Shown one piece after another: positions 1-64,000 of a DNA stretch of 64,000 bases; position 1 is the first letter of the stretch, and the number at the start of each line of letters is the position of its first letter. This DNA is from Methylocella silvestris BL2 (GTDB lineage: Bacteria > Pseudomonadota > Alphaproteobacteria > Rhizobiales > Beijerinckiaceae), in NCBI RefSeq assembly GCF_000021745.1, contig NC_011666.1, positions 558,001 to 622,000 of the forward strand, in the 5' to 3' direction. The translations under genes were made by a program, and so were the position numbers. The notes beneath the pieces were generated by a model. The model worked only from the letters and a program-made list of their open reading frames with translations, was not told the origin of the DNA and ran no database searches.

Positions 1-932
1 ATTGCGCAAACCGTCGCCGACACGGGATTGCCGGGCAGACCGACGACGGCCGTGGGCCCAAGCCTGCCATAAACCAGCGGGGCGCCGGGCCGCAGCAGGA
101 TGCGCCAAAAATCGAGCTCCATGCCGCGCTTGAGAAGCGCTGGCCGGACTAGATCATGATCCCCGACCGAGGCGCCCCCGCTCGTCACCAGCACATCGCA
201 TTCGGCCTCGAGAGCGGCGCCGATGGCGTGTTCGGTGGCGGCGAGATCGTCGCCAACGATGCCGAAATCGACCGGCTCGCCACCGGCCCATTCGACGAGG
301 GCGGCGACGGTGAAACCATTGGAGGCGACGATCTCATCGACGCCGACGGCTGCGCCGGGAGCCACGAGTTCGTCGCCGGTCGCAAGAAGGCCGACGCGGG
401 GGCGCCTGGCGACGGGCAGCTCGGCGTGGTTCATCGCCGCCGCGAGCGCGATCGCTCCCGGGCCAAGACGCGTTCCCGCCTTCAGCAAGGTCGCGCCCTC
501 GATAAAATCGAGCCCCGCCTTGCGAACATAGAGGCCGGGCGGGACGCCGCGCAGCGGCTCGATCAGGCCATCGACGACGCGCGCGTTTTCCTGAATCAGG
601 ATGGCGTCGGCGCCGTCCGGAACCCGCGCGCCGGTAAAGATCCGCGCCGTCTCCATCGGGCCGAGCTTTCCCGCGAAAGCATGTCCGGCGGCGCTTTCGC
701 CGATCTGCTTTAGCCGGGTCGGCAGGATCGAAAGGTCCGCGGCGCGGACGGCGTAGCCATCCATGGCGGAAACGGGGTAGGGCGGCTGTGTCCTGCCTGC
801 AGCAAGGTCCGCGGCAAGGGTGCGGCCGAGCCCCCTTGCCAGTGGGACCGTCTCTCGCGGACGATCCGGGCAGACGCCTGCGAGAATGCGCGCCTTCGCC
901 TCTTCAACGGTCAGGGACGCGCGCCCGCTCAT
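1..932 (-). CDS. moeA: Molybdopterin molybdenumtransferase MoeA (3' end outside window)
   Basis: Inserts molybdate into adenylylated molybdopterin, the last step of Mo cofactor synthesis in the cytoplasm. About 310 residues are visible from the start; the C-terminus lies beyond base 1. The N-terminal part has the family signature PYPVSAMDGYAVR near residue 60, then IFTGARVPDGAD, the MoCF core LLATGDELVAPG, and VTSGGASVGDHD and GLPGNPVSA near the edge. The ATG at 932-930 is two bases after the moaC stop, so the pair is cotranscribed and probably coupled. The frame is open with no stop. Identification is firm; only the missing end is unknown. Confidence 0.95.
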   Translation of the reverse strand, partial: MSGRASLTVEEAKARILAGVCPDRPRETVPLARGLGRTLAADLAAGRTQPPYPVSAMDGYAVRAADLSILPTRLKQIGESAAGHAFAGKLGPMETARIFTGARVPDGADAILIQENARVVDGLIEPLRGVPPGLYVRKAGLDFIEGATLLKAGTRLGPGAIALAAAMNHAELPVARRPRVGLLATGDELVAPGAAVGVDEIVASNGFTVAALVEWAGGEPVDFGIVGDDLAATEHAIGAALEAECDVLVTSGGASVGDHDLVRPALLKRGMELDFWRILLRPGAPLVYGRLGPTAVVGLPGNPVSATVCA

Positions 933-934
933 GC

Positions 935-1462
935 TCAGGGAGCCTTGACTTCGGAGGGCTTGGCGGCCTCGACGTCGTCACGGCGCCAATCGCCCGATTT
1001 TCCGCCGGTCTTCTGCAAAAGTTCAATCGCCTCGATCCGCATCCCGCGGTCGACCGCCTTCAGCATGTCGTACAGGGTGAGGCAGGCGACGGAGACCGCC
1101 GTCAGCGCCTCCATCTCGACGCCAGTCTGCCCCAACGCCTTGGCGCTGGCGCGCACGACGATTCCCGGCAGAGCGGCGTCCGCTTCAAGATCGACGCCGA
1201 CTTTCGTCAGCTGCAGCGGATGGCAGAGCGGAATGAGCTCATGGGTCTTCTTGGCGGCCATAATGCCGGCGATCCGCGCCGCGCCGAAAACATCGCCCTT
1301 GCTGGCGTTGCCCGATAGCGCAAGCGCGAGCGTCTCCGCGCGCATGACAATGCGGCCGGAGGCGATGGCGATCCGCTCGGTGGCCACTTTGGCGGAGACG
1401 TCGACCATCACCGCTTCGCCGCCCGCGGACAGATGGGTGAGGCCCGATTTCGCGACAGTCAT
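935..1462 (-). CDS. moaC: Cyclic pyranopterin monophosphate synthase MoaC
   Basis: Acts with MoaA in the first stage of Mo cofactor synthesis, converting the cyclic GTP product to cPMP. It is 175 aa against a usual 155-165. Visible family blocks are the N-terminal MVDVSAK, the conserved [13 protein letters not shown] in the middle, and [21 protein letters not shown] followed by KAVDRGM at the C-terminus. Its ATG overlaps the trpC stop (ATGA), and moeA begins two bases past its stop. The trpC-moaC-moeA order is common in Rhizobiales, so cofactor synthesis is read through from the tryptophan genes. Confidence 0.96.
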
Positions 1463-2289
1463 AATCCGTGCGCGTGCTTGCCGTGGAGGGGCGGCAATTT
1501 GCCGATGAGCAGATCCTTGGTCGCCGCCGCAACGTCCTTTTGGCGCATCAGGCTCTCTCCGACGAGAAATGTCGAAACGCCATGCGCCTTGAGGCGCAGA
1601 CAGTCCTGATGCGAGGCAATTCCGCTTTCGCTGACGGCGATGCGGTCGGAAGGAATCTTTTCGGCCAGCCGTTCGGTCAGTTCGAGGCTGGTCTCGAAGG
1701 TTCGCAAATCGCGGTTGTTGACGCCGACAAGCCGCGTTTCGAGCCGCAGCGCGCGCGTGAGTTCGGCCTCGTCATGCACCTCGACGAGAATATCCATGGC
1801 AAGATCATGCGCCGCCCGCGTCAGCTGGCCCGCCTCCTCGTCATCGACGCAAGCCATGATGATCAGAACACAATCGGCGCCATTGGCCCTTGCTTCATAG
1901 ACCTGATAAGGATCGAACAGGAAGTCCTTGCGAAGACAGGGTAAATGGGTTGCAGCGCGAGCCGCCTCAAGGAAGCTGAGATCGCCCTGGAAGGAGGGGC
2001 CGTCGGTCAGCACGGAGAGGCAGGCGGCGCCGCCCTCCTCATAGGCGCGGGCCAGCGCCGGCGGATCGAAATCGGCCCGGATCAGACCTTTGGACGGGCT
2101 CGCCTTCTTCATCTCGGCGATCAGCGCAAGCTGATTGACCGCGTGTTTCGCCTCGATCGCCTTGACGAAGCCGCGCGGCGGATCATGGTCATGCGCCTTG
2201 CGCTCCAGCGTCTCGAACGGCATCCGCACTTTGGCTTGCGCGATCTCGCGGCGCTTGTAGAGCGCGATGCTCTTTAGAATGTCGGTCAT
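1459..2289 (-). CDS. trpC: Indole-3-glycerol phosphate synthase TrpC
   Basis: Closes the indole ring in tryptophan synthesis (CdRP to indole-3-glycerol phosphate). It is 276 aa, monofunctional, with no PRAI (TrpF) domain fused. The TIM-barrel motifs are readable: [13 protein letters not shown] (catalytic Lys), [46 protein letters not shown], and SESGI followed by [12 protein letters not shown] two codons further upstream is open, but ATG 2289 overlaps the trpD stop as ATGA and is preferred. It overlaps moaC by 4 bp at its 3' end. Confidence 0.96.
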
Positions 2290-3326
2290 GGACAAGATCC
2301 TGCGGCGACGGCGGGAAGGCTCGCCCGGTTCGATGCTTCAACGAGTTTTGACAGGGTAGAGGCTGCGCGGCCATCGTCAATGGCGGCGGCCGCCAGCCTG
2401 GCGCCCTCGCGGAGGTCTGCCGCGCGCCCGGCGACGATGAGCGCCGCGGCGGCGTTGAGGATCGCGATGTCGCGATAGGGCGATTTTCGTCCCTCAAGCA
2501 CGGCTTTCAGGGCGGCGGCGTTGAAGGCGGGCGATCCGCCCTTGAGGTCGGCGAGCGCCGCGCGCTGGAGGCCGGCGTCTTCCGGCGTGATGTCGAACGC
2601 GCGGATCGCGCCATTCTCCAGCGCGACGACATGCGTCGGACCGGTCGTCGTCGCCTCGTCGAGCCCGTCCGCGCCGTGAACCAGCCAGACGCGCGTCGAG
2701 CCGAGCGCGCGCAGCGCCTGCGCCAGCGGCTCCAGCCAGCTCTTCGCATAGACGCCAAGCAGCTGAAATTTGACGCCCGCAGGGTTGGCGAGCGGGCCGA
2801 GGATATTGAAGATGGTCCGCGTCCCGAGCTCCGCTCGCGCCGCCGCGACATGGCGCATCGCCGCGTGATGCGCCTGCGCGCTCATAAAGGCGACTCCTGC
2901 CGCCTCGAGGCACGCTTCGACCTCCCTGGAGTCAAGGCCGATTTTAACGCCGAGGGCGGACAGCACGTCGCTCGCGCCCGACTGCGACGAGGCGGCGCGA
3001 TTGCCATGCTTGGCGACGGGAACGCCGCAGGCGGAGACGATCAGCGCCGCCAGCGTCGAGACATTGTAGGTGGAATGACCGTCGCCTCCCGTGCCGACGA
3101 TATCCATGGCGTCCGCTGGCGCATCGACGCGAAGCATCCGCGCCCGCATAGCGGCGACCGCGCCAACGATCTCGTCGATCGTCTCGCCGCGAACCCGCAG
3201 CGCCATCAGGAAGGCGCCGAGCTGGGCCGGCGTGGCGGCTCCTTCAAAAATGAGGTCGAACGCCCGCGTCGCCTCCGCCTGCGTCAGGCTGGCGCCGGTC
3301 GCAAGCTTGCCGAGCAACGGTTTCAT
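2286..3326 (-). CDS. trpD: Anthranilate phosphoribosyltransferase TrpD
   Basis: Transfers the phosphoribosyl group of PRPP to anthranilate. It is 346 aa. The PRPP-binding loop [34 protein letters not shown] and the anthranilate-site stretch [13 protein letters not shown] are all present. The frame is open back to 3503, inside trpG, but that extension has no homology. ATG 3326 starts the canonical helix ([18 protein letters not shown]), and GAGG lies about 12 bases upstream. It sits 19 bp after trpG and overlaps trpC by 4 bp. Confidence 0.96.
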
Positions 3327-3345
3327 GGCGTCCAATATGCAATCC

Positions 3346-3951
3346 TCAAACGGCGGCGGCGCGGCGCGTCGCGTTCCAGCGCGCGGCGAGGGTGAGGAAA
3401 TTCTCAAAAATCCGCATGCCGTGCTCGGAGGCGATGCTTTCGGGATGGAACTGGACGCCATGGGCCGGAAAATGCCGATGCGACAGACCCATGATGAGCC
3501 CATCCGTCTGCGCCGTCACCTTGAGGTCTGCCGGGGCGGTCTCGGCGCGAACGACCAGTGAATGGTAGCGCACGGCGCGGAACGGCCCATTGATGCCGTG
3601 AAACAGCGCTTCGCCCTGATGGTCGATGGTCGCGATCTTGCCATGCACGGGGGCCGGCGCGCGCACGATTTCGCCGCCATAGGCCTCGCCCAGCGCCTGA
3701 TGTCCGAGGCAGACGCCAAAGATCGGGATCGTGGGCGCCGCGGCCTTGATGAGTTCGAGGCAGATCCCCGCCTCAGGCGGCCCGCAGGGCCCCGGCGAGA
3801 GCACGATCCCGTCCGGGGCGGCGGCCATGATTTCTTCGACGCTTATTTTATCGTTGCGATGGACAGTGACATCCGCCCCGAGGCTGCCAAGGCAATGCAC
3901 GAGGTTCCAGGTGAAGCTGTCGTAATTGTCGATGAGGGTTATGGCGGTCAC
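3346..3951 (-). CDS. trpG: Anthranilate synthase glutamine amidotransferase subunit TrpG
   Basis: Supplies ammonia from glutamine to TrpE. It is 201 aa, a class I amidotransferase. [12 protein letters not shown] opens the protein; [12 protein letters not shown] forms the oxyanion strand; the catalytic Cys is in [10 protein letters not shown] and the His/Glu in GVQFHPESI. Unlike many Rhizobiaceae, which have a fused TrpEG, here TrpG is separate from trpE with a 101 bp gap. It could in principle also serve p-aminobenzoate synthesis; that cannot be told from sequence. Confidence 0.95.
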
Positions 3952-4052
3952 GGGCGGGGTCCGTCTCGTAAGCCGCTCTTTTGCGGCGCGCGGCCGGCAA
4001 GGTCAAGGAGGATCGCCCGAGACGGCGAGGCGTTGCGCAAAGCGGTCGGCTT

Positions 4053-5570
4053 CTATTGCCCGCGCTTGGCCCGCGACGCGAAACGCACGGCCTCCTCGGC
4101 GGCGCGGAACAGAGCTTGCGCCTTGTTGACGCATTCGCGCTGCTCATAGGCGGGATCGCTGTCATAGACGATGCCAGCGCCCGACTGGACATGCATGACG
4201 CCATCCTTGACCATGGCGGTGCGCAAGATGATGCAGGTGTCCATCTCGCCCGAAGCGCCGAAATAGCCGATGCAGCCGCCGTAAACGCCACGCTTGTCCG
4301 TCTCGAGCTCGTCGATGATCTCCATCGCGCGCAGTTTCGGCGCCCCCGAAACGGTGCCCGCGGGAAAGCCTGCGCTGAGGGCGTCGATTGCGTCATGCGT
4401 CTTCGAGAGACGGCCCTCCACGTTCGAGACGATATGCATGACATGGCTGTAGCGTTCGATGGCGAATTGCTCCGTCACCTTGACGGAGCCGATCTCGGCG
4501 ACGCGGCCGACGTCGTTGCGGCCAAGATCGAGCAGCATCAGATGCTCGGCGCATTCTTTCTCGTCGCCAAGAAGGTCCTGCGCCAACGCATCGTCCTCGG
4601 CCTTGGTCTTGCCGCGCCAGCGGGTGCCGGCGATGGGCCGGATCGTGACCTTGCCGTCGCGCAGCCGGACCAGAATTTCAGGGCTCGAGCAGACGATCTG
4701 GAACGGTCCGAAATCAAGGTAGCAGAGGAAGGGCGAGGGATTGACCCGGCGCAGGGCGCGGTAGAGCGCGAAAGGATGCAGCCCAAAAGGCGCCGAAAAG
4801 CGTTGCGACAGCACGACCTGAAAAATATCGCCGGCGCGGACGTAATCCTTGGCGCGCGCGACCATCTCGTGAAACCGCGCCTCGCTGGTATTTGAGGTCG
4901 GCGCGACAGTCGAAAGCGCGGGATCGGCCGCGACCCAGTCATGTTGAAGCGGCCCCTCCAGCGTCACGCTCACCGCGTCGATGCGTTCGCGGGCATGGTC
5001 ATAGGCGGCAAGGAAGGAAACGCCGGGGGCAGGGCGCAGCGGCGTCACCACGAAAATCTCCTCGCGGACGGAGTCGAACACGACCATCACGGTCGGGCGC
5101 ATCATCATCGCGTCTGGCGCGCCGAGGGGATCTGGCTTTGGCGCGCCAAGCTGCTCCATCTGCCGCGCCATATCATAGCCGAGATAGCCAAAGACGCCGG
5201 CCGCCATCGGCGGCAGCTCCTCGCTGGCGTCGATGCGGGATTCCGCGATCAGCGCGCGCAGCGAGTCGAGCGGGGGCTCCGCGCAAGGCGAAAAGCTGTC
5301 GGGATCGCTCAAGGCGGACCGGTTGATTTCGGCTCTGTCGCCGAAAGCGCGCCAGACGATATCGGGGTCGAGGCCGATCATGGAGTATCGGCCCCGCGCG
5401 GCTCCGCCCTCGACGGATTCCAGAAGGAAGATGCGTCCGACGCGCCCCGCCGACAGCTTCAGAAAGGCGGAAACCGGCGTTTCGAGATCGGCGATCAGGC
5501 GCGCCGAAACCAGGCACGGGCGGCCGGCCGCATAGGCTGCGGCGTAATCCGCATGAGCTGGAGAATCCAT
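4053..5570 (-). CDS. trpE: Anthranilate synthase component I TrpE
   Basis: Converts chorismate and ammonia to anthranilate. It is 505 aa. The LLES motif at residues 49-52, part of the tryptophan feedback site, argues for TrpE rather than PabB. The chorismate-binding half carries VVLSQRFSAPF, SSPEILVRL, RPIAGTRWRGKT, ERYSHVMHIVSNVEG and GTVSGAPKLRAMEI. The frame is open to 5630, but ATG 5570 begins the aligned protein and lies 10 bases after the ppiD stop. The upstream neighbour ppiD is probably in the same transcript. I saw no Trp-codon leader peptide upstream. Confidence 0.95.
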   Translation of the reverse strand: MDSPAHADYAAAYAAGRPCLVSARLIADLETPVSAFLKLSAGRVGRIFLLESVEGGAARGRYSMIGLDPDIVWRAFGDRAEINRSALSDPDSFSPCAEPPLDSLRALIAESRIDASEELPPMAAGVFGYLGYDMARQMEQLGAPKPDPLGAPDAMMMRPTVMVVFDSVREEIFVVTPLRPAPGVSFLAAYDHARERIDAVSVTLEGPLQHDWVAADPALSTVAPTSNTSEARFHEMVARAKDYVRAGDIFQVVLSQRFSAPFGLHPFALYRALRRVNPSPFLCYLDFGPFQIVCSSPEILVRLRDGKVTIRPIAGTRWRGKTKAEDDALAQDLLGDEKECAEHLMLLDLGRNDVGRVAEIGSVKVTEQFAIERYSHVMHIVSNVEGRLSKTHDAIDALSAGFPAGTVSGAPKLRAMEIIDELETDKRGVYGGCIGYFGASGEMDTCIILRTAMVKDGVMHVQSGAGIVYDSDPAYEQRECVNKAQALFRAAEEAVRFASRAKRGQ

Positions 5571-5580
5571 CGGCGTCGTC

Positions 5581-7491
5581 TCAGTAGAGGTCAGCTGAGC
5601 CGCTCGTCGCGGCCGCGAGCGCCTGCGCATTGATCTTCACGCCGAGCTTGTTTTGCAGCGTCCCAAGATATTGCGTCACCAGATCGTCGGAGTAGGATTT
5701 TTTCACTTCATTCGCCAAAGAGACGAGAGTGGCGTCAGCGAAATCAATCGGCGGCGCGGTCGCGCCGGCGACCTTGAACACGAGCCGGTCGCCCGCCTCG
5801 AGCCGCGTCGAGCCGACGCCGCCGACGCCGACGTTGAAGGCCTGGGCCACAGCCGGCTGCGGAAAATTATCGCCGCCGCCACGCCGCACATTCTGCGCCC
5901 GCTTGACCTCAAAACCGCCCTCGGCGGCGACTTTGGCCATGGGCTCGCCGGACTCAAGCCGTTTCGTCAGATCGATGGTTTTAGCCGTCATCAGCTTCGC
6001 CGTCTCATCGTCGCGCCAGGCCTTCTCGACGGCGGGTTTCGCCTCCTCGAAGCTCTTCTGCCGCGCCCTGTCGATTTTGCCGACCTCGAACCATTGATAG
6101 CCGCCCTGCGGCAGGCTCAGCGTTTCATTGTCGACGCCAAGGTCGGAGGCGAAACCGGCTTTCAACAACGCCGCGCTATTTGCCAGATCGGCGATCGGAA
6201 CGCCCGCGGCGTCCTTGCCGCCGGCGTCGACGGCCGGAATGACGCGGACCTCGAGGCCGGCGCTCTTTGCCGCCTCGGTCAGCGTCTTGCCGGACGCGCG
6301 CTGATCCTCGATGGCGTCATGCAGCCGCGCGATTTCTCCCCGCGCTCTGGTCGTGGCGATCTCCCTCTTGATCTCCTCCTTGACGTCCTCGAACGGCTTT
6401 GCGCTCGACGGCTCGATGGCGGCGACGCGAATGAGCACGCTGCCGAATTGCGTCTTGACGGGCGCGCTGACCGCGCTCTCGGGGAGGGCGAAGGCGACGT
6501 CGGCGACAGCCTTGTCGATCAGCTGGCCCCGCGTCACGAGACCAAGCGAGACGTCCTTCATGGTCGAGCCCTGCTGGGCGACGATGTCCTCGAAGCTCGC
6601 GCCCGCGTCGAGTTTTTCGCGCGCAGCCGCCGCAGCGGCAGGATCGGAGAAGAACAGCTGATCGATCTGGCGCTTCTCGGGGGCGCCATATTTTTCGCCC
6701 TTGATTTCATCGTAGCGGCGCAGAGCGTCGGCGTCCGAGACGGCGTCCGGTTTCGCGATGCTCTCCGGCGTCAGGGTCAAGGTGACGAGCGTGCGGTATT
6801 CCGGGGCGGAATAGCCGAGTTTGCGATCTTCGAAATATTTGCCGAGTTCGTCGTCGGACGGCAAAGCGATGGTCCCGGCTGCGGCGGCGGGCAGCACAAA
6901 ATAATCGAGCGTGCGCGTCTCGGTCTGGTAGCGATGGATCAGTTCAAGCATGGCTTTGGGCAATTGCAGGCCGTTCGTCATGGAATCGATCAGCTCCTGA
7001 CGCAGATAGACGCCGCGCTGTTCGCGCACAAAAGCCTTTTCGGTCAGGCCATTGTCGCGCAGCAACTCCTCGAAGCGGGCGCGGTCGAACTGACCGCTCG
7101 CCCCTTTGAAAGAAGGGTCGGCGGCGATGGTCCGCGCGATCTCGGCGTCGCTCATCGCAAGGCCGAGCGCGTGCGTCTCCTGATCGAGCACGGCTTCGCT
7201 GACGAGCCGCGAGAGAACCTGGCGATCGAGGCCGAAGCGCTTGGCTTCGTCATTGGTGATGGCGCGCCGCGCCTGTCGCTGCGCCCGCTGCAATTCCGTC
7301 TGATAGGCGAAGCGAAACGCCTCCGTCGTGATCTGTTCGTTGCCGACTTCGGCGAGCTTGTTTGCGCCAAAGCCGCGGAAAATATCGCCGATGCCCCAGA
7401 CCGCGAAGCTCAGAATAATGAATCCGAGCACGATCCCCATGACCGTTCGGCCGATCCAGCCCTTTGTCGCGGCGCGCATGGCGTCAAGCAT
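5581..7491 (-). CDS. ppiD: PpiD-like membrane-anchored peptidyl-prolyl isomerase
   Basis: Likely periplasmic folding chaperone tethered to the inner membrane. It is 636 aa. A short cytoplasmic N-terminus (about 15 residues) is followed by one transmembrane segment (VMGIVLGFIILSFAVWGIGD), then a SurA/PpiD N-terminal chaperone domain and a parvulin-like domain around residues 265-360 (QIDQLFFSDP, FEDIVAQQGS, GLVTRGQLIDKAV, GSVLIRV). The C-terminal part is helical and less conserved. It is divergent from tpiA, with 141 bp between starts. Parvulin activity is inferred from family; many PpiD proteins have weak or no isomerase activity. Confidence 0.88.
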   Translation of the reverse strand: MLDAMRAATKGWIGRTVMGIVLGFIILSFAVWGIGDIFRGFGANKLAEVGNEQITTEAFRFAYQTELQRAQRQARRAITNDEAKRFGLDRQVLSRLVSEAVLDQETHALGLAMSDAEIARTIAADPSFKGASGQFDRARFEELLRDNGLTEKAFVREQRGVYLRQELIDSMTNGLQLPKAMLELIHRYQTETRTLDYFVLPAAAAGTIALPSDDELGKYFEDRKLGYSAPEYRTLVTLTLTPESIAKPDAVSDADALRRYDEIKGEKYGAPEKRQIDQLFFSDPAAAAAAREKLDAGASFEDIVAQQGSTMKDVSLGLVTRGQLIDKAVADVAFALPESAVSAPVKTQFGSVLIRVAAIEPSSAKPFEDVKEEIKREIATTRARGEIARLHDAIEDQRASGKTLTEAAKSAGLEVRVIPAVDAGGKDAAGVPIADLANSAALLKAGFASDLGVDNETLSLPQGGYQWFEVGKIDRARQKSFEEAKPAVEKAWRDDETAKLMTAKTIDLTKRLESGEPMAKVAAEGGFEVKRAQNVRRGGGDNFPQPAVAQAFNVGVGGVGSTRLEAGDRLVFKVAGATAPPIDFADATLVSLANEVKKSYSDDLVTQYLGTLQNKLGVKINAQALAAATSGSADLY

Positions 7492-7632
7492 TTAGTTACT
7501 ATCTTTCCCGAGAGAGCTCGCGGCCTAGCTTGGGCCAAACATTTACAAATTCGGGCGGGACTATAAGAAGGTGCGCTATCGCTTGCAACGCGTCTGCGGC
7601 TCATCGCGAGCCTTAAAGCCGGAAGCTTGATA

Positions 7633-8424
7633 ATGACAAACGGGCCCTCGCGGTCGGAACGGCGCCCCCTCGTCGCCGGTAACTGGAAAATGAACGGTCT
7701 GCGCAAGGATCTCGTCGAGGCCGAGAAGATTTGCGTGGCCGCGGCGGCCGGCGAAGCCGGTGAGGCCGAGGTCGTGATCTGTCTGCCGGCGACTTTGTTG
7801 ATTTCCGCGGCGCCCGCCTGCCATGCGGCGGGAGTCGGGCTCGGCGGCCAGCATTGCCATGGGGAGCCGAAGGGGCCCTTTACTGGCGATCTCTCGGCGG
7901 AAATGCTGAGGGACGCCGGCGCCTCCTATGTCATTCTTGGCCATTCCGAGCGCAGGGCCGGCCACAATGAAGGCAACGCCGCCGTCCGCGAAAAAACCCG
8001 CGGCGCCTTCAGGGCGGGACTGACCGCGATCGTCTGCGTCGGCGAGACCCGCGGCCAGCGCGAGGCGGGCGACGCCCTGCCGATCGTCGGCTCGCAGCTG
8101 ACCGGCTCGATTCCCGGCGAGGCGACGCCGCAAAACCTCGTGATCGCCTATGAGCCGGTCTGGGCGATCGGCACAGGCCTGACGCCGACGCTCAGAGATA
8201 TCGCCGAGATGCACCGATTCATCCGCGAGCGGGTCGGCGTCGATCTGCCGCGCATTCGTGATGGGATCCGCATCCTTTATGGCGGCTCCGTCAAGCCGAA
8301 CAATGCGGCCGATCTTATGCGCGTCCCGAATGTCGATGGCGCCCTCGTCGGCGGCGCCAGTCTGACCGCCAAGGATTTTATGGGGATCGCAGGCGTTTAT
8401 CGCGACTATTGCCTGGCGTCCTAA
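7633..8424 (+). CDS. tpiA: Triosephosphate isomerase TpiA
   Basis: Interconverts dihydroxyacetone phosphate and glyceraldehyde 3-phosphate. It is 263 aa. NWKMNG carries the substrate Lys; the catalytic His is in ILGHSERR; the catalytic Glu and loop 6 are in AYEPVWAIGTG; the phosphate strand is ILYGGSVKPNN. A TTG at 7627 is in frame, but ATG 7633 with GGAAGC just upstream is the better start. The 218 bp before secG contain no gene. Confidence 0.96.
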   Translation: MTNGPSRSERRPLVAGNWKMNGLRKDLVEAEKICVAAAAGEAGEAEVVICLPATLLISAAPACHAAGVGLGGQHCHGEPKGPFTGDLSAEMLRDAGASYVILGHSERRAGHNEGNAAVREKTRGAFRAGLTAIVCVGETRGQREAGDALPIVGSQLTGSIPGEATPQNLVIAYEPVWAIGTGLTPTLRDIAEMHRFIRERVGVDLPRIRDGIRILYGGSVKPNNAADLMRVPNVDGALVGGASLTAKDFMGIAGVYRDYCLAS

Positions 8425-8599
8425 ACCAATTGCGGCCTGAAAGGACGCTTCCGACAGGCGCCAAGCCGAAGGCCGCCGAGGCGTCGCCGCTTTATTTGCT
8501 GGCGCCTTCGACGCCGCCCGTTGTAGAACCCGGCAAATCCGGCGCCGCTGCGGAAAACTGGCGACGCTGCGGGTACTGCTTATCTTAAAGACCGAAATC

Positions 8600-8614
8600 G
8601 GGGTCCAGGACCCC
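8600..8614. repeat. Perfect 15-nt palindrome upstream of secG
   Basis: GGGGTCC and GGACCCC flank a single A, 28 bases before the secG ATG. The one-base loop makes a folded hairpin unlikely, so two-fold symmetry (a protein site) or chance in GC-rich DNA are the alternatives. No T tract follows. Confidence 0.4.
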
Positions 8615-8642
8615 TCAGGCAGAGTCAGGGAAGAGAGTTTCG

Positions 8643-9014
8643 ATGCAGACGGTGCTGATCGTCATCCACCTCATGATCGTCGTGGCGCTTGTCGTGACAG
8701 TGCTGTTGCAGCGGTCGGAAGGCGGCGCGCTCGGCGTTGGCGGCGGCGGCGGCTTCATGACCGGCCGCGGACAGGCCAATGTGCTGACCCGGGCGACGGC
8801 GATCCTCGCGGCTCTGTTCTTCGCGACGAGCTTGGGGCTGACGGCGCTCGCCAAATATACCCAGGCGCCTTCCTCGATCCTGCAGCATGTCCCGGCGGCT
8901 GCGCCTGAGCCGAATGCGCCGGCGGCCCCGAGCACGGGCGGCGGCCTTCTCGATCAGCTGAAGCAGCTCGAAGATCAGCGCCAGTCGGCGCCCCCGGCTT
9001 CGCCGCCGCGTTGA
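8643..9014 (+). CDS. secG: Preprotein translocase subunit SecG
   Basis: Small inner-membrane partner of SecYE that assists protein export. It is 123 aa. The first transmembrane helix (VLIVIHLMIVVALVVTVLLQ) is followed by the family motif RSEGGALG and a glycine-rich loop (GGGGGFMTGRGQAN), then a second helix (ATAILAALFFATSLGLTALA). A long Pro/Ala-rich cytoplasmic tail follows, common in alphaproteobacteria. Placement between tpiA and pyrG is the usual Rhizobiales order. Confidence 0.93.
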   Translation: MQTVLIVIHLMIVVALVVTVLLQRSEGGALGVGGGGGFMTGRGQANVLTRATAILAALFFATSLGLTALAKYTQAPSSILQHVPAAAPEPNAPAAPSTGGGLLDQLKQLEDQRQSAPPASPPR

Positions 9015-9140
9015 TGGCCCGCGTCTTCATCTGAGCGGCCAAACCGCAGCCGTTCCCCCGGCGCGGTCTGACAAATCTTCACTGTGGATGAGCCGGAGAG
9101 GAAGCGGAATAGGCTTCCTCTCGCGGCGAAACTCGGATAG

Positions 9141-10781
<1,641 letters not shown>

Positions 10782-10838
10782 TCCAGCGGGACGCATGGCT
10801 CCCGCGAACGAATCTCAGCCTGCGTAACGGAGGTCGTC

Positions 10839-11909
10839 ATGGAGTTGCGCCAACTCGGCCGCACCAATCTCAATGTTCCGGCGATCTGCCTTGGCACCAT
10901 GACCTGGGGCCAGCAGAACACCGACGCCGAGGCCCATGCGCAGATGGACTATGCGCTGGAGCAGGGGGTCAATTTCTTCGACGCCGCCGAGATGTATCCC
11001 ATTCCGCCGAACCCCGAGACGCAGGGCGAGACGGAAAAGATCATCGGGTCCTGGTTCAAGGCGCGGAAAAACCGCGACAAAATCGTGCTCGCGACTAAAG
11101 TCAGCGGCCGCGGCAGCGCGAACTGGCTGCGCGGCGGGACCAAGCCGTACCGGCTGTTCGGCAAGCCGACGGAGCTTAATCGCAAAAATATCTTTTACGC
11201 GGTCGATCAATCGCTGCGGCGGCTGCAAACCGACTATATCGATCTATACCAGCTGCATTGGCCCGATCGGCCGGTTCAGCTGTTCGCGGACCGCTCGACG
11301 ACGTTCCGCGAGCCCGCCAAGGGGCCCGAAAATCCGATTCCCGGGACCGTCGAAATTCTCAATGAACTCGTGAAGGCCGGCAAGATCCGCCATTTTGGCG
11401 TGTCCAATGAGACGTCCTGGGGAACCATGCGCTTTGTCGCCGCGGCGGAAGCCGGCAAGGGCCCGCGCGTCGTCTCGATTCAAAACGCCTATAATCTGTT
11501 GAACCGCACGTTCGAGATCGACCTTGCCGAAATCGCCATGCGCGAAAAGGTCGGGCTGCTCGCCTATTCGCCTTTGCTGCAGGGCTATCTCAGCGGCAAA
11601 TATCAGTGCGGCGCGCGGCCGCCCGGTTCCAGGACAGCCCTGTTTGGCCGCGCCCAGCGCTGCGAGAAGCCGGGCGTCGAAGAAGCGATCGCCAAATATC
11701 TTGCGATCGCGAAGGAATTTGGCCTCGACCCGGCGCAAATGGCGCTGGCCTTCGTGACCTCGCGGCCGTTCGTGACGTCAACGATCATTGGCGCGACGAC
11801 GATGGAGCAATTGAAGACCGATATCGGCTCGATCAAAGTGACGATCCCGCCTGAGCTCGAGGACAGGATCAACGCTGTGCACCAAACAAGCGGCAATCTC
11901 GCGCCCTAA
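10839..11909 (+). CDS. Aldo/keto reductase, Tas-like
   Basis: Probable NADPH-dependent carbonyl reductase of the AKR superfamily, cytoplasmic; the substrate is unknown. It is 356 aa. LGRTNLNVPAICLGTMTWG is the Tas/YajO-type opening. The catalytic tetrad is readable as Asp and Tyr in FFDAAEMYP, Lys in LATKVSG and His in LYQLHWPD. C-terminal cofactor residues lie in TSTIIGATTMEQL. An SD-like GGAGG lies about 9 bases before the ATG. It sits 57 bp after pyrG and converges on queF. E. coli tas is only a sequence relative; the role here is open. Confidence 0.85.
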   Translation: MELRQLGRTNLNVPAICLGTMTWGQQNTDAEAHAQMDYALEQGVNFFDAAEMYPIPPNPETQGETEKIIGSWFKARKNRDKIVLATKVSGRGSANWLRGGTKPYRLFGKPTELNRKNIFYAVDQSLRRLQTDYIDLYQLHWPDRPVQLFADRSTTFREPAKGPENPIPGTVEILNELVKAGKIRHFGVSNETSWGTMRFVAAAEAGKGPRVVSIQNAYNLLNRTFEIDLAEIAMREKVGLLAYSPLLQGYLSGKYQCGARPPGSRTALFGRAQRCEKPGVEEAIAKYLAIAKEFGLDPAQMALAFVTSRPFVTSTIIGATTMEQLKTDIGSIKVTIPPELEDRINAVHQTSGNLAP

Positions 11910-11914
11910 AACGC

Positions 11915-12376
11915 TCACCCGCGCCCGCGATAGGGCGGCACGCCCTGATCCGGCAGCCACAGGCCAGGCGGAGGCGCCCCCGTCGACCAGAATACGTCGA
12001 TCGGCATCCCGCCGCGCGGATACCAATAGCCGCCGATGCGCAGCCAGCGCGGCGCCAGCACGGCGACAAGATCCTTGCCGATCCGCACCGTGCAGTCCTC
12101 GTGGAAAGCGCCACGGTTGCGAAACGATCCCAGATAAAGCTTTAGCGACTTCGATTCGACGATCCATTTGTCCGGCGCATAGTCGATGACGAGGAGCGCG
12201 AAATCCGGCTGCCCGGTCACCGGGCAGAGCGAGGTAAATTCGGGCGCGGTGAAGCGGGCGAGATAAAGCGCTTCCTCATGCGGGTTCGCCACGCGTTCGA
12301 GCGTCGCCTCCTCCGGCGAGCGCGGCGCGGCGACGTTTGCGCCCAGTTGGCTCGCCCCGTCGTGAATTTTGACCAT
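11915..12376 (-). CDS. queF: NADPH-dependent 7-cyano-7-deazaguanine reductase QueF
   Basis: Reduces preQ0 to preQ1 in queuosine tRNA synthesis. It is 153 aa, the short unimodular class. The thioimide-forming Cys is in [12 protein letters not shown]; the NADPH/QueF motif is [14 protein letters not shown]; the acid residue is in FHEDC. It ends 5 bases from the converging aldo/keto reductase and is divergent from the TetR gene. I looked for a preQ1-type riboswitch in the 199 bp upstream and saw none. Confidence 0.95.
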
Positions 12377-12501
12377 GGGGCCTCATTGAGAAGGGGAGGG
12401 CTGACGGGCCGGCCCCGGATTGCTTAGCCCTGATCTCGCCAAACCGCGCCGTTGTTTCAAGCCAATTCTGTGCCTCGCGAACGAAATCAATAATGCAACA
12501 A

Positions 12502-12544
12502 CGTGATGACAGATGTTGAAATCTGTTATCGCGATCGGTATAGC
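12502..12544 (+). promoter_or_regulatory. Promoter and probable operator of the TetR gene
   Basis: A sigma-70-like pair, TTGAAA (12516-12521) and TATAGC (12539-12544), is separated by exactly 17 bases. The -35 box lies inside an interrupted palindrome at 12502-12533 with core arms ACAGAT and ATCTGT separated by 6 bases and outer matching bases beyond a mismatch. This geometry is typical of TetR autoregulation. It also fixes the start of the regulator downstream of 12544. Call made by eye. Confidence 0.6.
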
Positions 12545-12575
12545 TGCAAAACCATATGGCGAGGCTCCGCAGCCG

Positions 12576-13157
12576 ATGAATGACCAACCGCTCACCCCCG
12601 ACGCCATCCTCGACGCCACAGAGGCTGCGCTGCGCCGGTTCGGGCCGACCAAAACCAGCGTCACGGATGTCGCTCGCGCCTTAAAAGTCAGCCACGGCGC
12701 GCTGTACCGGCATTTCGATGGCAAGGCGGAGCTGATCGACGCCGTGGTCGCGCGCTGGCTCGAGCGGCTCGCGGGACCGCTCGCCGTCATTGCGGCCGAG
12801 AACGGCCCGGCGCCCGAGCGGCTGCGGCGCTGGTTCGACGTGCTGATCGCCTCGCAATCGGCCAAGGCAAAAAACGATTCGGATCTGTTTCAGGCTTATG
12901 CCGGCCTGGCCCGCGCCAATCGATCGATTGTCGCCGCCGAGATGGAGCGCCGCGCGACGCATATCGCGAAAATCATCGACGATGGGGCGAAGCAGGGGGC
13001 GTTCGCCGCCATCGATCCCGGCGGAGCCGCGCGGGCGATCCTGGACGCGACAGTCAAGTTCCACCATCCGCTGCATGCGGACGAATGGAGCCGTCCCGAG
13101 GCGTCGCTGAATTTCGACGCGGTATTCCGATTGCTGCTGCGCGGCTTGGCGCAATAG
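12576..13157 (+). CDS. TetR/AcrR family transcriptional regulator
   Basis: DNA-binding repressor with an unknown ligand. It is 193 aa from ATG 12576. The helix-turn-helix is at about residues 27-46 (TSVTDVARALKVSHGALYRHF), followed by the usual GKAELIDAVV. The C-terminal all-helical ligand domain has no recognisable effector signature. An upstream ATG at 12513 is in frame but lies ahead of the predicted promoter, so it is rejected as start. No obvious target operon is adjacent: queF is divergent and the next gene is convergent. The gene probably controls itself and something elsewhere. Confidence 0.85.
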   Translation: MNDQPLTPDAILDATEAALRRFGPTKTSVTDVARALKVSHGALYRHFDGKAELIDAVVARWLERLAGPLAVIAAENGPAPERLRRWFDVLIASQSAKAKNDSDLFQAYAGLARANRSIVAAEMERRATHIAKIIDDGAKQGAFAAIDPGGAARAILDATVKFHHPLHADEWSRPEASLNFDAVFRLLLRGLAQ

Positions 13158-13184
13158 CCCGATCCGGCTCGGGGCATTTTGCAG

Positions 13185-13949
13185 CTAGCGCGAAGCCACC
13201 TTTCGCCATTTCGCCTCGATGCGGCGGGTGATCGCGGCGATTCTTGCCTCATGCGCCGCCCAGAACGCCCGGCTGACCGCCTCGGTCCGAATCCGCGGCG
13301 CGCGGCGCATTGCGGTTCGCAGGCGCGGCCCGGCCGCATCGGCGATCATCGGAACCGAGGCCCCCGCGGCGAAGGGCGAGCCGATGGCGGCAAGATGAGC
13401 GCGCGCGCGGCCGCAATAGATGATTGAAAGCGCCGACATCTGCTCCTCGCCATGGCCGGCGCGATATTTCATCAAGGCCCGGCAGAGATCGCCTCCGGCG
13501 AGGCGCCAGGCCTCGGCGAGATAGGCGACGCCATAGCGGATATTGACTTCAGGCTGAGCGAGTTCGGCGCTGTCGCCGCGAAAGCCGAGCATCGCAGCGG
13601 TCTCCGGCCGCACCTGCATGAGGCCGATTTCGCCGACGCCGCCGATCACGCTCGGGTCATAGCCGCTTTCGATCGAGACGACGGCGTCGGCGATATCGGA
13701 CGGCAGCCCCGTCTTCTCCGCCTCCCGGCGCAGCAGGCCGCGAAATTTCTGCCGCTCTTCGGCAACCCCATCAGAGGCTTGCCCGGCGGGTTCTTGGGCC
13801 TGTTGCGGAGCGCCGCCGCCAAGATCGGTGGGGCGCGCGAGCGGCGTCGGCGTTTGCGCGGGAGCGGCGTCGGGAGCCGCGACGGCGTCATCGGCGCCAC
13901 AGGATGTGCACAATAACACAATCGCAAAGGCTATCCTGCCCGCCGCCAT
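13185..13949 (-). CDS. Exported lytic transglycosylase (SLT domain)
   Basis: Probably cleaves peptidoglycan glycan strands in the periplasm. It is 254 aa. The signal segment (IAFAIVLLCTSC) is followed by a Pro/Ala-rich linker. The SLT domain spans about residues 75-180 with the catalytic Glu in VVSIESGYDP, then GEIGLMQVRPETA, NIRYGVAYLAE and ALMKYRAGH. The Cys at the end of the signal could be lipidated, but the preceding CTS is not a clean lipobox. The C-terminus is basic and unassigned. It converges on the TetR gene 28 bp away. Confidence 0.85.
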   Translation of the reverse strand: MAAGRIAFAIVLLCTSCGADDAVAAPDAAPAQTPTPLARPTDLGGGAPQQAQEPAGQASDGVAEERQKFRGLLRREAEKTGLPSDIADAVVSIESGYDPSVIGGVGEIGLMQVRPETAAMLGFRGDSAELAQPEVNIRYGVAYLAEAWRLAGGDLCRALMKYRAGHGEEQMSALSIIYCGRARAHLAAIGSPFAAGASVPMIADAAGPRLRTAMRRAPRIRTEAVSRAFWAAHEARIAAITRRIEAKWRKVASR

Positions 13950-15579
<1,630 letters not shown>

Positions 15580-15607
15580 CGAGGGCCGAGTGATGCGCCT
15601 CCGTCGC

Positions 15608-15626
15608 CGCCGCTAATTCAGCGGCG
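15608..15626 (+). terminator. Hairpin after eno
   Basis: CGCCGCT and AGCGGCG form a perfect 7-bp stem around AATTC, 29 bases past the eno stop. There is no U tract, so it is a weak terminator candidate or an RNA 3'-end stabiliser. It lies immediately upstream of the MFS gene's SD. Confidence 0.4.
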
Positions 15627-15638
15627 AGGCGGGGGAAC

Positions 15639-16928
15639 TTGCCGCGCCGCCAGGACTTGGAGCGACAAGCTCTCAGCTCCCTTGGCGGTCACGTGCGCCT
15701 TCAATATACGCTCGACGCATTGAATTTCTTTCTGGCCGATGTCCGCGAGGGCCTCGGGCCTTATCTCGCCATCTATCTTTTGACCGAGCGTCATTGGCCG
15801 GAAGACAAGATCGGCCTCGTTATGACGGTGGCTGGACTTGCGGGGATTGTCGCCCAGACGCCGGCGGGCGCGCTGACGGACGCCAGCCGCGCCAAACGCG
15901 CCATCATCATTGTCGCCGCGTTGGTCGTCACAGTCGCCTCGCTTCTTCTTCCCTTCATGCCCTCTTTTGCGCTCGTCGCCGCCTCGCAGGCGGCGGCCGG
16001 CGCAGCGGCGGTGTTTTTTGCCCCCGCGATCGCAGCGATCACCCTCGGTCTCGTCGGCCCAAAGCGGTTCACGCGCCGGATCGGCCGCAACGAAGGTTTC
16101 AACCACGCCGGCAACGCCTTTCTGGCTGCGGTCGCGGGATTATTGGCGTGGAAATGGGGGCCGATGGTCGTCTTCTATCTGATGGCGGCGATGGCCCTGT
16201 TATCCATCGCAAGCGTCCTTGCCGTCGATCCCAAGGCGATCGACCACGAGCAGGCGAGGGGACTTGCGCCGGGCGACGACGCCACGGGCGAAAAGCCGTC
16301 GGCGCTGAAAGTTCTGCTCTCATGCAAGGGCCTTTTGATCTTTTGCCTTTGCTGCGTGATTTTCCATCTCGCCAACGCCGCCATGCTGCCATTGGTGGGC
16401 CAGAAGCTGGCGCTGCAGGATAAGAACCAGGGCACGGCCCTGATGTCGGCGTGCATCGTCGCTGCGCAAATCGTCATGACGCCGATGGCGGCCCTCGTCG
16501 GCCTCAGAGCCGACGTCTGGGGCCGCAAGCCGCTGTTTCTCGCCGCCTTTGCGATTCTGCCGCTGCGCGGTTTTCTTTACACCCTGTCCGACGACCCCAT
16601 CTGGCTTGTCGCCGTGCAAACGCTCGACGGCGTCGGAGCAGGCCTCTATGGCGCGCTGTTTGTTATCGTGGTTGCCGATCTCACGCGCGGCACGGGCCAT
16701 TTCAACCTGGCGCAGGGCGCGGTCATTACAGCGCAGGGGATCGGCGCTGCCGTGAGCACGACCCTGGCGGGATTGATCGTCGTCCATGCCGGCTATTCGG
16801 CGGCCTTTCTCGTACTCGGCGCGATAGCGGCCGGCGGATTTCTGCTTTATCTCTTCGCCATGCCGGAAACGCTTCAGCCCGATCGGCCACAGGCTGCGCA
16901 AATTCCCGCCGTGGCCGCGGCGCGATGA
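15639..16928 (+). CDS. MFS transporter
   Basis: Inner-membrane secondary carrier of unknown substrate. It is 429 aa with about 11-12 hydrophobic segments. The first cytoplasmic loop shows the MFS-type motif GALTDASRAKRAII, and a related GLRADVWGRKPLFL follows in the second half. The start is TTG 15639 after a GGGGGAA stretch; GTG about 50 bases further in (before RLQYTLDALNFF) is a possible alternative because the first 17 residues are hydrophilic. The stop overlaps the next gene as ATGA, so the two transporters are translated together. Confidence 0.82.
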   Translation: MPRRQDLERQALSSLGGHVRLQYTLDALNFFLADVREGLGPYLAIYLLTERHWPEDKIGLVMTVAGLAGIVAQTPAGALTDASRAKRAIIIVAALVVTVASLLLPFMPSFALVAASQAAAGAAAVFFAPAIAAITLGLVGPKRFTRRIGRNEGFNHAGNAFLAAVAGLLAWKWGPMVVFYLMAAMALLSIASVLAVDPKAIDHEQARGLAPGDDATGEKPSALKVLLSCKGLLIFCLCCVIFHLANAAMLPLVGQKLALQDKNQGTALMSACIVAAQIVMTPMAALVGLRADVWGRKPLFLAAFAILPLRGFLYTLSDDPIWLVAVQTLDGVGAGLYGALFVIVVADLTRGTGHFNLAQGAVITAQGIGAAVSTTLAGLIVVHAGYSAAFLVLGAIAAGGFLLYLFAMPETLQPDRPQAAQIPAVAAAR

Positions 16929-18184
16929 GCTTTGGCGAAATAGACTGGGGGGCGATCGACTGGCGCGCGATTGCGACGATCGCGATCTTCCTGGCCACGC
17001 TCTGCGGCGTCGCCGTCGGCCGCGCGCCCGGCTTGCGGATGGACCGCGCCGGCATGGCGCTTGTGGGCGCGGCGCTGATGCTCATCGTCGGCCCGCAGAG
17101 TTTCGAGGAGTCGCTCAAAGCGGTCGACCTCGACACGATCACGCTGCTTCTCGGCATGATGATCATCGTCGCGCAACTGAGGATTTCCGGTTTCTTCGAT
17201 TTTGCAGGCCGGTTTGTGCTCAAGAGAGCGCACGGCCCGCTGACGCTGCTCGCCGGCGTGGTCGCGGTCACGGGATTGCTGTCGGCGTTCCTCGTCAATG
17301 ACGCAATCTGCCTCGCCCTGACGCCGCTGGTCCTTGAAGCGGCGCACAAATTGCGCCGCAATCCCGTCCCCTATCTGCTGGCCGTTGCGATGGCTTCGAA
17401 CGCTGGAAGCGTCGCAACCTTTACCGGCAATCCGCAGAATATGATGATCGGGGTCGCCTCGCATATTCCCTATGGGCAATTCGCCCTAAGGCTGACGCCG
17501 ATCGCCCTTGTTGCGCTGCTTTTGACCTTCTGCCTCATCGCGCTGCTGCATCGCGCTGAGTTTTCAACGAAATTCACCGCCGCTGAGCCGGCGGCCCGAT
17601 CCCCCCTGCATCGCTGGCAGACGGCCAAGGCGGCTCTGGTGACCACCTGCGTGATCGCCGGTTTTTTTGCCGGCGCGCCAGTGGCGAAGGCGGCGATCAT
17701 TGGCGGCTCGCTGCTCCTCGTCTCACGCGCCGTCAATCCGAAAAAGATCTATGCCCAACTCGACGGCGCGCTTCTCTTGATGTTCGCCGGGCTGTTCATT
17801 GTCGTGTCGGGCGCCGAAAAAATTCTGCTGACGCCGACGACGCTGGCGACCGTCGCCGGACTTCGCCTCGACAGTGGCTGGATCCTCTCCGGGGTCGCCG
17901 CCGCCCTGTCCAATCTCATCAGCAACGTTCCCGCGGTGCTGGTCTTGAAACCCTTCCTTGAGGCGCTCCCGGACGCCAATCAAGCCTGGCTCATTGTGGC
18001 GATGAGTTCGACGCTCGCCGGCAATCTGACGCTCGTCGGCTCGATCGCCAATCTTATCGTCGCGGAGCGCGCAAAGCGGTCGGGCGTCGTCATCTCCTTT
18101 CTCGATTATTTCAAGGTCGGCCTACCCTTGACTCTGCTCAGCCTTGGCTTCGGGACCTTCGCGCTGAATGCAGGACCGCGTTAA
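16925..18184 (+). CDS. ArsB/NhaD-type (SLC13-like) ion transporter
   Basis: Predicted inner-membrane anion or Na+/H+ type transporter of the ion-transporter superfamily. It is 419 aa. About ten hydrophobic segments are seen. The two family re-entrant signatures are present: LVNDAICLALTPLV with SNAGSVATFTGNPQN in the first half, and LSNLISNVPAVLVL with STLAGNLTLVGSIANLI in the second. The frame is open upstream inside the MFS gene, but ATG 16925 (ATGA overlap with the MFS stop) is the start. Substrate cannot be read from sequence; arsenite, dicarboxylate and sodium are all possible. Confidence 0.82.
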   Translation: MSFGEIDWGAIDWRAIATIAIFLATLCGVAVGRAPGLRMDRAGMALVGAALMLIVGPQSFEESLKAVDLDTITLLLGMMIIVAQLRISGFFDFAGRFVLKRAHGPLTLLAGVVAVTGLLSAFLVNDAICLALTPLVLEAAHKLRRNPVPYLLAVAMASNAGSVATFTGNPQNMMIGVASHIPYGQFALRLTPIALVALLLTFCLIALLHRAEFSTKFTAAEPAARSPLHRWQTAKAALVTTCVIAGFFAGAPVAKAAIIGGSLLLVSRAVNPKKIYAQLDGALLLMFAGLFIVVSGAEKILLTPTTLATVAGLRLDSGWILSGVAAALSNLISNVPAVLVLKPFLEALPDANQAWLIVAMSSTLAGNLTLVGSIANLIVAERAKRSGVVISFLDYFKVGLPLTLLSLGFGTFALNAGPR

Positions 18185-18217
18185 TCATTCGCTAACCTTC
18201 GTCGGCGAAGTTCGGGC

Positions 18218-18541
18218 ATGGTCATCCGCAGGCGCATCCGCGCGATCGTTTTTCCGCTTCTGCTCTATTGCGTCTCCGGCGCGGCGGGCGGCTATTTCGT
18301 CTGGCACGCCCTGAATGGCGAGCGCGGCCTCAAAACCAACGACGAATATCAGCTGAAGATTGCAGGTTTCCAGACCGAACTCGATGGCCTCAAGGCCGAA
18401 AGCGCCCTGTGGCGCCGCCGGATCGCGCTGATCAATGGCGCCATCGTCGACCGCGATCTCCTTGACGAAGAGGCGCGCGCCCTGATTGGCCGCGCCGACA
18501 AGAATGACCTCGTCGTCATGCTGCCGCGACCGGCGCAATAG
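18218..18541 (+). CDS. ftsB: FtsB-like septum formation initiator
   Basis: Small bitopic division protein that joins FtsL and FtsQ at the septum. It is 107 aa. The basic start (MVIRRRIRA) is followed by one transmembrane helix (IVFPLLLYCVSGAAGGYFVW) and a periplasmic coiled-coil stretch (LKIAGFQTELDGLKAESALWRRRIALI), ending DEEARALIGRADKNDLVVM, as in alphaproteobacterial homologues. Its position just before pdhA matches Rhizobiales order. Confidence 0.88.
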   Translation: MVIRRRIRAIVFPLLLYCVSGAAGGYFVWHALNGERGLKTNDEYQLKIAGFQTELDGLKAESALWRRRIALINGAIVDRDLLDEEARALIGRADKNDLVVMLPRPAQ

Positions 18542-18617
18542 GCCGACCCCTAGCCGCAAAGTACTATCGTCCGCCGCTTGCCTCTGCCGCGGGCAAGGGC
18601 TACGCAGCCTTCAGAAA

Positions 18618-18631
18618 TTGATCTAAATCAT
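18618..18631. promoter_or_regulatory. FNR/FixK-like box upstream of pdhA
   Basis: TTGAT-CTAA-ATCAT matches the FNR/FixK consensus TTGAT-N4-ATCAA at nine of ten positions. It lies 85 bp before the pdhA ATG, suggesting oxygen-linked control of the pyruvate dehydrogenase operon. A single 10-bp match in 64 kb can occur by chance. Confidence 0.45.
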
Positions 18632-18715
18632 TTGGCGCGCGCCGCTCGCTTTCGGCGACAAGCTGCGCTAGCTTGCCTGCGGAAACGCCGAGACGCCAAG
18701 CAAGGAAGGTCCGTG

Positions 18716-19750
18716 ATGGCCGACGCATCAAGCTCCGTCCGCACCGAATCACGGTCCCGGAAAGGGACTGAACCGCCGCCGGCGCCGCCTGTCTTCACCA
18801 AAGAGCAGGAATTCAAGGCCTATCGCGAAATGCTGCTGATCCGGCGCTTCGAGGAGAAGGCCGGGCAGCTCTACGGCATGGGCCTCATCGGCGGTTTCTG
18901 CCACCTCTATATCGGGCAGGAGGCCGTCGTCGTCGGCGTCATGATGGCGGCGAAGCCCGGCGATCAAACCATCACCAGCTACCGCGATCATGGCCATATG
19001 ATCGCCTGCGGCATGGATCCCAAGGGAGTCATGGCCGAACTGACCGGACGACGGGGCGGCTTGTCGAAAGGCAAGGGCGGCTCGATGCACATGTTCTCCA
19101 AGGAGAAGCATTTCTACGGCGGCCACGGCATCGTCGGCGCGCAGGTGCCGCTCGGAACGGGCCTCGCCTTCGCCAATCGCTACCGCTCCAACGGCAATGT
19201 CTCCTACACCTATTTCGGCGATGGCGCGGCCAATCAAGGGCAGGTCTACGAAAGCTTCAATATGGCGGAGCTTTGGAAACTGCCGGTTATTTTCATCGTT
19301 GAAAACAACCGCTACGCCATGGGGACGTCAGTCAAGCGCTCCTCCGCGATGAGCGACTTTTCCAAGCGCGGCCAGAGCTTCAATATTCCCGGCGAACAGG
19401 TTGACGGCATGGATGTCCGCGCGGTCAAGGCGGCGATCGAACGCGCCCGCGACTGGTGCGTCGGCGGCAACGGCCCGATCATCCTTGAGATGCAGACCTA
19501 TCGCTATCGCGGCCACTCGATGTCGGATCCCGCCAAATACCGCTCCAAGGAAGAAGTGCAGAAGATGCGCGAGGAGCATGATCCGATCGAGCAGGTCAGG
19601 GCGCGGCTGCTGCGGGACCACAATGTGCCTGAGGACGAGCTCAAGGCGATCGACGCCGAGGTTCGCGCCATTGTCGCCGAAGCAGTCGACTTCGCCTCGC
19701 ATGACCCCGAGCCCGATCCGGCCGAGCTTTGGACCGATATTCTGAAATAA
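18716..19750 (+). CDS. pdhA: Pyruvate dehydrogenase E1 alpha subunit
   Basis: Thiamine-diphosphate subunit that decarboxylates pyruvate in the PDH complex. It is 344 aa. [23 protein letters not shown] opens the domain; SYRDHGH and [16 protein letters not shown] follow; the ThDP/Mg motif is GDGAANQGQ...ENNRYAMGT; the phosphorylation-loop-like [14 protein letters not shown] is conserved. The frame is open to 18578, but ATG 18716 has AAGGAAGG six bases upstream and is the clear start. First gene of pdhA-pdhB-pdhC-lpdA-lipA. Confidence 0.97.
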
Positions 19751-19803
19751 GGCGCTTTCGCAAGGCCCGCGGCAAGCGGGCGAGAAGGGTTCAGGGAATT
19801 CCG

Positions 19804-21186
19804 ATGGCGACCAACATTCTGATGCCCGCGCTCTCGCCAACGATGGAGCAGGGCAAACTCGCAAAATGGCTGAAGAAAGAGGGCGATCCGGTGCGCTCCG
19901 GAGACGTTCTCGCCGAGATCGAAACCGATAAGGCGACGATGGAGGTTGAAGCCGTCGACGAAGGAACCCTCGCCAAGATCTTGATTCCGGCGGGTTCCGA
20001 CAATGTCGCCGTCAATACGCCGATCGCCATCCTCGCCGGCGAAGGCGAGGACGCCTCGAAGGCGAGCGTTCCGGAAACCGCGCCGGCGGCCGAGCCCGCC
20101 CCGAACGGGGCAGGCGCGGAACCGCAGGCGGCAAAGCCCGCAACGCTTCAGCCGGCCGCTGCCCCGGCGATCTCGCGCGCGCCGGAATTTCCCGAAGGGA
20201 CCGAGATGGTCTCGACGACCGTGCGCGAGGCGCTGCGCGACGCTATGGCCGAGGAAATGCGCCGCGACGAAAGCGTCTTCGTCATGGGCGAGGAAGTCGC
20301 CGAATATCAGGGCGCCTATAAGATCACGCAAGGCCTGCTGCAGGAGTTCAGCGACCGCCGCGTCGTCGATACGCCGATCACCGAACACGGGTTCGCCGGT
20401 CTTGCCATCGGAGCGGCGATGGCGGGGCTGCGCCCGATCGTCGAATTCATGACCTTCAACTTCGCCATGCAGGCGATGGACCAGATCATCAATTCCGCCG
20501 CCAAGACGCTCTATATGTCCGGTGGACAGATGGGCTGTCCGATCGTATTTCGCGGCCCGAACGGCGCCGCCGCGCGCGTCGCCGCGCAGCACAGCCAGGA
20601 TTACACGGCATGGTTCTCCCATGTTCCGGGTCTTTATGTCGTCGCCCCCTATAGCGCCGCCGACGCCAAGGGCCTGTTGAAGAGCGCCATCCGCGACCCC
20701 AATCCGGTGATCTTTCTCGAAAATGAAATTCTCTACGGGCACAGTTTCGACGTGCCGAAGATCGATGATTTTCTCGTGCCAATCGGCAAGGGCCGCATCG
20801 CCCGCCCCGGCAAGGATGTGACGATCGTGTCCTTCAGCATCGGCATGGTCTATGCGCTGAAGGCCGCCGACGAACTGGCCAAGGATGGGATCGAAGCCGA
20901 GGTCATTGACCTGCGCACCATCCGTCCGATGGATGCCGAACTCATAATCGATTCCGTAAAGCGGACCGGCCGCTGCGTCACCGTCGAGGAAGGCTGGCCG
21001 CAAAGCGGCGTCGGGGCCGAGATCGCCGCCGTGCTGATGGAGCACGCCTTCGATTATCTCGACGCGCCAGTCGCGCGCGTCACGGGCAAGAATGTGCCGA
21101 TGCCCTATGCCGCCAATCTCGAAAAGCTCGCGCTTCCGAACGTCGGCGAAGTCGTCGCCGCGGCGAAAGCCTCCCTCTACGTGTGA
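19804..21186 (+). CDS. pdhB: Pyruvate dehydrogenase E1 beta subunit with N-terminal lipoyl domain
   Basis: Second E1 subunit of PDH. It is 460 aa, longer than the roughly 330 aa of unfused homologues because a lipoyl domain occupies residues 1-80 ([15 protein letters not shown], and the lipoyl Lys in [15 protein letters not shown]). A Pro/Ala linker follows to about residue 130. The E1-beta fold comes next: [57 protein letters not shown], and [10 protein letters not shown] near the C-terminus. This fusion is typical of alphaproteobacteria. The frame runs open back into pdhA; ATG 19804 begins the lipoyl domain. Confidence 0.97.
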
Positions 21187-21285
21187 TTTCCGTCCCGGCC
21201 CCGCATCCGTCTTCCCGCAAGGGACGCCGCCCGCCAGATCTGATCTGACAAAAGCCGGCGTTCAGCTCGAGATCAAGAGCCTCCC

Positions 21286-22620
21286 ATGCCCGTCAACATC
21301 CTGATGCCCGCCCTTTCGCCGACCATGGAAAAAGGCAATCTCAGCCGATGGTTGAAGAAAGAAGGCGACAAGATCAAATCCGGCGACGTCATCGCTGAAA
21401 TCGAGACCGACAAGGCGACGATGGAGGTCGAGGCGGTGGACGAAGGCGTTCTCGCCAGGATCGTCGTCCCCGATGGCACCGCCGACGTCGCCGTGAACGA
21501 CGTGATCGGGGTCATCGCCGCCGATGGAGAGGACGTATCGGCCGCCGCGGCCCCTGCCGCCGCCAAACCCGCGCCCGCGGCGCCCGCGTCTGCCGCGCCA
21601 GCTTCCGCCCCGTCCGCGCCCGCTGCATCCGCAGCGCAAACGGCTCCGGCGCCCGCCGCCGTCAACGGGCAGGCGGGGCCGCGCCTGTTCGCCTCGCCGC
21701 TCGCGCGCCGCATCGCCAAGGAGTCGGGGCTCGATCTCTCCGGCGTCGCCGGCTCAGGTCCGCATGGCCGCATCGTCGAGCGCGACGTCAAGGCGGCGCT
21801 GGCCCAGCCAAGACCGCAAATCGCCAAGGCGCCGGCGGCGCCCGCCGCGCCGTCTCCGGCCGCGCCGACTCCCGCCCCGGCGTCGGATGAAGCCATCCGC
21901 AAATTCTATGCGCCAGGCTCCTATGACGAGGCGCCGCATGATTCAATGCGCAAGACAATTGCGAGGCGCCTTGTCGAAGCGAGCCAGACGATCCCGCATT
22001 TCTATCTGTCGGTCGACTGCAATCTCGACGCTCTGCTGGCGTTGCGCGAGACGGTGAACGCGCAGGCCTCTCGCGACAAGGACGCCAAGCCCTCTTACAA
22101 AATCTCGGTCAATGATTTCATCATCAAGGGGCTCGCTCTGGCGTTGATCCGCGTGCCGGAAGCCAATGTCACCTGGACCGAATCGGTCATGCTGAAGCAC
22201 AAGCATGCCGATGTCGGCGTCGCCGTCTCAATTCCTGGCGGCCTCATCACGCCGGTTATCCGTTCGGCCGACACGAAGTCGCTGTCGGCGATTTCGAACG
22301 AGATGAAGGATTATGCGGCGCGGGCCAAGGCGCGGAAACTGAAGCCGGAGGAATATCAGGGCGGCTCCTCCTCGGTGTCGAACCTCGGCATGTTCGGCAT
22401 CAAGAATTTTTCCGCCATCATCAACCCCCCGCAATCCTCGATCCTCGCGGTCGGGGCGGGCGAGAAGCGCGTCGTCGTCAAGGACGGCGCGCCGGCGGTG
22501 GCGACGTTGATGAGCGTCACGCTCTCGACCGATCATCGCGCGGTCGATGGGGCGCTTGGCGCCGAGCTGCTCGACGCCTTCAAATCCCTGATTGAGCATC
22601 CGATGTCGATGCTCGTTTGA
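21286..22620 (+). CDS. pdhC: Dihydrolipoamide acetyltransferase (PDH E2)
   Basis: Core acetyltransferase of the PDH complex. It is 444 aa. There is one lipoyl domain (residues 1-80, Lys in [15 protein letters not shown]), an Ala/Pro linker, a peripheral subunit-binding domain (about 128-165: ASPLARRIAKESGLDLSGVAG, GPHGRIVERDV), a second linker, and the catalytic domain. The catalytic domain has VSIPGGLITPVI, SVSNLGMFGIKNFSAIINPPQ and the catalytic His/Asp in TLSTDHRAVDGALGA. Its lipoyl domain closely resembles that of pdhB. 99 bp separate it from pdhB. Confidence 0.97.
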   Translation: MPVNILMPALSPTMEKGNLSRWLKKEGDKIKSGDVIAEIETDKATMEVEAVDEGVLARIVVPDGTADVAVNDVIGVIAADGEDVSAAAAPAAAKPAPAAPASAAPASAPSAPAASAAQTAPAPAAVNGQAGPRLFASPLARRIAKESGLDLSGVAGSGPHGRIVERDVKAALAQPRPQIAKAPAAPAAPSPAAPTPAPASDEAIRKFYAPGSYDEAPHDSMRKTIARRLVEASQTIPHFYLSVDCNLDALLALRETVNAQASRDKDAKPSYKISVNDFIIKGLALALIRVPEANVTWTESVMLKHKHADVGVAVSIPGGLITPVIRSADTKSLSAISNEMKDYAARAKARKLKPEEYQGGSSSVSNLGMFGIKNFSAIINPPQSSILAVGAGEKRVVVKDGAPAVATLMSVTLSTDHRAVDGALGAELLDAFKSLIEHPMSMLV

Positions 22621-22644
22621 AATCATTTCTTTTGCGAGATCCTC

Positions 22645-24087
<1,443 letters not shown>

Positions 24088-24181
24088 TAGGTCGCGCGGT
24101 TGGACAGTCGCCCGCGATCCGCCCATATTGATATCTCAGCAAGACGCCCCGCCAGCCGGCGAGGGCAGGGCAGGAAGACTT

Positions 24182-25159
24182 ATGGCCTCGGATTCTGACC
24201 TCCTCGACACCAAACCAGCCGAGACGCGCCATCCTGAAAAAGCGCACCGGCCGGATCAGCCGACGCTGCGCAAGCCCGACTGGATCCGGGTCAGGGCGCC
24301 GGGCTCGCCCGAATGGGCGGCGACCAACAAGATCGTCAAGGAGCACAAGCTCGTCACGGTCTGCGAGGAAGCCGGCTGCCCCAATATCGGCGAGTGCTGG
24401 GCGAAGAAGCACGCGACCTTCATGATCATGGGCGACACCTGCACAAGGGCCTGCGCCTTCTGCAACGTGAAGACGGGCCTGCCGCGCGCCCTGGATCGCA
24501 ATGAACCGCAGCGGGTCGCCGACGCGGTCGCCAAGCTCGGTCTGTCCCATGTCGTCATCACTTCGGTCGATCGCGACGATCTTTCCGATGGCGGCGCGCG
24601 CCATTTCGCCGAGGTGATCGCGGCGATCCGCAGCCTCAGCCCGAAAACGACGATTGAGGTGCTGACCCCTGACTTTCTGCGCAAACCCGGCGCGCTCGAG
24701 ATTGTCGTCGCCGCCAAGCCGGACGTCTTCAATCATAATCTCGAGACGGTCGCCGGAAAATATCTCGGCGTGCGGCCCGGCGCGCGCTATTTCCATTCGC
24801 TGCGGCTGCTGCAACGGGTGAAGGAGCTCGATCCGACTCTGTTTACGAAATCGGGGATCATGCTCGGCCTCGGCGAAGAACGGCAGGAAGTGCTGCAGCT
24901 GATGGACGATCTGCGCAGCGCCGACGTCGATTTCATGACCATCGGCCAATATTTGCAGCCGACCAAGAAGCACCACGCCGTCGCGCGTTTTGTGACGCCG
25001 GAAGAATTCAATTCCTATGCGGAGATCGGCCGCGCCAAGGGATTTCTCCTGATGTCCTCCTCGCCGCTAACGCGATCGTCGCATCATGCCGGCGAAGATT
25101 TCGCCAGGCTGAAGGCGAAGCGCCAGGCGCTCGCGCCTTGCGCGGAAGCGGGGCAATAG
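24182..25159 (+). CDS. lipA: Lipoyl synthase LipA
   Basis: Radical-SAM enzyme that inserts two sulfurs into octanoyl groups on E2 and H-protein lipoyl domains. It is 325 aa from ATG 24182, which has AGGAAG close upstream; a TTG 54 bases earlier is also open. The auxiliary cluster cysteines are in [13 protein letters not shown]; the radical-SAM triad is in [12 protein letters not shown]; later motifs are [21 protein letters not shown] and GLGEERQEV. Position directly after the PDH genes fits its substrate. Confidence 0.96.
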
Positions 25160-25253
25160 CTAGATCCTGCTCTCAGCTTCGGAGGCCATTGCGCTTCGAC
25201 ATCGATTCACGCTGGCTGTTCAACCTGAGCCGCGCAGCCAGTCATGATGAGAT

Positions 25254-25712
25254 ATGCCGTCTTTCCGCACGACCCGAAAAGTTCGCCATAGCGCGAGGGA
25301 AATGTTCGATCTCGTGGCGGATACCGAAGCCTATCCGCAATTCGTGCCCTTGTGCCTCGACTTGAAGCTTCGCCGCAAAACCGAGGACGCAGGCGTTGTC
25401 ACCAAAGTCGTGCAGATGACGGTCGGCTATAAAGCGCTGCGCGAAACCTTCACAAGCCGCGTCGTCTGCGATCCGCAAATCCTTCAGATCCTGGTCTCTT
25501 ATGTCGACGGCCCGTTCCGGCGACTCGAAAATCGCTGGTCCTTTCGCGACGAGGGGCCGGGGGCCTCGATCGTCGAATTCGAAATCGCCTATGAGTTCCG
25601 CAGCCCGGCGCTGGGGCTCTTGATGGGCGGAGTGTTCGACAAGGCGTTCCGGAAATTCGCCGAAGCCTTCGAACAACGCGCCGACCTCGTTTATGGCGCG
25701 TCCTTGAGATAG
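25254..25712 (+). CDS. COQ10/RatA-like START-domain protein
   Basis: Small lipid-binding protein of the polyketide cyclase/START fold. In eukaryotes and alphaproteobacteria COQ10 is linked to coenzyme Q function; the E. coli relative RatA is described as a toxin, which I do not infer here. It is 152 aa. Readable family blocks are the opening FRTTRKVRHSAREMFDLVADTEAYPQFVPLC, then FTSRVVCDP, IDGPFRRLENRW in the form VDGPFRRLENRW, and the C-terminal FDKAFRKFAEAFEQRA. Located between lipA and pncC as in other Rhizobiales. Confidence 0.85.
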   Translation: MPSFRTTRKVRHSAREMFDLVADTEAYPQFVPLCLDLKLRRKTEDAGVVTKVVQMTVGYKALRETFTSRVVCDPQILQILVSYVDGPFRRLENRWSFRDEGPGASIVEFEIAYEFRSPALGLLMGGVFDKAFRKFAEAFEQRADLVYGASLR

Positions 25713-25719
25713 CGGCGGT

Positions 25720-26211
25720 TTAACGCGCAGCCGCCTCCAAAAGGTCAAGGCCGACCAGGACCGAAGCCATGCGGACCTCATTGCGGCCAAGGTCGCCAAA
25801 GCGCTGTTCGAGGACCTTTGGCTCCGCGCCGCGACGGGCGCAGCCAAAAAAGACCAGCCCAACCGGCTTTGCCGGAGAGCCGCCGCCGGGCCCGGCAATT
25901 CCCGTGACCGACAAGGCCACATCGGCGGGCGAATGCGTCAAAATGCCCGCCGCCATCGCGGCGGCGACGTCCGCGCTGACCGCGCCGACGCGCTCGATCA
26001 ACGCAGCCTCGACGCCAAGGCTTTCGGCCTTCGCTGAGTTGGAATAAGTGACAAAGCCGCGCTCGAAGACGTCCGAGGAGCCCGGGATCGCTGTGACGAG
26101 CGCCGCGATCAGGCCGCCCGTGCAGGATTCGGCGCTGGCGAAGGTGAGGCTGCTCTCGCGATAAAGCGCGACGAGGCCGGCGGCGCGGGCGAGCAGGGGG
26201 TCGCCAAACAT
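25720..26211 (-). CDS. pncC: CinA C-terminal domain nicotinamide-nucleotide amidase
   Basis: Likely deamidates NMN to nicotinate mononucleotide in NAD salvage. It is 163 aa, a stand-alone CinA C-terminal domain. Signatures: TFASAESCTGGLIAALVTAIPGSS, FVTYSNSAKAESLGV, and the conserved SVTGIAGPGGGSPAKPVGLVFFG. The frame is open far upstream into ispDF, but ATG 26211 overlaps the ispDF stop (TGATG) and begins the real domain. It converges on the COQ10-like gene. Confidence 0.93.
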   Translation of the reverse strand: MFGDPLLARAAGLVALYRESSLTFASAESCTGGLIAALVTAIPGSSDVFERGFVTYSNSAKAESLGVEAALIERVGAVSADVAAAMAAGILTHSPADVALSVTGIAGPGGGSPAKPVGLVFFGCARRGAEPKVLEQRFGDLGRNEVRMASVLVGLDLLEAAAR

Positions 26212-27425
26212 CAGAGCGGCAAACGTACGGTGGCGATTGCGAAGGCGGCGATCCCCTCTTCCCGCCCCGTAAAGCCGAGGCGCTCGCTGGTCGTCGCCTT
26301 CACGGCGACGCGGTCGAGGGAAACGCCGACGATCGCCGCGAGGCTGGCGCGAATGGCGTCGCGATGCGGCCCGATCTTCGGCCGTTCGCAGACCACGGTC
26401 GCGTCGATATGGGCGATCATGCCGCCGCGCGCGCGCACCCGCGCCGCCGCCGCCGCGAGGAAAATCTTTGAAGCCGCGCCGCGCCATTGCGGATCGGAGG
26501 GCGGAAAATGGCTGCCGATGTCGCCGTCGGCGAGAGCCCCCAGCAGGGCATCGGTGACGGCGTGGCTTAACACGTCGGCGTCAGAATGGCCGACAAGGCC
26601 ATGATCATGCGACATCTCTACGCCGCCGAGCCAGATATGGTCGCCGGCGCCAAAAGCGTGCACGTCATAGCCTTGCCCCGTTCTGATGTCGGCGAGATCG
26701 CGAATGAGCCTGCCTTCGGCGGCGGCGAGATCCTCAGCGCTCGTAATCTTCATATTGTCGGCGTCCCCCTTGAACACAAAAACGCGATGCCCGGCCCATT
26801 CGGCGATGGCGGCGTCATCGGTCAAATCGGCGGCTCCGGCCGCGGCGGCTTTGCGGTGCGCGTCGAGGATCAGGCTGAAGTCGAAGGCCTGGGGCGTCTG
26901 CACCGCCCGCAGACGCGCGCGCGGTGGGGTGGCGGCGATGCAGGCCTCGACATCGATCTCCTTGATCGTATCGGTGACCGCGATTCCGGGGATCGCGGCG
27001 CCATATTCTCTTGCCGCCTCAATGGCGCGCATGATTAATGTTTCGCTTGCGAAGATTCGTGCAGCATCATGAATCAGAACGATATTCGGGCGGTTCGTAG
27101 GGTCGGCGGCAAGAGCCTCCAGCCCGGCGCGCACGCTGTCTTGCCGGGTCGCGCCGCCCCAGACGGGCGCCGTCAACTGGCCTCGGGCCGCCGGATCGAG
27201 GCCGGCGATCGCCTCGCTATAAAGATCGAAATCGTCGGCATGGATGACGGGCGCGATGATCGCGTCCGGCGCGGCGCGGCCCAGCGCGTTGAGGCTATGG
27301 GCGAGGACGGTTAGGCCGGCCACTTGCCGATATTGCTTTGGCGCCCCGTCGCCGGCGCGCGACCCGCGGCCGGCCGCGACGACAACGATGGCGATTTTGG
27401 CGGGCGGAGGGGCGGGAAATTTCAT
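26211..27425 (-). CDS. ispDF: Bifunctional MEP cytidylyltransferase / MEcPP synthase IspDF
   Basis: Catalyses two steps of the non-mevalonate isoprenoid pathway, as a fusion common in alphaproteobacteria. It is 404 aa from ATG 27425. The IspD half (about 1-240) has the nucleotide loop [32 protein letters not shown]-type IHDAAR, and [11 protein letters not shown]. The IspF half (about 245-404) has [57 protein letters not shown] and [18 protein letters not shown]. Longer starts are open to 27509 but unsupported. Confidence 0.96.
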
Positions 27426-27518
27426 CGAAGGTCCAGAAATCGTGCGGCTGTTCCTCTCGCGTTTCGCAAGCGGCGTCAAATGCGAGCCAAACTGTTGCGA
27501 AAGGTTCAAAAAAGAGGA

Positions 27519-27546
27519 TTGCCGCGCTGCACAAAATGACTATGAT
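27519..27546 (+). promoter_or_regulatory. Promoter of dusB-ntrBC, possibly leaderless
   Basis: TTGCCG (27519-27524) and TATGAT (27541-27546) are 16 bases apart. The expected start point, about 7 bases past the -10, falls on the A of the dusB ATG (27553). No SD is visible before that ATG. Confidence 0.45.
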
Positions 27547-27552
27547 ATAGGC

Positions 27553-28584
27553 ATGAGCGCTGCTGCTGAAAAATTAGGCAAGACGGGGAGAAGCGCTGCG
27601 TTGCGAATTGGATCGGTCGCCCTTCCCGGATGCGCTTTTCTGGCTCCGATGTCGGGCGTGACAGACATTGCGATGCGCCGCGTCGCCCAACGCTTTGGCG
27701 CATCGCTTGTTTTTACCGAAATGGTGGCGGCTGAAGCCTATGCGAAAGGCGACGCAGAGAACCGGCTGAAGGCCGAAGGGCGCGGCGTCGACCCTCATGT
27801 CGTGCAGATCGCCGGTTGCGACGCGCAGTCGATGGCGCGGGCCGCGCGCATCGCCGCCGATTCGGGCGCCGCAATCCTCGACATCAATATGGGCTGTCCC
27901 GCGAAGAAAGTGATCAACGGCTATTCCGGCTCGCATTTGATGCGCGACCTGCCCCTGGCGCTGGATCTGATCCGCGCCACCGTGCGCGCCGTCGACATTC
28001 CCGTGACGCTCAAGATGCGTCTTGGCTGGGATGAAGCCTCGATCAACGCGGCCGAGCTCGGTCGCCTCGCTGAGGCAGAGGGGATCGCCATGCTGACGGT
28101 TCACGGCCGCACGCGCAGTCAATTCTATAACGGCAAGGCGGACTGGCGCGCGATCCGCGCCGTCAAGGAGGCGGTCTCGATTCCGGTCGTCGCCAATGGC
28201 GATTGCGCCAGCCTCGCCGACGCCGCCCGCATGATGGATGTGTCCGGCGCCGACGCGGTGATGATCGGCCGCGCGGCGATCGGCCAGCCCTGGCTCGTCG
28301 GGATGATCGCTGAACGCCTCGCCACGGGCGTGGTCGGCGCGGAGCCGTCGCCGGCGGAAAAGAGCGAGGCGGCGCAGGAACATTACGACGGCGTGCTGCG
28401 CCTGTTCGGGCGCGAGCAGGGGATGCGTCACGCCCGGAAGCACCTTGCGGCTTATGCCGAGCGGTCGGGATCGCCCGCGGCCGGCGCTCTGCGCGCAAGG
28501 CTCGTCACCGCGGACGATCCCGAAACGGTGCGATCGATTCTGAGCGAGTTGTTCGATTTTCCCTTACGCGCGGAGGCGGCATGA
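27553..28584 (+). CDS. dusB: tRNA-dihydrouridine synthase DusB (NifR3)
   Basis: FMN enzyme that reduces uridine in the tRNA D-loop. It is 343 aa. Motifs: [24 protein letters not shown], the active-site Cys in [38 protein letters not shown] and [13 protein letters not shown]. It is the nifR3 that heads the ntrBC operon in alphaproteobacteria. The frame is open upstream, but no start codon with SD is present before ATG 27553, so the mRNA may be leaderless. The stop overlaps ntrB by 4 bp. Confidence 0.95.
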
Positions 28585-29729
28585 TGGCGGTGCTATGGGC
28601 TCCTCGTTCCCATGAGGCTGCGGCGCGCCCGTCCGCGCTCGATCCGGCCAGGATGCTCGACGCCTTGCCGCATCCCGTGCTAGCTGTCACCCTCGATGGA
28701 GCCGTCACGGACGCCAATGTCGCCGCCGAAACCTTCTTCGGGATGAGCCGCGAGGCGATGCGCCAGCATCGCCTGAACCAGCTTGTCGCGTCGGGCTCGC
28801 CGCTGCTGCAATTTGTCGAACAGGTCAATGCAAGCGGAGCCGCGCAGAATAGCTACCGCGTCGAGCTGACCCTGGCGCGGAGCGGGGCCGAACTGCTCGT
28901 CGACATTTTCGTGACGCCGCTGCCGGAAAGTCAGGACGGCGTCGTCGTCATGCTGCAGGAGCGCTCGGTCACCGAAAAAATGGAGCGCCAGCTGACGCAT
29001 CGCGGCGGCGCGCGCTCCGTCGCCGCCATGGCCTCGATGCTCGCGCATGAAATCAAGAACCCGCTATCAGGCATCAGAGGCGCGGCGCAGCTGCTCGAGA
29101 CCGAGGCCAATGATTCCGACCGGGCGCTGACCCGGCTGATCTGCGAAGAGACCGACCGGATCGTCAAGCTGGTTGACCGCATGAGCGCTTTCTCGGACGG
29201 ACGGCCGATTGAACGCGAAAGCGTCAATATTCACGCGATCCTCGACCATGTGAAGAAAGTGGCGCAAGCGGGCTTCGCGCGGCACATCCGGTTTCATGAA
29301 AATTACGATCCCTCGCTGCCGCTCGTTCTCGGCAACAGGGATCAGCTGGTGCAGATGTTCCTCAACCTCGTCAAGAACGCGGCGGAGGCCATCGAGGTCG
29401 GCAAAGACGGCGACATCGAGCTTTCAACGGCGTTCCGCCCCGGCGTTCGCATGCAGATTCCGGGAGAAAAAGCGCCCGTCAGCCTGCCGCTCGAATGCTG
29501 CGTCCGGGACAATGGCCAGGGCGTCCCGGCCGACGTCATGCCTTATCTGTTCGATCCCTTCATCACCACCAAGGCAAGCGGAACTGGCCTTGGACTTGCA
29601 TTGGTTGCGAAGATTATCGGGGACCACGGCGGCGTGATCGAATGTGAGTCCGCGATGCGGCGCACGACTTTCCGGGTTCTCATGCCGATGTATTCGGCTC
29701 CCGCGCAGGCGGATGGCGCGGACCTCTGA
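28581..29729 (+). CDS. ntrB: Nitrogen regulation sensor kinase NtrB
   Basis: Cytoplasmic histidine kinase/phosphatase acting on NtrC under PII control. It is 382 aa. The PAS domain is at about 25-130 ([21 protein letters not shown]). The H-box is [21 protein letters not shown] with the phospho-acceptor at His156. The ATPase part has the N-box [12 protein letters not shown], the G1 box [11 protein letters not shown] and the G2 box [13 protein letters not shown]. It overlaps dusB by 4 bp (ATGATG) and precedes ntrC by about 100 bp. Confidence 0.95.
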
Positions 29730-29834
29730 CAACGGATCGTCTCGACGCAAGTCCCTGGAAGATCAAAGCGCGCAGCGACAGGGTTGCGGCGCTGGCGCTT
29801 ATCCGCTTTCGCGCCTGAACAAAAGGCTATGGCT

Positions 29835-31310
<1,476 letters not shown>

Positions 31311-31477
31311 TCGATTCGCCCGATCGGTCTGAAATGCGCAAACTTCGCTGCTCATCGGAGGCGACATTTCCTTGGCGCGCGCGTCATGGCCGCGGAAATG
31401 TCGCAATCGCGCAACACCGTGGCATAATGGCAACTTCCGTTTCTATGGATTGATGCCGTCGGTCCGGCTGACAGAAG

Positions 31478-33745
31478 ATGCGCGACAGGTTGGAAGCACC
31501 AAAAAATCAGGGAGCATCGCGCAGCCAGCGGCGCTTTACGGTCCGCTATGGACCCGCCGTCGTCATATTGGTTCTGCTGATTGCGCTCGGCAGCTTTCTC
31601 ATCTTCGCCGGCTTCACGCCGGTGCCGCCGAGCGATGCGGTTCTGCTTGGCCTCCTGATCGCCAATGTGGTTGGCATCTTCGTCGTCCTTTGCTTCATCC
31701 TGATCGAAGCCTATTCGCTGTTTCGGGCGCGCCGCGCCGGCGTCGCCGGCGCGCAGCTTCATATCCAGATCGTTGCGCTGTTCTCGATCGTCGCGGCGGC
31801 GCCGGCGCTGCTGATGGCCTGGGTCGGCTCGGTCACGCTGGAACGGAGCCTCAATCCCGGCTTCATGCATGATGGGCGGGCCTTCGTTCAGACGACGATC
31901 GACGCGGCGCGCTTGTTTCGCGAGGCGCAATGCAAATCACTGCTGCAGGAAGCGCGGCTGACCGCCTCGGACCTCGACCGGGCCAAGCTGATGTTCGAGG
32001 TCGACCGGCCGCTGTTTCGTGACTTTTTCACCTCGCGCACGCGCTTTCTCGGCTTCACTGCGGCAGCTCTCATGAAGCCGGACGGATCGGTCATCGAAAA
32101 GATCGAAACGGGATCAGCGATCGGCACGACGATCGTCCGGCCCGAGCCGGCGGATTTCGACGACGCCAAGAAAAACGAGCCGCTCTGTCTCATTCTCGAT
32201 GAGGGGAGAACCTTCGCCGCCGTCAGGGCGATGATCTCCTTCGAGAACACCTTCCTTTACGTCGCGCGCCCGGTTGATCCCTTTACGGTGGAGTTCCCGC
32301 GCCAGGCGGCGCGGCTCGTGACGCTTTACGACGCCTTCGACAGCCATCGCCGCAGCATTCAGATCGCTTTCGCGACGATGTTCATTCTGATCGCGCTGAT
32401 CATGCTTTTGTCGGCGACCTGGCTCGGCCTCTCTTTCGCCAATCGTCTCGTCGCGCCGATCCGGCGCCTCATCGCCGCGACCGATCAGGTCTCGTCCGGC
32501 AATCTCAATGTGCAGGTCGCGGTGCGCAAATCGGAAGGCGATCTCGCCCATCTCGGCGAAACCTTCAACAAGATGACATCGGAGCTGCGCCTGCAGCAGA
32601 ACCGCCTGATCGCTGCGAGCAGCCTCATCGATGAGCGCCGCCTGTTCACCGAGGCGGTCCTGTCCGGCGTTCCCGTCGCTGTCGTCAGCGTCGGCTCGAA
32701 AGGCGAGATCACGGTGCTGAACCCCTCGGCGGCGCGGCTGGTGCAGCCGGACGGCGAAGGAGCCAAATCGATCCTCGGCCAGCCGCTCGACAACGTCTTG
32801 CCCGAGATCCGGGAGGTCTTTGCCGAAGCGCGCGCCGGCCAGTCGCGCATGGCGCCGGCTGAAATCTCGATCGTGCGCGGCGGGCTGGAGCGGCTCTTCA
32901 GCGTCTCCATCACCACCGTGCCCACGGGCCGCGGCGGCAGGAGCTATATCGTCACGCTCGACGACATCACCGATCTCGTCAGCGCGCAGCGGACCGCCGC
33001 CTGGGCCGACGTCGCCCGCCGCATCGCCCACGAAATTCGCAACCCGCTGACGCCGATCCAGCTTTCGGCCGAGCGGCTCAAGCGCAAATATGGACGGCTC
33101 ATCACGCAGGACAGGGACATCTTCGATCAATGCACCGATACGATCATTCGCCAGGTCGACGACATCAAGCGCATGGTCGATGAGTTTTCCTCCTTCGCCC
33201 GGATGCCGAAGCCGCGCGTCGAAAACAACGATCTTGGCGAATGCGTGCGCCGCGTCCTGTTTCTGATGCGGGTCGCCCATCCGAACATCATCTTCGAGGA
33301 CAGCCTGCCCGAGGAGCCTGTGCATGGCCGCTTCGACCGGCGCCTTCTGTCACAAGCCTTGACCAACATCGTAAAGAACGCGACTGAAGGCATTGAGGCC
33401 GAAGTGGCGGCGAGCGGGCCGTTCGAAGGCCATATCGGCGTCGCGCTTTCCGTCTCGGAGGACATGGTGGTCATCGACGTTGTCGATAATGGGAAGGGGT
33501 TCCCGAAGGACAACCGGCAGCGGCTGCTGGAGCCCTACATGACGACGAGAGCCGAGGGCACCGGACTCGGGCTCCCGATCGTCGCCAAGATCCTTGCCGA
33601 CCATGGCGGCGGACTTGAATTGCGCGATGCGCCGAGAGGGCGGGGCGCATGGGTCCGCCTGTTCTTCCCGCTCGACCAGGCGACGCCGGATCAGGCGGAC
33701 GCTTCATCTGAAGTTGTGACCGCAACGGCAACTCAAGACTCGTGA
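31478..33745 (+). CDS. ntrY: Membrane sensor kinase NtrY
   Basis: Inner-membrane histidine kinase paired with NtrX; linked to nitrogen, redox and envelope control in alphaproteobacteria. It is 755 aa. Three N-terminal transmembrane helices lie within about residues 25-110, a periplasmic or extracytoplasmic section follows, then a fourth helix (MFILIALIMLLSATWLGLSFA, about 305-325). After that come a HAMP region (NRLVAPIRRLIAATDQVSSGNL), a PAS domain, the H-box IAHEIRNPLTPIQLSAERLKRKY with His518, and the ATPase boxes NIVKNATEGI, VVDNGKGFP and GTGLGLPIVAKI. A gap of 167 bp separates it from ntrC; a CATAAT -10-like hexamer lies in it, but no good -35. Confidence 0.95.
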   Translation: MRDRLEAPKNQGASRSQRRFTVRYGPAVVILVLLIALGSFLIFAGFTPVPPSDAVLLGLLIANVVGIFVVLCFILIEAYSLFRARRAGVAGAQLHIQIVALFSIVAAAPALLMAWVGSVTLERSLNPGFMHDGRAFVQTTIDAARLFREAQCKSLLQEARLTASDLDRAKLMFEVDRPLFRDFFTSRTRFLGFTAAALMKPDGSVIEKIETGSAIGTTIVRPEPADFDDAKKNEPLCLILDEGRTFAAVRAMISFENTFLYVARPVDPFTVEFPRQAARLVTLYDAFDSHRRSIQIAFATMFILIALIMLLSATWLGLSFANRLVAPIRRLIAATDQVSSGNLNVQVAVRKSEGDLAHLGETFNKMTSELRLQQNRLIAASSLIDERRLFTEAVLSGVPVAVVSVGSKGEITVLNPSAARLVQPDGEGAKSILGQPLDNVLPEIREVFAEARAGQSRMAPAEISIVRGGLERLFSVSITTVPTGRGGRSYIVTLDDITDLVSAQRTAAWADVARRIAHEIRNPLTPIQLSAERLKRKYGRLITQDRDIFDQCTDTIIRQVDDIKRMVDEFSSFARMPKPRVENNDLGECVRRVLFLMRVAHPNIIFEDSLPEEPVHGRFDRRLLSQALTNIVKNATEGIEAEVAASGPFEGHIGVALSVSEDMVVIDVVDNGKGFPKDNRQRLLEPYMTTRAEGTGLGLPIVAKILADHGGGLELRDAPRGRGAWVRLFFPLDQATPDQADASSEVVTATATQDS

Positions 33746-33755
33746 AGGAAACGTC

Positions 33756-35123
33756 ATGGCGAGCGATATCCTCATCGTTGACGACGAGGCTGACATCCGG
33801 GAGATCGTGTCCGGGATTCTTTCGGATGAAGGCCATGGAACGCGCGTCGCCAAAAATTCGGACGAGGCGCTGGCCGCCGTCGAAGCGCGCCGGCCGGGCC
33901 TCGTCTTTCTCGACATCTGGCTGCAGGGCTCGAAGCTCGACGGGCTGCAAATCCTGAAGATCGTCAAGGAGCAGCATCCGATGCTCCCTGTGGTGATGAT
34001 TTCCGGCCACGGCAATATCGAAACGGCGGTCCAGGCGATCAAGCTCGGCGCTTATGATTTCATCGAAAAGCCGTTCAAGGCGGACCGACTGGTGTTGGTC
34101 GCCGAGCGCGCGCTCGAAGCCTCGCGGCTCAAGCGCGAGGTCAGCGATCTGCGGCTGCGCGCCGGCGCTGTCAACAAGATCATCGGCCGCTCGACCGCGA
34201 TCAATCAATTGCGTCAGACGATCGACCGCCTAGCTCCGGCCAATTCGCGCATTCTCATCACCGGCGCGCCGGGATCGGGCAAGGAGCTCGCCGCGCGCTC
34301 CATTCACGAGCATTCGGCCCGCGCCAACGGTCCCTTCATCGTCATCAATGCGGCGACGATCGCGCCGGACACGATGGAGATCGAACTCTTCGGGGTCGAG
34401 GGCAGGGACGGCGCGCAGCGCAAGATTGGCGCGCTCGAGGAGGCCCATGGCGGCACGCTGTATCTTGACGAGATCGCCGACATGCCGAAGGAGACGCAGG
34501 GCAAGATCCTGCGGGTTCTCGTCGAGCAGAATTTTCAGCGGGTCGGAGGCGCAACGCGCGTTCATGTCGACGTGCGCATCATCTCCTCGAGCGCGCGCGA
34601 CCTTGCCGGCCTGATCGAGGACGGCTCGTTTCGGGAGGATCTGTTCCATCGCCTCGCCGTCGTGCCTGTACGCGTGCCCTCGCTGTCGGAGCGGCGTGAG
34701 GATATTTCCGAACTGATCGCCTTTTTCATGGATCAGGTGTCGTCGACGACAGGCATGCCGAAGCGGCTCATCGCTGACGACGCCATGGCCGTGCTGCAAT
34801 CGCATGACTGGCCAGGCAACATCCGGCAATTGCGCAACAACGTGGAGCGCCTGATGATCCTGTCGGCCGGCGATCCCGACGCGGCCATCACCGCCGATCT
34901 TTTGCCATCCGAGATCGGCGCTCTGGTGCCCTCGACGCCCAATGGGGCGGGCGGCGAGAAGCTGATGAGCCTGCCATTGCGCGACGCGCGCGAGGTGTTC
35001 GAGAGGGAATATCTCGTGGCGCAGATCAACCGCTTCGGCGGCAATATTTCCCGCACGGCCGAATTCATCGGCATGGAGCGTTCGGCGCTGCACAGGAAGC
35101 TGAAATCGCTGCGGGTTGATTAG
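33756..35123 (+). CDS. ntrX: Response regulator NtrX
   Basis: NtrC-family response regulator partnered with NtrY. It is 455 aa. The receiver has phospho-acceptor Asp53 (LVFLDIWLQG) and Lys in FIEKPFKADR. The AAA+ domain has GAPGSGKELAARSIH and GGTLYLDEIADMP, but the sigma-54 contact loop GAFTGA is missing: the sequence reads ELFGVEGRDGAQRKIGAL. This loss is known for alphaproteobacterial NtrX and implies it does not activate sigma-54. The C-terminal HTH is NISRTAEFIGMERSALHRKLKSL. It starts 10 bp after ntrY. Confidence 0.95.
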   Translation: MASDILIVDDEADIREIVSGILSDEGHGTRVAKNSDEALAAVEARRPGLVFLDIWLQGSKLDGLQILKIVKEQHPMLPVVMISGHGNIETAVQAIKLGAYDFIEKPFKADRLVLVAERALEASRLKREVSDLRLRAGAVNKIIGRSTAINQLRQTIDRLAPANSRILITGAPGSGKELAARSIHEHSARANGPFIVINAATIAPDTMEIELFGVEGRDGAQRKIGALEEAHGGTLYLDEIADMPKETQGKILRVLVEQNFQRVGGATRVHVDVRIISSSARDLAGLIEDGSFREDLFHRLAVVPVRVPSLSERREDISELIAFFMDQVSSTTGMPKRLIADDAMAVLQSHDWPGNIRQLRNNVERLMILSAGDPDAAITADLLPSEIGALVPSTPNGAGGEKLMSLPLRDAREVFEREYLVAQINRFGGNISRTAEFIGMERSALHRKLKSLRVD

Positions 35124-35132
35124 CGCCAAAAC

Positions 35133-35720
35133 ATGACCACGGCTCCTGCGACGGATACAGAGCGGCCGCCTGCGCGGCGCGATCTTTTTATGGCGTTTTT
35201 CAAGATTGGCCTCTACGGCTTCGGCGGCGTCGCCGGCTGGGTGCGGCCGATCCTCGTCGAGGAGCGGGGCTGGCTGAGCGATCGCGAATTCGCCGAATTG
35301 CACGGCGCCGCAAGCGTCATTCCCGGCGCGAACACCGTCAATCTCGCGGTGATGCTCGGCGACCGCTTTCAGGGACCGGCCGGCTCGATCGCGGCGCTCT
35401 GCGGCCTGCTGCTCGCCCCACTCGCCATCCTGATCGCGCTTGCCTCGCTGTTCGATAGCTTCGGCGAGTTGCCTGCCGTCAAAGGCGCTCTCTCAGGCGC
35501 CGCCGCGGCGACGGCCGGATTGGTTATCGGGAACGCCTACAAACTGCTTCGCGCGCTGAACGGCGAGATGCTCGCCCTTGTCGTCGCGGGAGCGACTTTC
35601 GCCAGCGTGGGCCTGCTGCATTTTTCTTTTGCTGACGACGCTGCTGCTGGTCGCTCCCGCCAGCCTCGCGCTGTTTGCGGCCGCCCGCCGCCGGCGCCGA
35701 TGAGCGCGGCGCGTCTATGA
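35133..35720 (+). CDS. chrA: Chromate transporter N-terminal half (apparent frameshift near 3' end)
   Basis: One half of a two-gene short-chain ChrA-type carrier. It is 195 aa as read. The family start is clear: FMAFFKIGLYGFGGVAGWVRPILVEERGWLSDREFAELHGAASVIPGANTVNLAVMLG shows the conserved G-x-GG and PGP-like (PGAN) region. Hydrophobic segments continue to His163. After the run of five T at 35621-35625 the frame turns into hydrophilic residues. Dropping one T restores a hydrophobic helix (LLLTTLLLVAPASLALF) ending RRRR at a TGA at 35701-35703, the usual family ending. As read, the stop overlaps the second half as ATGA. This is either a real mutation or a one-base sequence error. Confidence 0.75.
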   Translation: MTTAPATDTERPPARRDLFMAFFKIGLYGFGGVAGWVRPILVEERGWLSDREFAELHGAASVIPGANTVNLAVMLGDRFQGPAGSIAALCGLLLAPLAILIALASLFDSFGELPAVKGALSGAAAATAGLVIGNAYKLLRALNGEMLALVVAGATFASVGLLHFSFADDAAAGRSRQPRAVCGRPPPAPMSAARL

Positions 35721-36256
35721 CTGTCACGCTTGGCCAGCTCGCCGCGGCGTTCTTGAGCCTCTCGCTGGGAGCGATCGGCGGCGCCAACGCCACCCTGCCG
35801 GAACTGCACCGGCAGATGGTCACGGTCCTGCGCCTTATGGACGATCAGACGTTCGCTAGCCTTGTGGCGCTCGCGCAAGCCGCGCCGGGGCCCAATGTGA
35901 TTGTCATGAGCCTGATGGGCTGGCATGTCGCGGGCGCATCCGGCCTTGTCGTCGCGACGCTTTCGATGATCGGTCCCTCATCGGCGCTGGCTTTTGCGAG
36001 CGAGCGCGCGCTGCGGCGCTATTCCGCCAGCGGAGCCGTCGCGATCCTCAAGAAATCGCTTGCTCCGATCGCGGTCGGGCTGATGGGGGCGAGCGGGCTC
36101 GTGCTGGCGCGGGCCGCCGATCGCGGCGTCTTGACGCTGGCGCTGACAGGCGGCATGTCCCTCCTATGCGGATTGACGCGGATTAATCCTTTATATGGCA
36201 TCGCGGGCGGAGCCTGCGTGGGGCTGGCCGGCTCTCTGTTCGGCTTCCCCATCTGA
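35717..36256 (+). CDS. Chromate transporter C-terminal half
   Basis: Second half of the paired ChrA-type carrier, inner membrane. It is 179 aa from ATG 35717; the frame is open earlier to 35675, but those residues are not family-like. LAAAFLSLSLGAIGGANATLPELHRQMV and LAQAAPGPNVIVMSLMGWHVAG carry the CHR-domain signatures, including the conserved PGPN motif. About five hydrophobic segments follow. Both halves are expected to form one antiparallel transporter. Sited between ntrX and dat, it interrupts a widely conserved order. Confidence 0.8.
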   Translation: MTVTLGQLAAAFLSLSLGAIGGANATLPELHRQMVTVLRLMDDQTFASLVALAQAAPGPNVIVMSLMGWHVAGASGLVVATLSMIGPSSALAFASERALRRYSASGAVAILKKSLAPIAVGLMGASGLVLARAADRGVLTLALTGGMSLLCGLTRINPLYGIAGGACVGLAGSLFGFPI

Positions 36257-36272
36257 CAGTCCCGGAGCGCCT

Positions 36273-37133
36273 GTGAGCAGAATAACCTATGTCAACGGAG
36301 CCTATGTCGCGAGCCGCGACGCGGTCGTTTCGGTCGAGGATCGCGGCTATCAGTTCGGCGACGGCGTCTATGAGGTATGCGAGGTCTACGACGGCGCCCT
36401 GATCGACGAGGCGCGTCATCTTGACCGGCTGGGGCGCTCGCTCAAGGAATTGCGCATCGAAGCTCCCGTCAATCCCGGGGCGCTGAAAGTGATCCTGCGC
36501 GAGATCCGCGCGCGAAACAGGCTGTCTGACGGCTATCTCTACATCCAGGTAACGCGGGGAGTCGCCAAACGCGATCATGTCTTTCCGGATCCCCCCGTCC
36601 GCGCCAGCCTCGTCGTCTCGGCGAAGGCGATCGCGCCGGAAAAGGGCGAGGCCGCGGCGCGCAAGGGCGTCGGCGTCGCGACCATGCCGGATTTGCGGTG
36701 GAAACGCGTCGACATCAAATCTATCGGCCTGTTGGCGAATGTTCTCGCGCGCCAGGACGCCAAGGAGCAGGGCGCCTATGAGGCGTGGCTTGTCGATTCC
36801 GACGGCATGATCAGCGAGGGCGCCGCCTCGAACGCCTGGATCGTCGATCAATCGGGAGCGATTGTGACCCGCCAGCTCGACCATTCGATTCTGCGCGGCG
36901 TCACGCGGACGACTTTGTTCGACATCATCGCCGCCGAAGGGCTGCGGCTGGAGGAGCGCAAGTTCAGCCTCAAGGAGGCGCTCGCGGCGCAGGAGGCGTT
37001 CATTACCGGCGCGACGACTCTCGTCATGCCTGTTGTCGCCATCGACGGCGTGAAGATCGGCGACGGTGCGCCAGGACCACTGGCGCGCAAACTGCGCGCG
37101 CTGTTCCATCTTGCCGCGGCGCATTCAAACTGA
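36273..37133 (+). CDS. dat: D-amino acid aminotransferase (class IV PLP enzyme)
   Basis: Probably interconverts D-alanine and D-glutamate with 2-oxo acids. It is 286 aa from GTG 36273, which has GGAG about 6 bases upstream. VNGAYVASRDAVVSVEDRGYQFGDGVYEV is the class IV opening; the PLP Lys is in RWKRVDIKSIGLLANVLA; EGAASNAWIVD and ILRGVTRTTLFDI follow; GATTLVMPVVAIDG ends the fold. The position next to hfq agrees with Rhizobiales D-amino acid transaminases, but branched-chain or 4-amino-4-deoxychorismate chemistry is not excluded by sequence alone. Confidence 0.87.
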   Translation: MSRITYVNGAYVASRDAVVSVEDRGYQFGDGVYEVCEVYDGALIDEARHLDRLGRSLKELRIEAPVNPGALKVILREIRARNRLSDGYLYIQVTRGVAKRDHVFPDPPVRASLVVSAKAIAPEKGEAAARKGVGVATMPDLRWKRVDIKSIGLLANVLARQDAKEQGAYEAWLVDSDGMISEGAASNAWIVDQSGAIVTRQLDHSILRGVTRTTLFDIIAAEGLRLEERKFSLKEALAAQEAFITGATTLVMPVVAIDGVKIGDGAPGPLARKLRALFHLAAAHSN

Positions 37134-37218
37134 TCAAAGAGAGGCATAGTAATCGCTGATCGTGCCGGCGGCGTGGCGTTTGCGCCAAGCGAGCGCTCGG
37201 CCGATCGAGAAAGAGCGA

Positions 37219-37247
37219 TTGCAAAGGAAGTCGGCAAAAGCTCTAAT
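37219..37247 (+). promoter_or_regulatory. Candidate hfq promoter
   Basis: TTGCAA (37219-37224) and TCTAAT (37242-37247) are 17 bases apart in the 215 bp between dat and hfq, predicting a leader of about 95 nt. Four and five matches to the sigma-70 hexamers. Confidence 0.45.
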
Positions 37248-37348
37248 GTAACTGGGCGCTCCGCTTCCGTATGGGGCCAGACCGAGACGCGATTGCGCCC
37301 CACCCAGAAACGAACCGCGCCCCAACGCGCCAAAAAAGGAATCGCAAG

Positions 37349-37600
37349 ATGGCAGCTGAAAGGCCACAGAATTTACAGGACACTTTTCTCAATTTTGTTC
37401 GTAAAAACAAAGTTCCTTTAACAATTTTTCTGGTCAATGGCGTGAAATTGCAGGGCGTCGTGACCTGGTTTGACAATTTTTGCGTTCTGCTCCGCCGCGA
37501 TGGCCATTCGCAGCTTGTCTACAAGCACGCGATTTCCACGATCATGCCGGGTCAGCCGATTCAGATGTTCGAATCGGGCGAGGACGCCGCCGCGTCATGA
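37349..37600 (+). CDS. hfq: RNA chaperone Hfq
   Basis: Hexameric Sm-like protein that pairs small RNAs with mRNAs. It is 83 aa from ATG 37349, with AAAAAAGGA eight bases upstream; the open frame to 37271 is ignored. Sm1 motif: [26 protein letters not shown] reads the full conserved strand; Sm2 motif [10 protein letters not shown] follows. The short C-terminal tail is normal for alphaproteobacteria. hflX follows 75 bp downstream, the usual arrangement. Confidence 0.97.
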
Positions 37601-37675
37601 CGCCGGGCGGTTGGGGCGGCCGACAATTGTTCCGCCGGCCCCTCACGAAATTCTGATCGGCGCCCCATATCAGCT

Positions 37676-39121
37676 GTGGCGATCTTCGCCGACGCTAACA
37701 CGCAGGACTTGATGCTGGATAAAAGACCGGGACTTGAAGACAAGAGCCAGGGCTCTGACAAGATGCTGACGCGAGCGCTGGTCGTCGGCCCCTATCTCAA
37801 CGAAAAATCTCAATCAAAAAAGAGTTCGTCCGCGGGCTTTGCGGCCCGATCGACCGAGGCGCGAATGGATGAGGCGGCCGGCCTTGCAGCGGCGATCGAC
37901 CTCGACATCGTCGGCGCGATGATCGTCATGCTGGCCAATGTCCGCCCCGCGACCTTTATCGGCAAGGGCAAGGCGCAGGAGATCGCGGATCTCGTGCAGG
38001 CCGAAAACATCGATCTCGTGATCATGGACTGCGCGCTGTCGCCCATTCAGCAGCGCAATCTGGAAAAAGCCTTTTCGGCCAAAGTGATCGATCGGACCGG
38101 CCTGATCCTTGAAATCTTCGGCCAGCGCGCGCGCACCAGCGAAGGTGCGCTACAGGTCGAACTGGCCCATCTCGCCTATCAGAAATCGCGGCTGGTGCGG
38201 TCCTGGACCCACCTTGAACGCCAGCGCGGCGGCTTCGGCTTTCTCGGCGGCCCCGGCGAAACGCAGATCGAAACCGATCGCCGGCTGATTCAGGAGCGCA
38301 TGACCCGCATCGAGCAGGATCTCGAAAAGGTGAAGCGCACGCGCGGCCTGCACCGAAAAAGCCGCCGCGACGTTCCCTATCCCGTGGTCGCCCTGGTCGG
38401 CTATACCAATGCGGGAAAATCGACGCTTTTCAATCGGATGACCCACTCGGACGTGTTCGCCGAGAATATGCTGTTTGCAACGCTCGACCCGACGCTGCGC
38501 GCGGTTTCGCTTGGCGCTGGCGCCAAGATCATCCTGTCGGACACGGTCGGATTCATTTCGGACCTACCCTTGATGCTTGTTTCCGCCTTTCGCGCGACGC
38601 TCGAGGAAGTTTTGGAGGCGGACCTTATTCTGCATGTGCGCGACATCGCCCATGAAGACGCCGACGCCCAACGGACCGACGTCGAGACGATCCTGCGCGA
38701 TCTCGGCGTCGATCCGGACGATCATCGCCGCATCCTTGAAGTCTGGAACAAAGCGGACCTGCTCGATGAGGCCGCGCGCGATGCGGCGCGTAACGCCGCA
38801 AAGCGCAGAGCCGGCCGGGATGGGGCCGAGCCGGTCATCGTTTCGGCGCTGACGGGGCAGGGGCTGGACGAACTTCGCGCGCAGATCGAGACGCGTCTGG
38901 CGATGGATCGCCTGACCTTCGAGATCGAACTTCAGCCGGAAAATGGCGAAGGGCTGCATTGGCTCTACGAGAACGCGGAAGTCTTGCGCCGAAGCGCCGG
39001 CGCCGACGGAACGCTGCACATGAAAGTCAGGGTTGGCCCCGAACGCGCCGAATCGATACGCCGGCGATTCATTCCGATGGCGGATGGCTCAGCTCAGGTG
39101 GAGGCAGGATCGCCGTCCTGA
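37676..39121 (+). CDS. hflX: GTPase HflX
   Basis: Ribosome-associated GTPase that can split stalled ribosomes under stress. It is 481 aa from GTG 37676. The N-terminal HflX domain has NVRPATFIGKGKAQEIADLV and GLILEIFGQRARTSEGALQVELA, then the linker HLERQRGGFGFLGGPGETQIETDRR. The G domain has G1 GYTNAGKST, G2/G3 FATLDPTLR and SDTVGFISDLP, and G4 NKAD. Its last 28 bases overlap the converging mazG gene. Confidence 0.94.
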   Translation: MAIFADANTQDLMLDKRPGLEDKSQGSDKMLTRALVVGPYLNEKSQSKKSSSAGFAARSTEARMDEAAGLAAAIDLDIVGAMIVMLANVRPATFIGKGKAQEIADLVQAENIDLVIMDCALSPIQQRNLEKAFSAKVIDRTGLILEIFGQRARTSEGALQVELAHLAYQKSRLVRSWTHLERQRGGFGFLGGPGETQIETDRRLIQERMTRIEQDLEKVKRTRGLHRKSRRDVPYPVVALVGYTNAGKSTLFNRMTHSDVFAENMLFATLDPTLRAVSLGAGAKIILSDTVGFISDLPLMLVSAFRATLEEVLEADLILHVRDIAHEDADAQRTDVETILRDLGVDPDDHRRILEVWNKADLLDEAARDAARNAAKRRAGRDGAEPVIVSALTGQGLDELRAQIETRLAMDRLTFEIELQPENGEGLHWLYENAEVLRRSAGADGTLHMKVRVGPERAESIRRRFIPMADGSAQVEAGSPS

Positions 39122-39966
39122 ACCGAGGCGGCTGAATGCTTTGGCGCGCGTTCGAGAGCCTTGGCGTCGTTCCAGAGAGTGTCCATTTCGGCGAGCGTTG
39201 CTTGCCCGAGCGGGATCTTGCGCCGTTCGAGCTCCTGCTCGATAAAACGGAAACGCCGCGCGAATTTCATATTGGTCCGTCGCACGGCGCTTTCGGGGTC
39301 GGCCTTGACGTGGCGGGCGAGATTGGCGACGGCAAACAACAGATCGCCAATTTCATCGGCGATCGCCTTGGCCTCGCCGCTTGCGAGAGCTGCCTCGATT
39401 TCGTCGGTCTCCTCGCGAATCTTGTGGAGCACCAGACGGGCGTCATTCCAGTCGAACCCCACCTCCGAAGCCTTCGCCTGCAGCTTTACCGCGCGGGTGA
39501 GGCCGGGCAGGGCCAGAGGCGCCCCATCGAGGTGGCTCTCTGTCTCTAAAGCGGCAGGCGCCTCGGAGTTTGCCGCCAGCTTGGCCGCTTTTTCCTCCGC
39601 CTTGATACGCGACCAAAGCTTGCTGATCTCCTCCGCCGGGAGATCGCGCTGCTTTGCGAAGACATGGGGATGGCGGCGGATCATTTTCGCCGTGATCGCC
39701 TCGACAACGCCCCCGAAATCGAATGCGCCGAGCTCCTCGGCGATGCGGGCATGAAAAGCGACCTGAAGCAATAAATCGCCGAGCTCGTCCTTGAGGTCGG
39801 GCAGATCGCGCCGGCCGATGGCGTCGGCGACCTCATAGGCTTCTTCGATTGTATAGGGGGCGATCGTCTCGAAGGTCTGGGCAAGGTCCCAGGCGCAGCC
39901 GGAGCCCGGGGTCCGCAGCGCCGCCATGATCTCGAGGAGCCGCTGGATGTCGGTGGATGGCTGCAT
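39094..39966 (-). CDS. mazG: Nucleoside triphosphate pyrophosphohydrolase MazG
   Basis: Hydrolyses (d)NTPs to monophosphates, clearing non-canonical nucleotides. It is 290 aa with two MazG domains. The first (about 10-120) reads CAWDLAQTFETIAPYTIEEAYEVADAI and DELGDLLLQVAFHA, with the E-x-x-E...E-x-x-D metal ligands. The second (about 165-260) reads VGFDWNDARLVLHKIREETDEIEAAL and DEIGDLLFAVANLARH. The usual HKR in the first domain reads WDLAQTF. It overlaps hflX tail-to-tail. Confidence 0.93.
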   Translation of the reverse strand: MQPSTDIQRLLEIMAALRTPGSGCAWDLAQTFETIAPYTIEEAYEVADAIGRRDLPDLKDELGDLLLQVAFHARIAEELGAFDFGGVVEAITAKMIRRHPHVFAKQRDLPAEEISKLWSRIKAEEKAAKLAANSEAPAALETESHLDGAPLALPGLTRAVKLQAKASEVGFDWNDARLVLHKIREETDEIEAALASGEAKAIADEIGDLLFAVANLARHVKADPESAVRRTNMKFARRFRFIEQELERRKIPLGQATLAEMDTLWNDAKALERAPKHSAASVQDGDPAST

Positions 39967-40068
39967 ATAGCGGGCAGACCGGAATTGCCGCGATACAGGC
40001 GGCAGGGCAAGTTTGTCCCCGGCGCGCGTGGCGCGCCGGAGCGTTTCGACAACTCGATTCGGGGAAGC

Positions 40069-40722
40069 CTACTCGAGCGAAATCGACAGAGCTTCGCGGC
40101 CTTTCGGCGTATCGACGACCCGCATGCTGACCGCCTGGCCTTCCGCCAGATTCTGCACGCCCGACGGCCCAAGAATGGAGATATGGACGAACACGTCCTT
40201 GCCGCCATCATTCGACTGGACGAAGCCGAAGCCCTTATTGTCGTCGAACCACTTGACCGTGCCGGTGACCGAGATCGCCGTCGACGGATCGGGGGCGCGG
40301 CGGGCAGGGCGCGGCGAATCGCTGCTAAAGCGCGGCTGCTGCGGCGCACGTTCGGCAGCGCCTGCGGTGTCGACTTCGAGCACCCGCGTAACCTGAGCGC
40401 CCTTCATGCCATTGCTGACATTGACCTTGAGCTTTGCGCCCGGCGGCACCGTCTCATATCCGGCTGCCTGAAGCGCGCCGATATGCAGGAACGCGTCGCC
40501 TGTACCATTTCCGAGTTCGACGAAGCCGAAGCCCTTGTCGCCCTTGAACCATTTCACGACCGCGTCAATGCTGGGCCCTGAAGTTGGCATCGGCATCTCA
40601 GGCGCACCGCCGAAGCCGCCGCCGCGGGGCGACCGGCTCTGCCGCGGCGGGTCGTAGGGGGACGGCCCATCATCGTCGAAACCGCGCTTCTTCGGTCCCC
40701 GGAAGTCTCTGCCTTTGCTCAT
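40069..40722 (-). CDS. Double cold-shock-domain protein
   Basis: RNA/ssDNA-binding protein with two CSD repeats, typical of Rhizobiales. It is 217 aa from ATG 40722. A charged, Arg/Gly-rich start (MSKGRDFRGPKKRGFDDD) precedes CSD1 at about 53-120 (VKWFKGDKGFGFVELGNGTGDAFLHIGAL). A Pro/Ser linker follows, then CSD2 at about 148-217 (VTGTVKWFDDNKGFGFVQSNDGGKDVFVHISIL). RNP1 and RNP2 aromatics are intact in both. The leader may be long, as in other cold-shock genes. A second double-CSD gene lies at 52550-53197. Confidence 0.88.
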   Translation of the reverse strand: MSKGRDFRGPKKRGFDDDGPSPYDPPRQSRSPRGGGFGGAPEMPMPTSGPSIDAVVKWFKGDKGFGFVELGNGTGDAFLHIGALQAAGYETVPPGAKLKVNVSNGMKGAQVTRVLEVDTAGAAERAPQQPRFSSDSPRPARRAPDPSTAISVTGTVKWFDDNKGFGFVQSNDGGKDVFVHISILGPSGVQNLAEGQAVSMRVVDTPKGREALSISLE

Positions 40723-40872
40723 GTCAATGCCTATTCGTCTCAGCCTGCGCCGCCGCTTTTTGCCTGAACCACGGGACAGCCGACACGCCAAAAGGCCGGC
40801 CGCCAGAGGCGCCAGCTTGAGATCATCACCTATGAAATTCTTTAGGAATGCCCGACGCCCCGTGTCGCCCAA

Positions 40873-40901
40873 AATATATCAATAGACGCTTCGCTTGGCT
40901 A
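40873..40901 (-). promoter_or_regulatory. Candidate promoter of double cold-shock gene
   Basis: On the minus strand TAGCCA (40901-40896) and TATATT (40878-40873) are 17 bases apart. The predicted leader to ATG 40722 is about 145 nt, which suits a cold-shock mRNA. Confidence 0.45.
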
Positions 40902-40975
40902 CCCTAATCGGAACGAAAAAAGTACGGGCTGGGGAGAGCTTTGGCAAAGGGGCGTAAGGCCTCAGTGTTGATTCG

Positions 40976-40991
40976 CATAATTTATATTATG
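40976..40991. repeat. AT-rich palindrome CATAAT-TTAT-ATTATG
   Basis: Perfect 6-bp arms around four bases in a gene-free stretch. It may be a regulator site or the upstream part of a second promoter; nothing adjacent explains it. Confidence 0.4.
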
Positions 40992-41093
40992 GAACATAGT
41001 GAAAGCTATCTTGATATCAGAATGTTGCAGCGACATCCGAAGACAGCGCTCTCGTTACCCTAATCCAGTCAAGCTAAGGATCGACGCCTTTGA

Positions 41094-41891
41094 TCAGCCG
41101 ACAATCCGCATGCCGTCATAGGCCGGCTCCACGTGAGGCGGAAGCTCTGCCGCAAGGCGCGCGAAATCGAGATCGGTATGGAGATTGGTCAGGATCGCCC
41201 GTTTCGGCTTCAATCTCGCGATCCAGTCCAATGTCTCGCTGAGGCTGAAATGGCTCGGATGGCGCGTGTAGCGCAAGGCGTCGACGATCCAGAGATCGAG
41301 GCCTTCGAGATAGCCAAGGCTCTCGGCGGGAATTCCATTGAGGTCCGGGGAATAAGCGATGTCGCCGAAGCGAAAGCCGAGCGCGTCGATTTCGCCATGT
41401 TCGAGCCGGAACGGCGTCGCCCGCAACGGACCGCCCGGACCGTTGACAGCCACAGGCGCGCCCGGGATAAGGCGGTGTTCCGTTAAAAGCGGCGGATATT
41501 GGCTGCCCGGCGGGGTGACGAAAATATAGTTGAAATTGGAGCGAACGACCGCCGACGTCGTCTCATCCATGTAAATGTTGATTTTATGCCGCGCCGAAAT
41601 GACAAGCGGCCGGACGTCGTCGATGCCATGCGTATGGTCGGCATGGGCATGCGTCATCAACACGCCGTCGAGCCGCGTCGCGCCGAGATCGAGCAATTGC
41701 TCGCGCAGGTCCGGCGAGGTGTCGACGAGCACCGCCGTCTTGCCGCCGTCCGGCCCGGTCTGTTCGACAAAGATCGAGCAGCGGCGGCGTCTGTTGCGCG
41801 GATTTAGCGGATCGCAGGCGCCCCACCCTTGGGCGACGCGCGGCACGCCGCCGGACGATCCACAGCCGAGAATCGTGATCGCAAGGCTCAT
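41094..41891 (-). CDS. PhnP-like metallo-beta-lactamase-fold hydrolase
   Basis: Predicted metal-dependent phosphodiesterase-type hydrolase, cytoplasmic. It is 265 aa. The start ITILGCGSSGGVPR is typical of the PhnP/YcbX-like MBL branch. The metal motif is LMTHAHADHTHGIDDVR; further ligands are in FRLEHGEID and IAYSPDLNGIP; the C-terminal His is in LTNLHTDLDF. Frames are open much further upstream, but ATG 41891 overlaps the tatD stop as ATGA. The metG-tatD-MBL order is common in alphaproteobacteria. True substrate unknown; there are no phn genes nearby. Confidence 0.87.
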   Translation of the reverse strand: MSLAITILGCGSSGGVPRVAQGWGACDPLNPRNRRRRCSIFVEQTGPDGGKTAVLVDTSPDLREQLLDLGATRLDGVLMTHAHADHTHGIDDVRPLVISARHKINIYMDETTSAVVRSNFNYIFVTPPGSQYPPLLTEHRLIPGAPVAVNGPGGPLRATPFRLEHGEIDALGFRFGDIAYSPDLNGIPAESLGYLEGLDLWIVDALRYTRHPSHFSLSETLDWIARLKPKRAILTNLHTDLDFARLAAELPPHVEPAYDGMRIVG

Positions 41892-42691
41892 TCGGCCGCG
41901 ACTTGCTTCACCACGGGGGGCGGCATCTTGCTGAAAAGACGAAGGGCGTTGGCGCTGGTCTCCGCGGCGAGCGTTGCGGCCGAGACGCCCTTGACTTCCG
42001 CCAGCGCCCGCGCAGTCGCTGCGACGAAGGCTGGCTCGTTGCGTTTGCCGCGGTGAGGGACAGGGGCGAGAAACGGCGCGTCGGTTTCGACCAGGAGACG
42101 ATCCAGAGGCACGATCGCCGCGATATCCCGCAGCTCCTGCGACTTCTTGAAGGTGACGATGCCCGAAAAAGAGATCGACAGTCCCAGCGAGAGGCCGGTC
42201 CGCGCCAGCGTCAAAGACGATGTGAAGCAATGGAGAATGGCCCTGAATGGCCCCTTCCCCATCTCGTCCTCGAGAATTCGGGCCATATCGGCGTCGGCGT
42301 CGCGGCTGTGAATGACGAGCGGCAATCCGGTCCGCCGCGCCGCTGCGATATGGGTGCGGAACACGCGCTCAGCCTTGTCGCGCGGCGCGCTCTCATAGTG
42401 ATAGTCGAGGCCCGCCTCGCCAATGCCGACGCATTTTGGATGCGCCGCCAATGCAATGAGCTGATCGAGCTCGGGCTCTGGGGCGGCGCCGACATGTTCC
42501 GGATGCTCGCCGATGGTGCAGAATACATCCGGGTAGGCCTCGGCGAGCGCGCTAATCTCGTCGAACCGCTCGATCCGGGTCGAGATGGTGACCATGCGCG
42601 CGACTCCGGCCTCGCGGGCGCGCTGAATCACAGCGTCGCGCTCGGCGGCGAAATCAGGAAAATCCAGATGGCAATGGCTATCGATCAGCAT
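41888..42691 (-). CDS. tatD: TatD-family metal-dependent deoxyribonuclease
   Basis: TIM-barrel metallohydrolase with 3'-5' exonuclease activity in the family. It is 267 aa. MLIDSHCHLDFPDF gives the first two His ligands; CTIGEHPEHVG and CVGIGEAGLDYHYE give the Glu; LPLVIHSRDAD the His; ILHCFTSS and LVETDAPFLAPVPHRGKRNEPAF the final Asp. The open frame to 42847 lies inside metG and is ignored. It is 19 bp after metG and coupled to the MBL gene. Confidence 0.94.
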   Translation of the reverse strand: MLIDSHCHLDFPDFAAERDAVIQRAREAGVARMVTISTRIERFDEISALAEAYPDVFCTIGEHPEHVGAAPEPELDQLIALAAHPKCVGIGEAGLDYHYESAPRDKAERVFRTHIAAARRTGLPLVIHSRDADADMARILEDEMGKGPFRAILHCFTSSLTLARTGLSLGLSISFSGIVTFKKSQELRDIAAIVPLDRLLVETDAPFLAPVPHRGKRNEPAFVAATARALAEVKGVSAATLAAETSANALRLFSKMPPPVVKQVAAE

Positions 42692-42710
42692 CACGCGCCC
42701 ATGGGAAAGA

Positions 42711-44270
42711 TCAAGCCGGCGCCGGCGCGTCGTCCGCCTCGACATAACGCGGAAACACCGGCGTCGGCGCCGGCAACGGACCGGACGGCGCGCGTAGAAT
42801 AAAGTTCTCTGCGTCGGCGAAGCTGCGCGCGTCCTTGGCGACGCCAAGACTGTCCAGAAGCCTCTCCATCGAGGCGGGCATAAAGGGCTGCGTCATGATC
42901 GCGATGATACGCAAGACCTCAACAGTCACATAGAGCACGCTCTCCATTCGCGCCGGATCGGTCTTGCGCTTCACCCAGGGCTCTTCCGTTGCAAAATAAC
43001 GATTGGCCTCGCCAACCACGCGCCAGATTTCGGCGAGGATCAGATGCAGCGCATAGTCTCGCATATGCCCGCGCGCCTTCTGCGGCAGCGCCCGCGCCTG
43101 AAACAGGAGCGCCTCGTCCGTCTCGTTCAGCGCCGGGGACGACGGCAACACGCCGCCGCAATTCTTGGCGAGCATGGATAGCGAGCGCTGCGCCAGATTG
43201 CCAAGATCATTGGCGAGATCGGCGTTGGTGCGGTTGACGATCGCCTCATGCGAATAATTGCCGTCCTGCCCGAACGGAACTTCGCGCAGCAGGAAATAGC
43301 GGAACGGATCGACGCCATATTCCTTGGCGAGGGCGAAGGGGTCGATCACATTGCCGATCGACTTCGACATTTTCTCGCCGCGGTTGAACAGAAATCCATG
43401 CGTGACGATCTGCTTTGGAACCAGCAGTCCGGCGGACATCAAGAACGCCGGCCAGTAAATCGCATGGAAGCGGGTGATATCCTTGCCGATCACATGCGCG
43501 TCGGCCGGCCAGAATTTCGCGCGGGGCGAGGCGGCGTCGGGAAAACCGGTCCCCGTGATGTAATTGGTCAGCGCGTCGACCCAGACATACATCACATGTT
43601 TCGGATCGCCCGGCACGGGAACGCCCCAGTCGAAAGTCGAACGGCTGATCGACAGATCGGTCAGACCGCGCTCGACGAAGGCGACGATTTCATTGCGATA
43701 TTTCTCCGGCGTCACGAAATCCGGGCGCTCGCGATAAAGCGCAAGCAGCCTCTCTTGATAGGCTGACAGCCGAAAGTAATAGCTCTCTTCCTCGACCCAT
43801 TCGACCGGCGCGCCGGTCGGCGCCAGCTTCGATCCGCCCGGCCCGTCCGTCAGCTCGGAGTCATCGAAAAAGGCTTCGTCCCGCACCGAATACCAGCCGG
43901 GATATTTCGACAGATAAATGTCGCCCGACGCCTGCATCCGCTTCCAGATTTCCTGCGAGGCGGCGTGATGGCGCGCCTCGGTCGTGCGCACAATATCGTC
44001 GGCGGACGCGTTCAATAATTCGCCCATCGCGTAGAATTGCGCCGCCGTGCGGTCCGCTAACTGTAGCGGGCTCAAATTCTCGCGTGCGGCGGTCTGCTGC
44101 ATTTTCTGGCCGTGTTCGTCCATGCCGGTCACGAACAGCGTCTCGTAGCCGTCGAGCCGCTTGAAGCGGGCAATGGCGTCGGTCGCGATCCGCTCATAAG
44201 CGTGCCCGATATGGGGCGCGCCATTGGCATAGGGAATCGCGGTCGTGATGTAGAAAGTCGGGGCGGACAT
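42711..44270 (-). CDS. metG: Methionyl-tRNA synthetase
   Basis: Charges tRNA-Met. It is 519 aa, the shorter class without a C-terminal dimerisation domain. The HIGH motif is in [21 protein letters not shown]; the KMSKS loop is in [36 protein letters not shown] is the conserved WIG-like region. The anticodon-binding helical domain occupies the last 150 residues. ATG 44270 begins the aligned protein ([16 protein letters not shown]); upstream open frame is not used. It is 94 bp after holB. Confidence 0.96.
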
Positions 44271-44364
44271 TGGCGAACTCGGCGCGGCGATCTTGAGGAT
44301 TTGGAGACAGTCTTGGCGTTTCACGGCGGTCGAGGCCAGCCAATCGCGCGCCGCCGTCCCGAAT

Positions 44365-45459
44365 TCAGGCCGAAGCCGCGCGTGCGGCCGCGGCAAGATC
44401 GGCGAAGAGGGCGAGAACAAATGGCCGCTTGTCGAGATTGAGCGCTTCGGTCTGCTGCGCTGCCTCCGTCACTTTTTCCCATACCTCGGCATAGGGCGCA
44501 AGCGCGCCGGGACGGACGAGCGAGTCCCCGGCCCCGTTGCGCACCCTCGCCTCCAGCCAGTCGTAGACAGCGGCGAGCAGGGCGTCATAATCGTCGGCGT
44601 TGTCGCGCGGCGCGACCTCTTCCGCAAGGGCGTGGGTGGCGCGCCAGTCGACTTTCGGCAATTCGCCGAGCATCCGCCGCAGCTTTCCGTCAAGTTCGAG
44701 CCCGCGTCCGCTGAGCAGACGCAAGGTCCCATGCAGCGATCCGCGCGTGCGTGCGATCGCGTCCTGCAATTGCGGCTTTGGCGCTTGCGACCACGGGGGG
44801 CCCAGCGTCGCGACGATGCGCGCGACTTCGTTCTCCTGAAGCGGCTTCAGCATCAGCTTGCGGCAGCGCGAGCGGATCGTCGCCAGCACGCGGCCCGGGC
44901 GATGCGCGATGATGATGAAAACGCAGCGCGGCGGCGGCTCCTCGATGAGCTTCAGCAGCGCATTGGCGCCGGAGGCGTTGAGATCCTCGGCGCTGTCGAC
45001 GATCGCGACGCGGTAGCCCTGCCCGCCGGCCGCCTGATGGAACATATGGATGGCGCGGCGCACGTCCTCGACCCGGATCTCCGTCGCCAGCTTTTTTGTT
45101 TTCTCATTCCACTCGCGGCGCAAGACGAAGAGATCCGGATGAGCCAGCGACAGCGCCTGCCGCGCAGCCGGATGATCCTGCTCGGTGGCGAGATCTTGCG
45201 CCTTGGCGGCGGCCGCGGCCGGCTCTCGATTCACGAGGAGAAACCGCGCGAGCCGCCACGCCAGCGTCGCTTTGCCGACGCCGGAGGGCCCGCCGATCAG
45301 GATCGCGTGCGGCAGTTGACCCGCGGCGCAAGCGCGCAAAAGCTCCGCCTCCGCTTCCTCATGGCCGATAAAATCCGACGCGGCGCGCGGGTGTGGCGCA
45401 TCCTCGAAGCGATCGGATTCCGGAACGGCGTCGTTATCCGTCAGCGCTTTAGGAGCCAT
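44365..45459 (-). CDS. holB: DNA polymerase III delta' subunit
   Basis: Clamp-loader subunit. It is 364 aa. The N-terminal AAA+ fold begins at [14 protein letters not shown]; the Walker-A-like loop is [38 protein letters not shown] is the delta' signature; the arginine-finger motif SRC is in [10 protein letters not shown]. The zinc-binding cysteines of E. coli delta' are not evident. ATG 45459 is used; the frame is open for 24 codons more. It overlaps the end of tmk by 11 bp, so the two are coupled. Confidence 0.93.
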
Positions 45460-46150
45460 GCGCGCGATCGAGCTCCCGCTCCTTGAGGAGGCGGTCCGAC
45501 ACTGCTGTCCAGATCGCTGCGGCCACCTCAACCTCGGAAGCGCTGGCGTCGACGACGACGCATCGCTGCGGATTGTCAGCGGCGATCGTCAGGAATGCGG
45601 CCCGGATCGCCTCATGAAAGCGAAGATCCTCGCCCTCGAAGCGATCGACGCCGTCTGCGTCTTTGCGGCGGGCGGCGGCGCGGCGCAGCCCCTCCCCTGG
45701 CGGAAGATCGAGGATCAAAGTGAGGTCCGGCTGCAAATCGCCAAGGGCCGTTCGCTCCAACGCATTGATCAGGCGGTTATCGAGCGAGCCCGCGCCGCCC
45801 TGATATGCGCGCGTCGAATCGGCGAAGCGGTCGGACACGACCCAAATTCCCGCCGCAAGAGCCGGCTCGATCAGGGCGTCGATATGATCGATCCGCGCCG
45901 CCGCAAAGAGAATGGCCTCGGCGGCGGGGCCGAGCGGCTTGACGACCCCCGACAGCAGCACCCGGCGAAGAATTTCGGCGCCTTCGGAGCCGCCGGGCTC
46001 TCGCGTTGCGACAGCTTCAATTCCTTCGTCCCGCAAGCGCTGCAGCAAACGGCCAATCTGCGTCGATTTGCCGACGCCCTCGCCGCCTTCAAGCGTGATC
46101 AGCCTGCCCCGCCGAGGGGACGACGGCGCGGGATCATTGGTTTGCGACAT
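45449..46150 (-). CDS. tmk: Thymidylate kinase
   Basis: Phosphorylates dTMP to dTDP. It is 233 aa. P-loop: LITLEGGEGVGKSTQIGRLL; the DR(Y/F) motif appears as VVSDRFADSTRAYQGGAG; TREPGG is the conserved substrate loop; LDLPPGEGLRRAAARRK is the lid. The first 17 residues are a Ser/Pro extension; ATG 46150 is chosen because earlier starts lie within the dacA coding sequence. It overlaps dacA by 17 bp. Confidence 0.94.
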   Translation of the reverse strand: MSQTNDPAPSSPRRGRLITLEGGEGVGKSTQIGRLLQRLRDEGIEAVATREPGGSEGAEILRRVLLSGVVKPLGPAAEAILFAAARIDHIDALIEPALAAGIWVVSDRFADSTRAYQGGAGSLDNRLINALERTALGDLQPDLTLILDLPPGEGLRRAAARRKDADGVDRFEGEDLRFHEAIRAAFLTIAADNPQRCVVVDASASEVEVAAAIWTAVSDRLLKERELDRAHGS

Positions 46151-47357
46151 ATTTGCTGTCGATCTTGCTGCCCACATATTTGCGGAACAAGCCCCCGACA
46201 TATTCAAGCCCTGCTCCCATGGCCCGGCGCGGCAGCGAGCCAACCTCAACCGCCTCTTGCGTCTTCAGCGGCAGATCGAGCACCTCGACCGCGCCGCGAA
46301 AGATTTTCAGCCGCGCCACTTCCTTCCCGGCCTCGACCGGCGCGATCAGCGGGCCATTATAAACGATGCGCCCGGTAAATTTCTCGCCGCCGACGCGCGG
46401 CACGAGCGCCTTGACCTCTCGCCCAGCGACAAGCGGCGCCTCGAAGCTAGCTCCGCCGTAAACCTTGGCGTAGCCGATCGTCTCATCGGCGCTGAACAGC
46501 GACTTGGAGCTGAAGGACCGGAACGCCCAGAGAAACAGTTTGCGCGCTTCCTCGGCGCGCTCCTTCGCGGTCGTCGCGCCATAAAGCGCCAGGATCAACC
46601 GCTGGCCGTTCTGCACGGCCGAACCGACGAGACCAAAGCCGCTGGCGTCGATATTGCCGGTCTTGAGGCCGTCGGCGCCGATATCCATCGTCAGCAGCGG
46701 ATTGCGGTTGGTCTGGCGGATCTTGTTCCAGGTGAACTCCTTCTCGCCGAAATATTTATAATAATCTGGATAGGTCGCGATCACATGCGCGGCGAGAATT
46801 GTCATCTCGCGCGGCGTGACCTTCTGCTCCGGATCGTCCTTGCCCCAGGGATTGGTGAAAACCGATCGGGTCAGCCCGAGCTCGTGGCCGCGCTTCATCA
46901 TCAAGCCGGCGAAGGCGGTCTCGGACCCGGCGACTCCTTCGGCGAGCGCGATGGCGGCGTCATTGCCGGAATCGATCACAAGGCCGCGGATCAGATCCTC
47001 GACGCGCACGCGGCTGTTGAGCGCGGCGAACATGCTGGAAGCGCGCGCGGGCGCCCCGCCCGTCCGCCAGGCGTGCTCGCTGATCGTAAATTCGTCGTCG
47101 AGCTTGATGCGGCCCTGGGCGAGTTCGCCAAAAACGACGTCTGCGGTCATGACCTTGACCGTCGAGGCGGGCGTCACCGGGGCGTCGGCGTCCTTCTCGA
47201 ACAGCACGCTGCCGGTCTCGACATCGATCAATATGGCGTGCGGGACGCTTGTCTGGATCGCTTGCGCCGAGGCTGGACCCGAGCCAAAACAAACCCCGGC
47301 AAGGATGGCGAGGCCCATGAGCCTGAGGATGTGAAGCGGCGGATTTGGAACGATCAC
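46134..47357 (-). CDS. dacA: D-alanyl-D-alanine carboxypeptidase (PBP5/6 family)
   Basis: Periplasmic, membrane-associated peptidoglycan D,D-carboxypeptidase. It is 407 aa. The signal peptide is at about 1-32 (LMGLAILAGVCFGSGPASA). The catalytic Ser-x-x-Lys is in TPASTVKVMTADVVF, the SxN triad in VIDSGNDAAIALAEG, and the KTG in DGLKTGNIDASGFGLVG. A PBP5 C-terminal beta domain follows (about 290-385), then an amphipathic tail. The Thr-Val in SxxK replaces the usual Leu-Thr but keeps the catalytic pair. First gene of dacA-tmk-holB-metG-tatD. Confidence 0.93.
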   Translation of the reverse strand: MIVPNPPLHILRLMGLAILAGVCFGSGPASAQAIQTSVPHAILIDVETGSVLFEKDADAPVTPASTVKVMTADVVFGELAQGRIKLDDEFTISEHAWRTGGAPARASSMFAALNSRVRVEDLIRGLVIDSGNDAAIALAEGVAGSETAFAGLMMKRGHELGLTRSVFTNPWGKDDPEQKVTPREMTILAAHVIATYPDYYKYFGEKEFTWNKIRQTNRNPLLTMDIGADGLKTGNIDASGFGLVGSAVQNGQRLILALYGATTAKERAEEARKLFLWAFRSFSSKSLFSADETIGYAKVYGGASFEAPLVAGREVKALVPRVGGEKFTGRIVYNGPLIAPVEAGKEVARLKIFRGAVEVLDLPLKTQEAVEVGSLPRRAMGAGLEYVGGLFRKYVGSKIDSKYVANQ

Positions 47358-47506
47358 TTGAATGCTTCCCCGCGCGCAACCGAGTCTTCGAGACGCGAGC
47401 AGCCGCAGGCTACGCGCCCCTGGTTACAAATACACGGTTAATGTGGCGCCGCGAATAGTCGCGATCAAGGCGGGACTCGCGCATCTACTGGGAGAAGCTG
47501 ACCGCC

Positions 47507-48538
47507 TTAATCGGCTTGCTTCGCGCGCATTGCGACATTGACGCGGCCGGAGGCTGCGCCAAGGGCCGTGGGGCGCGCTGGCGGCAGAGGCGCCGCGGAG
47601 AATTGCCGGCTGAGGCGCGGCGGCGGGGCGTCGTCGTCGGCGGCGGACTCGTCGGCCGCCGCTGCGGGGGCGCTTTGTTGCGGACGTGCGACCGGGAGGG
47701 GCTGAGCTGCGGCGGTGCGGCTTGGGAGGTCATCGCCGGCAGAAGCCCGCAGAGCCGAAGGATCGAGCGACGCGGCGCGCGTCGGCAGGTCGGTGGCGTC
47801 GGCGACCATGGTCGGCGCGGCGCCGTCGAGACTGGCCGGGCCGTCGAGGCGAAGCGTCGCGAGAAGCTTTTCATCGTCTGAGCCGTCAAGGCTCGCGGCG
47901 GCGAGATATTCGACCTTCACTTTCGCTGTGCCTATATGGCGAAATTCGAGCGCGTCGGCGGTCCGGCGCGACACGTCCATGATGCGATTGGCCTCGAACG
48001 GACCGCGATCGTTGACGCGGACAACGATGGAGCGATGGTTGCGCAGATTGGTGACGCGCGCATAGCAAGGCAGCGGCATGGTCGGATGGGCGGCTGAAAT
48101 CGCCTGACTGTCATAGACCTCGCCATTGGCGGTGCGCCGCCCATGGAAGGCGTCGCCATACCATGAGGCGAGCCCGACGGCGGAGTAGCGCTTTTCGCTC
48201 GGATAATAGGTGCGGCCAGCGATCGTATAGGGCTTTCCGACCATATAGGCCCCGCCGCCGTGGGGCACCGGTTCGCCGTCCGCGACGACCCGCGCGCTCG
48301 CCGGCCCATATTTCGACGAAGGAAAATATTCCTTGGAATGAGCCGCCACGCGTTGCAACTGCGGTTGTTGCGCGCAGCCGCCAAGACTGACGGCGCCGCC
48401 GCCGACAACCGCCATCAGGAGCGCCCCGCGCGGCGCGAGCGAGAGGCGGGAGGCAATGTTGGCGCGGGATGAAAACTGCGCGCATCGGGCGAGGGCTCGG
48501 GATGAGATATACAGAAGCCGTCTCGCCAGCATGCGCAT
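47507..48538 (-). CDS. rlpA: Septal/rare lipoprotein A (RlpA)
   Basis: Lipoprotein with a double-psi beta-barrel, in some bacteria a lytic transglycosylase acting on denuded glycan. It is 343 aa. A basic start is followed by a signal segment ending at a lipobox (SLGGCAQQ, Cys at about residue 55). The DPBB domain is at about 120-215: AVGLASWYGDAFHGRRTANGEVYD, LPCYARVTNLRN, VVRVNDRGPFEANRIMDVSRRTADAL. The tail is Ala/Pro rich and lacks a clear SPOR domain. Next to dacA, it fits a cell-wall role. Confidence 0.9.
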   Translation of the reverse strand: MRMLARRLLYISSRALARCAQFSSRANIASRLSLAPRGALLMAVVGGGAVSLGGCAQQPQLQRVAAHSKEYFPSSKYGPASARVVADGEPVPHGGGAYMVGKPYTIAGRTYYPSEKRYSAVGLASWYGDAFHGRRTANGEVYDSQAISAAHPTMPLPCYARVTNLRNHRSIVVRVNDRGPFEANRIMDVSRRTADALEFRHIGTAKVKVEYLAAASLDGSDDEKLLATLRLDGPASLDGAAPTMVADATDLPTRAASLDPSALRASAGDDLPSRTAAAQPLPVARPQQSAPAAAADESAADDDAPPPRLSRQFSAAPLPPARPTALGAASGRVNVAMRAKQAD

Positions 48539-48900
48539 ATCCTGTCGTTTCCCTGCCCTCCACGGTCGGACGGGCGATCATCTGCTCAAAGTTTCGAATG
48601 CGAGCTTTGCATTCGAGCTATTGCCGAAGCTTTAACGGCGACAGCTTGTTGCTACACTATGCATGAGCGTTTGAGGAAGCCGACTGGAATTTCGTTAAAA
48701 CAGCCTTCAATGGCCTGAAATTGCGACTATTGAAGCGTCGATTTATCCTTCTATTTCAATGTATTATGCAATCCTGCCACAGGTCCGCACATTCGCGCCA
48801 AAGGGGCCGAAACGGCGCAAATGTTAAGAGATCAAAAGCTTCCGCATGGTAAACGGCGCGGCTTGCATAGAGCTGATGCGATCGAGCCGCGGCGCGGGGA
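48539..48900. other. Gene-free 362 bp between vsr and rlpA
   Basis: AT-richer stretch that should hold the rlpA promoter and the end of the dcm-vsr transcript. It contains a perfect hairpin (48594-48616). No gene or tRNA was seen, and no copy of the tRNA-Arg 3' end that would mark an attachment site. Confidence 0.5.
48594..48616. repeat. Perfect 8-bp inverted repeat TCGAATGC/GCATTCGA
   Basis: Arms 48594-48601 and 48609-48616 flank a 7-base loop. No strong T tract follows on either strand. It may be a weak terminator for dcm-vsr, a leader hairpin of rlpA, or an operator. Confidence 0.5.
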
Positions 48901-49326
48901 CTACAGAAACGCTTCAAGCCTTTCGCGCAAGGCTGTCGCATCCTTGGTCTCGCATTCAAAGATTGTCAGCACATCCCAGCCTTGCGCTGTGAGCTCCTGT
49001 CTCGTCCTCGCGTCGCGGCTGCGGTTGCGCGCGATCTTTGCGGTCCAATAGGAAGCGTTGGTTTTCGGCATGCGCGCGCCGCGCTTGCAGTCATGGCCAT
49101 GCCAGAAGCAGCCGTCGACGAAAATCACCTTGCGACGAGTGGCGAAGACAAGATCGGGACAGCCCGGCAGGTTCTTGCGGTGCAGGCGGAAGCGAAATCC
49201 GAGACGGTGCGCAAGCGACCGGACGATCATTTCCGGCCTTGTGTTCGTCGATTTCACGGCGCGCATGACGGCGCTTCGCTCGACGCTGACAGACCCTTCG
49301 GAAAGCGGCAAGGACCCTGCCCTCAT
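48901..49326 (-). CDS. vsr: Very-short-patch mismatch endonuclease Vsr
   Basis: Nicks 5' of the T in T:G mismatches produced by deamination of 5-methylcytosine. It is 141 aa. Family blocks: SVERSAVMRAVKSTNTRPEMIVRSLAHRLGFRFRLHRKNLPGCPDLVF, then VIFVDGCFWHGHDCKRGARMPKTNASYW with the metal and Zn ligands, and WDVLTIFECE at the end. The ATG overlaps the dcm stop (ATGA), so methylase and repair enzyme are made together. No restriction endonuclease gene is near. Confidence 0.93.
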   Translation of the reverse strand: MRAGSLPLSEGSVSVERSAVMRAVKSTNTRPEMIVRSLAHRLGFRFRLHRKNLPGCPDLVFATRRKVIFVDGCFWHGHDCKRGARMPKTNASYWTAKIARNRSRDARTRQELTAQGWDVLTIFECETKDATALRERLEAFL

Positions 49327-50474
49327 TCAGCCGCCTCCGCGGGCTGCGCCTGATGCGCCAAAATCGGCTCAAGAATATGCTGCGCAATATGACGGACGAC
49401 CGGAACCGCCAAACCGTCGCCCGTCAGATGATAGGCGTCATTATAATTCTGCGGCAGGATGTAGGAATCGGGAAGCCCCATCAGCCTTGCCGTCTCGCGC
49501 GCGGTGATCAGCCGCGATCTGACGCGCTGCTTTTCGACCGCAAGAATGAACTGCCGGCTCGATCCGCCCGATGGCGTCCGCAGACATCCGGCGAGCCCGT
49601 CGAACCTTGCCTCGGCCCGCTGGCGCCGCACGCCGTCGGCCTCGAGGCGCGTCCGGCGATAGGCGCAGCCAACGACGGGCGCGCCGCCCTCAGCCGCGCC
49701 CCGCGCGGCCGCAAGCCTTTGCCGGTTTGTCTCGTTCATCAGCGACAGCAGAGCGTCCGTTTCGGCGTCGCTGCGCCAGCGGACCTCGCCGTCATCTTCA
49801 AGAATATCCTTGAGGCGCGCCGCCTGAGGGGCCGGCTCGGGCATGCTCAACCAGATGAACCGGCGCTGCAGCGCAGGCGGCAGCGCGGCATGGGCCTGCC
49901 GCACAGCGGGGGGATGCCACCCGGACGGAGCGGCGGCGGCGAGGCACTGCGGCAGGCGAAGATGTTCGCGAACGCCGATGACGAAAAGGCGCGGCCGCGA
50001 TTGCGGCGCGAACAGCGCGGCGTCGACGATCACCGCTCCGAAGGCGTAGCCGGCGCGGCTGAGACAAGCGCATAGCGCGGTAAAATCGGCGCCGCCATGC
50101 GAGGTCAGCGCTCCCTTTACATTTTCAAGGACGATGAGGTCCGGCGCGCGGCGCTCCCGCGCAAGCTTTTCGATCAGGCTCCAGAACGGGTAGAAGGATC
50201 CGCTCCGGGCGCCGCCAAGTCCCGCCCGTGCCCCCGCAAGCGAGAGATCCTGACAGGGAAAAGACGCCCAGGCGAGATTGGCGCGCGGCGTCTTAATGTC
50301 CGCGGGTTGAAGCGCGCCGACGTCCGCCTCAAAGAGTTCGCCGGCGCCCCAATTGGCTCGATAGGACGCGCATTTACGCGCGTCGAAATCATTGGCGAAT
50401 CGGCATGTCCAGTTTGGGCCGAGTCCCGCGCGCGCCATGCCCCCGCCGGCGAAGAACTCAAGGAAATCCGGCAA
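49323..50474 (-). CDS. DNA (cytosine-5-)-methyltransferase
   Basis: Methylates cytosine at C5 in a DNA target that cannot be read from sequence. It is 383 aa. Motif I: FLEFFAGGGMARAGLG; motif IV with the catalytic Cys: SFPCQDLSLAGARAG; motif VI: LIVLENVKGAL; motif VIII: FAPQSRPRLFVIGVRE; motif X is near GDGLAVPVVRHIAQHI. The target-recognition region lies at about 200-300. It begins 43 bp from the 3' end of tRNA-Arg, hinting at acquisition at a tRNA locus. With Vsr it forms a methylation-repair unit lacking a nuclease partner. Confidence 0.92.
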   Translation of the reverse strand: MPDFLEFFAGGGMARAGLGPNWTCRFANDFDARKCASYRANWGAGELFEADVGALQPADIKTPRANLAWASFPCQDLSLAGARAGLGGARSGSFYPFWSLIEKLARERRAPDLIVLENVKGALTSHGGADFTALCACLSRAGYAFGAVIVDAALFAPQSRPRLFVIGVREHLRLPQCLAAAAPSGWHPPAVRQAHAALPPALQRRFIWLSMPEPAPQAARLKDILEDDGEVRWRSDAETDALLSLMNETNRQRLAAARGAAEGGAPVVGCAYRRTRLEADGVRRQRAEARFDGLAGCLRTPSGGSSRQFILAVEKQRVRSRLITARETARLMGLPDSYILPQNYNDAYHLTGDGLAVPVVRHIAQHILEPILAHQAQPAEAAE

Positions 50475-50517
50475 CCCTGCTCTCCCCGGACCTTGGCGCG
50501 CCGAAATTTTGCGGCGA

Positions 50518-50594
50518 TGGCGACCCCGGCAGGATTCGAACCTGCGACCTGCCGCTTAGAAGGCGGCTGCTCTATCCAACTGAGCTACGGAGTC
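50518..50594 (-). tRNA. tRNA-Arg (anticodon TCT)
   Basis: A 77-nt cloverleaf on the minus strand with encoded CCA at 50520-50518. Acceptor arms GACTCCG/CGGGGTC pair (one G-T); the anticodon stem GCCGC/GCGGC encloses CTTCTAA; the T loop is GTTCGAATC. Conserved D-loop AGCTCAGTTGGA is present. Confidence 0.95.
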
Positions 50595-50686
50595 TCACGC
50601 CGCCGCGGGAGCCAGCGGCGGTCCAATTCGCTATCTCGCGGAAGGCGGCGCCAGCCAATCAAACGCCTGCACATGCCCGGACCGGC

Positions 50687-50992
50687 TCAATGAGTCCATT
50701 GTCCGATCCGCGTCGAGCGGAAATTGTCCGAATACGACAGGATCTTGCGCGGATGCGGCTTCGGCTCCTCGACGCGATAAACAATGCCATGCTTTTGCGC
50801 ATAGGCGATGGCTTCATCCTTATCGCCAAAGCGAAGACGCACCTGGCTCTTCATATCGCTCGAACTGGTCCAGCCCATCAGCGGATCGATCTCGCGCGGC
50901 GAGGCCGGCTCGAATTCCAGAAGCCATAATTTGGTCCGGGCGCTGCCCGACTGAGTCGCTGTCTTCGCAGGCTGATAGATACGTGCGGTCAT
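50687..50992 (-). CDS. NDUFS4-like accessory subunit of NADH dehydrogenase (ETC complex I)
   Basis: Small protein of the family called ETC complex I subunit conserved region, homologous to mitochondrial NDUFS4 (18 kDa), proposed to stabilise complex I. It is 101 aa from ATG 50992; ARIYQPAKTATQSGSARTKLW and LEFEPASPREIDPLMGWTSSSDMKSQVRLRF are the conserved blocks, ending YSDNFRSTRIGQWTH. ATG 51010 is in frame, but has no SD and is longer than family. It sits alone between tRNA-Arg and tRNA-Pro, its usual place in Rhizobiales. Confidence 0.9.
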   Translation of the reverse strand: MTARIYQPAKTATQSGSARTKLWLLEFEPASPREIDPLMGWTSSSDMKSQVRLRFGDKDEAIAYAQKHGIVYRVEEPKPHPRKILSYSDNFRSTRIGQWTH

Positions 50993-51113
50993 GGAGCGTT
51001 CCGATGCCATCGTGACGGCCGCGCCGTTCTTGCGGCGCGAGCTTCGATCTTGCCAGCCTAACGAAAAAGCGCGCGTCAATCCACGCGCTTTGCCGCGAAG
51101 GCTAACGGTCCGC

Positions 51114-51190
51114 TGGTCGGGGCAGCAGGATTCGAACCTGCGACCTGAAGTTCCCAAAACTTCCGCGCTACCAGACTGCGCTATACCCCG
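51114..51190 (-). tRNA. tRNA-Pro (anticodon TGG)
   Basis: A 77-nt cloverleaf on the minus strand with encoded CCA at 51116-51114. Acceptor arms CGGGGTA/TGCCCCG pair; the anticodon stem GAAGT/ACTTC encloses TTTGGGA; the T loop is GTTCGAATC; the D arm reads TAGCGCAGTCTGGTAGCGC. Confidence 0.95.
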
Positions 51191-51343
51191 ACTTGAACGT
51201 CCCGCCGCGAGAGTGGCTTTCGCTATCACGCAGCGGCGGTCCGAACAAGATCATCCTCAAGCGACCCCCGCGCCAATCGCGCTTGCCGGCCTCATCGCCG
51301 TCGCGACGCTCTCGGCAAAGCGTCAATACAGCCCAAACGACGA

Positions 51344-51374
51344 TTGACCCATAGTTGTATCTGTAAATATACAG
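51344..51374 (+). promoter_or_regulatory. Promoter with overlapping operator-like palindrome
   Basis: TTGACC (51344-51349) and TATACA (51368-51373) are 18 bases apart. The -10 lies inside CTGTA-AATA-TACAG (51361-51374), a 5-bp inverted repeat that could bind a repressor. The next gene starts at 51427, giving a leader of about 48 nt. Confidence 0.5.
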
Positions 51375-51426
51375 CTAACAGGCGAGAAACAGTGCGCCGG
51401 TTCAATGATCCAAGGGGGACATCCGA

Positions 51427-51942
51427 ATGAAATCAATTTTTGCCGCGTTCGCGCTCGTCGGAGCGCTGCTTGTCTCGCCAATCGCGGTCTGGGCGCAGTC
51501 CGCGCCGCCGACTGCCTCTTTCATTGTCAGCGGAGAGGTGACGCAGCGCCTCGTCGTCAACCTCGCCAAGCTGAAGACCTTTCCCGTCGCAAGCGCGGAC
51601 GTCACCTATTTCGCCGCGGGAGCCGTAACGACCCATTCCTTTACGGGAGTTCTGCTTTGGGACGTCCTGCAAAAGGCAGGGATCGTCGTGGATCCCACCG
51701 TCAAGAATGACATTTTACGCAAGACCGTGACGGTGTACGGCAGCGACGGTTATGTGTCCGTCTTCAGCGTCGGCGAAATTGACCCGTTCTTTGGCGGCAA
51801 TCAAATCATCCTGGCTTATGCGCAGGACGGCGCATCGCTCGGGAACAGCGGTCTTGCGAAGCTCGTCGCGCCGGGAGACAAGGCCGGCGGCCGCTTTGTT
51901 TCGAATATCGCCAGGATCACCGTTCGCGACAGCGGACGCTGA
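51427..51942 (+). CDS. Exported protein with oxidoreductase molybdopterin-domain-like fold, cysteine-free
   Basis: Predicted periplasmic protein of unknown function. It is 171 aa. The signal peptide is at residues 1-24 (AFALVGALLVSPIAVWAQS, cleavage after WA). The body resembles small sulfite-oxidase-fold proteins: FIVSGEVTQRLVVNLAKLKTFP, HSFTGVLLWDVLQKAGI, VYGSDGYVSVFSVGEIDPFFGGNQIILAY and the C-terminal GGRFVSNIARITVRD. There is no cysteine, so the Mo ligand of true sulfite oxidases is missing; a binding or chaperone role is more likely than catalysis. It stands alone between tRNA-Pro and the converging DUF192 gene, with its own promoter. Confidence 0.72.
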   Translation: MKSIFAAFALVGALLVSPIAVWAQSAPPTASFIVSGEVTQRLVVNLAKLKTFPVASADVTYFAAGAVTTHSFTGVLLWDVLQKAGIVVDPTVKNDILRKTVTVYGSDGYVSVFSVGEIDPFFGGNQIILAYAQDGASLGNSGLAKLVAPGDKAGGRFVSNIARITVRDSGR

Positions 51943-51948
51943 TCCATC

Positions 51949-52464
51949 TTAGGGCGCGAACATCGCATGCCGGACGCTGTCGCCGATTTTCACGCCGATT
52001 TTCGCGGCGGCGCCCGCATTCAGTTCGAGCACGCCATAGGCCGGCGCGCCGGACGGAATGATCGTCTCGGACAAAGGCTCGGCGTTCTCCGCGACGCCGA
52101 CGACCTTGCCGCTCCTTGAAATAAAGATCATGTCGAGCGGCAGATAGGTGTTTTTCATCCACATCTGGATCGGCTGCTCGACGCCGAAGTCGAACAGCAT
52201 GCCGCGATCCTGAGCCATCGCGCGGCGATACATCAGCCCGCGCTCGCGCCCGGCCTCGGTGCGCATCACCTCAACGAGGAAGGCGTGCGGCCCGGTCGGC
52301 GTGACGATTTCCAGAGATTCGAGCTTCGCGACCCCGCTGTCAGCGCCCGCGCGCAACGCGGTCAGCGGCTGCGCCAGCGTCAAAATCATAGCGAGCAGAA
52401 ATGCCGCCGTGGCCCATCGCGCCAGAGCGCGCCCCGAGAAATTCTTGATCGACGGCATCGGCAA
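51949..52464 (-). CDS. DUF192 family exported protein
   Basis: Function unknown; the family is small, secreted or periplasmic. It is 171 aa. The N-terminal hydrophobic segment (ATAAFLLAMILTLAQPLTALRAGA) is a signal peptide or anchor. The DUF192 domain is at about 55-165: FLVEVMRTEAGRERGLMYRR, MLFDFGVEQPIQMWMKNTYLPLDMIFI, VLELNAGAAAKIGVKIGD. ATG 52458 is an alternative start two codons in. It follows the double cold-shock gene, a common Rhizobiales order, and converges on the preceding exported-protein gene six bases away. Confidence 0.88.
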   Translation of the reverse strand: MPMPSIKNFSGRALARWATAAFLLAMILTLAQPLTALRAGADSGVAKLESLEIVTPTGPHAFLVEVMRTEAGRERGLMYRRAMAQDRGMLFDFGVEQPIQMWMKNTYLPLDMIFISRSGKVVGVAENAEPLSETIIPSGAPAYGVLELNAGAAAKIGVKIGDSVRHAMFAP

Positions 52465-52549
52465 ACTCAGGCGGCGATCGCGTCGCGCTTAATTCAGAGG
52501 CGGATCGCGGTCATGATCTGGACTGCGCCAACTCCAATATCATCGCGAT

Positions 52550-53197
52550 CTAATGCGTCAAAGGCGCGGCGGCGTTGAGCGGGCGCACTTCGGCCGCCAT
52601 CAGGCCTTTCGGTCCGTCGCCGAAACGGACCAGCAGGCTTTCGCCGGGGCGCAATTCGCCGATGCCATAATGCCGCAAGGTCTCCATATGGATAAAAATA
52701 TCCTCGGTGCCATCGCCGCGCGTCAGAAAGCCAAATCCTTTCATGCGGTTGAACCATTTCACGACGACGATCTCGAAGCCGCTGCTCGGGGCGACATGGA
52801 CATGCGTTCTCGGCCGTCCTTCGCACGGGCGCGTCGGCGGCGCATCCATCGAATTGATTTTCAGGACCTGCAGTCCCTTCGCCCGCCGCGCGGCTTCGCA
52901 AACGATTCGCGCCCCCTCATGGGCGGCCGCATAGCCGTCGCGCCGCAAAATCGTGACGTGCAAAAGCACGTCGGGTCCGCCGTCATCCGGCGTGATGAAG
53001 CCATACCCCTTGGCGACGTCGAACCATTTGATCTCGCCGCTGATCTCGACGAGGCTGTCAGGCTTTAACGGGCCGCTTTCGAACACGGCCTCGCGGCGAA
53101 CAAGCGGCTTTTCGTCCAAGGAGCACCTGTTTCGGAATGCGGCCTTAGGGCTTTGAGAATCGGTTCCGACGCGGTGATCGGGCGTCAAGGATATCAT
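52550..53197 (-). CDS. Second double cold-shock-domain protein
   Basis: Nucleic-acid-binding protein with two CSDs. It is 215 aa as called. CSD1 is at about 52-115 ([33 protein letters not shown]) and CSD2 at about 143-205 ([33 protein letters not shown]). The first 45 residues are not CSD. ATG 53197 has only a weak GAG upstream; a TTG at 53119 after AGGTG is an alternative that would shorten it by 26 residues. It differs from the 40069-40722 paralogue in lacking the basic Arg/Gly start. DUF192 follows 85 bp downstream. Confidence 0.85.
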
Positions 53198-53263
53198 CGC
53201 TCGGGACAGGCGACAGCCGCCGCTCGCAGGAATGTGTGGATGACGGAGCGGCGACCGCCTGCG

Positions 53264-54022
53264 CTATGAGGCGAAAGGTTGAAAAATGTCGCCGATGTCG
53301 CCGCGCAGGACGAGGTCGGCTTCGGCGTCGAGCGGCGTCTCCTCGCCGTTGACGATGACGAGTCGCGCGTCGGTTTCGCGCGCGAGCGATGGGAAGGCGG
53401 CGGCGGGATAGACCACGAGTGACGAGCCAATGGCGAGAAACAAGTCGCAGGCGACGCTTGCCTTGTAAGCCCGCGCCAGCGCCTCCTTCGGCAATGGCTG
53501 ACCAAAGGAGATCGTTGCCGATTTGACGATGCCGCCACAGGCGGCGCAAACGGGCGCGGCGCCGGTCGCCTCGAAAGCGCGCCGGATCGGGAGAAGCTCA
53601 TAACGGGCGCCGCAGGACAAACATCCCGCGTAAGAGCCATTCCCGTGCAATTCGATGATGCGCTCGGCAGGCACGCCCGACGCCTGGTGCAGATTGTCGA
53701 TGTTCTGCGTGATGATGCTGGCGGCCTTGCCGCTGGCGACGAGATTGGCGAGGGCGTAGTGGCCGCGGCCGGGCGTGGCATGGGCGTAAAGATCGTCGAG
53801 CGCGAATTTTCGCCGCCAGGCTTCCTCGCGCATCAAAGCGTCGGAGAGGAACAGGTCGAACTCGATCGGCCTCAGGCGTCGCCAGGGCGAGTCCTTGGAG
53901 CGAAAATCAGGCACGCCGCATTCCGTCGAGATGCCGGCGCCCGTGAACGCCGCGATCTGGCCGGCGACTTCGATCAAATCGCCGAGCGCGGCCTGCGCCG
54001 CCTGAAGGTTCGTTACCAACAA
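53264..54022 (-). CDS. NAD-dependent protein deacylase, Sir2 family
   Basis: Removes acyl groups from lysines using NAD+. It is 252 aa. NAD motifs: AFTGAGISTECGVPDFR, ITQNIDNLHQASG; the catalytic His is in IELHGNG; four zinc cysteines are in CLSCGARYE and CAACGGIVK; GSSLVVYPAAAFP completes the site. The start is TTG 54022 (a second TTG follows), with GGCGAGGG just upstream; no ATG is available near. Convergent neighbours are absent; it is divergent from the SGNH gene across 164 bp. Confidence 0.92.
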   Translation of the reverse strand: MLVTNLQAAQAALGDLIEVAGQIAAFTGAGISTECGVPDFRSKDSPWRRLRPIEFDLFLSDALMREEAWRRKFALDDLYAHATPGRGHYALANLVASGKAASIITQNIDNLHQASGVPAERIIELHGNGSYAGCLSCGARYELLPIRRAFEATGAAPVCAACGGIVKSATISFGQPLPKEALARAYKASVACDLFLAIGSSLVVYPAAAFPSLARETDARLVIVNGEETPLDAEADLVLRGDIGDIFQPFAS

Positions 54023-54126
54023 CCCTCGCCTCCTCCCTGCCCGCCTTAGCCGACAACGCTGGAACGCCGTCGCGCTTTGAAATAAAACGTGACCCCGCGG
54101 CTGTCCGGCGCAGCCTAGACACTTCA

Positions 54127-54147
54127 GCGTCGAACATCTATCGACGC
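54127..54147. repeat. Inverted repeat GCGTCGA-N7-TCGACGC
   Basis: Perfect 7-bp arms in the 164 bp divergent region between sir2 and the first SGNH gene, 40 bases before the latter's ATG. Could be an operator or leader hairpin. Confidence 0.45.
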
Positions 54148-54186
54148 CTCCTTTCGATTATTTCTTTCTGGCAAGTTCGGGCATCT

Positions 54187-55362
54187 ATGACGCGGAAAAC
54201 GTCTCTCCTCCTTCAACTCGCGATAGCGGCGGGTCTTGTCGGGCTTATCGCCTGGCTTGAAATCAAGCATCCCGTGACGCAGTTCCGCGTGTGGACCTTG
54301 CTCGCCGCCAGCCTCTTGCTGGCGAATCTCGCGGTCGCCCTGCAAGGGCGCGGGCGGGACGTCTTGATCGCCCTGACCGCCCTTGGCGTCGGCCTGACCC
54401 TTGCGGAGGGCGTCGCGATCGCGATGCAGCAGGGCGGCGGCCTCGACATTACGCGCGGCTGGTCGGTGCGTCAGCCGATTATGGGCTGGGGGCCGGACAA
54501 AGCGGGCGTCTATCATGCCGAGATGCGCGCCCCGAAAACCAACGCGCTGATCTACAAAGCCGATTATACGATCGATTCCAATCTCTTGCGCAAAACGGAC
54601 TCGGCCGCAAACGGGCCGGCCATCGTGTTCTTTGGCGATTCCTATACATTCGGCGACGGCATCCAGGACAATGAAACGCTGCCCCAGGTGTTCGCCGACT
54701 CCCTGAATCCGAAGCAACGCGTCCTGAACCTTGGCTTTACCGGCTACGGGCCGCAGCAATTCCTGCGTGAGATGGAGACGTCTCGTTTCGATCAGCTTAT
54801 CGGCCCGGATCCGAAATTGTTCATCTTTTTGACCGCCCCGTGGCACGCCGAGCGAACGGCCTGCAAGGCCTATTGGACGGCGCACGCGCCTGTTTACCGA
54901 GTCGAAAACGGCCACGTCGTCTTCAAGGGCCTTTGCGATGAAGGCGCCAAGCTCTGGCTTCGCGAATGGCTGCAGAATTCGGTCGCCTACCGCACGCTGA
55001 CAGAGCCGTATCGCCACATGGTCAGCCATGACGACGTCGAGCTCTATGTCCGCATTCTCGAGGCGGCCGTCGCCATGGCCAAGCAAAAATACGGCGTCGC
55101 CACGCTGATCCCCTATCTGCGGGTTCCGCCCGCCTATTTGGCGGCCTCGGGCTTCACCGATGAGGAGATCATGGCGCGTCTGACCGCTGCGGGCGCGATT
55201 GTCCTCGACGCCTCGCTCAAGGCCGAGGCGGCCGCGGGGGCAACGATCACCATCAAGGGCGACGGCCATCCGACCCCCTTCGCCAATGTCCGCCGCGCCG
55301 AGATGATCAAGACCTATCTCGAGAAAAATATGGCCGGCGTCCTTCTCTCGAATCTGGATTAG
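54187..55362 (+). CDS. Membrane-anchored SGNH/GDSL-like hydrolase, copy 1
   Basis: Predicted esterase/acyl- or acetyl-hydrolase facing the periplasm. It is 391 aa. Two or three N-terminal hydrophobic helices (about 7-24, 36-52, 58-80) precede a soluble domain. The nucleophile motif is FFGDSYTFGDG with Ser152; the block I-like Gly and Asn are in VLNLGFTGYGPQQF; the Asp/His pair is in GDGHPTPFAN (Asp359, His361). PWHAERTACK is shared with copy 2. Its ligand is unknown. It is the first of two tandem paralogues that converge on a carbamoyltransferase operon, suggesting joint work on an envelope molecule. Confidence 0.82.
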   Translation: MTRKTSLLLQLAIAAGLVGLIAWLEIKHPVTQFRVWTLLAASLLLANLAVALQGRGRDVLIALTALGVGLTLAEGVAIAMQQGGGLDITRGWSVRQPIMGWGPDKAGVYHAEMRAPKTNALIYKADYTIDSNLLRKTDSAANGPAIVFFGDSYTFGDGIQDNETLPQVFADSLNPKQRVLNLGFTGYGPQQFLREMETSRFDQLIGPDPKLFIFLTAPWHAERTACKAYWTAHAPVYRVENGHVVFKGLCDEGAKLWLREWLQNSVAYRTLTEPYRHMVSHDDVELYVRILEAAVAMAKQKYGVATLIPYLRVPPAYLAASGFTDEEIMARLTAAGAIVLDASLKAEAAAGATITIKGDGHPTPFANVRRAEMIKTYLEKNMAGVLLSNLD

Positions 55363-55418
55363 ACGGCGCTGCGCGCGGCTTCTCACCTGCGGCCAGGAAT
55401 CGCGCGCTCTTGACGCGA

Positions 55419-55430
55419 CGCTTATAAGCG
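55419..55430. repeat. Perfect 12-bp palindrome CGCTTATAAGCG
   Basis: Lies between the two SGNH genes, directly abutting the hairpin at 55431. Its closeness to the hairpin suggests a shared 3'-end or control role. Confidence 0.4.
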
Positions 55431-55450
55431 GCGAGGACCTTCGTCCTCGC
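55431..55450 (+). terminator. Hairpin between the two SGNH genes
   Basis: GCGAGGAC and GTCCTCGC form a perfect 8-bp stem with a CTTC loop, followed by GCGTTTGGTT. The weak T content makes it a moderate intrinsic terminator candidate for copy 1. Confidence 0.5.
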
Positions 55451-55551
55451 GCGTTTGGTTCCGGTCTTAAGGCCACCTCCTCGCGCAGGAACCGCCTTGA
55501 CGCTCCAGACCGGGACGCGCATCGCCTCAGGGCCAACAGGAGTGTTTTACC

Positions 55552-56781
55552 CTGAATAAGATCGATCCCTCGTCCGATTGGGCTCAAAAGCTTCGTTTCG
55601 GCTGGCTGACGCCGCGCTTCATCTCCATCGTCCTGCGCCTTGCCGCGATTCCGGCGCTGATCGCCCTGATCTTGCACGTCGAGGCGAGTCATTCGCCGAC
55701 GCTGTTCCGGCTGGTCAGCTTCTCGCTTCTGTTTCCGCTGTTCGCCGTCATCGCCTCCCTGCTGCGCGGGGTTGCGCGGAATTGCGCAATCGTTCTGGCC
55801 TCGCTCGCCTTGGGGCTCAGCGTGATGGAAGCGGCCGCCACCTTCCTCGAGCCAAAGCAAATCGTCGTCACGACCGACGGCTGGAACGGGCGTCGGCCGA
55901 TCCTTGGATGGGCGCCGCAGCATCCGGGCGTCTTCCATTCGGACCGCATTGACCCGAAGACCGGCGCCGTCATTTACAGCGCGGATTACACGATCGACGC
56001 CAATCTTCTGCGCGAAACGCGCTCGGGGGACGCCAATCCGACGATCGTCTTCGTCGGAGATTCCTTCACCTTCGGCCTCGGCGTCGATGACGCCGACACC
56101 ATGCCGCAGCAATTCGCCGATCTGATCCAGCGCAAACAGCGCGTGATCAATCTCGGCTTTACCGGCTACGGACCGCAGCATTTCCTGCGCGAAATGCAGA
56201 CCGGGCTGTTCGATCAGGCGATCGGCCCCGATCCCGGCGTTTTCGTGTTTCTGACGTCGCCGTGGCACGCCGAGCGGACGTCTTGCAAAGCCTCATGGGT
56301 CATCGACGGGCCGCGCTATGAGATCGAAAACGGCAAGCTGGTCGACAAGGGCCAATGCTATGAAGGCGATGCGCTAAAACTCCGCCAGTTCATGGAGAGC
56401 AGCGCCCTTTACCGCTTTGCGCTGCAGCCCTACCGCAGCACGATCACGGCGAAGGACGTCGAGGGCTATATCGCGATCATTATCGCGGCGGTCGATCTCG
56501 CCAAGACGAAATATCACGCGCCGACAATCGTGCCCTATCTGAACGGGCATGGATATCTCGCTCAGACCGGCTTCACCGACGCGACAATCATCGAACGTTT
56601 GAGGCAAGGCGGCGCCATGGTCATCGACGCCTCGCTCGAGAAGGAGTTCGCCGAGGGCCAGCCTTTGGTCATCAAGGGCGACGGACATCCAACCGCCCTC
56701 GCCCATCGCCTGCGGATGGAGGCGCTGAAAGCCTATATCGAGCAGAACCTGCCGGGCGTCCTGCAGCCGAAACCGAATTGA
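55552..56781 (+). CDS. Membrane-anchored SGNH/GDSL-like hydrolase, copy 2 (probable CTG start)
   Basis: Paralogue of the preceding gene. It is 409 aa from CTG 55552, which has AGGAG nine bases upstream. No ATG, GTG or TTG occurs in frame between the stop at 55498 and TTG 55672, and starting at 55672 would delete the first membrane helix (SIVLRLAAIPALIALIL) that aligns with copy 1. The nucleophile motif is FVGDSFTFGLG with Ser171; NLGFTGYGPQHF, PWHAERTSCK and GDGHPTALAHR are shared with copy 1. It converges on the carbamoyltransferase gene 49 bp away. Confidence 0.78.
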   Translation: MNKIDPSSDWAQKLRFGWLTPRFISIVLRLAAIPALIALILHVEASHSPTLFRLVSFSLLFPLFAVIASLLRGVARNCAIVLASLALGLSVMEAAATFLEPKQIVVTTDGWNGRRPILGWAPQHPGVFHSDRIDPKTGAVIYSADYTIDANLLRETRSGDANPTIVFVGDSFTFGLGVDDADTMPQQFADLIQRKQRVINLGFTGYGPQHFLREMQTGLFDQAIGPDPGVFVFLTSPWHAERTSCKASWVIDGPRYEIENGKLVDKGQCYEGDALKLRQFMESSALYRFALQPYRSTITAKDVEGYIAIIIAAVDLAKTKYHAPTIVPYLNGHGYLAQTGFTDATIIERLRQGGAMVIDASLEKEFAEGQPLVIKGDGHPTALAHRLRMEALKAYIEQNLPGVLQPKPN

Positions 56782-56830
56782 GAGGATTGCGGCCAGCAAC
56801 GCCTCGAAACGCTGAGATCAAGCCGGCGCG

Positions 56831-58672
56831 TCAATCGAGCTCGAAGGCGTTCTTGTAATCGAGTTTGAGCGCCGGGTTCTGCTGATCCTTGATCAGGATG
56901 CAATTGCCGACCGCGAGAAACTCGATCTCGCTGCCCATAAAGCAGCGGAACGCGTCTTCCGGCGTATTGACGATCGGCTCGCCGCGCACATTGAAGCTCG
57001 TATTGATCAGCACGGGACAGCCGGTCAACGCCTTGAAACGGCTGATCAGCGCGTGATAGCGCGGATTGGTCTCTTCATGCACCGTCTGGACGCGCGCCGA
57101 ATAGTCGACATGGGTCACCGCCGGAATGTCGGATCGCTGTATATTCAGCTTGTCGATGCCAAACAGCGCCTCCTCCGCATCCGACATCTTGCGGCAGCGT
57201 TCTGACTTCACCGGGGCGACGAGCAGCATATAGGGCGAATCGACGTCGAGCTCGAACCAGTCCGAGACGTCCTGGCGCAGCACGGACGGGGCGAAGGGCC
57301 GAAAACTCTCGCGATATTTGACCTTGAGGTTCAGCGCCTTCTGCATCGTCGGCGAGCGCGGATCGCCAAGAATCGAGCGATTGCCCAACGCGCGGGGCCC
57401 GAACTCCATCCGTCCCTGGTGCCAGCCGACCGCCTGCTCGGCGGCAAGCGCGGCGGCGGTTTTCTCGATCAGATGGTCATCGTCGACAACGGAAAATACC
57501 GCCCCGGCCGCGGTCAGTCGCGCTTCGATATCGGCCTGCTCATAGCTCGGACCGAGATAGGCGCCCTGCATGGCGTCCGGCTTTTTCACGCTCTTTTGCG
57601 CGCCGGCCGGCTTTTCGTCGAAATAGACCGCGAGCGCCGCTCCGAGGGCGCCGCCAGCGTCGCCGGCCGCGGGCTGCACGAAAATATTGTCGAAGCGGCC
57701 GTCGCGCAAAATCTTGCCATTGGCGACGCAATTCAGCGCGACGCCGCCAGCAAGACAGAGATTACGCGAGGCTCCGGCCTCCGCGGCGAGCGCGCGCGTC
57801 AGCCGCAGCACGATCTCTTCGGTGGCCGCCTGAACAGAGGCGGCGAGGTCCATATGACGCTGATCGAGCGGGTCGGCGGCGCTACGCGCCGGACCGCCGA
57901 AGAGGTCATCAAACCGGCTGTTGGTCATGGTAAGGCCGGTCGAATAGCCGAAGTAATCCTGGTTCAGCCGGAACGAGCCGTCGGCCTTGACGTCGACGAG
58001 ATGCTCGAAAATCTCTTTGACGAATCTCGGCTCGCCATAGGGGGCGAGCCCCATGACCTTGTATTCGCCGGAGTTGACCTTGAAGCCGGTGTAATAGGTA
58101 AAGGCGGAGTAAAGCAGCCCGAGCGAATGGGGAAAATGGATCTCCTTGGTGATTTTCAAGGATTCGCCTTCGCCGACCGCCGCCGAGGTCGTCGCCCACT
58201 CGCCGACGCCGTCCATGGTCAGCACGGCCGCGTCGCGGAACGGCGAGGGAAAATAGGCCGAAGCCGCATGCGAAAAATGATGTTCGCTGAAGCGCAGCTT
58301 CGCCTTGTCGCCAAGCGCGGGGTCGATCTCCTTCAGGGCGCGGATCAGAAGGTCGCGCTGAAACAGCTTCTCGCCGATCCACAGCGGCATCGCCTTGCGG
58401 AACGAGGCGAAGCCATTGGGCGCAAAAGCCAGATAGGTTTCGACAAGCCGCTCGAATTTCAGGAATGGCTTTTCATAAAACACGATGCGATCGACAGCCG
58501 CAGCCGACGCTTTCGCCTCGCTGAGGCAATAGCGGATTGCGTTCGCCGGAAAATCCGGATCGTGCTTCTTGCGGGTGAAGCGCTCTTCCTGTGCGGCGGC
58601 GAGAATCTCGCCGTCGCGAATCAAGGCGGCCGCGCTGTCGTGATAGAAGGCCGAAATGCCGAGAACGAGCAT
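56831..58672 (-). CDS. NodU/CmcH-family carbamoyltransferase
   Basis: Transfers a carbamoyl group from carbamoyl phosphate via carbamoyl-adenylate to a hydroxyl or amine acceptor. It is 613 aa. The N-terminal Kae1-like domain opens VLGISAFYHDSAAALIRDG and EERFTRKKHDPDFP; the metal-binding His cluster is FSEHHFSHAASAYF (His131, 132, 135); the nucleotide fold continues with LTMDGVGEWATT and GGVALNCVANGKI. The C-terminal YrdC-like domain shows GWHQGRMEFGPRALGNRSILGDPR and SFNVRGEPIVNTPEDA. The acceptor is unknown. It is six bases after the DUF5989 gene, third in the SxtJ-DUF5989 operon. Confidence 0.9.
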   Translation of the reverse strand: MLVLGISAFYHDSAAALIRDGEILAAAQEERFTRKKHDPDFPANAIRYCLSEAKASAAAVDRIVFYEKPFLKFERLVETYLAFAPNGFASFRKAMPLWIGEKLFQRDLLIRALKEIDPALGDKAKLRFSEHHFSHAASAYFPSPFRDAAVLTMDGVGEWATTSAAVGEGESLKITKEIHFPHSLGLLYSAFTYYTGFKVNSGEYKVMGLAPYGEPRFVKEIFEHLVDVKADGSFRLNQDYFGYSTGLTMTNSRFDDLFGGPARSAADPLDQRHMDLAASVQAATEEIVLRLTRALAAEAGASRNLCLAGGVALNCVANGKILRDGRFDNIFVQPAAGDAGGALGAALAVYFDEKPAGAQKSVKKPDAMQGAYLGPSYEQADIEARLTAAGAVFSVVDDDHLIEKTAAALAAEQAVGWHQGRMEFGPRALGNRSILGDPRSPTMQKALNLKVKYRESFRPFAPSVLRQDVSDWFELDVDSPYMLLVAPVKSERCRKMSDAEEALFGIDKLNIQRSDIPAVTHVDYSARVQTVHEETNPRYHALISRFKALTGCPVLINTSFNVRGEPIVNTPEDAFRCFMGSEIEFLAVGNCILIKDQQNPALKLDYKNAFELD

Positions 58673-58678
58673 CGCGCG

Positions 58679-58828
58679 TCAGAACAGCGTGTAGATGAAG
58701 GGGGCGACGGCGGAGCCCTGGCTCAGCACGAACAACCCGCCGAAGATCAGGAAGAGAGCCAGCAGCGGCAGCAGCCAGAACTTCTTTCTGGCTCCGAGAA
58801 ATTCGAAAAGTTCTGCAATGATCGACAT
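58679..58828 (-). CDS. DUF5989 family small membrane protein
   Basis: A 49-aa protein of unknown function. An amphipathic start (SIIAELFEFLGARKKFW) is followed by one transmembrane helix (LLPLLALFLIFGGLFVLSQ) and the family ending GSAVAPFIYTLF. The match to DUF5989 is from memory of the family pattern. It is tightly packed: nine bases after the SxtJ stop and six before the carbamoyltransferase start, so the three form an operon. A small scaffold or anchor for the carbamoyltransferase is a reasonable inference. Confidence 0.85.
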   Translation of the reverse strand: MSIIAELFEFLGARKKFWLLPLLALFLIFGGLFVLSQGSAVAPFIYTLF

Positions 58829-58837
58829 GGCTGTTCC

Positions 58838-59269
58838 TCAGAATTGTTTGGTCATGCCGCCCTCGCCGGAGGCGGGCCCGCGGGCGATCCAATAGGTGGC
58901 GGCGTCAGGTTTGAGCTGGAGGTTGAGCAGGTCGGCGCCCCGTTTGCGCATGATCCAGCCGAGCGGCGTCACCGCGCCGAAGAACATCAACCCCATCACG
59001 AGCGGATTGACGATGCGGTTCAAAAGCAGGCCGAGCTTGAACCAGGCGCGGTTGAGCGGATCGAGACGCTCGGGCGCGGCCATGGCCACAGCTGCGAAAA
59101 GCACTGCGACCGCAAGCAGGATCCAGCGCGGCGAGTGATGCGGCGAGTGATGATGAATGAGAGGCAAAAAGGCGAAGACCGCAAAGATCGCGGCGAAGGT
59201 CAGCCCGAATTTCCGATTGGACCCCAGAACGACCTTTCGGAAGCTGGAGACATTTTCATGGGTCTGCAT
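58838..59269 (-). CDS. SxtJ-family membrane protein
   Basis: Function unknown; named after a gene of cyanobacterial saxitoxin clusters, where it also lies by a carbamoyltransferase. It is 143 aa. Two or three hydrophobic helices (FGLTFAAIFAVFAFLPLI, WILLAVAVLFAAVAMAA, IVNPLVMGLMFFGAVTPLGWI) are separated by the conserved LDPLNRAWFKLGLLLNRIVNPLVMG; MRKRGADLLNLQLKPDAATYWIAR is the cytoplasmic end. The SD is poor. It leads an operon with DUF5989 and the carbamoyltransferase; similarity to SxtJ does not imply toxin synthesis. Confidence 0.85.
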   Translation of the reverse strand: MQTHENVSSFRKVVLGSNRKFGLTFAAIFAVFAFLPLIHHHSPHHSPRWILLAVAVLFAAVAMAAPERLDPLNRAWFKLGLLLNRIVNPLVMGLMFFGAVTPLGWIMRKRGADLLNLQLKPDAATYWIARGPASGEGGMTKQF

Positions 59270-59759
59270 GGGCTTGTGCTTCGTCCTCGGGAAAGTGTCG
59301 GGAGGTCCTGATACGCCGCTGGCCGCAGCCAGCCGCTTCGCGCTGCCAACAATACAAGGGCGCGCCCTATATGGAGATCGACTATGGTGTAAGTTCGAGC
59401 CTATCGAATCGCGAGTCTTTTGTCATTTCCCCGTCGTCAAAACAAGTCCAAAGCGGCGGCGCCATTTCTACACCTATCGGCCCGAGCTGACGCCGGTCGA
59501 ATAATTCTCCTAGATTCAAGCCGCGCCGCAACTATTGTCTGCTAAAGCCTACAAAAATAGTGGACATTTGGCGAAAGGGCGCCTATTTGCGTGGCGCATG
59601 ACGCTGAAAAGTTACAGAGTTTCCGAGCCAGCATTATGCGCTAAATTCTTGGAATCGATGATTTTCATGATTCTTGATTAAGCTGGTTCAAAAATCAGCT
59701 GCGCTCAAAAAGCGTGACGCGAGCGCGATCCTGTCCAAAAACGCGCGCATGGGGATTTG
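59270..59759. other. Gene-free 490 bp between SxtJ and the Rrf2 gene
   Basis: Divergent control region. Near the left end there is a candidate leftward promoter (59366-59393). The right half is AT-rich, with short repeats GAATC/GATTC (59652-59673), and should hold the Rrf2 promoter. No gene with family resemblance was found in any frame. Confidence 0.5.
59366..59393 (-). promoter_or_regulatory. Candidate promoter of the SxtJ-DUF5989-carbamoyltransferase operon
   Basis: On the minus strand CTTACA (59393-59388) and TATAGG (59371-59366) are 16 bases apart, four matches each to the sigma-70 hexamers. The leader would be about 90 nt. Confidence 0.35.
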
Positions 59760-60209
59760 ATGCTCACCAAAAAAGGCAAATATGGTTTGAAGGCGATGGT
59801 CCACCTGGCCGGATATCTTCCCGGCGAAGCGACCCTGGTGACGGATATTGCGACGGCGAATCAAATTCCGAAGAAATTTCTCGACACAATCCTCGGCGAA
59901 TTGCGCAACGCCGGTTTCGTCAATTCAAAGAAAGGCAAGGGCGGCGGCTATACGCTGGCCCGTCCGGCGCATGAGATCAAGGTCGGCCACATCGTGCGTG
60001 TGCTTGACGGGCCGCTGGCCCCGATCCAATGCGCCAGCGCCACATCCTACCGGCGATGCGACGATTGCACGGACGAGAAGCGCTGCGGCGTCCGGCTGAT
60101 CATGCTCGAGGCGCGCAATGCAATCGCTGAGGTGCTCGACAACCGCACTTTGGCTGAGATGCGCGCCCTGACGCAAAGCGATGACGCGCGCCTCATGTAT
60201 TATATTTGA
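59760..60209 (+). CDS. Rrf2-family transcriptional regulator
   Basis: Winged-helix regulator, often with an iron-sulfur cluster. It is 149 aa from ATG 59760. MLTKKGKYGLKAMVHLAG is the family opening; the recognition helix is about IATANQIPKKFLDTILGELRNAGFV; KGKGGGYTLARP is the wing. The C-terminal part carries four cysteines in CASATSYRRCDDCTDEKRC, compatible with a 2Fe-2S or redox sensor. No suf/isc genes are adjacent, so its target is unclear; the divergent SxtJ operon is a possible one. It converges on adk. Confidence 0.88.
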   Translation: MLTKKGKYGLKAMVHLAGYLPGEATLVTDIATANQIPKKFLDTILGELRNAGFVNSKKGKGGGYTLARPAHEIKVGHIVRVLDGPLAPIQCASATSYRRCDDCTDEKRCGVRLIMLEARNAIAEVLDNRTLAEMRALTQSDDARLMYYI

Positions 60210-60227
60210 TTGAGTTTCCGGGCGGCG

Positions 60228-60253
60228 GCTGATCGACGCTTTTGTCGATCAGC
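60228..60253. terminator. Bidirectional hairpin between Rrf2 gene and adk
   Basis: GCTGATCGAC and GTCGATCAGC form a perfect 10-bp stem with loop GCTTTT, centrally placed between converging genes. No U tract on either side, but position and stability favour a shared terminator. Confidence 0.65.
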
Positions 60254-60278
60254 GCTCGGGAAGCCAGCCTGAAATCGC

Positions 60279-60860
60279 TCAGAAAGCGAGCGCCTTTTCG
60301 ATGGCGGCGGAGACGTCGTCGATCGGCGCCATGCCGTCGACTGCCTTGAGCGCGCCCTTGCCCGCATAGAAGGCCGACACCGGCGCCGTCTGCGCGTGGT
60401 AGGATTCAAGCCGTTTCTTGAAGGCTTCGGGATTGTCGTCGGCCCGAATCGTCTCGCCCTTGGCGAGGCTTTCCTGAGCCCGGTTCTCGATGCGGGCAAG
60501 CAGCGCCTTGTCGTCGACTTTGAGCTCGATCACGGCGTCAAGTTTCATGTTCTTCTTGATGAGAATGTCGGCAAGCGCTTCGGCCTGTTTCACCGTCCGC
60601 GGAAAGCCGTCGAGGATGAAGCCCTCCTTGGCGTCCGGCTCGTCGATGCGATCGGCGATAATGCCGACGACGACTTCATCGGGAACAAGCCCGCCGGCGT
60701 CCATGATCGCCTTGGCCTTCAGACCGACAGGGGTGCCAGCCTTCACGGCGGCGCGCAGCATGTCTCCAGTCGATAATTGCGGGATGTTGAACTTCTGCTG
60801 GAGCCGCGTCGATTGCGTCCCCTTTCCGGCCCCTGGCGGACCCAGAAAAACTAGCCTCAT
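60279..60860 (-). CDS. adk: Adenylate kinase
   Basis: Balances ATP, ADP and AMP. It is 193 aa, the short form lacking the LID insertion. P-loop: [17 protein letters not shown] site: [29 protein letters not shown]; and [30 protein letters not shown]. The start overlaps the secY stop by ATGA. It closes the ribosomal protein/secY operon, as in many bacteria. Confidence 0.96.
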
Positions 60861-62185
60861 TTTCGTCTCCCCCGCAATTTTGCTTTTTTAACGAGCCCTT
60901 CATATTGATGCGCCTGGAGGTGGCCGAGCACCTGAGCCACCGTATCCATGGTGACGCTCACAACAATAAGAAGCGACGTGCCGCCAAAGTAGAACGGAAG
61001 CGCGGCGTAGGAAATAAGCATTTCTGGCAATAGACAAATCACGGCGAGATAGGCGGCCCCGATCACGGTGATCCGCATCAAGATAGTGTCAATATATTGC
61101 GCGGTGCGCTCGCCGGGCCTTATGCCGGGAATGAAGCCGCCGTGCTTCTTCAGATTGTCGGCCGTCTCTACCGGGTTGAAGACGATTGCGGTGTAGAAGA
61201 ACGCGAAGAACACGATCAGCCCGACGTAGGCGACCATATAGAGCGGCCGGCCGTGGGCGAGATAGCTCGAGAACAGGGCGACGATTCCGCTTTGGTTTTG
61301 CGAGAAATTGGCGATCGTCGTCGGCAGCAGCAGCAGCGAAGAGGCGAAGATCGGCGGAATGACGCCCGCCGTATTCAGCTTCAACGGCAGGAACGAGGTC
61401 TGGCCTTCGTAGACCTTGTTGCCCTGCTGGCGTTTTGGATAGGTGATCAGAAGCCGCCTCTGCGCGCGCTCCATGAACACGATGAACGCGATCACGCCGA
61501 CCGACATCACGAGAACCGCGATGATGAGCCCGGTCGAGATCGCGCCCTGGCGCCCGAGCTCAAGCGTATTGATGATCGCCGAGGGGAAGGCGGCGACGAT
61601 GCCGGCGAAGATGATCAGCGAGGAGCCGTTGCCGATGCCGCGCGAGGTGATCTGCTCGCCGAGCCACATCAGAAACATGGTGCCGCCAAGCAGCGTGAGA
61701 ACCGTCGACACGCGGAAGAACCAGCCGGGATCGGTGACGACGCCCTGCTGGCTCTCAAGACCGACGGCGATGCCATAGGCCTGGAACGCCGCCAGAACGA
61801 CGGTCAGATAGCGCGTGTATTGATTGATGACCTTGCGGCCGGATTCGCCCTCTTTCTTCAGCGCCTCGAGCGTCGGAATGACCGACGTCAGCAGCTGAAT
61901 GATGATCGAGGCCGAGATATACGGCATGATGTTCAGCGCGAAGATCGCCATGCGCTGCACGGCGCCGCCCGCGAACATGTTGAAGAGTTCGAGAACGCCC
62001 TGCTTGTGATTGGTGAAATTCGCCTCGAAGGCGGCGGGATCGATGCCGGGCAACGGAATATAGGTGCCAAGCCGAAATACGATCAACGCGCCGAGGGTGA
62101 ACCAGATGCGCTTCTTCAGCTCTTCGGCTTTGCCGAAAGCGCTCCAATTGACGTTTGCCGCAAGCTGTTCCGCAGCCGATACCAT
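60857..62185 (-). CDS. secY: Preprotein translocase subunit SecY
   Basis: Ten-helix channel of the Sec translocon in the inner membrane. It is 442 aa. N-terminal [30 protein letters not shown] is standard; the plug region and [27 protein letters not shown] follow; [12 protein letters not shown] and the C-terminal [21 protein letters not shown] and [23 protein letters not shown] are intact. It is 309 bp after rplO and overlaps adk by 4 bp. Confidence 0.97.
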
Positions 62186-62494
62186 CTCGTGCTCCTCGGG
62201 CGCCTTACGCCGGAATGCCTTCTCAGGACCCCGCGTCAGCCAGCGGCCGAAGCGCCTGCCAATCGCGTTCGCCGCGCGGCGCGGGCCTGACGCGCGAAGG
62301 AGGATGACCGCGCCCGCGAATGTGGGGTTGCAAGCGATCGTCCGCCAGATTCAGGTCTGACGCGCTCCGCAGGGAACGGGGCGCCGACACCCTTATAGGT
62401 CAGGCGGGAGACGATCAAAAGCCCTCCCCTGCGGTTCGACGCCCCGCATCGGGAACGGCGGCGTAGACGCGCGCGTCTTTGCGTCTCGCGCCTG
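62186..62494. other. 309 bp between rplO and secY
   Basis: An unusually long spacer for this operon, GC-rich, with no gene recognised in any frame. It may hold a leader or internal promoter for secY-adk; I see no clear hexamers. Confidence 0.4.
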
Positions 62495-62989
62495 TTACGC
62501 CTCGGCGGACGCTGTCGGCGCCTCGGGCGCGCGCTTCAGGAGTTCAATCGATCCGCCTGCCGCCTCAATGGCGGCGACGGCGCTTTTCGACGCAGCGGCG
62601 ACCTGGAAAGACAGTTTCGCCTTGAGTTCGCCGACGCCAAGAATCTTGACGCCGTCCCGCGGCTTTGAGATGAGGCCGGAGGCGATCAGCGATTCATTGG
62701 TCACGACGGCGGCCACATCGATCCGGCCGGCGTCGACCGCCTCCTGGAGGCGCCCAAGATTGATCTCATTATAGTCGAGCCCGAAGGGGTTGTAGAAGCC
62801 GCGCTTCGGCAAACGCCGATGCAGCGGCATCTGGCCGCCCTCAAAGCCCTTGATGGCGACGCCGGTGCGCGCCTTCTGGCCCTTGACGCCGCGTCCGCAG
62901 GTCTTGCCCTTACCCGAGCCGATGCCGCGGCCGACGCGCATGCGCGACTTCGACGAGCCGGGATTGTCCTGAATTTCATTGAGTTTCAT
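62495..62989 (-). CDS. rplO: 50S ribosomal protein L15
   Basis: Large-subunit protein that binds 23S rRNA. It is 164 aa. [41 protein letters not shown] is the conserved glycine-rich start, then [18 protein letters not shown] and [17 protein letters not shown]. The C-terminal part is L15-typical to [10 protein letters not shown], with an Ala/Glu tail. It is 25 bp after rpmD. Confidence 0.97.
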
Positions 62990-63014
62990 AGCATTATCCT
63001 CGACGGCCGCGGCC

Positions 63015-63212
63015 TCAGTCGTTTTCGACGACGCGCACGAGATGCGCGACCTTGGCGATCATGCCGCGGATGGCAGGCGTATCCTCAAGCTCGGCGCGGC
63101 GGCGGATCTTGTTGAGCTTCAGCCCCTTCAGAGTCGCGCGCTGGTCAGCCGGGCGCCCGATCGGGCTCCGGATCTGCTCGACGATCACCTTGGGCAAGGT
63201 TTTGGCGGTCAT
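63015..63212 (-). CDS. rpmD: 50S ribosomal protein L30
   Basis: Small large-subunit protein. It is 65 aa from ATG 63212. [31 protein letters not shown] is the L30 signature, with [14 protein letters not shown] near the end. A tandem ATG at 63215 is also possible; spacing to AAGGA favours 63212. The frame is open far upstream inside rpsE but that is not L30. It is 10 bp after rpsE. Confidence 0.96.
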
Positions 63213-63222
63213 CATAGGTTCC

Positions 63223-63792
63223 TTAGGCTTCGCTTGCGGCTTCTGCCTCGCCGCCCGGACGGCGACCCTGCAGAACGGACACTTTAAGGTTGCGCCGCGC
63301 AGCGACGGCGCGCGGCGAATCCTGCCGGCCAAGCGCGTCGAACGTCGCCCGCACCATGTTGTAAGGGTTGGACGAGCCCTGCGACTTGGCGACGACGTCA
63401 TGCATGCCGAGCGTCTCGAAAATGGCGCGCATCGGACCGCCGGCGATGATGCCGGTGCCGGCCGGGGCCGCGCGCAAAACGACGCGTCCCGCGCCATGGC
63501 GTCCATTGACGTCATGATGCAGCGTGCGGCCCTCGCGCAGCGGCACGCGGATCAGCGAACGCTTCGCCGACTCGGTCGCCTTGCGGATCGCTTCCGGCAC
63601 CTCGCGGGCCTTGCCATGGCCGAAGCCGACGCGGCCTTTCTGGTCGCCGACGACGACGAGCGCGGCGAAACCGAACCTGCGGCCGCCCTTCACCACTTTG
63701 GCGACGCGATTGATATGGACCAGGCGGTCCATGAATTCGCTGTCGCGCTCCTCGCGGTCGCGGCCACGGCCGCCTTCACCCTCACGCGCCAT
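63223..63792 (-). CDS. rpsE: 30S ribosomal protein S5
   Basis: Small-subunit protein of the decoding centre. It is 189 aa. A charged Arg/Glu start leads to [53 protein letters not shown], then [25 protein letters not shown] and the loop [18 protein letters not shown]. The C-terminal [10 protein letters not shown] tail is unremarkable. It is 80 bp after rplR. Confidence 0.97.
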
Positions 63793-63872
63793 CTTTTTGT
63801 TCCATCTTCATATCGGTTGTCCGTTGCGCCTCGCCGGCGGCGGAGACTGGCTCGCCCGCTGGCGCTCCGGCT

Positions 63873-64000
63873 TTAGAAATTGAGGCCGCCTTCGCGAGCT
63901 CCTTCGGCCAGCGCCTTGACGCGGCCATGATAAAGATACGAGCCGCGGTCGAACACGACGTCGGTGACGCCGGCGGCCGTCGCGCGCTCGGCGATCAGCT
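63873..64000 (-). CDS. rplR: 50S ribosomal protein L18 (5' part outside window)
   Basis: Binds 5S rRNA. Only the last 41 codons are in the window. The minus strand reads [41 protein letters not shown] and stops with TAA at 63875-63873, the classic L18 C-terminus. It is upstream of rpsE, in standard spc-operon order. Confidence 0.95.

What the first reader, a model, noticed from the sequence alone, without database searches (positions are those of the whole stretch)
54187..59269. Envelope-modification module: two tandem SGNH hydrolases facing an SxtJ-DUF5989-carbamoyltransferase operon
Seen: two paralogous membrane-anchored SGNH proteins on the plus strand meet, tail to tail (49 bp), a tightly packed three-gene minus operon made of SxtJ-like, a 49-aa DUF5989 and a NodU/CmcH carbamoyltransferase. 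Known: this carbamoyltransferase family transfers carbamoyl groups to small molecules or glycans. Inference: the five genes carbamoylate and de-esterify a cell-envelope lipid or glycan, with SxtJ and DUF5989 as membrane anchors. No nod, saxitoxin or polysaccharide synthesis genes are nearby, so the acceptor is unknown.
Basis: partly seen in the sequence, partly recalled or inferred. Interest (0 to 1): 0.7.

Follow-up and report, generated by a model that had tools for sequence, protein, structure and literature searches.

The report
A likely carbamoyl-shuttling cell-envelope modification module
Five neighbouring genes in a Methylocella-like bacterium probably hand a small chemical group (carbamoyl) across the cell membrane on a tiny protein's tyrosine and attach it to the cell surface, the way other bacteria add acetyl or alanine, but without the usual membrane enzyme.

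Summary
In detail: two SGNH genes meet a SxtJ-DUF5989-carbamoyltransferase (CTase) operon tail to tail. The interpretation needs changing.

DUF5989 is probably not just an anchor. It is a one-helix microprotein ending in FIYTLF. This fits FXYXXF, the C-terminal "acyl shuttle" in which a tyrosine of DltX or PatA carries an acyl group to an SGNH transferase (PMC12148441). The tyrosine is kept in 123 of 123 copies and in 50 of 50 from another phylum. Apart from DUF5989 itself, 9 of 11 ORFs with this ending were MBOAT acyltransferases. In one Bdellovibrionales genome a DUF5989 protein lies between an MBOAT lacking the tail and an SGNH.

In 150 genomes of the order, DUF5989 occurs in 23 of 23 genomes with this CTase clade and in 0 of 17 with only more distant CTases. 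SGNH genes are enriched as immediate neighbours. This genome, and 18 of 40 module genomes in all, have no MBOAT.

Best model: CTase and SxtJ load carbamoyl onto the DUF5989 tyrosine, and the SGNH transfers it to an envelope acceptor. So the SGNH is a transferase, not a de-esterase. The acceptor is unknown. Nothing was tested biochemically, and the structure server was always busy.

The parts
54187..55362 (+). SGNH1, 391 aa: three N-terminal hydrophobic stretches and an SGNH domain; proposed terminal O-carbamoyltransferase
   Evidence: PF13472 22.7 bits, below the cut-off; Ser152 and His361 in 62 of 62, Asp359 in 55 of 62 distinct aligned SGNH neighbours; block III Asn replaced in an APWHAERT stretch; dN/dS 0.11 against strain TVC
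55552..56781 (+). SGNH2, 409 aa from CTG 55552 (the listed ORF starts at TTG 55672), paralogue of SGNH1 (about 50%)
   Evidence: CTG start and frame conserved in L121, dN/dS 0.08
56831..58672 (-). O-carbamoyltransferase (NodU/CmcH family), 613 aa; proposed cytoplasmic carbamoyl donor enzyme
   Evidence: PF02543 and PF16861; aligns over residues 8-603 with the solved novobiocin CTase and 8-601 with GdmN; the only PF02543 match in the genome; dN/dS 0.02
58679..58828 (-). DUF5989, 49 aa, one TM helix; proposed carbamoyl-shuttle microprotein (DltX-like)
   Evidence: PF19451 81.6 bits; protein identical in strain TVC
58682..58699 (-). C-terminal FIYTLF (FXYXXF) with shuttle Tyr46 at 58691-58693
   Evidence: sequence; Tyr at -4 in 123 of 123 and 50 of 50 copies of another phylum
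58838..59269 (-). SxtJ-like membrane protein, 143 aa, three hydrophobic stretches, C-terminal ...QF; proposed membrane partner that couples CTase to DUF5989
   Evidence: PF19588 22.4 bits, just below the cut-off 24.4; W76, P89, P102, W127, Q142 in 79 of 79 sequences; hydropathy

Best explanation
The module is a transmembrane O-carbamoylation relay. Step 1 (recalled for the family, inferred here): the cytoplasmic CTase makes activated carbamoyl from carbamoyl phosphate and ATP. Step 2 (inferred): docked on SxtJ, it loads the carbamoyl group onto Tyr46 of DUF5989, whose C-terminal FIYTLF lies just after its single TM helix, on the side away from the conserved RKK. Step 3 (inferred from DltX and PatA): carbamoyl-Tyr passes the group to the active-site Ser of a membrane-anchored SGNH protein. 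Step 4 (inferred): the SGNH transfers it to a hydroxyl of an envelope molecule outside the cytoplasm, probably a glycan. Tandem SGNH paralogues (two here, five in one relative) would give different acceptors or positions. It works like the Dlt and PatAB relays, but the donor is a NodU-type CTase and no MBOAT is needed.
For: (a) DUF5989 ends in FXYXXF: Tyr at -4 and final Phe in 123 of 123 distinct copies, Phe at -6 in 122; Tyr at -4 in 50 of 50 copies from the phylum of a Bdellovibrionales genome, 41 with the strict motif. (b) FXYXXF endings are rare: 139 of 41,583 distinct ORF segments, 128 of them with the DUF5989-type ending (a recount); 9 of the other 11 are MBOATs. (c) The motif and its tyrosine chemistry are shown for PatA and told for DltX (PMC12148441). 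(d) L288: PP-binding-like protein, LnmK-like protein, MBOAT without the tail, DUF5989 ending FVYFNF, and an SGNH 33% identical to SGNH1 over 205 aa. (e) SGNH adjacency: PF13472 at E up to 0.01 in 28 of 123 immediate neighbours, 4 of 119 second neighbours, 4 of 130 far genes (Fisher 9e-9). (f) DUF5989 without a CTase beside it on its strand lies next to SGNH on the same strand in L025, L028, L050, L043, L097 and L268, L269, L271, L276, L285, L286. (g) 23 of 23 order genomes with this CTase clade have DUF5989, 0 of 17 with only CTases of 45% or less. (h) No MBOAT in 18 of 40 module genomes, this one included. (i) Two Bradyrhizobium loci hold a decayed DUF5989 with Cys at the Tyr place, a third lost it; all three genomes keep an intact copy elsewhere. 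(j) 62 of 62 distinct SGNHs have an N-terminal hydrophobic stretch and the Ser and His.
Against: No biochemistry and no structure: the structure server was busy at all 15 tries. SxtJ has no invariant His like that of MBOATs, so how carbamoyl crosses from the cytosolic CTase to an outward-facing Tyr is not explained. 51 of 62 SGNHs keep the block II Gly that PatB and OatA replace, which is hydrolase-like. SGNH is within 1.5 kb in only 32 of 68 loci. Some DUF5989 genes had neither CTase nor SGNH in the stretch held: L046, L202, L203, L205, L207, L239, L261, L266, L267, L282, L284. 9 of 50 copies of the other phylum depart from the strict hexapeptide. The MBOAT-DUF5989 operon is one locus; four other MBOATs without a C-terminal Tyr at -4 had no DUF5989 nearby. 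Known CTases act directly on small molecules (recalled). Ser carbamates are chemically slow to turn over (recalled).
Confidence: 0.6

Rival explanations
1. One reading: CTase carbamoylates a glycan or lipid precursor in the cytoplasm, SxtJ and DUF5989 only anchor it, and the SGNHs are esterases that remove groups outside.
For: Known CTases act in the cytosol on free acceptors (recalled; one search shows the relatives). The SGNHs keep Ser and His in 62 of 62 and the block II Gly in 51 of 62. SxtL of the saxitoxin set was proposed as a decarbamoylase (PMC2679770 passages).
Against: It does not explain an invariant C-terminal tyrosine motif on the microprotein, DUF5989-SGNH pairs without an adjacent CTase, the MBOAT-DUF5989-SGNH operon, or why the window SGNHs lack the block III Asn.
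Confidence: 0.2
2. The C-terminal motif of DUF5989 is a docking peptide for the CTase or SxtJ and its likeness to the acyl-shuttle motif is coincidence.
For: SxtJ also has a conserved C-terminal QF (Q 79 of 79, F 77 of 79), so C-terminal docking tails are conceivable. In the order DUF5989 tracks the CTase clade almost perfectly.
Against: Outside DUF5989 the ending marks MBOATs (9 of 11). DUF5989 without an adjacent CTase keeps the Tyr beside SGNH, and in L288 it pairs with an MBOAT that lacks the tail.
Confidence: 0.12
3. The acceptor is a hopanoid lipid: the module makes C-35 carbamoyl bacteriohopanepolyols.
For: Carbamoyl hopanoids are reported from Enhydrobacter, Rhodopseudomonas palustris and Rhodoblastus (PMC12583986 passages). 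This genome and the Methylocapsa, Beijerinckia, Rhodopseudomonas and Bradyrhizobium genomes tested have a hopene cyclase.
Against: 9 of 16 hand-picked genomes with the module have no PF13243 cyclase and 2 more only weak hits; two Polynucleobacter and HTCC2150 are among the 9, so hopanoids cannot be the general acceptor.
Confidence: 0.08

Closest known systems
Dlt pathway of teichoic acid D-alanylation (DltA, B, C, X, D)
   Same: Cytoplasmic activating enzyme; membrane microprotein with C-terminal FXYXXF; SGNH as terminal enzyme (PMC12148441)
   Different: Carbamoyl instead of D-alanine; NodU-type CTase instead of DltA/DltC; SxtJ instead of the MBOAT DltB; DUF5989 is not listed as a match to Pfam DltX
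PatA/PatB peptidoglycan O-acetylation and the AlgIJFX type MBOAT-SGNH systems
   Same: FXYXXF shuttle tyrosine and SGNH transferase anchored by an N-terminal helix
   Different: There the motif is the tail of the MBOAT; here it is a separate protein and the genome has no MBOAT match
sxtI-sxtJ-sxtK-sxtL of saxitoxin clusters (from the literature only)
   Same: CTase, SxtJ, a small protein (165 bp gene) and a GDSL protein listed side by side (PMC2679770 passages)
   Different: There the acceptor is a small alkaloid and SxtL was proposed to remove carbamoyl; no toxin gene was compared here, so sxtK = DUF5989 is a guess from its size
NodU, TobZ, GdmN and novobiocin O-carbamoyltransferases
   Same: Same two-domain enzyme family
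   Different: In the order sample, genomes with only CTases of 45% identity or less have no DUF5989; in the Bdellovibrionales phylum, however, some more distant CTases do sit beside divergent DUF5989 genes (L270, L272, L277, L278, L280)

Membership tests
NodU/CmcH O-carbamoyltransferase | Carbam_trans_N and Carbam_trans_C domains over full length | tested here: met
   PF02543 355.5 bits, PF16861 245.8 bits
NodU/CmcH O-carbamoyltransferase | Conserved stretches shared with solved CTases (such as EFGPRALG, NTSFN) | tested here: met
   alignment with 9s2t and GdmN; that these stretches are functional is recalled
NodU/CmcH O-carbamoyltransferase | Carbamoyl transfer activity | not testable with these tools
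   needs enzyme assay
Transmembrane acyl-Tyr/SGNH relay (Dlt, Pat) | C-terminal FXYXXF shuttle motif with invariant Tyr on a membrane protein | tested here: met
Transmembrane acyl-Tyr/SGNH relay (Dlt, Pat) | Partner SGNH protein with extracytoplasmic domain and Ser-His | tested here: met
   Ser and His 62 of 62, N-terminal hydrophobic stretch 62 of 62; topology by hydropathy only
Transmembrane acyl-Tyr/SGNH relay (Dlt, Pat) | MBOAT protein | tested here: not met
   no PF03062 match in the genome; so it works like this family but is not an MBOAT-SGNH system
Transmembrane acyl-Tyr/SGNH relay (Dlt, Pat) | Covalent acyl-Tyr intermediate | not testable with these tools
   needs labelling or mass spectrometry
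DltX (PF12459) | Match to the Pfam model | tested here: not met
   only PF19451 is listed for P0004 up to E 10; no PF12459 match in this genome
SxtJ (PF19588) | Score over the curated cut-off | tested here: inconclusive
   22.4 bits against 24.4; its neighbourhood agrees
SGNH/GDSL hydrolase (PF13472) | Blocks I, II, III, V | tested here: inconclusive
   Ser, Asp, His and block II Gly present, block III Asn absent in the window copies; score below the cut-off

The most novel reading that the evidence does not exclude
A widespread envelope O-carbamoylation system: a soluble carbamoyltransferase charges the C-terminal tyrosine of a 49-residue membrane microprotein with carbamoyl, without an MBOAT, and SGNH enzymes put it on outer polymers. 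DUF5989 is then a general, portable acyl-shuttle protein that pairs with different donors (carbamoyltransferase, or MBOAT plus carrier protein).
Probability: 0.5. Interest if true: 0.87.

Novelty: new variant of a known kind. Interest (0 to 1): 0.78.

Why it matters
It would give a function to DUF5989, a domain of unknown function, and a role to SxtJ. It would add carbamoyl to the groups that bacteria move through the membrane on a tyrosine, and show that this relay does not need an MBOAT. It also turns the earlier proposal about GDSL proteins next to carbamoyltransferases around (adding, not removing, carbamoyl). The key step is testable with one point change (Tyr46 of DUF5989).

Tried and rejected
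Hopanoid carbamoylation as the general function: rejected as general because 9 of 16 genomes with the module lack a PF13243 cyclase; it stays possible in this organism. An MBOAT acting in trans: rejected for this genome and 17 others. DUF5989 fused to another protein: none seen in the five long open frames examined, L322, L069, L074, L072 and L239. DltX homologues in Pseudomonadota for direct comparison: 0 of 299. Solved relatives of DUF5989: none up to E 10; of SGNH1: one hit at E 0.39, named a solute-binding protein. Genomic neighbours other than SGNH: mixed housekeeping and glycan genes, no single acceptor pathway.

Papers: DUF5989 occurs in none of the 19 papers listed for SxtJ or DUF5989. 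FXYXXF occurs in one of the 15 papers listed, PMC12148441. No held paper has MBOAT + SGNH + carbamoyl or acyltransferase + microprotein + carbamoyltransferase; four hold DltX + carbamoyl, by their titles on other matters (listing only). What I saw: outline, abstract, passages and Discussion of PMC12148441; passages only of PMC12583986, PMC10157211 and PMC2679770; listings otherwise. The library lacks most subscription papers; the 2023 Dlt mechanism paper was not held.

Rows dropped before counts: for, 20 of the 30 order rows and 40 of the 43 family rows were fetched (left out: the window itself, sub-threshold rows, and some order rows). For one search, 123 of 138 immediate neighbours were scanned; the 15 left out by hand are those of L127 (one of them an SGNH), near duplicates (L158, L162, L180), contig-edge pieces and a few others, and L121-L124, the closest relatives, were not in the set. 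For one search, 130 of 289 far genes were drawn at random. For one search, 50 loci out of 81 matched rows, 20 of them picked among the low scores. For one search, 40 genomes were chosen by hand, all at least 98% complete; in two of them (G025, G075) SxtJ was not looked at. For one search, 30 of 33 MBOAT rows. In one search one row (L172) was not an SGNH and some rows were repeated; one search recounts without them. One search counted overlapping loci twice; one search recounts distinct segments.
Full report
What is there. The five genes lie as reported: SGNH1 54187-55362 +, SGNH2 to 56781 +, then 49 bp to the end of a minus-strand operon of SxtJ (58838-59269), DUF5989 (58679-58828) and CTase (56831-58672) with gaps of 9 and 6 bp. 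Pfam supports CTase and DUF5989 strongly; SxtJ and the two SGNHs are below their cut-offs. SGNH2 most likely starts at CTG 55552 behind CAGGAG, because that codon and the extra 40 residues are conserved in Methylocella silvestris TVC. All five genes look under purifying selection between the two strains (dN/dS 0 to 0.11). The genome (4,305,430 bp, one contig) is closest to M. silvestris TVC among the named records fetched (CTase 98%). It has one PF02543 match, one DUF5989 and no MBOAT match.

Is the association real? The CTase alone fetched 80 named loci, the best of 585, from Alpha-, Beta- and Gammaproteobacteria, Acidobacteria, Bdellovibrionales, Magnetococcales and others by their record titles. 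76 of 80 have DUF5989 and 78 of 80 SxtJ within 2.5 kb upstream on the same strand. In loci fetched by DUF5989 instead, 56 of 60 have SxtJ, DUF5989 and CTase in this order on one strand (the exceptions are L043, L046, L050, L097). At genome level, 150 genomes of the order were searched twice. All 23 genomes with a CTase of at least 62% identity have DUF5989, and none of the 17 with only CTases of 45% or less in the best segment; one further genome has a borderline DUF5989 hit (G132, 26.4 bits) and no CTase match (Fisher 1e-11 for 23/0 against 0/17). The tie to one CTase clade holds in this order; in the phylum of a Bdellovibrionales genome several more distant CTases also have a divergent DUF5989 beside them (L270, L272, L277, L278, L280).

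Are SGNH genes part of it? Lipase_GDSL_2 (E up to 0.01) is in 28 of 123 immediate neighbours, 4 of 119 second neighbours and 4 of 130 distant genes of the same set of loci (Fisher 9e-9 for near against the rest pooled). My own SGNH profile, built from family members, finds one within 1.5 kb in 32 of 68 loci, against 2 of 49 in belts 5.0-6.5 kb away. In relatives of the family the number of adjacent copies runs from none to five in tandem (L101). Where DUF5989 stands apart from a CTase operon it sits beside SGNH genes on the same strand in five loci of the order and family samples (L025, L028, L050, L043, L097); a sixth, L046, has neither, but its genome has the CTase elsewhere. The same is seen in L268, L269, L271, L276, L285 and L286 of the other phylum; in L285 and L286 a SxtJ-CTase pair lies on the opposite strand next door. 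Eleven DUF5989 genes had neither partner in the stretch held (listed under evidence against).

The key feature. DUF5989 has one hydrophobic helix after a conserved RKK and then ends in GSAVAPFIYTLF. Among 123 distinct copies of at least 44 residues the Tyr at -4 and the last Phe never vary, and the Phe at -6 varies once (one of the 123, in L123, is frameshifted further upstream, and a 26-residue out-of-frame piece of the same gene was left out). In 50 copies from the phylum of a Bdellovibrionales genome the Tyr is kept in all 50 and the strict FXYXXF in 41. FXYXXF at the C-terminus is the acyl shuttle of DltX and of MBOATs such as PatA: its Tyr takes the acyl group and gives it to the Ser of an SGNH transferase (PMC12148441, passages and Discussion; the Neisseria PatA peptide is FIYANF). 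To see how specific the ending is, I looked at the ORF segments of the 140 loci then analysed and the window: of 41,583 distinct ones 139 end so, 128 with the DUF5989-type ending. Of the other 11, nine are MBOATs by Pfam, one is a catalase-family ORF and one a short ORF that was not scanned. In a second set of 30 MBOAT loci, 21 MBOATs end in the motif.

A telling exception. In one Bdellovibrionales genome (L288) a minus-strand run encodes a PP-binding-like carrier (19.2 bits, cut-off 20.8), a LnmK-like protein, an MBOAT whose C-terminus lacks the motif, a DUF5989 protein ending FVYFNF (30.1 bits) and an SGNH 33% identical to SGNH1 over 205 residues, itself below the PF13472 cut-off. These are the parts of a Dlt-like system: counterparts of DltC, DltB, DltX and DltD. 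It is a single locus: of the nine MBOATs without the strict motif, four keep a Tyr at -4 (L300, L303, L317, L321), this one (L305) has DUF5989, and four (L304, L312, L313, L316) have neither in the stretch held.

No MBOAT needed. 18 of 40 module genomes, this one included, have no PF03062 match, so in them the shuttle must be loaded by something else; the CTase with SxtJ is the obvious candidate. The other 22 do have MBOATs. A natural experiment agrees with a need for the shuttle: in two Bradyrhizobium loci the DUF5989 between SxtJ and CTase has decayed, with Cys where the Tyr was, and in a third it is gone, yet each genome keeps an intact DUF5989 elsewhere.

Model. The CTase makes activated carbamoyl, SxtJ couples it to the membrane, DUF5989 carries carbamoyl on Tyr46, and the SGNH puts it on an outer acceptor. 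Shown by sequence: motif, invariance, co-occurrence, adjacency, absence of an MBOAT match. Inferred: every chemical step, the topology and the acceptor. Weak points are told under evidence against; the main ones are the unexplained membrane crossing at SxtJ (no invariant His), the block II Gly kept in 51 of 62 SGNHs, and the lack of a structure. The window SGNHs also share an unusual block III stretch (APWHAER in SGNH1, APWHASR in Polynucleobacter copies) in place of the Asn.

Relation to what is known. A four-gene set of CTase, SxtJ, small protein and GDSL protein was described in saxitoxin clusters as sxtI, J, K, L, with J and K acting with I, and L proposed to remove carbamoyl (PMC2679770 passages). 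That DUF5989 carries the acyl-shuttle motif, or that the GDSL partner may add carbamoyl, appeared in none of my searches of the held library (listings). Carbamoyl hopanoids exist in other Alphaproteobacteria (PMC12583986 passages), but a hopene cyclase match is missing from 9 of 16 module genomes, so they are not the general acceptor.

Noticed in passing
L288:3878-7701 (-): Dlt-like operon in a Bdellovibrionales genome: carrier-like protein, LnmK-like protein, MBOAT without shuttle tail, DUF5989 ending FVYFNF, SGNH.
   Followed up: partly
L153, L158, L180 (between SxtJ and CTase): Bradyrhizobium: DUF5989 decayed (two) or lost (one) beside the CTase, intact copies elsewhere in each genome.
   Followed up: yes
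L289:7890-9952 (-): DUF5989 (ending PAIYLLF) and SGNH beside an ORF that reads by eye like a PP-loop ATPase; no CTase or MBOAT found by my profiles in the stretch. Perhaps a third kind of donor.
   Followed up: no
L101:1947-8026: Five SGNH paralogues in tandem next to the trio in a genome of the same genus.
   Followed up: no
L279:3031-3180 (-): A 50-codon frame ending FTYQMF that my DUF5989 profile did not report; perhaps a divergent shuttle.
   Followed up: no
window 54124-56268 (-) and 57419-59311 (+): Long antisense open frames (714 and 630 codons) opposite the SGNHs and the CTase; most likely shadows of high G+C coding.
   Followed up: no
window 49323-50474 (-): Open frame from a TTG start that reads like a DNA cytosine methyltransferase (recognised by eye, not scanned).
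   Followed up: no
window 53264-54022 (-) and 59757-60209 (+): Sir2-family deacylase and Rrf2-family regulator flank the module; no evident link.
   Followed up: no
L126:15062-16789, L176:5131-6843, L042:745-2472: Second, distant CTases near the module, without SxtJ or DUF5989 profile hits directly beside them.
   Followed up: no
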